DNA of 33,273 nt from Bacteroidia bacterium. GTDB lineage: Bacteria > Bacteroidota > Bacteroidia > JAIBAJ01. A program made the position numbers and the translations under genes. Within the stretch, counting starts at the first letter, position 1, and each line of letters starts with the position of its first letter. The DNA lies in assembly GCA_019695265.1 (NCBI GenBank), contig JAIBAJ010000027.1, forward strand, positions 1 through 33,273, in the 5' to 3' direction. The notes under the pieces are model-generated. The model had not been told where the DNA came from. It did no database searches and was given only the letters and a program-made list of their open reading frames with translations. Below are positions 1 through 33,273 of this stretch, in pieces.

Positions 1-33
1 GAAACCATTCATTAAGAATTTCTTTTTGTGTTT

Positions 34-69
34 AAAAGCCTTGGTTACTCAAACTAAGGCTTTTTTTTT
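34..69 (+). terminator. Rho-independent terminator of an upstream gene
   Basis: An inverted repeat (AAGCCTTGGTT, loop ACTC, then AAACTAAGGCTTT) is followed by a run of nine T residues. It reads on the plus strand and would end a gene lying to the left of the window. Confidence 0.8.
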
Positions 70-102
70 GCCTAAATAGCCTGCAAATGAGGCAACTTGG
101 TA

Positions 103-259
103 GGTTTGCACCCTCGGGCAACGATAGAGGCAAGTAACCCACAGGCCTACGCGGCGATAGCCAAGTGGGCCGAGGATTACAGCCGATAGCGTGACCCGAA
201 GCCCATTGCAAGAACTAATGGGTTTAGCTAATAATAGGATAGGGCGAAGGGGGCCCGCC
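103..259 (-). repeat. Dispersed structured repeat, copy 1
   Basis: This 157 bp GC-rich element matches the copies at 4540, 11769 and 28940. In element orientation (minus strand) it starts with a hairpin with GGCG/CGCC arms and a conserved block GTCACGCTATCGGCTGTA. A variable stem-loop follows (GGCCCAC paired with GTAGGCC, one mismatch). It ends with a conserved block containing CTACTTGCCTCTATCGTT-like sequence and GTGCAAACC. A possible reading frame across it on the minus strand (49-300) is an artefact of the repeat. Confidence 0.9.
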
Positions 260-408
260 AAAAGAGAATAGTAGTTAACCTCGATTTCGTACAAGTTCAA
301 ACTAATTGCCTGTTAGTCAGAGGTATTCATGAACTATAAATTAGGGTGTTTAGTCGAAAGATTAGCAATTCTTGGCATTTTACCTGTAACAAAAATCAAA
401 AACTATTG

Positions 409-416
409 TACATTTG
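409..416 (+). promoter_or_regulatory. Bacteroidota -7 promoter box
   Basis: TACATTTG matches the Bacteroidota -7 consensus TAnnTTTG exactly. It lies 20 bp before the ATG at 437. This supports that ATG, rather than the in-frame ATG at 329, as the real start of the first gene. No good TTTG -33 element was found at standard spacing. Confidence 0.5.
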
Positions 417-436
417 CCTATCGGTTTCAAACGCGT

Positions 437-829
437 ATGTATCCAAACAGATTCAGAAAAACAAAAGCCAAGAGAGGAGAAAAATCCTTGTTGGAGCGGG
501 TTTTCCTGTATTTGTTTCTGGTTACGTTCAGTGTTTCATTTATTGGCAAACAGCTTTCTACAGATTCCGGAAACCGACATTTTTTAGGCGTAAAGCAGCT
601 AGTTGCCAAAGGGGAAGCCTCCCAACAGCTTGTTTCTGAATCGTTATGCGAAGGCGAAGAGTGCCTGGATGATGATACCGTTGATGATGAAAACGACCTC
701 ACGGATGCTATCCTGCATGCCTCACTTTCTGCGTTTTTATTTCAGGATGTTTGTCGTTTCGACTGGGCCTTAGTCAATCACAAGGCTCATTCCAAAAAGT
801 TTATCGAATTAAGAGTTTTGAGAATTTAG
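437..829 (+). CDS. Small single-pass membrane protein of unknown function
   Basis: A 130-residue protein that I do not recognise. It has a basic N-terminus (MYPNRFRKTKAKRGEKS) and one hydrophobic segment (about residues 21-37, LERVFLYLFLVTFSVSFIG). A soluble part follows with an acidic patch (CEGEECLDDDTVDDEND, about residues 72-88) and a basic C-terminal tail. The topology would be N-in with the C-terminal part outside the inner membrane. The frame is open from an ATG at 329, but the perfect -7 box at 409-416 would lie inside that longer version, so 437 is preferred. It lies 70 bp upstream of the SulP transporter on the same strand. Whether it belongs to that operon is uncertain, because a second promoter-like region lies between them. 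Confidence 0.6.
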   Translation: MYPNRFRKTKAKRGEKSLLERVFLYLFLVTFSVSFIGKQLSTDSGNRHFLGVKQLVAKGEASQQLVSESLCEGEECLDDDTVDDENDLTDAILHASLSAFLFQDVCRFDWALVNHKAHSKKFIELRVLRI

Positions 830-842
830 GAGAGAACATGGA

Positions 843-858
843 CCGGATTTAGTTCCGG
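843..858. promoter_or_regulatory. Inverted repeat upstream of the SulP-porin operon
   Basis: CCGGA-TTTAGT-TCCGG is a perfect 5 bp inverted repeat in the 70 bp gap before the transporter. A 7-of-8 match to the -7 box (TATCTTTT, 879-886) follows, which would give a start point a few bases before the ATG at 900. It could be an operator, but no regulator can be assigned. Confidence 0.3.
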
Positions 859-899
859 ATTGAATTTATTCCATTGTTTATCTTTTAAATTTTCATGAA

Positions 900-2567
900 A
901 TGTCTACAAAAAAAGCTGCTTCAGGCAGTATATTTCAATCTCTTCGGGAAAACCTATCCTACGATTTACTTTCGGGTTTTCTTGTTTCCCTGATCGCACT
1001 ACCGCTTTCTTTAGGAATTGCCAGTGCCAGTGGATTTCCGCCCTTGATGGGTGTTTTAACCGCCATTATTGGTGGTATTGTAATTGCTTTTTTCGCAGGT
1101 AGCGAACTAACTATTAAAGGTCCTGCAGCCGGCCTTATTGTAATTGTAGCCGGTGCTGTGGAAGAACTTGGTAATGGGAATGCTGAGTTAGGCTGGCATC
1201 TGGCTTTGGGTGTTGGTGTAGTTGCTGCTTTATTACAGGTTTTAGCCGGACAGTTTAAAGCTGCGAAGATTGCCGATTTTTTCCCAATTGCTGCTGTGCA
1301 TGGATTGCTGGCATCAATAGGTATCATAATTATTTCAAAACAAATTCACTTGTTGTTGGGAATAGCCCCATCCATGTTGAAGGATGCACATACCGGAAAA
1401 GGTTTGGAACCTTTGGAATTGTTGGAAATGATTCCGCATTCATTGGCAAATCTAACCCCGTCGATTGCAGCAGTTGGTGTTATTTGTTTAGTAGTATTAT
1501 TCGGATTGCCGATGGTTAAATCCGGACTATTTAGAAAAATTCCACCGGCTCTGATTGCATTAGTTTTGGCAATTCCATTGGGGATTGTGTTTCACCTTGC
1601 TCCTGATATGAAAGATTTGGCCGGAAAGGACCTCAAACCCATGGTACATGTTGAATCCATTTTAGATCACTTAGGAGTTCAAGTAAGTTTTGCCGCTGCA
1701 ACAAATCCAAGTATGTTGCCAAGCTTTATTAAGTATGTGGTTATGTTTTTCCTGGTTGGAAGTTTAGAAACTGTTATAAGTGCCAAAGCCATTGATTTGT
1801 TAGATCCAAATAAAGGCAAATCAGATCACAGCAAGGATTTACGGGCTGTAGGAATTGGAAACACCATCTCGGCTATTTTGGGTGGATTACCTATGATAAG
1901 TGAAATAGCTCGTAGCAGTGCTAATTTAGGAAATGGTGCAAAAAGCAGATGGGCGAATTTTTTTCATGGCGTTTTCTTACTCATTTATGTATTGGCTTTA
2001 TATCAGGTAATAAACATGGTACCCGTGGCTGCCTTGTCGGCTATGTTGGTTTTTGTTGGTTATAGGCTGGCTTCGCCAAAAGAATTTGTGCATATGTGGC
2101 ATTTGGGCATAGAGCAGTTTATCATTTTCTTTACCACCATCGTTGTTACCTTATCAACTGATTTGTTGGTTGGTATTTCAGCCGGTATTATTGTTAATCT
2201 GATTTTTCACTTAGTAAATGGTGCTCCTTTTGGGAGTTTATTTAAATCGGGAATTACCGTTTCGGAACCCAATTCAAATACCATTGTAATAGAAGTAAAA
2301 AATGCGGCATTGTTTGTTCATAATGTAACAACCAATGGGATATTGAATAACCTGGAATCAGGGAAAAATGTTTTGGTACTTCTTGGTGAAACCAAATTAG
2401 TTGACCACAGTTACCTGGACAACTTGCATCGTTTTGTGGATGATTATGAAAATGAAGGGGGAAAAGTGGCTATTGTTGGCCTTGATCATCATAAAAAACT
2501 TTCCAGTCATCCACTAGCTGCCAGGGTAAACCCGGATATTTCACTAGAGCTATTAACCATTAGTTAA
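900..2567 (+). CDS. SulP (SLC26) family inorganic anion transporter with STAS domain
   Basis: A 555-residue inner-membrane transporter for sulfate, bicarbonate or a similar anion. The SulP signature is clear in the first transmembrane helices (about residues 25-90): PLSLGIASASGFPPLMG, then GSELTIKGPAAGL. A long multi-helix membrane domain runs to about residue 435. A C-terminal STAS domain follows (about 455-550), containing VLVLLGETKLVDHSYLDNLH and VAIVGLDHHKKL. Length and architecture are normal for the family. The substrate cannot be read from the sequence. Many Bacteroidota SulP genes neighbour carbonic anhydrase, but none is present here. A porin gene starts 5 bp after the stop, so the two are almost certainly cotranscribed and probably move the same anion across the two membranes. 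Confidence 0.92.
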   Translation: MSTKKAASGSIFQSLRENLSYDLLSGFLVSLIALPLSLGIASASGFPPLMGVLTAIIGGIVIAFFAGSELTIKGPAAGLIVIVAGAVEELGNGNAELGWHLALGVGVVAALLQVLAGQFKAAKIADFFPIAAVHGLLASIGIIIISKQIHLLLGIAPSMLKDAHTGKGLEPLELLEMIPHSLANLTPSIAAVGVICLVVLFGLPMVKSGLFRKIPPALIALVLAIPLGIVFHLAPDMKDLAGKDLKPMVHVESILDHLGVQVSFAAATNPSMLPSFIKYVVMFFLVGSLETVISAKAIDLLDPNKGKSDHSKDLRAVGIGNTISAILGGLPMISEIARSSANLGNGAKSRWANFFHGVFLLIYVLALYQVINMVPVAALSAMLVFVGYRLASPKEFVHMWHLGIEQFIIFFTTIVVTLSTDLLVGISAGIIVNLIFHLVNGAPFGSLFKSGITVSEPNSNTIVIEVKNAALFVHNVTTNGILNNLESGKNVLVLLGETKLVDHSYLDNLHRFVDDYENEGGKVAIVGLDHHKKLSSHPLAARVNPDISLELLTIS

Positions 2568-2572
2568 GTTGT

Positions 2573-4027
2573 ATGTTCCATTCAAAAACCCTCTATAAAC
2601 CCTGGAGGGAGGTGATTGGTTTTGCCTCCCTTTATTCACGGGTTCTTATTATTTTGTTTTTATTTTTTTTCAGTCAAAGTTTTAGTCAACAAACCCAACA
2701 GGCCCCTGCCAACCCTACACCAACTAAAGACAAAGATGTTTTGAAGTTTAATTTAAGCGAAGATGGAAGTCGGTATTTTCAGGCCACCTTTCTTAATCAA
2801 ACCTGGTTAAGGTACGATCAAAGCAACAATGGTACAGCGGTGATGGGAAAAACTGCCAATGAAACCTTTGATATTGGCCTGAGACGAACCCGAATTCAGT
2901 TGTTTGGTCAAATTACTCCCAGGGTGTTTTTGTACTTTCAATTTGGTCAGAATAATTTTAATTATGCCTTTAATGCCAACAATGGGAATCGAAAATTGGC
3001 CGCTTTTTTTCACGATGCGGTGGGGGAGTTTAAGGTTACCAATAACAATGCTCTAAAGCTGGGTGGAGGATTAACCATCACCAATGGACTTTCTCGATTT
3101 TCCCAACCAAGTATTGGTACTATAATGACTTTGGATGTTCCCGTATTTGCTCAGGCCACGGTAGACCAAACCGATGAATTTTCAAGAAAGTTGAGTGTAT
3201 ACGCCAGAGGACAAATTTGGAAATTTGATTACCGTTTTGCTTTAAGCGATCCATTTCCTATTACTTCTTCCGGAAGCATTCCTGCAAAATTCGGAACCTC
3301 TTCCACGTTTGCACAAACCGGTCATACCAAACAATATCAAGGATATTTTACTTACAACTTCTTCGAAATGGAAGGACATACCACACCTTACATGACAGGT
3401 ACTTATTTGGGTGCCAAAAAAGTATGGAACCTGGGAGCTGGATTTATCTATCAAAACAATGCCATGTGGCATCGTAAAACAGGAAGTTCTGCAACAGATA
3501 CCATTCAATTTACACCCATGGTACTATGGTCGGTGGAAAGCTTTTTAGATATGCCGATTAAAAAGGAAAGAGGAGATGCTGTTTCGGCCTATGTTGGTTA
3601 CTTTAATTACAACTTTGGTCCAAATTATCTCCGCTACAATGGTATTATGAATCCGGCTACCGGTTTTACCTCAGATGGTGCTAAATATGCCTTGGCTTCC
3701 AATGCGTATGGTAATGCTTTTCCGATGTTTGGTACCGGTCAGGTGGTTTATTCTCAATTGGGATATTTATTACCCAAAAAATTGTTGGGTGAGAAAGGAG
3801 GTCAGCTTATGCCTTATGCCAGTTATATGTATGCCGGTTTTGACAAGCTGGCTAACCAACCCATGCAAGTTTGGGATATTGGTCTTAATTGGTTAATCAA
3901 AGGACATAAGGCCAAAATAAGCCTGGATTATCAAAATCGTTCCACCTTTAGTTTGGATGCCGGTGGTTCCATTCTAACCGGCCCAAGGAAGGGTTGTTTA
4001 ATAATGCAATACCAGGTGTTTATATAA
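2573..4027 (+). CDS. Outer-membrane porin, phosphate-selective O/P type
   Basis: A 484-residue precursor with a signal peptide: a hydrophobic stretch at about residues 25-38 (VLIILFLFFFSQSFSQ) after an unusually long polar N-terminus. The mature part is a beta-barrel of alternating, aromatic-rich strands. The motif DIGLRRTRIQLFGQITPRV (about residues 101-119) is typical of the phosphate-selective porin O/P family, and the protein ends in a strand with a terminal aromatic-hydrophobic pattern (MQYQVFI). It follows the SulP gene by 5 bp. I infer that it is the outer-membrane entry route for the SulP substrate, although members of this family differ in ion preference. The long N-terminus may mean the true start lies slightly downstream. 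Confidence 0.85.
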   Translation: MFHSKTLYKPWREVIGFASLYSRVLIILFLFFFSQSFSQQTQQAPANPTPTKDKDVLKFNLSEDGSRYFQATFLNQTWLRYDQSNNGTAVMGKTANETFDIGLRRTRIQLFGQITPRVFLYFQFGQNNFNYAFNANNGNRKLAAFFHDAVGEFKVTNNNALKLGGGLTITNGLSRFSQPSIGTIMTLDVPVFAQATVDQTDEFSRKLSVYARGQIWKFDYRFALSDPFPITSSGSIPAKFGTSSTFAQTGHTKQYQGYFTYNFFEMEGHTTPYMTGTYLGAKKVWNLGAGFIYQNNAMWHRKTGSSATDTIQFTPMVLWSVESFLDMPIKKERGDAVSAYVGYFNYNFGPNYLRYNGIMNPATGFTSDGAKYALASNAYGNAFPMFGTGQVVYSQLGYLLPKKLLGEKGGQLMPYASYMYAGFDKLANQPMQVWDIGLNWLIKGHKAKISLDYQNRSTFSLDAGGSILTGPRKGCLIMQYQVFI

Positions 4028-4051
4028 GGCTAAAATGATGTATATGAAAGT

Positions 4052-4195
4052 AATACCAATTTTAATTTATAAATAGTCCAAAGGCAATTTATAAATTTAG
4101 ATTGGTAAATGCCGAGGATACAGAATGTTAGGCCAATTTTTTCAAATAAAATTAATACATAAAATTGGACTAAACATAATGTCCATTCGGTATAA
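4052..4195. repeat. AT-rich inverted-repeat element, possible MITE
   Basis: Two 20 bp arms (4055-4074 and 4087-4106) match at 18 positions around a 12 bp loop, and each contains the palindrome ATTTATAAAT. A second stem (TGGAC 4166-4170, GTCCA 4181-4185) lies near the right edge. The left edge (AATACC) and right edge (GGTAT) are weakly inverted. The segment 4103-4122 recurs exactly, on the other strand, at 33068-33087. No transposase is associated. Confidence 0.45.
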
Positions 4196-4205
4196 GTACT
4201 TGAAA

Positions 4206-4425
4206 ATGTCATTTCAAATTTTATCTAAAGTATTGGAACCGTCACTAGGTTGCAAGTGCTCCAAGCTAAACTCACAAGGTAAAGCTGAAATGGATTTTAG
4301 ATAGGGAAAAGCAATGGGTTTCAGCCATTGGGAAGGAACCAAAGAAGCTTGCTTTTCGTCTACCAAAATGGTCAATTAAGGTCGAAGTTTCGACTACAGA
4401 AGAGCTGTTGATTAAGTGTGTGTGA
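4206..4425 (+). pseudogene. Probable frameshifted remnant of a small gene
   Basis: A frame starting at the ATG at 4206 (MSFQILSKVLEP...) runs about 33 codons. A second frame, open from 4270 to the stop at 4423-4425, has protein-like composition (WILDREKQWVSAIGKEP, then LAFRLPKWSIKVEVSTTEEL) but no ATG of its own. Joining them would need one frameshift near 4285. A strong terminator begins 14 bp after the second stop, as expected for a gene end. I do not recognise the protein. The alternative is a structured small RNA ending at the same terminator. Confidence 0.3.
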
Positions 4426-4438
4426 TGGTTAAGGTTAT

Positions 4439-4470
4439 CCCCCGGCAGAGGTGTCGGGGGTTTTTTATTT
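4439..4470 (+). terminator. Rho-independent terminator
   Basis: CCCCCGGCA, loop GAGG, TGTCGGGGG: a 9 bp stem with one G-T pair, followed by TTTTTTATTT. It reads on the plus strand. No intact plus-strand gene ends nearby, so it belongs to the remnant or small RNA just upstream, or to read-through from the porin. Confidence 0.85.
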
Positions 4471-4539
4471 GGTGCAGCCTGTTTTGGGTACGCTGAAAAG
4501 TCCCGGTTATGAATCAATAATTTTATCTATTCCTGTTAT

Positions 4540-4694
4540 GCGGGCCCCCTCCGCCCAAAAAGCACTTTGCAAAACCCTGATTAACCTGCATGGGCGTTCG
4601 GGTCACGCTATCGGCTGTAGTCCTCGTCCCCCTAGGCTAACGCCGTAGGGGTCCTGTGGGCTACTTGCCTCTATCGTTGCCCGATGCGCAATCC
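4540..4694 (+). repeat. Dispersed structured repeat, copy 2
   Basis: This 155 bp copy is in plus orientation. It has a GCGG/CCGC end hairpin around GGCCCCCT, the GCGT/ACGC stem, and the conserved TCGGCTGTAGTCCTCGTC. Its variable stem is CCCCTA paired with TAGGGG, with GGC/GCC inside. The GTGGGCTACTTGCCTCTATC block closes it. The last part is slightly degenerate (GATGCGCAATCC in place of GAGGTGCAAACC). A plus-strand frame over it (4451-4648) is not a gene. Confidence 0.9.
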
Positions 4695-4847
4695 ATCGTT
4701 TGTATTTTAAACCAACTTTTAACTATATCGTTCCCGGTGCAGAAGCCGTAAGCGAATTTACAGATAAATGTTCATACGAAGCACAAAATCCAGGTTACAG
4801 AAAAATGTGGATTCGAAGCACAAAACCGCTTATGGCTTTTGCACCGT

Positions 4848-4861
4848 GTTATAGCCAGTGC
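4848..4861 (+). repeat. Left arm of inverted repeat flanking the Doc module
   Basis: GTTATAGCCAGTGC is the reverse complement, with one mismatch, of GCATTGGCTATAAC at 6534-6547. The pair brackets the two-gene toxin-antitoxin-like unit at a distance of 1.7 kb. It does not fit the GTTRRRY integron core. Confidence 0.4.
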
Positions 4862-4870
4862 ATTTCTGTA

Positions 4871-5302
4871 TTAGGTTTTTGCGTCAATAAGCTTCCATTT
4901 TAATTCATCACTAAAATCGTCTTCGTATAATATAGAACATATTATTTCGAATAGTAAATCTTTATCAATTCTATTATCAGCAACATCGACTGCGATATTT
5001 TCCATTTCAGTTAAAAATCTAGTTACTTCAAATCCATAGCCATTTATTTCCATGAAATATGCTGATAACGCAATTGAAGATCTTTTATTACCGTCATTGA
5101 AAGCGTGATTTTTATTTACTGAGTAAAAAAGATGGGTAATTTTATCTTCAATTGTCGGATAGTATATATCATTTTGAATGTGTTCTATTACACTATCTAA
5201 TAATCCGATATTTAATGCACCAGGGTTACCACCAGATTTTAATATTATATCGTCATGAACAGATATTGCATGTTCTGTATCGAAATATAGAAACTTGTTC
5301 AT
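4871..5302 (-). CDS. doc: Doc-type (Fic/DOC family) toxin
   Basis: A 143-residue protein of normal Doc length. The family motif HxFx(D/N)GNKR is intact as HAFNDGNKR: His66, Phe68, Asp70, Asn72, Lys73, Arg74. The well-studied Doc toxin uses this motif to phosphorylate elongation factor Tu and stop translation; true Fic AMP-transferases usually have HPFxxGNGR instead. The N-terminal part (FLYFDTEHAISVHDDIILKS) and the segment GLLDSVIEHIQNDIYYPTIE are also typical of Doc. Its ATG directly follows the stop of the upstream HTH gene (TAAATG, 5305-5300 on the minus strand), so the two are translationally coupled. The usual small antitoxin Phd is absent; the large HTH protein is the only possible partner here. 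Confidence 0.85.
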   Translation of the reverse strand: MNKFLYFDTEHAISVHDDIILKSGGNPGALNIGLLDSVIEHIQNDIYYPTIEDKITHLFYSVNKNHAFNDGNKRSSIALSAYFMEINGYGFEVTRFLTEMENIAVDVADNRIDKDLLFEIICSILYEDDFSDELKWKLIDAKT

Positions 5303-6304
5303 TTACCTGTCTTTTAAACGTTTAAAAATTTCTATATTTTCGTCTATTCTCTCCTGCAAATCTTTACTTTTTTCACCCAGAAAACGTTGATAATCTGATA
5401 GGTCTATACTGCCTACGTAGTTTTTTAAACTGTCATGCAAAACTTGTCTGAAGCCATAATCACGAGTGGCCATTTTTGTCCTAGCATTTTCGATATGAGG
5501 TTTATGCAATGGATGTTCCGCAAATATTCTAAGTAATTCATCCATTTCGTTCTTAGAGAGTTTTCTTCCAAGTGAATTGGATTTTAATTCCATTTCGTGA
5601 GCGAGTCCAGTTTCAAAAGATGCTATTAAGTTTAAGATTTCGGAATACATCGTATCCCTGAGATTTTCTTCTTCTTCAAGTTTAAGAATTTGTTTGTACT
5701 CCTTTGCATTTTCTTTAAATACACAGCGATATATTTCATCAGTATAATAGGCGTATTTATAATTTCCCATATCGAGATATTGATGTAAAGCGTTTGTAAA
5801 TTCTTTTCTATAATGAGGCTCTTTAAGCATACTATGGAAAAAGTCTTCATCTCTCTGATTAATATATTTTGTTGAACCACCTAGCCTTTGATTTAAAGTA
5901 TCAATAACTATGTCTAGCATTTTACTGCGAATAGCTTTTGCCATTTCACTTTCTACCAATAGCATTCCTAAATTTAAAAAGGCTCTAAAATTAAAAACCC
6001 CTAATTGTGTTGTTTTACTTTGAATATTTATTATTCCACCAAATTTTTCTTTGAATGCTTTTAATGTTGCACCTTTGAATAGCTCATATCCATTATGTTT
6101 TAGTTCATTTTCATATTGGGAAAGATAAGAGTCGATTGTGCTAGTATCTACGCCATAAAATTCTGCTAATTGGTCTTTAGTAAAACGATATTCGTTTTGG
6201 AAAAGCATGCCAGATACACCAAGATATTCTTGTATATTTGTTACAGCATCATGATTATTTAGAATGTTTTGCCTATCAACCGGTGATATAGTTAAATCTC
6301 TCAT
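5303..6304 (-). CDS. HTH DNA-binding protein (RhuM/ORF6N-like), putative antitoxin or regulator of Doc
   Basis: A 333-residue soluble protein. Residues about 35-62 (LFQNEYRFTKDQLAEFYGVD, then TSTIDSYL) look like the helix-turn-helix found at the start of RhuM and phage antirepressor-like proteins. A second segment (about 103-135, FNFRAFLNLGMLLVESEMAK) resembles the ORF6N/KilA-type antirepressor region. The remaining 200 residues are charged and helical (for example LKLEEEENLRDTMYSEILNL) and I cannot assign them. The gene precedes doc without any spacer. Fusions of RhuM-like and Fic/DOC domains are known in bacteria, which supports a functional link. I infer that it represses the operon, possibly through the palindromes at 6336-6359 and 6388-6401, and neutralises Doc. 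A non-antitoxin role cannot be excluded. Confidence 0.7.
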   Translation of the reverse strand: MRDLTISPVDRQNILNNHDAVTNIQEYLGVSGMLFQNEYRFTKDQLAEFYGVDTSTIDSYLSQYENELKHNGYELFKGATLKAFKEKFGGIINIQSKTTQLGVFNFRAFLNLGMLLVESEMAKAIRSKMLDIVIDTLNQRLGGSTKYINQRDEDFFHSMLKEPHYRKEFTNALHQYLDMGNYKYAYYTDEIYRCVFKENAKEYKQILKLEEEENLRDTMYSEILNLIASFETGLAHEMELKSNSLGRKLSKNEMDELLRIFAEHPLHKPHIENARTKMATRDYGFRQVLHDSLKNYVGSIDLSDYQRFLGEKSKDLQERIDENIEIFKRLKDR

Positions 6305-6335
6305 TTTTCCAAATTTTGTTAATAACTTGTTGATT

Positions 6336-6359
6336 GCTCACCTTGTTAATCAGGTGAGC
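6336..6359 (-). promoter_or_regulatory. Operator-like inverted repeat upstream of the Doc module
   Basis: GCTCACCT, spacer TGTTAATC, AGGTGAGC: a perfect 8 bp inverted repeat whose near edge is 32 bp from the start codon of the HTH gene. Its size and place suit autoregulation of a toxin-antitoxin operon by its HTH member. Alternatively it is a hairpin in the leader RNA. Confidence 0.55.
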
Positions 6360-6387
6360 AGAGTCTAATTTTCTGTAATTCAATTAA

Positions 6388-6401
6388 TTAAGTCGACTTA
6401 A
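6388..6401 (-). promoter_or_regulatory. Second palindrome upstream of the Doc module
   Basis: TTAAGTCGACTTAA is a perfect 14 bp palindrome 29 bp further upstream. It could be a second operator or the site of another regulator. A 7-of-8 match to the -7 consensus (TATCTTTA, 6491-6484 on the minus strand) lies further upstream still. Confidence 0.4.
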
Positions 6402-6729
6402 AAATATTGAAAACGTGATAAACATACTTACCCTTTTCGAGTTTTAGAGACATTTTAATTAAAAAAATAAAAATTAGACATTTTAAAGATACAAAAATTA
6501 GCGTTTCGTCAGGAACATTTTTTTTCCAGCTAGGCATTGGCTATAACTAGCAGGTTTCTGAAAGGAATTCATGGTACTTTAAGAAAGCATTGCAACCAAC
6601 CCAATAAAATAGTTTTAAGTAGTTGAAAGTAAACAGCTTGAATTCTTTTGAGTCCTACTTAAATATGGAAATTCAGAGTTAGTTCCCTTAAGTAAAATCA
6701 GTAAAAACTTGCTAAGTATAAACCTAAAA

Positions 6730-7701
6730 TTAGTCGAAGCTTTGGTTTGATTTCGAAGCCAATTCAAGTACTTTTTCGTAGTCTGCAGGAGATAGGTCGT
6801 TGTAGAAAAAGTTAATCGGGTTAATTTTTTCTCCACCTTTAATTACTTCATAGTGCAGGTGAGGTGCTGTAGAAGTACCGGTGCTACCTACATAGCCTAT
6901 AATTTCTCCACGTTTCACCTTTTGTCCGGGCCTAACTGCATATCGGCTTAAGTGACCATAAAGGGTTTGGTAGCCATAACCATGGTCTATGACGATATGG
7001 TTTCCATAGCCTCTGGATTCGGCATCTGCCACCCTTACCACACCATCACCGGTAGAATAAATTTCGGTACCGGTTGGAGCGGCAAAGTCGAGGCCGGTAT
7101 GAAAGTGCATAATTTTATAAATAGGGTGTATTCGGTAGCTGAAGCCGCTTGCGATTCGGGTTAAATCCTTGTTGCTGATAGGTTGAATAGCCGGGATGGA
7201 TTTAAGCATAACTTCCTTGCTTTTGGCTAACTTAATAACTTCATCGAATGACTTACTTTGAACCACCAGTTGCCGGGCAATTTTATCTAATCGCTCGCCG
7301 GTTTCAGCAATTAATTCGGCATTTTCGTAACCACTAAGTTTACTGTACTTATTCACTCCGCCACCACCGGCTTGACGAATGGAGGAAGGAATAGGTTCTG
7401 CTTCAAATATGACCCGGTAAATATTATCATCGCGCTGCTGAATATCTGCCAAAACAGTCTCTACCTGTTCCAACTTGTTGTTCAGGATTTCGTATTGTAA
7501 TTTTAGTTGGTCTCTTTCTCTCAGCAATTGTTTTTCCTTAGGCGAGTCGAAGTAGGAGTAGGCAATAGCAATGGTAATTGCGGCGAACACTAAACCGGAT
7601 GCCAAGTATGAAAGCACCCTCAGGATACGTTCCCTTAGCGTAATTTCAACCTTTTCGTATTTTAACGATTTGGAATTGTATCTAAATTTTACCTTGCTCA
7701 T
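6730..7701 (-). CDS. M23 family zinc metallopeptidase (peptidoglycan endopeptidase)
   Basis: A 323-residue membrane-anchored cell-wall hydrolase. A basic cytoplasmic N-terminus precedes one transmembrane helix (about 31-50, YLASGLVFAAITIAIAYSY). A periplasmic coiled coil follows (about 55-92, KEKQLLRERDQLKLQYEILN). The C-terminal M23 domain (about 180-300) has the zinc ligands His201 and Asp205 (HTGLDFAAPTGT) and His283 (HLHYEV), with His250 (YGH) as the other active-site histidine, so it should be active. M23 enzymes of this type cleave peptide cross-bridges in peptidoglycan and act in growth or division. The gene stands alone; a perfect -7 box lies 12 bp before the ATG. Confidence 0.92.
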   Translation of the reverse strand: MSKVKFRYNSKSLKYEKVEITLRERILRVLSYLASGLVFAAITIAIAYSYFDSPKEKQLLRERDQLKLQYEILNNKLEQVETVLADIQQRDDNIYRVIFEAEPIPSSIRQAGGGGVNKYSKLSGYENAELIAETGERLDKIARQLVVQSKSFDEVIKLAKSKEVMLKSIPAIQPISNKDLTRIASGFSYRIHPIYKIMHFHTGLDFAAPTGTEIYSTGDGVVRVADAESRGYGNHIVIDHGYGYQTLYGHLSRYAVRPGQKVKRGEIIGYVGSTGTSTAPHLHYEVIKGGEKINPINFFYNDLSPADYEKVLELASKSNQSFD

Positions 7702-7713
7702 TTAAAAGGAGGC

Positions 7714-7721
7714 CAAAGGTA
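7714..7721 (-). promoter_or_regulatory. Bacteroidota -7 promoter box of the M23 gene
   Basis: Read on the minus strand this is TACCTTTG, an exact TAnnTTTG match. It ends 12 bp before the ATG at 7701, implying a very short leader. No clear -33 TTTG was identified. Confidence 0.5.
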
Positions 7722-7785
7722 ATAAATAAAAAAAGAAGGAAATTGGCTTAACACATTTTCGCTTTCATAAACCCTTTACTTTGCA

Positions 7786-8352
7786 ATGGTGATTCTCCCC
7801 TATTTACATAAGGCTGACGTATGGTTGTTGCTTCTGATTAACGGGTTACATACCAATGTGTTGGATGCAATTATGCCTTGGATTAGTACCAATTGGTTTT
7901 GGTTGCCTATATGGATTTGGGTAGCCTTTCTATGGTTAAGAAAGTTGGATCGTTTATGTTGGCTTCCTGTGTTATTGTCGGTGATTTTGGTTGTAATTAC
8001 AGACCAAACCTCTTCGCATATATTAAAGCCATTGTTTCAGCGTTTACGTCCTTGTTGGAATCCTGAGTTGTATGGGCAATTGTATGTATTGTCAGGCGTA
8101 TGTGGAGGAAAGTTTGGCTTTGTTTCTTCGCATGCGGCCAATACAGCGGGCTTCATGGTGTTTACCGGAATCTTATTACAAAAAGCGTATTTACGTTGGA
8201 TTATGGCCGGTATGGTGGTTTTGGTAGGGTTCAGTCGGATATACCTTGCCGTTCATTATCCATTCGATGTGGTGATGGGGTGGTTGTTAGGAGTGGTATT
8301 AGGTCAACTGATGGTGTATGTCTATTATTATTTCATAAAGCAGTTACTATGA
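7786..8352 (+). CDS. PAP2 family membrane phosphatase
   Basis: A 188-residue integral membrane protein of the PAP2 superfamily, whose bacterial members dephosphorylate undecaprenyl pyrophosphate, phosphatidylglycerol phosphate or lipid A. All three phosphatase motifs are visible: Lys81-x6-Arg88-Pro89 (KPLFQRLRP), Ser114-Ser115-His116 (usually SGH), and Ser150-Arg151-x5-His157-x3-Asp161 (SRIYLAVHYPFD). Five or six hydrophobic helices alternate with them. The N-terminal LINGLHTNVLDAIMPWIS is typical of Bacteroidota members and supports the start chosen. It overlaps crcB by 4 bp (ATGA), so the two are coupled. The lipid substrate cannot be predicted. Confidence 0.9.
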   Translation: MVILPYLHKADVWLLLLINGLHTNVLDAIMPWISTNWFWLPIWIWVAFLWLRKLDRLCWLPVLLSVILVVITDQTSSHILKPLFQRLRPCWNPELYGQLYVLSGVCGGKFGFVSSHAANTAGFMVFTGILLQKAYLRWIMAGMVVLVGFSRIYLAVHYPFDVVMGWLLGVVLGQLMVYVYYYFIKQLL

Positions 8353-8705
8353 AGGACTTTATGATGGTTTTATTTGGAGGTGCAGTTGGAAGCGGTTTAC
8401 GCTGGTGGATCGGTACCCGAGCTTGGTTTGAAGGGAGTTTCCCGGTAAAGACTTTGTTAGTTAACCTGGTGGCAACCGGTATTTTGGGTTTTTTGCTGGT
8501 ATATTTGAATCGGTATCAAACCATTGGAAAAGAACTTAGGTTGCTAATAGGGGTGGGTTTTTGCGGGGGATTAAGCACCTTTTCCACGTTTAGTTTAGAA
8601 AGTTTTGAGTTGATGCGATCGGGGAATTGGGGTGAGGCTATATGGTATCCCACCCTTAGCTTTGGATTATGTTTAGGCATCCTGGCCTTACTTTCCCGTT
8701 TGTAA
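8349..8705 (+). CDS. crcB: CrcB / Fluc fluoride channel
   Basis: A 118-residue membrane protein with four helices, the normal length of the CrcB/Fluc fluoride channel that exports toxic fluoride as a dual-topology dimer. Family features are GGAVGSGLRWW near the N-terminus, the conserved Asn in TLLVNLVATGILG, and GFCGGLSTFSTFSLE around the pore (usually GGxTTFSTF). The start overlaps the PAP2 stop as ATGA; a further ATG lies four codons on. A much longer frame beginning at 8100 runs through the PAP2 gene and is not real. No fluoride riboswitch was recognised upstream of the operon. It converges with the SDR gene, the stops being only 5 bp apart. Confidence 0.93.
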   Translation: MKDFMMVLFGGAVGSGLRWWIGTRAWFEGSFPVKTLLVNLVATGILGFLLVYLNRYQTIGKELRLLIGVGFCGGLSTFSTFSLESFELMRSGNWGEAIWYPTLSFGLCLGILALLSRL

Positions 8706-8710
8706 GAAGT

Positions 8711-9490
8711 TTAGAGGCAGGCTGTTCGTCCACCGTCAACAGGGAGGTTAATTCCTGTAATATAGGCAGCAGAAGGCGACGCAAGGAATGCGACTGCTGC
8801 AGCGGTTTCTGAAGGGCTTGCAAATCGTTTCATCGGCACTTCGTGAAGCATTTCTTCCCTCAGTTCATCAATGGATTTACCGGTTTTGGATGAACGATTT
8901 TCCAAAATTTCAGCAATTCGGTCGGTATCGGTGGCGCCGGGTAGAACATTGTTTACAGTAATTCCAAAGGGTGCCAATTCGAGACTGAGGGTTTTGGACC
9001 AATTGGCAACTGCTGCGCGGATAGTATTGGAAACCCCTAATCCTGGAATAGGTTGTTTAACAGAAGTACTAATGATATTGATGATGCGACCATAATTATC
9101 CGCTTTCATTCCCGCAATCACATGTTGAACCAGGAGGTGATTGCAGAGTAAGTGACTTTCAAAGGCCGATTTAAAATCAGTTTCTTGTGCCTGAACAATC
9201 GGTCCTCCCGGAGGACCTCCTGTGTTATTCACTAAAATGTGGTATTTTTTTGTGCTTTCAGATAGGGCTGCCTTTAAGGACTCACAATTGGAAAAATCTG
9301 CAACAAGGTAATCGTGAAATTGGGTTGGTGTGCTGCGGAGCTGGGAAAGTGTTTCTACTAATTTGTTCTCGTTTCGGGCTATCAGGGTAACATTAGCACC
9401 CAAGGCTGCCAATTCAATGGCTATGGCTTTTCCTATTCCACGTGTGCTTCCTCCAACTAAGGCATTTTTACCAAAAAGGGTTATATTCAT
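8711..9490 (-). CDS. Atypical short-chain dehydrogenase/reductase
   Basis: A 259-residue SDR with a complete Rossmann fold. The NAD(P)-binding motif is GGSTRGIGKAIA (about 13-24), Asp65 lies in VADFS, and NNTGG is at 88-92. The family serine is present at 141-143 (ISTS), and the C-terminal substrate region ends in LPVDGGR. The catalytic Tyr-x3-Lys is missing: the position reads Ser154-Asn-Thr-Ile-Arg158 (SNTIRAAV). A subgroup of SDRs carries SNxxRAAV at this place, often annotated as 3-oxoacyl-ACP reductase-like. It may use another mechanism or have a binding role, so the usual FabG-type label should not be trusted. It stands alone, convergent with crcB. Confidence 0.88.
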   Translation of the reverse strand: MNITLFGKNALVGGSTRGIGKAIAIELAALGANVTLIARNENKLVETLSQLRSTPTQFHDYLVADFSNCESLKAALSESTKKYHILVNNTGGPPGGPIVQAQETDFKSAFESHLLCNHLLVQHVIAGMKADNYGRIINIISTSVKQPIPGLGVSNTIRAAVANWSKTLSLELAPFGITVNNVLPGATDTDRIAEILENRSSKTGKSIDELREEMLHEVPMKRFASPSETAAAVAFLASPSAAYITGINLPVDGGRTACL

Positions 9491-9555
9491 GCCTACGAAG
9501 ATAGAAACATTGTGAGTAAATAGCGGATTTTTTAGAAACCTAAGGGTTTATCACT

Positions 9556-9563
9556 TACTTTTG
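9556..9563 (+). promoter_or_regulatory. Bacteroidota -7 promoter box of pckA
   Basis: TACTTTTG fits TAnnTTTG exactly and ends 25 bp before the pckA ATG. A T-rich stretch at 9528-9533 stands roughly where a -33 element would be but is not a clean TTTG. Confidence 0.55.
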
Positions 9564-9588
9564 CACCCTCAAAAATTACCCGCGTATC

Positions 9589-11202
9589 ATGACAGAATAT
9601 GGACTTAAATCGCCTACTGCAAGTGTTGCTTCATTAGGCTTGAAAAATGTGGCAGCCGCCTATTGGAACATGAATGTTGCTGAATTGGTGGAAGAAACGA
9701 TTTTACTTGGTGAAGGTGTACTTGCTGATACAGGTGCACTTGCTATCGACACCGGTGAGTTTAAAGGAAGATCACCTAAAGATCGTTTTATTGTTGCAGA
9801 TGAAAAAACCAATGATTCTGTTTGGTGGGGTGATATCAATATCAAATTTTCTCCTGAGAAATTTGAGCAATTGTATGATAAAGTTTGCTCTTATTTAATC
9901 GGTAAAGAGGTGTATGTTCGCGATTCTTACGCTTGTGCAGACCCTAAACACCGCTTAAATATTCGAGTTGTTACGGAATTCCCTTGGCAAAGTATTTTCG
10001 CTTATAACCTTTTCTTGCGTCCGACCAACGAAGAAATTCAAACCTTTGATCCGGAATGGACAATTTTGGCAGCTCCGGGTTTTTATGCTGATCCTGCTAA
10101 AGACGGAACACGTCAACACAATTTTTCTATCATTAACTTCACCAAGAAAATTATTCTGATTGGTGGAACCGGCTATACCGGTGAAATGAAAAAAGGTATT
10201 TTTTCTGTTTTAAATTACATCTTACCTCACGAGCGCAATGTACTATCAATGCATTGTTCGGCCAACATCGGCGCAGAGGGTGATACTGCTATTTTCTTCG
10301 GATTGTCTGGAACGGGTAAAACAACCTTAAGCGCTGATCCAAACCGTAAATTGATCGGTGATGATGAACATGGTTGGGCAGAAAACAGTGTGTTTAACTT
10401 CGAAGGTGGTTGCTATGCCAAATGTGTTGATCTAACCAAAGAAAAGGAACCACAAATCTTCGATGCTATTAAGTTTGGCTCTTTATTAGAGAATATCGAA
10501 TTTTATGATGGTACCGCAACTGTTGATTTTGCCGATATTTCTAATACCGAGAATACCCGGGTTAGTTACCCAATTCATTATATTTCCAATGCTGTAGAAC
10601 CATCCATAGGCGGAATTCCAAAGAATATTTTCTTCCTTACCTGCGATGCAACCGGAGTTCTTCCTCCAATTAGCAAACTTACCATTGGTCAGGCAATGTA
10701 TCATTTTATTTCCGGTTACACCGCTAAGGTTGCTGGAACTGAAGTAGGTGTAACTGAACCTCAAATGACTTTCTCTGCTTGTTTTGGTAAAGCATTTTTG
10801 CCATTGCACCCAACTAAATACGCAGAATTGTTAGGTAAGAAAATCCATGAGAATAATGTGAATGTTTGGTTGGTTAACACCGGCTGGGTAGGTGGATCAC
10901 ACGGTGTTGGAGAACGTATTAAATTGCGCTATACCCGCGCCTTAATTACCGCAGCATTAAACGGAACCTTGAACGGAGTTACTTTCGAAGCTCACCCTGT
11001 TTTCGGTGTTTCTTACCCAACTTCTTGTCCGGAAGTGCCTACCGAATTATTGAATCCAAGAAATTCCTGGGCCGACAAAGATTCCTATGATCAAAAGGCC
11101 AATCACCTTGCCGAGGCTTTTGTGAAAAATTTTGCTCAATATGCCAGCAACGCCAATGAAGAAATTCTAAGCGCTGCCCCTAAAGTTAGAGCAACCGCTT
11201 AA
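9589..11202 (+). CDS. pckA: ATP-dependent phosphoenolpyruvate carboxykinase
   Basis: A 537-residue cytosolic enzyme interconverting oxaloacetate plus ATP with phosphoenolpyruvate, CO2 and ADP; the committed step of gluconeogenesis and, in many anaerobes, the CO2-fixing route to succinate. Length fits the ATP-type family. The substrate-binding RSPKDRF begins at Arg61. The P-loop (kinase-1a) is GLSGTGKTT at 238-246 with Lys244. The metal-binding kinase-2 motif is DDEHGW with Asp258 and Asp259. It is monocistronic, with a perfect -7 box upstream and a strong terminator directly after. Its base usage (many GAA, GGT, CGT, AAC codons) suggests high expression. Confidence 0.98.
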   Translation: MTEYGLKSPTASVASLGLKNVAAAYWNMNVAELVEETILLGEGVLADTGALAIDTGEFKGRSPKDRFIVADEKTNDSVWWGDINIKFSPEKFEQLYDKVCSYLIGKEVYVRDSYACADPKHRLNIRVVTEFPWQSIFAYNLFLRPTNEEIQTFDPEWTILAAPGFYADPAKDGTRQHNFSIINFTKKIILIGGTGYTGEMKKGIFSVLNYILPHERNVLSMHCSANIGAEGDTAIFFGLSGTGKTTLSADPNRKLIGDDEHGWAENSVFNFEGGCYAKCVDLTKEKEPQIFDAIKFGSLLENIEFYDGTATVDFADISNTENTRVSYPIHYISNAVEPSIGGIPKNIFFLTCDATGVLPPISKLTIGQAMYHFISGYTAKVAGTEVGVTEPQMTFSACFGKAFLPLHPTKYAELLGKKIHENNVNVWLVNTGWVGGSHGVGERIKLRYTRALITAALNGTLNGVTFEAHPVFGVSYPTSCPEVPTELLNPRNSWADKDSYDQKANHLAEAFVKNFAQYASNANEEILSAAPKVRATA

Positions 11203-11218
11203 GGTATTGTCTTTATAT

Positions 11219-11254
11219 AACCCGGATTAGGAAAAACCTAATCCGGGTTTTTTT
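11219..11254 (+). terminator. Terminator of pckA
   Basis: AACCCGGATTAGG, loop AAAA(A), CCTAATCCGGGTT and a T run: a perfect 13 bp stem 16 bp after the pckA stop. Confidence 0.95.
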
Positions 11255-11426
11255 ATGCCTGTTTCATGATAAACGGAATAGGAGGGTAGGGCTATCTCCA
11301 TCAACCAAGAATATTAGTTCTGTTTAATTATACTGAACTTTTTTATTGAAAATTAGACTTAAGTTTACTATTGATAATGACCTGGTGAAGGAGGTCGGGT
11401 ATTTTATTAAACTAAAACGCAATTAT

Positions 11427-11588
11427 ATGGTAAACGTATACTCAGGAAAAATCAAGTTAGTATTATTAATTCTCTTGTTAATTGTGGGTTTTAGCTTGTT
11501 TATGGTACGTTCAATTTACACCAGTCAAAAGGGAATTGATCATGAACAATCTGTGATGTTGGTCGAAAAAATCGAACTAATGGTCTGA
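11427..11588 (+). CDS. Small single-pass membrane protein, possibly a truncated sensor kinase N-terminus
   Basis: A 53-residue frame with one strong transmembrane helix (about 9-27, IKLVLLILLLIVGFSLFMV) and a polar tail (YTSQKGIDHEQSVMLVEKIE). The N-terminal pattern MVNVYSGKIK plus helix resembles the beginning of many Bacteroidota sensor histidine kinases, where a helix is followed by a short charged linker. No further kinase sequence follows in any frame, so this could be a decayed fragment or a genuine tiny membrane protein. The frame extends upstream to a TTG at 11346, which I consider less likely as the start. Nothing nearby clarifies a function. Confidence 0.35.
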   Translation: MVNVYSGKIKLVLLILLLIVGFSLFMVRSIYTSQKGIDHEQSVMLVEKIELMV

Positions 11589-11936
11589 TATTATTGGTTT
11601 TCTGAACTTTTGTACGTTAAGGTGTTTATAGGCATGTTTTGCTATGTCCATCTTATATTTCGTATAGAATTCACTAGTAATTTTTGGAAATAAGTTCTCT
11701 GTTATGGCCTGGTTTGGGATTTACCTTGCCAAGCAAGTGGAAAATATTGGTAAATGTGATTCAGCCTTGGGTTTGCACCTCGGGTAGGGATAGAGGCAAG
11801 TAGCCCACAGGAACCTGAAGCGGTAGCGGAGGGTGACGAGGACTACAGCCGATAGCCCGACCTGAGCCCTTGCTACACTTGAACAGAGGATATAATTTAT
11901 GGCGAAGGGACCCGCCTAATTTTTTAAAAAATAGAC
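11589..11936. other. Intergenic region holding repeat copy 3
   Basis: About 180 bp of unannotated sequence precedes repeat copy 3 (11769-11916), which ends 20 bp short of the EamA stop. No gene was supported. Confidence 0.6.
11769..11916 (-). repeat. Dispersed structured repeat, copy 3
   Basis: This 148 bp copy is in minus orientation, beginning about 20 bp after the stop of the EamA gene on the same strand. Relative to the other copies the second stem is GCTC/GGGC instead of GCGT/ACGC, so pairing is kept although the bases changed. The end hairpin is GGCG/CGCC. The central variable stem is the weakest of the four copies. It ends with CTACTTGCCTCTATCCCT and GAGGTGCAAACCC. Confidence 0.88.
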
Positions 11937-12815
11937 TTATTTCTTACTTACCAGGAAAACACCTGTGAAAATAAATAGGGCAGCAATTCCTTTTTGAATG
12001 GTTGGGGTATCTTGTCCGGCCAACATAGCAAAAAAGGAAGCGAGCAAAGGTTGAAGGTAGATGTAAATGCCTACAACAGAAGCACTTAAATGAGCAAGTG
12101 CCAGGGTATTAAGCAGGTAGGCAAAATAGGTAGTTCCAATAACGACAAAAACTGTTGCCCAAAGGATAGAAGATGGCATTTCTGACCAAGGAATAGCAGA
12201 AAATTGCCTGAAACCGAACGGAATAACATACAAGGTGCCAAAAAGAAATACCCAACGCATAACTGTTATAGGGTGGTACGCCTGCATTTTGGGTTTAATC
12301 ATGACGATGTAAATGGCATAAGAGGTGGCATTGGCTAAAATCATTAAATCACCGGCCATGGTATCGGAGCCGAAAGAAAAATCAGATTTAAGCAGGAGAA
12401 GAGATAAGGCACCAATAAGGCCAAGAACAATACCAAGGACTTTTAAACCGGTTATTCGTTCGCCTCGTATTACAGAGGCCATGATAAGGACTAAAACCGG
12501 AGTAGCCACCATGATGATTCCACCATTAATAGGACTGGTTCGATTGAGTCCTTCGAAAAACAATAGTTGATTAACTGCTATTCCAAAAATGGCTGCAATG
12601 GCAAAGAAACCAATGTCCTTGCGCTCCACTTTTTTATCAGGAATAAATAGCCCTGTTATCCAGAATAGGGTCACTGCACCCAAACATCGAAGCAATATAA
12701 AACCGGAAGGCTGAATATATTGTGGCATTACCAACTTAGCAACACTAAAGTTGATGCCATAAATAATGTTGGCCGCCAGGAGAAAAAAATGAGCCTTTAG
12801 CAGATGTTTTTGCAT
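11937..12815 (-). CDS. EamA/DMT family transporter
   Basis: A 292-residue inner-membrane protein with ten predicted helices arranged as two EamA repeats (about 10-140 and 155-290), the normal size of drug/metabolite transporter superfamily members. Typical segments are NGGIIMVATPVLVLIMASVI at the end of the first repeat and SVVGIYIYLQPLLASFFAML in the second. Family members export amino acids, nucleobases or other metabolites; the substrate cannot be inferred. It is a single gene, with repeat copy 3 directly downstream and no other gene in its transcription unit. Confidence 0.88.
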   Translation of the reverse strand: MQKHLLKAHFFLLAANIIYGINFSVAKLVMPQYIQPSGFILLRCLGAVTLFWITGLFIPDKKVERKDIGFFAIAAIFGIAVNQLLFFEGLNRTSPINGGIIMVATPVLVLIMASVIRGERITGLKVLGIVLGLIGALSLLLLKSDFSFGSDTMAGDLMILANATSYAIYIVMIKPKMQAYHPITVMRWVFLFGTLYVIPFGFRQFSAIPWSEMPSSILWATVFVVIGTTYFAYLLNTLALAHLSASVVGIYIYLQPLLASFFAMLAGQDTPTIQKGIAALFIFTGVFLVSKK

Positions 12816-12850
12816 TCAGGCTGTAAAAGTGCTAAACTATTTTATTGAAA

Positions 12851-13438
12851 TTACGCATCTTGTTCAAGAGATTCAATGGTTCTTTCCAATTGTTTTATAT
12901 GGGAATTAAAACCAAGGTGGAAAAGTAATTTGGTGCCGTAATAACAAAGGGGAGTGAAAAGTAGCCAACACAGGGCCAGTGCCAACATAACTGTTTTTTG
13001 GGAAAGAAATAACCATATTTCCTGCTGTCCTGCTACCTGAGCCCCAAGAATAAAGCCACCGGTAATGCTAATAGGATAAATGGCTAAGGCTGTTTTTTCC
13101 TGGGTTGTTTTCCAGTCTAAAAAGTATGATTTCTGAGCTTTTAAATAATCCAATAAGGTCGAAGAAGCATCCATGGAATATTCCAGCTTTTGAAGTGTTT
13201 TATAAGAATCGTTGCAAGCCCAAATACACCAGATAAAGACTATTCCAAGAAGTAGTTTTACGATAAAACTTACAAAAAAAAGCAAAACCAGTAAACCTAA
13301 ACTGATTCCTATTGCCCATATCAAGTTGTAGCGAATACTTTGTTTAATTTTCTCGATTGGATTCTTGGATTGGATTGTTGAAAGCTCCACCGTTTCCAAA
13401 ATGGAATTAAAATCATCGAAACCGGAATTGTTAGTCAT
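12851..13438 (-). CDS. Multi-pass membrane protein of a sigma-factor operon
   Basis: A 195-residue protein that I cannot assign to a named family. It has a soluble N-terminus (about 1-38) and four hydrophobic segments: about 39-60 (NLIWAIGISLGLLVLLFFV), 61-76, 119-135 and 147-170. It ends in a short coiled region (HIKQLERTIESLEQDA). Its start overlaps the end of the sigma-factor gene by 8 bp, so it is translationally coupled as the last gene of the three-gene operon. By position it could be a membrane anti-sigma factor or the sensor of the system, but it lacks a recognisable zinc-binding anti-sigma motif. Function is therefore inferred from context only. Confidence 0.7.
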   Translation of the reverse strand: MTNNSGFDDFNSILETVELSTIQSKNPIEKIKQSIRYNLIWAIGISLGLLVLLFFVSFIVKLLLGIVFIWCIWACNDSYKTLQKLEYSMDASSTLLDYLKAQKSYFLDWKTTQEKTALAIYPISITGGFILGAQVAGQQEIWLFLSQKTVMLALALCWLLFTPLCYYGTKLLFHLGFNSHIKQLERTIESLEQDA

Positions 13439-13904
13439 GGTTTTGAAGAAGGTTTTTTAAGTATTGTTTAATTCGAAAAATTTTTACTCCAACTGCATTG
13501 GATTTTATTCCTATAATCTCGGCAATTTCTTCGTGAGAATACCCTTCAAAATAAAGGTGGATAAGAAATCGGTGTTCTGGATTTAATTGTTTAATTGCCC
13601 AGTCTAATTTCTCTTTATTTTCAAACCGATCTAGGTTAGAGATGGTTTGTATTTCGTCCTTATACTCAGCTTTTTGGATGGAGTATAGTTTTTTTTGACT
13701 TAAAATGGTGTTAATGGCAATTTTGTAAAACCAGGTACTAAATTTGGAGTGGTTGTTAAAAGTCGGATAGGATTTCCAGGATTGATAGAGGATTTCTTGT
13801 AACCAATCTTTAGCCTCCTCCCGGTCGTCTGTGTAATAGTAAATAAGTTTGAAAACCATCCCTTTACACTCCTTTACACGCTTAAGAAACTCCCTTTCTT
13901 TCAT
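13431..13904 (-). CDS. ECF-type sigma-70 family RNA polymerase sigma factor
   Basis: A 157-residue sigma factor. Region 2 (about 10-75) includes YYYTDDREEAKDWLQEILYQ and FSTWFYKIAINTILSQKK; region 4 (about 100-155) has LNPEHRFLIHLYFEGYSHEE and the HTH AEIIGIKSNAVGVKIFRIK. The start at 13904 overlaps the stop of the upstream gene as ATGA; the frame extends seven codons further to 13925, which I consider less likely. It is the middle gene of a three-gene operon, flanked on each side by a membrane protein and coupled to both. That arrangement suggests a membrane-signalled extracytoplasmic-function sigma factor. Its target promoters are not visible here. Confidence 0.92.
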   Translation of the reverse strand: MKEREFLKRVKECKGMVFKLIYYYTDDREEAKDWLQEILYQSWKSYPTFNNHSKFSTWFYKIAINTILSQKKLYSIQKAEYKDEIQTISNLDRFENKEKLDWAIKQLNPEHRFLIHLYFEGYSHEEIAEIIGIKSNAVGVKIFRIKQYLKNLLQNHD

Positions 13905-14170
13905 GGAGTGACAAAGAAAAACCAAATTGCAACAACCAATAGAATAGAAACATGAATTAATAACCAGGCTCTCTGATAAATGGGCCGATTATTCCACCTA
14001 ATAGCAGGGTCAAAAGGATCAAAAACAAGGGCGATTCCAAACTGAATTAAAAAGTCAGAAACACTTTTATTAAATATTAAGAAATACAATCCAAGTAAAA
14101 CAAATGCGCCATAAGCCATTTTATTAAACAGGAGGGGTTGTTGGGTAGAAGATTCTTTGCTAGGTTCCAT
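13901..14170 (-). CDS. Small two-helix membrane protein preceding the sigma factor
   Basis: An 89-residue protein with two hydrophobic helices (about 18-45, MAYGAFVLLGLYFLIFNKSV, and about 69-87, WLLIHVSILLVVAIWFFFV). They are separated by a conserved-looking loop, DPFDPAIRWNNRPIYQRA. I do not recognise a named family. It is the first gene of the sigma-factor operon, and its TGA overlaps the sigma ATG. It may tether or modulate the sigma system; that is inference from position. Confidence 0.7.
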   Translation of the reverse strand: MEPSKESSTQQPLLFNKMAYGAFVLLGLYFLIFNKSVSDFLIQFGIALVFDPFDPAIRWNNRPIYQRAWLLIHVSILLVVAIWFFFVTP

Positions 14171-14381
14171 ATTTGTTTTTACTTATTGGTATTGTTTTAG
14201 AATAAATTCTTACAAGTATACTGAAATATTTGTGCAATTCATTGATTGTGAGTCGGGTAAATTTATTTTGAAGAAGTGGTATTTCTAACAATACTATTTA
14301 ACAAAGTAGCGTTTACAAGTTAATCAACTTTCAAGCGCCGACTTATGACCGAATGTGACATTTGATGTTTAGAAATTAGGA

Positions 14382-17300
14382 ATGTTGTATTCAATAGTTA
14401 TGTCGCGTGCTTTCCAAGCCTGTAGCAGGATTTGGATGGGAATAGTCCTGTTGGTGGTGCTGGGCTATCCGATGGCTCAAGCCCAAAAAACAAGCATATA
14501 CCTGGATGCTGAAAGTGACTTTAAAACAGGGGTAGAGCTTTTTCAAAAGGAGAAATATACTTCTTCTCAGCGTCAGTTCGAAAAGTTTTTACGTAAGCCT
14601 ATTCCTGCACACCACAGCGATGATATTCGGGCTACAGCGGAATATTATGTTGCAGCCTGTACCTATGAAAATTTTAATAAGGATGCAGAAATAAGGCTAT
14701 TGAATTTTATTCAAGCTAATCCTTCAAGCCCAAAAGTGAATAATGCCAAATTTTTACTTGGGAAGTTGAACTATCGAAATAAGGATTATAAGAATACCTT
14801 AATTTGGTTGGGACAGGTAGATGTTTACAAGTTAAGCGATGTGGAGCAAGCCGAGTATTACTTTAAAAGTGGGTATGCTCATTTTCAAAACGAGGATTAT
14901 GACAAAGCTAAAGGTAGTTTCAAGGAAGTAAAGGATTTTAGTACCAAATATGGAGCCCCTTCCTTGTATTATTATTCACATATTATTTATACCGAGAAGA
15001 AATATGAAACAGCTTATTTAGGATTTAAAAAATTGGAAGAGGATGAGGTATTTGCACCCATTGTTCCATTTTATATGGCTCAGATTTTATATTTACAAGA
15101 GAAGTATGATGAGCTTATTGCCTATGCTCCGCCTTTGTTGAAATCAAGCAATACCAAACGTACACCTGAAATTGCCAAAATATTAGGGGAGGCCTATTAT
15201 AGACAAGGAAAGTACCAGGAAAGTATTTCGTATTTAGAGCAGTTTCAGGAAAAATCCGGAAGAAGCAGTCGAATGGATCGCTACCAGTTGGGATATGCCT
15301 ATTACATGACGAAAAATTATCCGGATGCAGTTAAGAATTTTGAAACGGTTGTGAATTCGGATGATAGCTTAACACAATTAGCCAATTATCATACAGGGGA
15401 TTGTTATTTGAAAATGGGGAATAAGCCATTTGCCAGAAACTCTTTTAAGCTAGCTGCCAAACCTGATTTTTACAGAGATATTAAAGAAGATGCTTTGTTT
15501 AATTATGCCAAGTTGGCCTATGACCTAAGTTACAATCCATACAATGAAGCCATTGTTGCTTTAGAAGATTATTTGAAGAAATTTCCGGATAGTCCAAGAC
15601 ACAATGAAGTATATGATTTTCTCACTGAAATTTATGTAAGTACTCGAAATTACGATGCCGCCTTGGCATCTATGGACAAGATAAACCCTAAAAGTTCTAA
15701 GTTGCAATTAACCTACCAAAAGGTGGCCTATTATCGTGGAATTGAGCATTTTCAAAACAGTGATTATCCATCTTCAATAGAGTTGCTTGACAAATCGATG
15801 GCTTTTCCAATGGATAAAACCATGGTTGCGGAGGCTACTTTTTGGAAGGGAGATGCCTATTATCGCTTGGGTAACTACGGTTTGGCAAAAAAGTTCTATC
15901 AGGAATACCTCAATTTGGGTGAGGATATCCAAGGCGATCTTTATCCAATGGCTGAATATGGTTTAGGCTATTGCTTTTTTAAAGAAGAAAAATATACGGC
16001 TTCTTCTGAACATTTCAGAAAGTTTATCAAAGTGAAGGGCGAAATTCAAGATAAAACTGTTGCAGATGCTTGCTTAAGAACCGGCGATTGTCATTATGCA
16101 GTCAGAGATTTTGGAGGGGCCATAGATTACTATGATAAAGCAATACGGATTGGAAAACAAGATGTAGATTATGCCATGTTTCAAGTAGCATTATGTTATG
16201 GGGTTCAAGGCAAGTTTAATAGCAAAATGGAAATGTTGAAAGCCTTATTGCAACAAGATAAAACCAGGTTTAGGGCAGATGCCAGTTATGAACTTGCAGA
16301 GACCTACTTGTTACAAGAGGATTATGTGAATGCAGAGAAGTATTATCAATTGCTTTTGAAAGAAAATCCGGATAGTAGATTTGCAAAATCTGCCTTGTTA
16401 GGCGTGGCTTTAATCTATTACAACAGCAACCAGGACGACAAGGCCTTGCCGGCATTTAAAAAGGTAATTGAATCTTATCCGGGTACTCCGGAGGCCAATG
16501 AAGCCATATTAAAGATTCAGAAAATTTATGTTGATAACGGAGACATTGATCAATTTGAGGAATATACAAAGAGCAGAAATATAACCGGGATTGCTCAAAG
16601 CAGGTTAGATAGTGCCACTTATGAAACAGCAGAAAAGTTGTTTTTAAAATCAGAATTTGCAAAGGCCTCTGCAACATTTGGAACCTACCTGAAGAAATTT
16701 CCTAATGGATTCTTTTTCTTGAAAGCCTTATTTGGTAAAGCAGAAAGCGATTACAATACTAAACAATTGGATTCTGCCTATGTTTCATACCATAAAATAA
16801 GCCAGTTGCCCAAAAATGATTTTACCGAAAAATCTCTGGTTCGATCTGCAGGTATCTTGTACAACCAGGGAAAATATGGAGAGGCTGCAACCTCTTATGC
16901 AATTTTGGAGGAAGCAGGTGAAATTCCAGAGAACCTATTAATGGCTAGAACCTATTTAATGCGTTGTTATGAGAAACTGAAGAACTGGGAGAAGGCCGAT
17001 TTATATGCTACCATTCTATTAAAGGAGCCCAAATTGTCACCGGAAGTAAGCATGGAATCTAAACTTGTAATTGCAAATTCTTCCTTGGAACGAAAGCAAT
17101 TTGAAAAGGCACTTTTGGATTTCGAAGTGGTAAGAAGAAATAACTTATCTAAAACAGGAGCAGAGGCAGAGTATAATATCGCTTATATTCAATATGTATT
17201 AGACAGGAACAAGGATTGTGAGAAATCTTGTTTTGATTTGATTAATAATTTCCCTTCTTATGAAACCTGGTTAGCAAAGGGCTTTTTATTGTTGTCTGAT

Positions 17301-17525
17301 AATTATTTAAAAATGAATGATACCTACCAGGCTAAGTTTGCTTTGCAAAGTATGATTGAAAACAGCGACGATATAGAAGCGGTAAAAGTGGCAAAAGAAA
17401 AATTAACGGCCATTATCGCTATGGAGGAGAAAGCAAACCAGCCCAAGGCTGAACAACCAATGGAAATCCAAATGAAACCGGAGGATGAAGGTTTGGAAGT
17501 ATTACCAGAAATAAAAAATGAATAA
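14382..17525 (+). CDS. Large secreted TPR-repeat protein
   Basis: A 1047-residue protein with an N-terminal signal peptide (hydrophobic core IWMGIVLLVVLGYPM, cleavage likely after AQAQ, about residue 35). Nearly all the rest is tetratricopeptide-type helical repeats, for example GEAYYRQGKYQESISYLEQF, LGYAYYMTKNYPDAVKNFET, GDAYYRLGNYGLAKKFYQEY and AETYLLQEDYVNAEKYYQLL. I count well over a dozen units. A charged tail (EKANQPKAEQPMEIQMKPED) follows. It should be periplasmic and act as a protein-interaction scaffold. An in-frame ATG at 14400 is an alternative start. Its stop overlaps the next start (TAATG), and the operon ends with a beta-barrel, so a role in an envelope complex is plausible. No enzymatic domain is seen. 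Confidence 0.88.
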   Translation: MLYSIVMSRAFQACSRIWMGIVLLVVLGYPMAQAQKTSIYLDAESDFKTGVELFQKEKYTSSQRQFEKFLRKPIPAHHSDDIRATAEYYVAACTYENFNKDAEIRLLNFIQANPSSPKVNNAKFLLGKLNYRNKDYKNTLIWLGQVDVYKLSDVEQAEYYFKSGYAHFQNEDYDKAKGSFKEVKDFSTKYGAPSLYYYSHIIYTEKKYETAYLGFKKLEEDEVFAPIVPFYMAQILYLQEKYDELIAYAPPLLKSSNTKRTPEIAKILGEAYYRQGKYQESISYLEQFQEKSGRSSRMDRYQLGYAYYMTKNYPDAVKNFETVVNSDDSLTQLANYHTGDCYLKMGNKPFARNSFKLAAKPDFYRDIKEDALFNYAKLAYDLSYNPYNEAIVALEDYLKKFPDSPRHNEVYDFLTEIYVSTRNYDAALASMDKINPKSSKLQLTYQKVAYYRGIEHFQNSDYPSSIELLDKSMAFPMDKTMVAEATFWKGDAYYRLGNYGLAKKFYQEYLNLGEDIQGDLYPMAEYGLGYCFFKEEKYTASSEHFRKFIKVKGEIQDKTVADACLRTGDCHYAVRDFGGAIDYYDKAIRIGKQDVDYAMFQVALCYGVQGKFNSKMEMLKALLQQDKTRFRADASYELAETYLLQEDYVNAEKYYQLLLKENPDSRFAKSALLGVALIYYNSNQDDKALPAFKKVIESYPGTPEANEAILKIQKIYVDNGDIDQFEEYTKSRNITGIAQSRLDSATYETAEKLFLKSEFAKASATFGTYLKKFPNGFFFLKALFGKAESDYNTKQLDSAYVSYHKISQLPKNDFTEKSLVRSAGILYNQGKYGEAATSYAILEEAGEIPENLLMARTYLMRCYEKLKNWEKADLYATILLKEPKLSPEVSMESKLVIANSSLERKQFEKALLDFEVVRRNNLSKTGAEAEYNIAYIQYVLDRNKDCEKSCFDLINNFPSYETWLAKGFLLLSDNYLKMNDTYQAKFALQSMIENSDDIEAVKVAKEKLTAIIAMEEKANQPKAEQPMEIQMKPEDEGLEVLPEIKNE

Positions 17526-17857
17526 TGTGGAGAATTCTTCAAAATAGCATGATTTTGTTTTTAGGAATTGCCTTTGTAGTGCATATTTATGTGCCTATGG
17601 CTCAACCTTCCAACGAATCAAACCTCAGCCATATCATTCATCTGCTAAGTTATGGTTCTTGTGGATTAGCCTTTATTTCCAATTATTCCATCAAGAAATG
17701 GATGTATGGAATTGGAGCAATTTACCCGTTTATATATCATTTAAATTGTGCTATTCACCAATGGCAAGATTTTGGAAAATTTAGTCCGGTGTGTTGGTTG
17801 GTGGTTGTAATGATGCCTGCAGGCTTAGTTGTATTATTAAAATTGGAGCAAAAATGA
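17525..17857 (+). CDS. Small membrane protein between TPR and barrel genes
   Basis: A 110-residue inner-membrane protein with four hydrophobic helices (about 8-24, 37-55, 60-73 and 86-105) and a His/Cys-containing loop (FIYHLNCAIHQWQDFGKFSP). No family was recognised. It overlaps the TPR gene by one base (TAATG) and the barrel gene by four (ATGA), which fixes both ends and argues that it is real. It is presumably part of the same envelope system. Confidence 0.65.
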   Translation: MWRILQNSMILFLGIAFVVHIYVPMAQPSNESNLSHIIHLLSYGSCGLAFISNYSIKKWMYGIGAIYPFIYHLNCAIHQWQDFGKFSPVCWLVVVMMPAGLVVLLKLEQK

Positions 17858-19599
17858 ATCGGTACCAAATCCCATACTATCGTTTGAAACATCTTTCACT
17901 GCTTTTTCTTGCAGCCGTGTTCCCCGGTATTTTGCTTTCTCAAAATCAAATTCCGGATAGTCTTAATATTCTGATATTGAAGAATTATAAGCCTCAGGTT
18001 AATGATGCCAATAAAATGAATGTTTCTCCGGAATCACCACCGGTTTCTGATTCAAAACCTCGATTGGATTATTCGGTTTTGAATAAGCAATTTGCAACCG
18101 GATTTGATCCCGAACCTATAAATCCGGCTAAAATGCAAAATGAACCGGTTAAGAAATTGGGCATTGGATACGTAAAAGTTGGATTCGGAAATTATACCAT
18201 GCCAACCGGTGAAGCATATTTGGCAAATAAACGATCTAAAACATATCATTACGGAATTGGAATTAAACACCTGTCAAGTTTAGGTCAATTGAAAAATACA
18301 TGGTATAGCGGTTTTAGTGATAACCATGTGGATGCCTGGGGTAAGTATTTTGTTGGTAAAATGGTGTTGAATGCTGAAGTAAATTATGACCGCAATGTGG
18401 TTAGGTACTATGGCTTTAATCCACCCGATTCCATAGAAATCAATAAAACGGATTGGAGAAATATTTTACAGCATGTTCAAGCCAATGTCGGACTTTCAGA
18501 TAATAACCCTTCAGGTAAATCTATTTTCGATGGGTTAAAGATTAGTTACCACCATTATAGATCGAATCGTCCGGGTATCGAAAACAATGTCTTAGTGGAT
18601 GGAAGGCTTAAATATTTGCTAAAGGAAAAGAAAAGTGAATCAACTAGTCAAGGACCTAATGCTGCAATAGAAAGTAGTAAGTTCGGATTGGGAATTTGGG
18701 CTGACTATTACCAGTTTCAAGCTGCTACTATCTCCATTAACCAACCCAATACCTTGTTAGGAATTTCCCCCGGATTCGTTTATCAATCAAAAAACTGGGG
18801 TCTGGAAATTGGTGGTAGTTTGGTTTGGGATATAAAAAACAGTGGCACCAACTCTCATATTTACCCCAATGCTAAGGTTCGATTAAGTTTAGTTGAAGAT
18901 TTATTGGGTATTTACGCAGGAGTAAAGGGTGGCTTGGAGCGTAATAGCTTAAGGAATTTCTCTTCTCAAAATCCATTTTATTCCATTTATACCGACTCAG
19001 CCAGTTTTAATATGTCAACCAATACCTCTACTACCTATGACGCGTATGGTGGACTTCAAGGTAAATTTTCATCCAATACTTCATTTAAGTTGGAGATGCA
19101 CGGACAAGGTGTAAGAAATTTGGCATTGTTCGTAAACGATACTAGTGGAAATGGAAACTATTTCAATGTTGTTTACGATAATGGTACGGTTTTAAATCCT
19201 CATTTGGAGGCCAGTTTTCTGCAAAAGGAAAAGCTTAGTATTTTCTTTAAGTTCGATTACTTCCACTACATACTTGATCATGAATTAAAGGCCTGGCATC
19301 GGCCGAATGTAAATTCCGGTTTGTCCGCTAATTACAATATTCAAGATAAATTTATACTGAAAGCAGAAGTGTATTATATAAGCAGGCAGTTTGCTCGTAC
19401 GTATGACACCTTGAACAATGTGATTCCCTTTCGAATTAAGGGTCTGGCCGATATTAATTTAGGACTTGAGTATCGTTTTAATAAGAAATTTGGTGCCTGG
19501 ATAAGTTTGAATAATATTGCTGCCTATCGCTATCAACGGTGGTATCAATATCCAAGTCAACGGTTTAATTTTATGATTGGAGCAACTGCTAACTTCTAA
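17854..19599 (+). CDS. Outer-membrane beta-barrel protein, TonB-receptor-like annotation group
   Basis: A 581-residue precursor with a signal peptide (LSLLFLAAVFPGILLSQNQ, about residues 13-31) and a short periplasmic segment (KNYKPQVNDANKMNVSPESP). A barrel of many alternating strands runs from about residue 110 to the C-terminal aromatic end (FNFMIGATANF). Motifs such as KLGIGYVKVGFGNYTMPTGE and KTYHYGIGIKHLSS recall Bacteroidota barrels commonly labelled TonB-dependent receptor. No clear plug domain is visible, so that label is doubtful. The ATG at 17854 overlaps the previous stop as ATGA; an upstream in-frame ATG at 17791 lies inside the previous gene. It is the last gene of a coupled operon with the TPR protein, which may be its periplasmic partner. 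Confidence 0.8.
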   Translation: MNRYQIPYYRLKHLSLLFLAAVFPGILLSQNQIPDSLNILILKNYKPQVNDANKMNVSPESPPVSDSKPRLDYSVLNKQFATGFDPEPINPAKMQNEPVKKLGIGYVKVGFGNYTMPTGEAYLANKRSKTYHYGIGIKHLSSLGQLKNTWYSGFSDNHVDAWGKYFVGKMVLNAEVNYDRNVVRYYGFNPPDSIEINKTDWRNILQHVQANVGLSDNNPSGKSIFDGLKISYHHYRSNRPGIENNVLVDGRLKYLLKEKKSESTSQGPNAAIESSKFGLGIWADYYQFQAATISINQPNTLLGISPGFVYQSKNWGLEIGGSLVWDIKNSGTNSHIYPNAKVRLSLVEDLLGIYAGVKGGLERNSLRNFSSQNPFYSIYTDSASFNMSTNTSTTYDAYGGLQGKFSSNTSFKLEMHGQGVRNLALFVNDTSGNGNYFNVVYDNGTVLNPHLEASFLQKEKLSIFFKFDYFHYILDHELKAWHRPNVNSGLSANYNIQDKFILKAEVYYISRQFARTYDTLNNVIPFRIKGLADINLGLEYRFNKKFGAWISLNNIAAYRYQRWYQYPSQRFNFMIGATANF

Positions 19600-20474
19600 T
19601 GGTCTACAGGTTCTATATGAACCAATACATGTTCTAGTGAAGGTAGTTCATGGTATAGTTTAGCTTGTAACCGATGGGCAATTTCGTGACCTGTTCTAAC
19701 ACTTAGGTTGCCGTCAACGCAGGCATGTAAATCCACATGATATTTCATGCCTACCTTGCGGACATAGCATTTTTCAGTATCTTGAACTCCTTCTACGGTG
19801 ATTGAAATAGTCCTAATTTGTTCAATAAGCTCAGAATCCAATTGTTCGTCCATAATTTCACCCAAGGCGGGTCTTAGGATTCTATATCCGTTGTATAGAA
19901 TTATTCCGGATGAAAAAAGGGCAGCCCAATCATCTGCAACCTCAAAACCTTTCCCAAATACAATGGCAATTGAAATACCTGTAAATGCCATAATGGATGT
20001 GATGGCATCACTGCGGTGGTGCCAGGCGTCAGCAAGTAATGCAGTGCTATTTGTTTGTTTGCTTTTATGCAAGACATATTGGAATGAAAGTTCTTTCCAT
20101 AAAATTATCCCACCCAATACTACCAACGTATACCAGTGAGGACCTTCATCCGGATGTAGAATGTTTTGCACGCTCTGATAAGCAATAATAAATGCAGAAA
20201 TGGCTATAAAGCCAACAATCAAAAAGGCGAAAAGAGGCTCAGCCCTTCCATGCCCATACGGATGGTTTTCATCGGCAGGACGGTTGGCATAACGAAGTCC
20301 AAGTAAAATCAAAATGGATGAGAAAACATCCGAAGTTGATTCGATTGCATCCGCTATTAAGGCATACGAATTGCCTAAATAACCGGTAATCCATTTAAGT
20401 ATGGCCAACAATAAATTTCCTAAAATGCTAAAATAGGCTGATCCTATTGCAATTTCTTCCTTGCTCTTGGTCAT
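19596..20474 (-). CDS. Cation diffusion facilitator (CDF) metal transporter
   Basis: A 292-residue CDF family protein exporting divalent metals such as zinc, iron, cobalt or manganese in exchange for protons. Six membrane helices span about 10-205. Metal-site residues are visible in helix 2 (ADAIESTSDV: Asp42, Glu45, Asp49) and helix 5 (ADAWHHRSD: His152, Asp156), with the histidine-rich loop ENHPYGHGRAEP at 69-80. A cytoplasmic C-terminal dimerisation domain (about 215-290) carries further ligands (KYHVDLHACVDGN, LEHVLVHIEP). The metal cannot be read. Its stop codon overlaps that of the convergent barrel gene by two bases. It starts 7 bp after the upstream gene and is probably cotranscribed with it. 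Confidence 0.93.
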   Translation of the reverse strand: MTKSKEEIAIGSAYFSILGNLLLAILKWITGYLGNSYALIADAIESTSDVFSSILILLGLRYANRPADENHPYGHGRAEPLFAFLIVGFIAISAFIIAYQSVQNILHPDEGPHWYTLVVLGGIILWKELSFQYVLHKSKQTNSTALLADAWHHRSDAITSIMAFTGISIAIVFGKGFEVADDWAALFSSGIILYNGYRILRPALGEIMDEQLDSELIEQIRTISITVEGVQDTEKCYVRKVGMKYHVDLHACVDGNLSVRTGHEIAHRLQAKLYHELPSLEHVLVHIEPVDH

Positions 20475-20481
20475 TCTCTAT

Positions 20482-21345
20482 TTATATCTCTGAATCTTCT
20501 TCCACGTCAAGAATTTGACTTTTGAGTTTTGAACTCATCACCTTTTTATAGAAATTTTTTACCCGATGACCTTCACATAAATGAACCCTTCCATATTGGT
20601 TTATCAAGTACGCGGAAATTAGTACATATCCAATGGTAGTAACCATCATCAAAAATTCAGAATCTACTACAATAGTAAAATAGGAGGAAACACTAAAAAT
20701 TAAACAAGGCCAGCTGTTCCCTTTTGAATAGTTAAAGATTGCTGTTAGTAGAAAGGATTGAAAAATGGAAAAAAGCAACAATCGAATGGAAAATAATAGG
20801 TCGAAAGGATATTGAAAATTCATTAAGAGAATTAAAGAGAATCCATTTAAGATGCCAATAAGAATGGACGAACTAAAGGCTGTTGAGCTAACTTGCCAAT
20901 GAGGAAGTGCAAAACTTCTCCATCCAAAGGTGTCTGATACAGCAATACCAAGTATCGGAAAAACCCAACCAATTAGTGAAACAATGCCGGTAATTGATCG
21001 AGATCGAATAAAGGTATTTAAGGTGAAGTACTGTTCAAAAAACAAGGGATATAACAATAGGCCAATGAATAAAAAGGCTAATGGGCTGATTGCAATAGAA
21101 AGACCCGGTCCATGAAGTCCTGCCTTAGAAAAAGTGGAGTTTAGCTTTTCTTTACCACGTGGACCATAATACTTTTGGGCAGAAATAATGGCAGCAAAAA
21201 AAGAGGATAAACATGCAACAAAAAAGAAGCTTGACTTAAGCAGGCTTGGTAAAGGAAATAACAGATCAAGGGTTTTTAGGGTGAAAAGAAGGCCAACAAT
21301 AATTGAAAAATTCCAAAAAAGAAAGGTTTTCAAAGGGCGACTCAT
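20482..21345 (-). CDS. Polytopic membrane protein, CPBP-protease-like but lacking catalytic residues
   Basis: A 287-residue protein with about eight hydrophobic helices and a basic/acidic cytoplasmic tail. Residues 137-149 (SDTFGWRSFALPH) resemble motif 1 of CPBP (Abi/CAAX) intramembrane proteases, usually EExxWRGxLLP, with the paired glutamates replaced by Ser-Asp. The following helix (SSSILIGILNGFSLILL, 158-174) lacks the motif 2 histidine (WxxWHLP). I infer a catalytically dead CPBP relative, but the match is short and the protein may be unrelated. It precedes the CDF transporter by 7 bp in the same operon, so it may serve the same metal or envelope process. Confidence 0.6.
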   Translation of the reverse strand: MSRPLKTFLFWNFSIIVGLLFTLKTLDLLFPLPSLLKSSFFFVACLSSFFAAIISAQKYYGPRGKEKLNSTFSKAGLHGPGLSIAISPLAFLFIGLLLYPLFFEQYFTLNTFIRSRSITGIVSLIGWVFPILGIAVSDTFGWRSFALPHWQVSSTAFSSSILIGILNGFSLILLMNFQYPFDLLFSIRLLLFSIFQSFLLTAIFNYSKGNSWPCLIFSVSSYFTIVVDSEFLMMVTTIGYVLISAYLINQYGRVHLCEGHRVKNFYKKVMSSKLKSQILDVEEDSEI

Positions 21346-21578
21346 TGCTTGATTTCGGGAAAAATTATGGGGTTAGAAAGCAAGGGCAATGATACTAATT
21401 AATAGGCATTTAGGTTAGTTCATCAAAAAAATGATAGGCTATAAATCTAAAAGTGAAAAAGAAATCGTGAAGAGGCTTTCAGGTTAATTTTTCGGGGAAG
21501 TATTAGTAAACTGTTTTGAAGTAGTTGGAAGCCGCAATTGAATGCCAATGCAGTTGTTGATTGGAGTAATTTCTATGT

Positions 21579-21614
21579 AAAAAAAGCCCTATCCTACCGG
21601 AGGATAAGGCTTTT
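21579..21614 (-). terminator. Terminator of the universal-stress operon
   Basis: On the minus strand, AAAAGCCTTATCCT, loop CCGGT and AGGATAGGGCTTTT form a stem with one mismatch, ending in seven T residues. It lies 23 bp after the stop of the gene at 21637. Confidence 0.9.
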
Positions 21615-21636
21615 GGGGTAGTAAAAAAGGTCTAAC

Positions 21637-22047
21637 CTAATCTTCCCATTGGGAATAATCCGGTTTGCTTGGTTTTTGATCAATGGTTAATGCTTCCCCT
21701 TCGCTGTTTTGTTGTTCCAGAGTCCATTTATCGGTAACGGTTGTTTCTATCCACATTTTGCCGGATTTTCTAAATACCTGTACAGATAAGCCGTAAAGGT
21801 TTCCAAACTCCTGCTCCAATTCCGCAACTGTCATTTTGGGAGTTACTGTAATAAATCCGTCGCTATGAATGGTTCTAATTTGACCAATGGTTTTTTCAGG
21901 GTCAATAATTCCTTTCAATGGCGATAATTCTTTCACTCCATGCATTTTTTTAAAGAACTCCAACTTTAAATAGGGGTATTTTTGGTTGAAGGATTCTTGA
22001 ACCTCCGAGATTTTTCGGTCGTCCTTTATTGTCAAGATCATAAGCAT
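21637..22047 (-). CDS. Small conserved-looking protein linked to universal stress protein
   Basis: A 136-residue soluble protein of unknown function. It has no signal peptide or membrane helix. Two similar alpha/beta halves can be suspected: ISEVQESFNQKYPYLKLEFF (about 11-30) and TVAELEQEFGNLYGLSVQVF (about 76-95) share the pattern S/AE-Q-F-YP/YGL-V/EFF. The acidic tail PSKPDYSQWED ends it. The ATG at 22047 follows the stop of the upstream stress protein by one base. A longer frame starting at 22134 overlaps that gene and is unlikely. The shared operon, promoter and terminator suggest a role in the same low-oxygen or stress response. Confidence 0.7.
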   Translation of the reverse strand: MLMILTIKDDRKISEVQESFNQKYPYLKLEFFKKMHGVKELSPLKGIIDPEKTIGQIRTIHSDGFITVTPKMTVAELEQEFGNLYGLSVQVFRKSGKMWIETTVTDKWTLEQQNSEGEALTIDQKPSKPDYSQWED

Positions 22048-22048
22048 A

Positions 22049-22882
22049 TTATTTTGAGTGGTGAAATGATAAAAGTGGGATATGGGAATGAAAAGCCATT
22101 TGTTTGGTATGGCTTCGTTCAAATAGTCGATCAAAAAAACCTCTGGTCCGAACAGTCATTCCTATCATATCAGCATTAATTTCTTCTGTGTAATGGATAA
22201 TTCCTTCGGTCACATCCGAATTCTCTACTATTCTGGACCGTATTGATTGGTAACCGGAACTTTTCTTAATACTTTCGGTAAATTGATTCACCTCGTTGTA
22301 TTTGAATGGTTCCTTGTCTAAGTCGGGAGTAATGTGAAGTAATATAAGTTCGGCATGAAAAAATTGTGCTAGAAATGCCGCTCCTTCTACATTTTCATGG
22401 TCGTGTCTTTCAAAGTTAGTGGCAAAAACTATTTTTTGAATGCCTTTAAATTTGGCATGTGCAGGAATGGTTAGTACAGGAATATCTAAACTTTCAATCG
22501 TGTTTCCTGCATTGCTTCCTATTAGCAATTCCTGTAATCCGGATGCTCCCTTGGTACCCATTATGACTAACTCCGAATCCAGAGTTTTTGCCATTCGGCT
22601 TATTTCACTACTAATATCGGAAAAGCAGGTGGTTACCTTGGTTTGAATACTCATTCCCGGAAATTCTTCCTTTAACGTGTCTCTTAAGCGGTTAAGGTCA
22701 TTTTCAAGCTCCTTTACCAGTTCAAAATCTACCGGTACAACCACTTCTGCTGTGGTAACAGGTACAATGTAAGTGTGTAATAGTACAATTTCAGCCCCAA
22801 TAGTCCTGTTAAATTCCAATGCAAAGCGAATAGCATTTTCTGCTATTGGTGAAAAATCGGTTGGACAAAGTATAGTTTCCAT
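22049..22882 (-). CDS. Tandem-domain universal stress protein
   Basis: A 277-residue cytosolic protein with two USP domains (about 1-145 and 150-277). The first begins METILCPTDFSPIAENAIRF, with Asp9 near the nucleotide site, and carries the ATP-binding motif G-2x-G-9x-G-S: MGTKGASGLQELLIGSNAGN. The second (KIVFATNFERHDHENVEGAA) ends with MIGMTVRTRGFFDRLFERSH and lacks the canonical glycine motif, so it is probably not an ATP binder. USPs of this kind are induced by starvation and low oxygen. It has its own promoter with two Crp/Fnr-type palindromes (22978-23011) and is followed by a coupled small gene. It is paralogous to the gene at 23013. Confidence 0.93.
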   Translation of the reverse strand: METILCPTDFSPIAENAIRFALEFNRTIGAEIVLLHTYIVPVTTAEVVVPVDFELVKELENDLNRLRDTLKEEFPGMSIQTKVTTCFSDISSEISRMAKTLDSELVIMGTKGASGLQELLIGSNAGNTIESLDIPVLTIPAHAKFKGIQKIVFATNFERHDHENVEGAAFLAQFFHAELILLHITPDLDKEPFKYNEVNQFTESIKKSSGYQSIRSRIVENSDVTEGIIHYTEEINADMIGMTVRTRGFFDRLFERSHTKQMAFHSHIPLLSFHHSK

Positions 22883-22946
22883 TGTTTTTCTGTGCTTACT
22901 TGCAAACTGGCCTATTGATTAATGGGAAGAATAAGCCAATGAATTG

Positions 22947-23011
22947 CAAATTTCAATTGATAAATTCGATTTTGAAATGATTTCCGTCATCTGATTTACT
23001 GACTGGAATCA
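22947..23011 (-). promoter_or_regulatory. Crp/Fnr-type promoter of the first universal stress gene
   Basis: On the minus strand the -7 box is GAAATTTG (22954-22947; one change from TAnnTTTG). A TGA-N6-TCA palindrome (plus strand TGATTTCCGTCA, 22978-22989) is centred exactly 33 bp upstream of the box centre. A second one (TGACTGGAATCA, 23000-23011) is 22 bp further upstream, two helical turns away. The stress gene starts at 22882. Confidence 0.65.
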
Positions 23012-23012
23012 A

Positions 23013-23834
23013 TTAATGTAAAATAAGAGTTGGAATTTCAGTTTGGAACATCATTTTTTTGGTATGTGTTTCATGGGTAAGCCTATACCAAAAGGAATGG
23101 TGATGTGCTATTAAACAAATTAGTTCGGCTTTATGTTCTTTGGCATAGGATTGTATTCCTTCTTCGATCTCCGTTGCTTCCTTGAAATCCCTAACATGTT
23201 TCACTCCATCTAAAAATTGATCTACCTCAATGCTTCCTGTAACTTCTGATTCTGTTGGGGTTTCTTCCAAACTTTTTCGAACATTTAATACAAATATCTT
23301 GGATTCAAAAAATCGAGCCAAGGTTTTTAATGGTTTTAAGGTTTCCTGATTCGAAATCGAGGAAAGGTCAGTGCCCAGAACTATTTTTTCATAAGGATGA
23401 AACTCGGAATGGACCGGAATAATTAGTACCGGTTTCTCTGATTTTCTGCCAAGCTCGGTTGCTACACTTCCAATAATTCTATCTAGAAGTTCGGTATGCC
23501 CATTCATGCCAACTACAATTAAATCGGCATGTTCCTTTTTAGACTTGTATAAAATTTCATCAGTCGTACTCCCTAACCTATACCGACATTCAATTTCTAA
23601 TGCTCCTAATTCTCGGTGAATATCGTCTCTTAAAGAGTGCATTTTATCGCGGGCAACCTTTTCAACGGCTTCCCATGATAGAATCATTTGGGGAATCTCA
23701 GGGGTGTTCCCTTCAATTTGTCCTACATGTAAAATAATAAGCTTGCCTTTTATGGAATGGGCAAGATGAGCGGCATACTTAACTGCATTATTTCCTGATT
23801 CGGAAAAGTCAGTTGGGGCTAAAAGGGTTTTCAT
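23013..23834 (-). CDS. Tandem-domain universal stress protein
   Basis: A 273-residue paralogue of the neighbouring stress protein, also with two USP domains (about 1-143 and 148-273). The first (MKTLLAPTDFSESGNNAVKY) contains the nucleotide motif VVGMNGHTELLDRIIGSVAT. The second (YEKIVLGTDLSSISNQETLK) ends LIAHHHSFWYRLTHETHTKK without the glycine motif. It is transcribed from its own Crp/Fnr-type promoter (23849-23891) and lies just upstream of the other stress gene. No terminator separates them, so read-through is possible. Duplicate USP genes beside a redox or oxygen regulator are a common theme in anaerobically induced regulons. Confidence 0.93.
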   Translation of the reverse strand: MKTLLAPTDFSESGNNAVKYAAHLAHSIKGKLIILHVGQIEGNTPEIPQMILSWEAVEKVARDKMHSLRDDIHRELGALEIECRYRLGSTTDEILYKSKKEHADLIVVGMNGHTELLDRIIGSVATELGRKSEKPVLIIPVHSEFHPYEKIVLGTDLSSISNQETLKPLKTLARFFESKIFVLNVRKSLEETPTESEVTGSIEVDQFLDGVKHVRDFKEATEIEEGIQSYAKEHKAELICLIAHHHSFWYRLTHETHTKKMMFQTEIPTLILH

Positions 23835-23848
23835 AGTAAAACTTTTAG

Positions 23849-23891
23849 CAAAACTACAAGGTCCCTCAGCCTAATTTACTGATGGTGGTCA
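23849..23891 (-). promoter_or_regulatory. Crp/Fnr-type promoter of the second universal stress gene
   Basis: The -7 box TAGTTTTG (minus strand, 23856-23849) is a perfect TAnnTTTG and ends 14 bp before the ATG. The palindrome ACTGA-TGGTGG-TCAGT has its TGA/TCA core at 23880-23891, centred 33 bp upstream of the box centre, about -41.5 from the expected start point. A TGA half-site lies 22 bp further on (23902-23904). Confidence 0.7.
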
Positions 23892-23932
23892 GTAGGTAAC
23901 CTGATATCAATACCTAAACCCAAAAACACAAA

Positions 23933-24994
23933 TCAGTTTCGCATTTTTATGAGCTTTTCAAGATTTCTGATTTCAATGGTTCCACCACTGATAGAAATTA
24001 ATCCTTCTTCCTTGAAATCACTTAAGGTGCGAATGGTTGTTTCTGTTGCAGTTCCTGAAATATTAGCTAAATCATCCCTCGAAATATTCATTGAAAAATG
24101 AAGTGATTCATCCTTTTTATATCTATTATGCAAGGTTACCAATGCCTCAGCCACTTTTTTTCTTACAGAATTGTAGGCCAGATTAACCAATTGCTTTTCC
24201 TTTTCTGCTAAATTGTCCGATAATAGCCGAATAAATGTTTTCGAAACCTCGGCATTTTTATAAAGTAAGGAAAAGAAATCATCCTTGGGAATAAACCAAA
24301 TCTCACTTTCATCAATTGCAACAGCAGTATCCTGGTATTGCTGCTCTTCCATCAAGGCCAAATATCCAAAAAAGTCGCCCTCTTTATACAACCCTGTAAT
24401 GAATTCCTTGCCCAATTCGTGGGTGCGAAATGTTTTTACTTTTCCTTTGGCCAAATAGAAAATTCCTTTGGGATATCCATCTTCCTTATAAACGGTTTCT
24501 TTCTTGGTGTATACTTTGGATGCCTTTTCAATGTTGGAAATGTTCTTTAAATCAGCAATCGATTTGGCCGAATCTATAAATGCATTAATGCCTTGTGGGT
24601 TTTTAGGAAATTCGCTTTTCATCATGGATGATTTCCTAAGCCTGCTCTCAATAGCATTCAATAATTCAATGTCATCAAATGGCTTGGTAATGTAATCGTC
24701 TGCTCCCATTTCCATCCCTTTCCTTAATTCGGTCCGCTCGGCCTTGGCAGTTAAGAAGATAAATGGAATTGCCGCAGTTTTCTGATTTTTGGAAAGTAGA
24801 TGTAACACGCCATAACCATCAAGTACAGGCATCATAATATCACAAACAATCAAATCCGGAAGTTCACTTTGGGCTAATTCTACCCCCAATTTTCCATTGG
24901 CTGCAGTAAGCACCGTATAATTCGCTAATTCTAAAATCTCAGCCGTATTTTCTCTAACCTCGTTATTGTCTTCTATTAATAGGATCTTCTTCAT
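23933..24994 (-). CDS. Response regulator with Crp/Fnr-type output (REC-cNBD-HTH fusion)
   Basis: A 353-residue transcription factor. The receiver domain (1-120) is complete: acidic pair Glu8/Asp9, phospho-acceptor Asp52 (CDIMMP), Thr82 and Lys104. A cNMP-binding-like domain follows (about 145-265, FYLAKGKVKTFRTHELGKEF). Then comes a Crp-type winged HTH (about 270-353) with recognition helix GTATETTIRTL, keeping the Glu318 and Arg322 that contact TGA/TCA half-sites in Crp and Fnr. The cAMP pocket signature is absent (QDTAVA where Crp has RAATV). The only cysteine (Cys51) sits in the receiver, so neither cAMP nor an Fnr iron-sulfur cluster is expected; phosphorylation should be the signal. It overlaps the kinase gene by 4 bp (ATGA). 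Confidence 0.93.
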   Translation of the reverse strand: MKKILLIEDNNEVRENTAEILELANYTVLTAANGKLGVELAQSELPDLIVCDIMMPVLDGYGVLHLLSKNQKTAAIPFIFLTAKAERTELRKGMEMGADDYITKPFDDIELLNAIESRLRKSSMMKSEFPKNPQGINAFIDSAKSIADLKNISNIEKASKVYTKKETVYKEDGYPKGIFYLAKGKVKTFRTHELGKEFITGLYKEGDFFGYLALMEEQQYQDTAVAIDESEIWFIPKDDFFSLLYKNAEVSKTFIRLLSDNLAEKEKQLVNLAYNSVRKKVAEALVTLHNRYKKDESLHFSMNISRDDLANISGTATETTIRTLSDFKEEGLISISGGTIEIRNLEKLIKMRN

Positions 24995-26172
24995 TGTGGA
25001 AAAGTAATAGTAAAGGTGGTTCCCTGGTTTTCTACACTCTTAAAGGTAACACTTCCCTTCAAAAGTTCTGCATATTTTGAAATGATGTTTAACCCCAATC
25101 CTGTCCCTTGTATATGGTTAACATTATGTCCTCTGAAAAATCGTTGGAATAGATGCTTCTGATCCTGCTTGGGAATCCCGATTCCATAATCGGTAACTTT
25201 TAATATACATTTAGATGGACTTACCTCTGTATATACCTCAATAGCTTTGCCATTTGGCGAAAATTTGATGGCATTGGAAACTAAATTAAGCAATATGTTT
25301 TTCAGTAACTTCTTGTCCAAATAGGCTAAGCTTTCTCCCTGGTGCTTATAGTCTATAAATTGTCCTTCCTTGCAAATTCCTTGAAGCTCTTTCAAGGTTT
25401 CTGGTATGTAATTCTGTATGTCAAAATACTCTAAATGACACTCTATTCGGCCTTCTTCTAATTTGCTAACTGATAGAAAATCATTCAAAATGTCCGTTAA
25501 ATCATTGATGGATGTTTTTATCCGATTAATATGTTTTAACTGCTTTTCCTTTTCATCTAAATCTCCATATTGCTTAACTAAGGATAAACTTGATAAAATG
25601 GTGGCTAACGGGGTTCTAAACTCATGCGACGCCATCGAAACAAACCTGGATTTTAATTCATTCAGCTCTTTTTCCTTTTCTAAGGCATTGTATAACTCCG
25701 ATTTTGTTTTTTCCAGCTCCTGTATTGCCTCCTCCAAAATCATTGTCCTATTCCTAACTTGCTTCTCTAACTCCGCTGAATAATTCTTGAGTTTCTCTTC
25801 TGCATTCTTCCTTCTCGATATATCAATGATAAAGGCAATTACATACCTACCCTTCGCATTACTAAATGGACTCAAACTGATTTCAACAGGAAATTCTATC
25901 CCGTTTTTTTTCATCCCATATAAATCCATTCCAACTCCCATCGATCGGGCATGTGGGTTGTGAGTGAATTTTTCTCGCGATGCATGATGGCTGCCTACAA
26001 ATCGATGTGGTACCAGAATTTCAATCTTCTGTCCGATTAATTCTCCCGAATCGTATGCAAATAACCGCTCTGCGCTAGGGTTTGCTTCTGTTATTTTACC
26101 TTCGCTGTCAACTATAAGTATTCCTTCCGTTGCGAAAAGAAAAAGGGCTTCCACCCCCTCCTTGCTATCCAT
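24991..26172 (-). CDS. PAS-domain sensor histidine kinase (FixL-like arrangement)
   Basis: A soluble kinase without membrane helices, 393 residues from the ATG at 26172. A GTG at 26193 would add seven residues. A PAS domain (about 5-120) contains LVPHRFVGSHHASREKF, then GVGMDLYGMKKNGIEFPVEI. Next are a coiled-coil linker, a HisKA domain with the H-box SHEFRTPL (His183 from the ATG), and HATPase motifs NILLNLVSNAIKFSP, DYGIGIP, FQRFFRG and GTGLGLNI. A histidine in GSHHASR falls where FixL has its haem ligand, but the FixL oxygen-sensing arginine position is Met, and many non-haem PAS domains share this motif. The partner is the overlapping response regulator. The operon promoter carries a Crp/Fnr-type site, suggesting autoregulation. 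Confidence 0.9.
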   Translation of the reverse strand: MDSKEGVEALFLFATEGILIVDSEGKITEANPSAERLFAYDSGELIGQKIEILVPHRFVGSHHASREKFTHNPHARSMGVGMDLYGMKKNGIEFPVEISLSPFSNAKGRYVIAFIIDISRRKNAEEKLKNYSAELEKQVRNRTMILEEAIQELEKTKSELYNALEKEKELNELKSRFVSMASHEFRTPLATILSSLSLVKQYGDLDEKEKQLKHINRIKTSINDLTDILNDFLSVSKLEEGRIECHLEYFDIQNYIPETLKELQGICKEGQFIDYKHQGESLAYLDKKLLKNILLNLVSNAIKFSPNGKAIEVYTEVSPSKCILKVTDYGIGIPKQDQKHLFQRFFRGHNVNHIQGTGLGLNIISKYAELLKGSVTFKSVENQGTTFTITFPQ

Positions 26173-26219
26173 TTTGGGTTTGACTGAGTTCACCGCTAAG
26201 GTAGTAAATTGAAATTTGG

Positions 26220-26262
26220 CAAAACTACATGCTGAAAAATTTTCAAAACATGACGAATATCA
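26220..26262 (-). promoter_or_regulatory. Crp/Fnr-type promoter of the kinase-regulator operon
   Basis: The -7 box TAGTTTTG (minus strand, 26227-26220) is perfect. A TGA-N6-TCA palindrome (plus strand TGACGAATATCA, 26251-26262) is centred exactly 33 bp upstream of it. The box is flanked by the same 11 bp (GCAAAACTACA on the plus strand) as in the second stress-gene promoter. Confidence 0.68.
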
Positions 26263-26272
26263 TTCTTTTTTA

Positions 26273-26315
26273 TGATGGCCCTCAAATTCATAACCTTTTA
26301 ATAATCTGACTTTTG
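26273..26315 (+). promoter_or_regulatory. Crp/Fnr-type promoter of the copper ATPase gene
   Basis: The palindrome TGATGGCCCTCA (26273-26284) is centred exactly 33 bp upstream of the centre of GACTTTTG (26308-26315; one change from TAnnTTTG). It is divergent from, and 22 bp centre to centre from, the site of the kinase operon. The implied leader to the ATG at 26460 is about 140 bases. Confidence 0.62.
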
Positions 26316-26427
26316 CAAAATAATTGAGGGGTAATTTGACTTGTCAAGATTTTTTTGCTTCGAGCGGATTTTTAGGGGACTTTCTCCGGTTTTTTTCAAA
26401 AATCAGCTCCGTCAAGGTTGTAAAGGT

Positions 26428-26451
26428 CAACTTTTTACCCTCTAAAAGTTG
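26428..26451 (+). promoter_or_regulatory. Inverted repeat at the translation start of the copper ATPase gene
   Basis: CAACTTTT, spacer TACCCTCT, AAAAGTTG: a perfect 8 bp inverted repeat ending 8 bp before the ATG. In the leader RNA it would form a hairpin covering the ribosome entry region; as DNA it could be an operator. Confidence 0.45.
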
Positions 26452-26459
26452 TAAGCACT

Positions 26460-28883
26460 ATGGAATCCTATACCGTTAGTCCTCCCGAATTAAAAGTTCA
26501 TACCTGCTACCATTGTGGAGAATCCTGCAAGGACGAAATCATTGAATTCGACCAAAAAGAGTTTTGTTGCGAAGGTTGCCAACTGGTTTATGACCTTCTT
26601 CGTGAAAATGAGCTGTGTACCTACTACAATCTGAATCAAGCTCCAGGCTCTACCCAAAAACAAAAAAATCTCGCACTTAAGTTCGAATACCTAGACGATC
26701 AGCAGGTCTATGACCGACTCATTCGTTTTAAAAATGAAAGCCAAACTCATGTGGTGTTTTTTATTCCTAAAATGCACTGCAGTTCTTGCATCTGGCTGTT
26801 GGAAAATCTTCATAGACTTAACCCCGGAGTGATTAGCTCCAAAGTGAATTTTGTAAGAAAGGAAGTAACCATCGTCTTTAATAGTTCTCAAATTAAGATG
26901 TCGGAATTGGTGGCTCTTATGGCTAATATTGGCTATGAACCACTGATAAACCTAAATGACCTGGAAAAAAATGCTGAAAAGAATGAAACCAGAACCCGGG
27001 TCATCAAAATTGGATTAGCCGGCTTCTGTTTCGGAAATATTATGATGCTTAGCTTCCCTGAATATTTTTCTTCAGGAAATTTTTTGGAACAAGAAAATCT
27101 GAAGTATTTCTTCGGCTATCTGAATTTATTCCTCTCTCTTCCCGTTTTTTTCTATTCCTCCTCTGAGTTTTTTGTCTCTGCCTGGAAGGGCCTGAAATAC
27201 AAATACATCAACATCGATGCTCCCGTAGCACTTGCTATACTCGTTACCTTTGTTCGAAGCGTTTTTGAAATCATTAGCCAAACCGGTGCAGGTTATCTGG
27301 ATTCTATGTCAGGAATCGTGTTTTTTATGCTTATTGGCCGCTATTTTCAAAATAAAACCTATGAAACTATGTCGTTCGAAAGGGATTATAAATCCTATTT
27401 CCCAATCGGTGTCTCTGTACTGAATAAAGATGGAAGCGAATCAAATGTTCCGGTTTCTTCCTTGAAAAAAGGGGATAAAATTCTTATTCGGAACAATGAA
27501 TTAATTCCTGCCGACGCCATTTTACTCAGCCCATCCACTCACATCGATTATAGCTTTATTACCGGTGAATCGGATCCCATCAAAAAAGTGGTTGGTGAAT
27601 TGGTTTATGCAGGAGGTAAACAACTCGAAGGTGCCGTGCGCCTCGAAATCCTAAATCCAACTTCCCAAAGCTATTTAACACAATTGTGGAACCAGGATTC
27701 TAAATCAGAAAATGAACAAATTCAAAAAACCTACATCGATCGTATCAATAAATATTTCACCTTGTCGGTGTTGGCAGTTTCTGTTTTGTCCGCCATCTTC
27801 TGGGCATTCTTTGACCCGGCTAAATCGCTCAATGCCTTTACCGCCGTCCTTATCGTTGCCTGTCCTTGTGGCCTCCTTCTTACCAATACCTTTGCCAGCG
27901 GAAATGTATTACGCCTGTTCGGACGCAGAAAGTTCTATCTAAAAAATGCCCCTGTCATTGAAAAATTGTCCCGAATAGATACCATTATTTTTGATAAAAC
28001 CGGCACCATCACTCACGGCTCCAGTATTTCTTTCGAAGGCCCAACCTTAGGCTCCAATGAAATTAATTTGGCTGTTTCCCTGGCCGCTCAATCCTCTCAC
28101 CCGCTAAGCCGCAAAATCAGCAGCTTTTTCGGAAAAAGTACAAGGAATTTGCTGCCGGTTAGCGACTTTTCTGAACTGCCCGGAAAAGGCTTAAAAGCTC
28201 AGGTGGGAGATCACTATGTGGTTATGGGCTCTGAATACTTTGTCACCGGAAATCATAATTTTTCCAACCTGAATTCTACCAAAGTTTTTCTAATGATTGA
28301 TGGGGTGGTAAAAGGTTTTTTCAAATTTAAAAATGCCTACCGCGATGGACTAAAAGATTTGGTTGACGGGCTTAGTAACCAGTTTGATTTAAAGGTTTTA
28401 TCGGGCGATAACGATTCGGAGAAATCAATTGTGGAATCCATTTTTGGTACAAAAGCCGAAGTTCATTTTAACCAAAAACCCGAAGACAAAATGCGCTTTG
28501 TTCAAGCTCTCCGTTCCAATGGCAAAAAAGTGTTGATGGTTGGAGATGGTTTAAATGATGCCGGAGCACTCAAACACAGCGATGTAGGAATTGCAGTTTC
28601 CGATGATACCAATAATTTTTCTCCGGCTTGCGATGCCATTTTGGATGGGTCTAATTTGAATAAGTTGGGTTACTTTCTTCAAATGGCAAAAACGACTAAA
28701 ACGGTAACTATTTCTACCTTTTTCTTTTCTTCTATCTATAATTTTATTGGTCTTTCTTTCGCCGTTCAAGGCACACTTTCTCCGGTAGTTGCAGCTATTT
28801 TAATGCCTCTAAGTTCTATTTCTATCGTTGTACTTTCTACGGGTTTAAGTACTTTGTTTGCTAACATCCTCGATAAAAAGTAG
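26460..28883 (+). CDS. ccoI: CcoI/FixI-type copper P1B-ATPase
   Basis: An 807-residue heavy-metal P-type ATPase of the type that supplies copper to cbb3 cytochrome oxidase. The N-terminus has the Cys-rich metal domain of this subgroup (Cys16, 19, 23 and CCEGC at 36-40). An HMA domain with MHCSSC (Cys107, Cys110) follows. About eight membrane helices carry the CPC ion-path motif (Cys468-Pro-Cys470). The catalytic DKTGT has Asp512, and the hinge is MVGDGLNDAGALKHSD. In Bacteroidota this gene usually heads a cco cluster, but here no ccoS or ccoN follows: the next element is repeat copy 4. The Crp/Fnr-type site upstream agrees with oxygen-limited expression. Third codon positions look more C-rich than in neighbours, by eye only. 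Confidence 0.9.
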   Translation: MESYTVSPPELKVHTCYHCGESCKDEIIEFDQKEFCCEGCQLVYDLLRENELCTYYNLNQAPGSTQKQKNLALKFEYLDDQQVYDRLIRFKNESQTHVVFFIPKMHCSSCIWLLENLHRLNPGVISSKVNFVRKEVTIVFNSSQIKMSELVALMANIGYEPLINLNDLEKNAEKNETRTRVIKIGLAGFCFGNIMMLSFPEYFSSGNFLEQENLKYFFGYLNLFLSLPVFFYSSSEFFVSAWKGLKYKYINIDAPVALAILVTFVRSVFEIISQTGAGYLDSMSGIVFFMLIGRYFQNKTYETMSFERDYKSYFPIGVSVLNKDGSESNVPVSSLKKGDKILIRNNELIPADAILLSPSTHIDYSFITGESDPIKKVVGELVYAGGKQLEGAVRLEILNPTSQSYLTQLWNQDSKSENEQIQKTYIDRINKYFTLSVLAVSVLSAIFWAFFDPAKSLNAFTAVLIVACPCGLLLTNTFASGNVLRLFGRRKFYLKNAPVIEKLSRIDTIIFDKTGTITHGSSISFEGPTLGSNEINLAVSLAAQSSHPLSRKISSFFGKSTRNLLPVSDFSELPGKGLKAQVGDHYVVMGSEYFVTGNHNFSNLNSTKVFLMIDGVVKGFFKFKNAYRDGLKDLVDGLSNQFDLKVLSGDNDSEKSIVESIFGTKAEVHFNQKPEDKMRFVQALRSNGKKVLMVGDGLNDAGALKHSDVGIAVSDDTNNFSPACDAILDGSNLNKLGYFLQMAKTTKTVTISTFFFSSIYNFIGLSFAVQGTLSPVVAAILMPLSSISIVVLSTGLSTLFANILDKK

Positions 28884-28939
28884 TTAGAGCAGCTATAACC
28901 GGATTGGCATGACCATGAAGGTTGTTTTAATTGGTTTTT

Positions 28940-29095
28940 GGCGGGCCCCCTCCGCCTACTATTTTTTCTGCAATCTTCCAAACATAGAACCTAGGCGTTC
29001 GGGTCACGCTTTCGGCTGTAGTCCTCGTCGCACTTGGCTAGCGCCGCGTGCTCCTGTGGGCTACTTGCCTCTATCGTTGCCCGAGGTGCAAACCC
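28940..29095 (+). repeat. Dispersed structured repeat, copy 4
   Basis: This 156 bp copy is in plus orientation, 57 bp after the ccoI stop and between convergent genes. It has a perfect GGCGG/CCGCC end hairpin and the GCGT/ACGC stem. The variable stem is GCAC paired with GTGC around GGC/GCC, different in sequence from copy 2 but still paired. The GTGGGCTACTTGCCTCTATC block and GAGGTGCAAACCC close it. Confidence 0.92.
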
Positions 29096-29172
29096 AATCG
29101 GTAAGGCTTCGAACCAAGTTTTACTTATTCCGGGATTTGGGTTAAACCTGTACTTGTAAAATATTCTAATTC

Positions 29173-30420
29173 TTAGTTGGTTTCAGCACCTTCTGCTTTT
29201 GTACTGGCTTTGTTAAAGTCAAACGATAAGGTGAATCTCAAAGTGTTTTCCAATGGATTCCTTACACCTTGGGTCGATGGAATTAAATACGCAAAATCCA
29301 ATCCAAATACACTGTACTTGAATCCTATTCCAATGGTAAAATACTTCCTGAAACCTTTCCATTTGGATTCATTGAAATATCCGCCTCTTAAGGAGAATAA
29401 ATTGTTATACCAATACTCAATGCCTCCTGAAATATTATATTCCGCTAATTCTTCCTTAAATCCAAAAGGTGCATCACCAAACGATTGAAATAATCCACCT
29501 ACCGGTCCAACATTCGGATCTTTTCCTTTCTCAATTATTTTATTTCCATTGGCATCCTCTAAAATGTTTCCGGCCGAATCAACTTTGTAAACCGGTGGTG
29601 TTGGAACCAATAATTTGTTAATGTCTACATACAATCCAACCGAATTATGGTCGTCTAAAAAGATCTTTAATCCGGCACCTAAACGTAAATTCTGTGGCAG
29701 AAAATCACGCTGTAGTTTGGAATTGCTGTACGAAATTTTAGAACCAATGTTGGAAAGGTTTAATCCGGCAGTTACTATCCCGTTTTTGGATCCTAATTTA
29801 ATTTTATTGGATTGGTAAAAGAAGGCCAAATCCGCTGCTACAGCCCTACCAACCGAACCTGTTCCTCCAACTGAATATCCACCGGTTAAATTGGAATTAA
29901 TGTATCGCAAAGCAATAGATCCTGAAAAATTATTGGATAACTTACGGGCATAGTTTAAATCTACTGCAAATTCATTCGGACGATATTGGCCAATGTTGTT
30001 TCCGGAAAAATCAGTAAAAGTGATATCACCTAAACTAAAATACCGAAGCGAAACTCCAATACCTTGATCCATTTTTTTACCGAATTTCATATATCCGGTA
30101 ACGTATCCTAGGTTAATATCCGGTACAAGAGCCCTTAACCAGGGAGTATAATCAATGGCAAAACCATAAGGCTTTTCTAAAAAGGCAAGTTTTGACGGGT
30201 TCCAATGCATAAAATGGATGTCAGCAGAGGTAGCTACACCACAATCTCCCATTGCTCCGGCTCTGGCATCCGGCGATATCATCAAAAATGGAACGGCTGT
30301 TGTAATAGTGTTTAATTCGGCTTTTTGGTCATTTAAACTATTTTGACCTTGGCCAAAAGCCTGAATGCCACTAACCGAAGTTAATAGGCAGATTGTAAAA
30401 ATTTTTTTAAATTCTCTCAT
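29173..30420 (-). CDS. porV: Type IX secretion outer-membrane protein PorV (LptO)
   Basis: A 415-residue precursor with a signal peptide (IFTICLLTSVSGIQAFGQ, about residues 7-24) and a FadL-like 14-strand barrel. Diagnostic segments are TTAVPFLMISPDARAGAMGD (about 40-60), HFMHWNPSKLAFLEKPYG and GYVTGYMKFGKKMDQGIGVS. PorV binds the C-terminal sorting domain of T9SS cargo after translocation and hands it to the PorU attachment complex at the cell surface. porU is often the neighbour of porV but is not present on either side here, so the genes are separated or outside the window. A perfect -7 box precedes the start. Confidence 0.93.
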   Translation of the reverse strand: MREFKKIFTICLLTSVSGIQAFGQGQNSLNDQKAELNTITTAVPFLMISPDARAGAMGDCGVATSADIHFMHWNPSKLAFLEKPYGFAIDYTPWLRALVPDINLGYVTGYMKFGKKMDQGIGVSLRYFSLGDITFTDFSGNNIGQYRPNEFAVDLNYARKLSNNFSGSIALRYINSNLTGGYSVGGTGSVGRAVAADLAFFYQSNKIKLGSKNGIVTAGLNLSNIGSKISYSNSKLQRDFLPQNLRLGAGLKIFLDDHNSVGLYVDINKLLVPTPPVYKVDSAGNILEDANGNKIIEKGKDPNVGPVGGLFQSFGDAPFGFKEELAEYNISGGIEYWYNNLFSLRGGYFNESKWKGFRKYFTIGIGFKYSVFGLDFAYLIPSTQGVRNPLENTLRFTLSFDFNKASTKAEGAETN

Positions 30421-30737
30421 TTTAAAAAGGGCACAAAAATAGCTTTTAGTTCCTTATTCCAACCATTCCCCAAAAGAATGTAGTCGAAACCAAGAAATTA
30501 TCAGCAAACACAAATAAAAACGAGTAAAAGTATATTCAAATAGGCCCTTAGGTTTGGAGGTCAAAGAAACGAAGCAATTAAACATCTATTGTATTTGAAA
30601 CGAAAAAAAAATAGTTGGGAAGAAATTCAGCTAATAGCTTGATAATTAAATTTATATATAGCAAGAAATTTCTCATTACAATTCAACTATGGTAAAGAAA
30701 TTAGGAAGATCGGGATTGAAAACTATTTTTGTTGGCT
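30421..30737. other. Divergent intergenic region between porV and the BtrH-type gene
   Basis: An AT-rich region containing the porV promoter on one side and a possible -7 box on the other (TATTTTTG, 30724-30731). A 23-codon frame (30689-30760, MVKKLGRSGLKTIFVGCDFK) overlaps the start of the next gene out of frame. It could be a leader peptide or chance. Confidence 0.4.
30434..30441 (-). promoter_or_regulatory. Bacteroidota -7 promoter box of porV
   Basis: On the minus strand TATTTTTG fits TAnnTTTG exactly, ending 13 bp before the ATG. A TTTG at 30474-30471 is about 29 bp upstream, too far for a standard -33 element. Confidence 0.5.
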
Positions 30738-31748
30738 GTGATTTCAAATTATATACATAAGCAAGCTGCTCATTGTGAGAGCGGTACCATTAGTAACTTG
30801 TTGCGTTATCATGGTTTGGATATTTCTGAACCGATGGCGTTTGGAATAGGTTCCGGAATATTTTTTGCCCACATGCCTTTCCTCAAAATGAATGGTATTC
30901 CGGGTACAACTTACCGCGTGTTGCCGGGTTTGATTTCTAAACGGCTAACCTCCCGATTAGGAATTTCATTTCATACCCAATCCTTTGGCAGTAATAAACA
31001 AAAGGCAATGGATGAACTCGATCGGGTTTTAGATAAAGGTTTTCCGGTTGGTATGCTTACCAGTGTCTATTATTTGCCCTACCTTCCTAAAGCTTTTCGC
31101 TTTCATTTTAATGCGCATAACTTATTGGTTTTTGGTAAATCAAATGGGGAATACCAAGTAAGTGATCCGGTAATGGATTATGTTACCACGATTTCTGCTA
31201 AAGATTTGGAAAGAGCTCGATTCCCAAAAGGTGTTTTGGCTCCCAATGGCAAAATGTACTATCCTACCAAGGTTCCAACAGATATTGATTTTATTCCGGC
31301 CATTAAAAAGGCTATTCGTTGGACCGGATTTGAAAACACCATGACTCCTCCTGTTTTGCCATTCTTTGGTAGTCAGGCTATTTCTTACCTGGCTAAGAAA
31401 GTTAAGAATTATCCAACTAGTTTGGACGAAAGAAAGGCAGTGTTATTTTTAGGTAATATCGTTCGGATGCAAGAGGAGATTGGTACGGGTGGTGCCGGAT
31501 TTCGGTTCATGTATGCTGCTTTTTTACAACAAGCTTCCAAACGTTTAAACAATCAAGAACTGTCTGTTTTAGCTAAGGAATTAACCCAAATTGGCGACCA
31601 ATGGAGAGCCTTTGCCTTTTCCGCAGGTAGGGTTTGTAAGAACAGGCAAACAGATACAGAGAATTTTTCATCCTTATCCTTGCAATTGATGGATATTGGG
31701 CAAATGGAGACTGCTTTTTTTAAAAAACTGAGAGGTTTGAAATTGTAA
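30738..31748 (+). CDS. BtrH N-terminal domain protein
   Basis: A 336-residue cytosolic protein. The N-terminal half (about 1-140) fits the BtrH N-terminal domain, a papain-like fold: HCESGTISNLLRYHG with the conserved His-Cys (Cys13), then EPMAFGIGSGIFF and AHNLLVFGKSNGEYQVSDPV with His132. The C-terminal half (about 180-335) is helical, as in the domain usually paired with it. BtrH itself moves an acyl side chain from a carrier protein onto butirosin. Bacteroidota homologues have no established substrate. The start is uncertain: GTG at 30738 (used here) or TTG at 30729; no in-frame ATG fits. The GT61 gene follows by 32 bp. Confidence 0.78.
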   Translation: MISNYIHKQAAHCESGTISNLLRYHGLDISEPMAFGIGSGIFFAHMPFLKMNGIPGTTYRVLPGLISKRLTSRLGISFHTQSFGSNKQKAMDELDRVLDKGFPVGMLTSVYYLPYLPKAFRFHFNAHNLLVFGKSNGEYQVSDPVMDYVTTISAKDLERARFPKGVLAPNGKMYYPTKVPTDIDFIPAIKKAIRWTGFENTMTPPVLPFFGSQAISYLAKKVKNYPTSLDERKAVLFLGNIVRMQEEIGTGGAGFRFMYAAFLQQASKRLNNQELSVLAKELTQIGDQWRAFAFSAGRVCKNRQTDTENFSSLSLQLMDIGQMETAFFKKLRGLKL

Positions 31749-31780
31749 TTTCATGGAAGCTTGGAAATACTTGTAATCAT

Positions 31781-32929
31781 ATGAATTTAAGAACATTCAT
31801 TCTTAGTAAATTGCCCTGGAGAGTTCAAGGTTTTTTGGGAGGTCGACCCCAAAAAACTATTTCCATCCATGCGTTTGAAAAACAACTTGTCTATTCAGGA
31901 ACCTTAAGTTTTTTTTCCAAACCTATAACCCTGGATAAAGAGTTTCATCAAAACTTCACTGAGAATTTTTGTTTCCCTTCCAACCCAATATACCTTTGTA
32001 AATTAAAAGAAGCCAGGGTCTTTAGAAACAATGGTATTTTTTCAGTTATAAATAATTCAGATGAATTAATTGCTGAATTGTCTACTGACCCGTTAAAAAG
32101 AGCCTTACATCCTATTTATACCGAAGCATTTCTTCCTTTACCGGTTCGTTTGAAAGGTAGGGTGTTAATGTTGGCAACATTGGGTGCAGATTGGGTTTAT
32201 TTTCATTGGTTGATAGATTTCTTACCTAAGCTTGTCGTAATCGAAGAAGCCGGGTATTCCTATAATGACTTTAGCCATATTATTGTTAACCCTTTTACTT
32301 TCCCATTACAAAAGGAATCACTGGAAAGGATGGGAGTTCCTTTAGAAAAAATTGTTTTCCTGGAAGAAGGACATCATTATTTAGCAGATGAATTACTAAT
32401 TTCGACAGAAATTAAGCATAATCCATCAACCAATAAATTGTTGAAAAGGCATTTGCAAAAGAAATCAAATGCAAGTCCAACCAATAGGGTTTTTATATCA
32501 AGAAAAGGCTCTAAATGGCGAAATGTGGTTAATGAAAAGGAATTAGAGAAGTTGCTTGAAAAATATAACTTCACTATAGTAGAAAATGAAAAAATGAATT
32601 TAAATGAGCAAATTGAATGTTTCAATAATGCTAATTTAATTCTTTCTACTCATGGCGCGAACCTTACCAATATTTTTTTCTGCACACCGGGTACTAAGGT
32701 AATTGAAATAATTGCTGATTGGCATCATTGTGTAGATTACTGGATTTTGTCAAATAATAACCAATTGGATTATTTTCATGTCCCCAGTCAATCACAACCT
32801 AGTTTTGAGGAGTTAAATTACCGGGTTACTCAAAATTATAATTTAATTGTTGATATTGAATTGCTTGAAAGGCAGATACTGCGGGCAATTAATGAAATAG
32901 AACGCGAAAATCTTTCAGTTGGTAATTGA
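31781..32929 (+). CDS. Glycosyltransferase family 61 protein
   Basis: A 382-residue protein of the GT61 family (formerly DUF563), whose members transfer sugars such as xylose or GlcNAc. The catalytic core lies at about residues 130-320: DWVYFHWLIDFLPKLVVIEE, then RVFISRKGSKWRNVVNEKEL, and the hallmark LILSTHGANLTNIFFCTPGT followed by KVIEI. There is no signal peptide or membrane helix, so it should act in the cytoplasm or at the inner face of the membrane, as in O-antigen or exopolysaccharide synthesis. It follows the BtrH-type gene at 32 bp, probably in one operon. That link may mean surface-glycan or natural-product decoration; no other pathway genes are in the window. Confidence 0.87.
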   Translation: MNLRTFILSKLPWRVQGFLGGRPQKTISIHAFEKQLVYSGTLSFFSKPITLDKEFHQNFTENFCFPSNPIYLCKLKEARVFRNNGIFSVINNSDELIAELSTDPLKRALHPIYTEAFLPLPVRLKGRVLMLATLGADWVYFHWLIDFLPKLVVIEEAGYSYNDFSHIIVNPFTFPLQKESLERMGVPLEKIVFLEEGHHYLADELLISTEIKHNPSTNKLLKRHLQKKSNASPTNRVFISRKGSKWRNVVNEKELEKLLEKYNFTIVENEKMNLNEQIECFNNANLILSTHGANLTNIFFCTPGTKVIEIIADWHHCVDYWILSNNNQLDYFHVPSQSQPSFEELNYRVTQNYNLIVDIELLERQILRAINEIERENLSVGN

Positions 32930-33273
32930 TTTTTGATAAGATCTTAACCCGAATGGTAGGTTAATTGGGTTAGTTTACTTTTTATGCAGGCTTCTACACT
33001 TCAGATTGTTACCAAAGGGTTGATGAAAATTCACCCAAGTCAATTATACTAAAATCTGAAAAGGAATTGTATCCTCGGCATTTACCATTGTAATATTTCG
33101 AAATAGCCTGTGCCTTTTTTGGGGTAATGGGTGATACATTTGGGGCTTGCACCCTCGGGCAACGACAGTTTGTCTAATAACCACTTTTAGACGCCATTTT
33201 ACGTTTAATATCCTTCAAAATGGTTCGATTTAAGAGCATCTAATTTGAAAAACTTTAAATTCAACCAGTTTAG
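32930..33273. other. Right-end intergenic region
   Basis: 344 bp without a supported gene. It contains the 20 bp segment 33068-33087 shared exactly with 4103-4122 and the truncated repeat copy 5. A loose AACCC/GGGTT inverted repeat at 32946-32971 is too weak to call a terminator. Confidence 0.5.
33142..33166 (-). repeat. Dispersed structured repeat, truncated copy 5
   Basis: Only the distal end of the element is present (minus strand: TGTCGTTGCCCGAGGGTGCA, then AGCCCC). The similarity stops sharply at 33166 and the rest of the element is missing. Confidence 0.7.

Follow-up and report, generated by a model that had tools for sequence, protein, structure and literature searches.

The window (the whole stretch of 33,273 nt that was analysed) encodes on its minus strand a REC-cNMP-HTH_Crp response regulator of 353 amino acids (23933–24994, domains from Pfam; hereafter REC-Crp), a putative activator, and a PAS-HisKA-HATPase histidine kinase (24991–26193) whose gene overlaps that of the regulator by 4 bp. 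Two universal stress protein genes, usp1 (22049–22882) and usp2 (23013–23834), lie on the same strand, and the plus strand carries the gene for a CcoI/FixI-like heavy-metal P-type ATPase with an N-terminal metal-binding domain (26460–28883; hereafter ccoI). Downstream of usp1, a conserved protein with no Pfam or NCBIfam match is listed at 21637–22134 (minus strand); the listed TTG start overlaps usp1, and translation probably begins well downstream of it.

A preliminary description of this DNA held that the promoters of usp1, usp2, the kinase operon and ccoI share a TGA-N6-TCA site located exactly 33 bp from a TAnnTTTG-like -7 box, two of the boxes being perfect and two near-perfect. Both points are confirmed: the centre-to-centre distance is 33.0 bp in 4/4 promoters, and the two imperfect boxes match 5/6 specified bases. 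In the usp1 promoter, the proximal site TGATTTCCGTCA (centre 22983.5; 22978–22989, TGACGGAAATCA on the minus strand) lies 33.0 bp from the box GAAATTTG (22947–22954, centre 22950.5, minus strand, 5/6). The fifth site claimed for this promoter is likewise present, with TGACTGGAATCA centred at 23005.5 (23000–23011, TGATTCCAGTCA on the minus strand), 22.0 bp upstream of the first. In the usp2 promoter, the proximal site TGATGGTGGTCA (centre 23885.5; 23880–23891, TGACCACCATCA on the minus strand) is paired with the perfect box TAGTTTTG (23849–23856, centre 23852.5, minus strand). A half-degenerate distal site, missed in the preliminary description, reads GTATTGATATCA on the minus strand (23902–23913, centre 23907.5); matched to the composite pattern, this promoter has 2 mismatches.

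The kinase operon and ccoI have one pair of sites in common, used symmetrically and separated by the same 22 bp, as had been noted for the divergent sites at 26.26 kb. The first site, TGACGAATATCA (26251–26262, centre 26256.5), is proximal for the kinase operon, with its perfect box TAGTTTTG (26220–26227, centre 26223.5, minus strand), and distal for ccoI; the second, TGATGGCCCTCA (26273–26284, centre 26278.5), is proximal for ccoI, with its 5/6 box GACTTTTG (26308–26315, centre 26311.5, plus strand), and distal for the kinase operon. All four window promoters thus have a proximal site at 33 bp and a distal site at 55 bp from the box, labelled -41.5 and -63.5 respectively on the numbering given below.

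It could be argued that such short, AT-rich motifs, picked after reading the sequence, fell into register by chance. The window contains 12 copies of TGA-N6-TCA and hundreds of imperfect boxes; 17 palindrome-box pairs are found at distances of 20–60 bp, and one of the five at 33 bp lies inside an open reading frame (15748.5), probably itself a coincidence. By itself, the window renders the case for a fixed spacing only suggestive, and it is the comparative test that decides. We assembled 100 loci (20 from relatives and 80 from GTDB species, Chitinophaga rupis and Lacibacter cauensis among them, 1.74 Mb in total), each centred on an orthologue of the window REC-Crp gene; since the loci were picked by protein and not by motif, their choice cannot account for the distance peaks. 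Distances from TGA-N6-TCA to a perfect TAnnTTTG peak at 33 bp (95 cases) and 55 bp (90 cases), the next-highest counts being 10 (at 56 bp) and then 6, while the control palindromes ACT-N6-AGT and AGT-N6-ACT and the control spacers N5 and N7 give no distance spike in these loci. Between palindromes, 151 pairs are spaced by 22 bp, compared to 8 at 23 bp and at most 4 elsewhere. The peak at 55 bp hence identifies the operator unit as two palindromes exactly 22 bp apart, at -41.5 and -63.5.

A box matching at least 5/6 bases is found at 32–34 bp on at least one side of 137/151 distinct pairs. The distance is exactly 33 bp for 148/171 boxes, with 7 at 32 bp and 5 at 34 bp, so 33 bp is strongly preferred but not absolute. 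The symmetric divergent layout, with boxes on both sides of the pair, recurs in relatives (23 of 151 pairs). The assertion that four identical spacings do not easily arise by chance is therefore borne out by sharp peaks in the loci of relatives. Chance or post-hoc choice is ruled out by the control palindromes, the other spacers, reversed patterns, random windows and shuffles, and with distances and spacing recurring in independent genomes we consider its probability negligible. A profile of 149 promoters also reveals that the two palindromes are not alike. Only the distal one has an A-rich spacer (TGAYAAAARTCA-like), and the proximal one favours TCAT at its 3' end.

The preliminary description had staked its case on conservation of the spacing in orthologous promoters, and such conservation is observed. 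When genes were identified by protein similarity in these 100 loci, the tandem operator with box was found upstream of ccoNO in 30/32 cases, all at 33 bp, of ccoI in 21/31, of the kinase gene in 25/81 and of usp in 18/63. The corresponding counts are 119/4000 for random windows of the same loci (real sites included) and 0/1440 for shuffled upstream regions. Regulon membership varies: among orthologues, only about 30% of kinase and usp promoters retain the operator. Further genes found behind the operator in relatives encode DoxX-like proteins, ScdA/RIC-type di-iron proteins, HemN, Hsp20, CBS-domain proteins and cytochromes c (some named by eye). One gene with both COX1 and FixO domains was confirmed as a CcoN-CcoO fusion. 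In many relatives, homologues of the small conserved protein at 21637–22134 are the first gene behind the tandem operator.

The sigma-A box of Flavobacterium psychrophilum has been mapped at -12 to -5, and the cbb3 oxidase of this organism is strongly induced under oxygen limitation (PMC9723704). A palindrome centred 33.0 bp upstream of the middle of such a box would sit at -41.5, and the second at -63.5. The class II position of about -41.5 proposed earlier fits this mapped box, and the 33.0 bp distance would accordingly be that of a predicted class II activator-dependent promoter. What does not stand is the notion of an operator consisting of a single -41.5 site: the proximal site is there, but the operator is a tandem pair. 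No conserved -33 element is seen in the aligned promoters, as expected for activator-dependent promoters. Some -41.5 sites do repress, and activation does not follow from position alone; the pairs might thus be repressor or dual-function sites at which the same protein represses when unphosphorylated. However, the strict 33 bp helical phasing to the -7 box suits class II activation, as do the lack of a -33 element and the autoregulated, activator-type gene order, and we regard repression as very improbable.

The whole source genome was searched for a four-part pattern (two palindromes with 10 bp between them, 23 bp, box) allowing up to 3 mismatches. The window promoters occupy rows 1–3 and row 6 of the ranking. 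The source-genome CcoNO is encoded on contig C115, is 79% identical to that of a relative, and is preceded by a short CcoS-like open reading frame. The ccoSNO promoter reads TGACGAAGGTCA, 22.0 bp, TGACTGCACTCA, 32.0 bp, TAGTTTTG; at 32 bp, it illustrates that exceptions to the strong preference for 33 bp occur. Exact tandem pairs known in the source genome are the two of the window (usp1 and kinase/ccoI) and that of ccoSNO, and the regulon looks small, comprising the kinase-regulator operon, ccoI, usp1, usp2 and ccoSNO. The tandem pattern is needed for such a search, given that a scan of the genome with a single site yields a mild enrichment at 33 bp (8/67 matches over 31 spacings).

A candidate operator on contig C15 lies between two co-directional genes that face the opposite way, and was rejected as a probable chance match. 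Contig C46 carries a Crp-like regulator gene divergent from a cytochrome c gene (L164 859–1485 and 1722–2207); a candidate one-mismatch tandem operator with a degenerate proximal site is located ~16 bp upstream of the start of the Crp-like gene. Separately, a dispersed repeat of ~160 bp is found in either orientation in the window (28935–29115, 112–199, 4593–4694 and 11778–11865) and in at least 40 copies in the source genome. Sequence resembling it can be seen by eye upstream of the ccoSNO promoter (L204, about 100–240).

REC-Crp consists of a receiver domain (PF00072, 1e-26) fused to a Crp/Fnr module (PF00027 and PF13545), in which a cNMP-binding-fold domain is followed by HTH_Crp. The recognition-helix residues Glu318 and Arg322 are invariant in 101/101 REC-Crp sequences. 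The receiver residues E8, D9, D52, T82 and K104 are conserved in orthologues, which together with the overlapping kinase gene suggests a functional response regulator, D52 being the receiver acidic residue. The window REC-Crp possesses a single Cys, adjoining D52, and most orthologues have 1–2 Cys; the cluster-binding cysteines of the Fe-S sensor FNR are absent. With no Cys other than that beside the acceptor Asp, an FNR-type cluster in REC-Crp itself is very unlikely. A canonical cAMP phosphate-binding motif is not evident by eye, and the NCBIfam CRP model scores far below its cut-off. REC-Crp is set apart from FixK by its own REC domain and by a score of 67.9 bits against a cut-off of 300 for the NCBIfam FixK model. 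Among PAS structures in the PDB, the kinase PAS domain is best matched by the haem PAS of FixL (2.3e-12), and one of its His residues aligns with the haem His region. A P-x5-7-H motif is present in 81/81 kinase orthologues, but many PAS domains with no known haem binding share it, and Met occupies the position of the FixL distal Arg in the window kinase.

The preliminary description had proposed scanning the genome and its relatives for the same spacing near cco or usp genes. In 296 Bacteroidia genomes (composite pattern with at most 1 mismatch), the operator recurs with 783 matches, compared to 2 for the reversed control; because the genomes share ancestry, counts are not independent, and differences in lifestyle are uncorrected. 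At least one composite is present in 90% of genomes where REC-Crp is strong, and this share falls to 70% where it is weaker, 49% where there are only partial relatives and 5% where there are none (strength groups transcribed by hand). Occurrence of the composite tracks REC-Crp and a related regulator. An operator strictly specific to REC-Crp is rejected by the finding that genomes without REC-Crp carry it as well, and it was the 49% figure for partial relatives that led to the second regulator.

In genomes devoid of REC-Crp, operators adjoin stand-alone Crp/Fnr genes and precede ccoNO, ccoI, usp and HemN. The stand-alone protein has Cys at positions 8, 11, 36, 57 and 110 in 27–30 of 30 sequences, and its recognition helix, GTATETxIR, is the same as that of REC-Crp. 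In half of a sample of 30 such genes, the tandem operator with box lies within 1.5 kb. When the Crp parts are placed in a tree, the REC-Crp and stand-alone proteins sampled form two sister clades with supports of 0.86 and 0.92 (a quick FastTree, with the root chosen by us relative to two distant source-genome Crp proteins). The mean number of operators per genome is 7.3 with both regulators, 2.5 with REC-Crp alone, 1.5 with the Cys-bearing protein alone and 0.26 with neither. One relative (G197) has 50 composite matches as well as several REC-Crp relatives and four FNR-like genes; its regulon appears to have expanded greatly.

A search of the source genome for the Cys-bearing sister found none, the one match at 1e-20 being REC-Crp itself; the other Crp-like proteins of this genome (that of C46, that of C104 and others) are distant. 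REC-Crp had been named as the obvious regulator. It is indeed the best candidate, being adjacent, having the operator at its own operon, retaining Glu318 and Arg322 and having no other close Crp/Fnr protein beside it in the genome, but the operator is common to genomes without REC-Crp, where it lies beside the gene of the Cys-bearing sister. With the stand-alone sister missing from the source genome, REC-Crp is likely the regulator using the pairs there, as judged from sequence. The same observations invite a different assignment, in which the main protein bound to the operators here is a stand-alone Crp/Fnr other than REC-Crp, for instance the C46 regulator, and REC-Crp is a mere neighbour or target: Crp/Fnr relatives adjoin these operators where REC-Crp is absent, and the C46 protein has an E-x3-R helix in addition to the one-mismatch operator upstream of its gene. 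We consider this unlikely, because the users of the operator elsewhere are Cys-bearing, GTATETxIR proteins of the sister clade, of which the source genome has none, and the composite is still present in 78–81% of genomes with REC-Crp but without the sister.

Our preferred reading, to which we assign a probability of roughly 0.8, is that a tandem Crp/Fnr-type operator, activated by the adjacent REC-Crp via the PAS kinase of its operon, drives the kinase operon, ccoI, usp1/usp2 and ccoSNO. One dimer would bind at -41.5 in the class II position, beside the -7 box of the Bacteroidota housekeeping sigma factor, and a second dimer would bind at -63.5, which is 22 bp (~two helical turns) farther upstream and on the same face of the DNA. 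The PAS histidine kinase would switch on REC-Crp, probably at low oxygen, a signal that is reasonable in view of the targets; phosphorylation would be the switch. REC-Crp would then drive its own operon, the CcoI copper ATPase, the two universal stress proteins and, elsewhere in the genome, ccoSNO. The one pair that lies between the kinase operon and ccoI would serve both directions, each dimer being class II with respect to one promoter and upstream with respect to its divergent partner. Operator anatomy, fixed spacing, conservation, target genes and the tracking with regulators can be read from the genomes themselves, whereas binding of the pair by REC-Crp, cooperativity between the two dimers and activation are predicted from them.

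The composite motif (two palindromes 22 bp apart, 33 bp, TAnnTTTG) has enough specificity for target prediction in individual genomes, and offers an explanation, open to testing, of how a major phylum regulates its genes at low oxygen; no published account of cbb3 oxidase control in Bacteroidota was found in the open-access literature (subscription journals and preprints being outside the scope of the search). The 22-bp pair and its symmetric divergent form furthermore offer a clean system for cooperative Crp/Fnr activation with an atypical Bacteroidota sigma factor. Class I and class III promoters of E. coli CRP can have one dimer near -41.5 and another farther upstream on the same face. E. 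coli is not known to use a fixed 22-bp pair as the regular unit throughout a regulon, nor to share such a pair symmetrically between two divergent promoters.

With FNR, Anr and FnrN, the system has in common TGA-N6-TCA recognition, the E-x3-R helix and the class II position. The sister protein of REC-less Bacteroidia has conserved N-terminal Cys and the same target genes, whereas REC-Crp is without such Cys. The Cys spacing of the sister (C-x2-C, then C36, C57 and C110) is unlike that of E. coli FNR, and cluster binding by the sister is only putative. The closest known system is FixLJ-FixK of the Alphaproteobacteria (Caulobacterales and Rhizobiales), with which a kinase whose PAS resembles the haem PAS of FixL, an Fe-S-free Crp/Fnr protein and cco and hemN targets are common. 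It differs in that a separate FixJ activates fixK transcription, while here the receiver is fused to the Crp/Fnr module in a one-step cascade, and in that the operator here is a 22-bp tandem pair. From its domain make-up, REC-Crp may work like FixJ plus FixK in one protein, while being a member of neither family. In Alphaproteobacteria, a kinase-driven regulator has been proposed to replace the Fe-S protein FnrN on the same sites (PMC4999443). We lean slightly towards a comparable view for Bacteroidia, with one rigid tandem operator as the fixed DNA code of the microaerobic cbb3 regulon, read interchangeably by a directly sensing, Cys-bearing FNR-like protein and by a REC-fused protein fed by a FixL-like kinase. 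This would be an apparent natural case of a swap in sensory input on a conserved operator, the sensor being exchanged and the operator kept.
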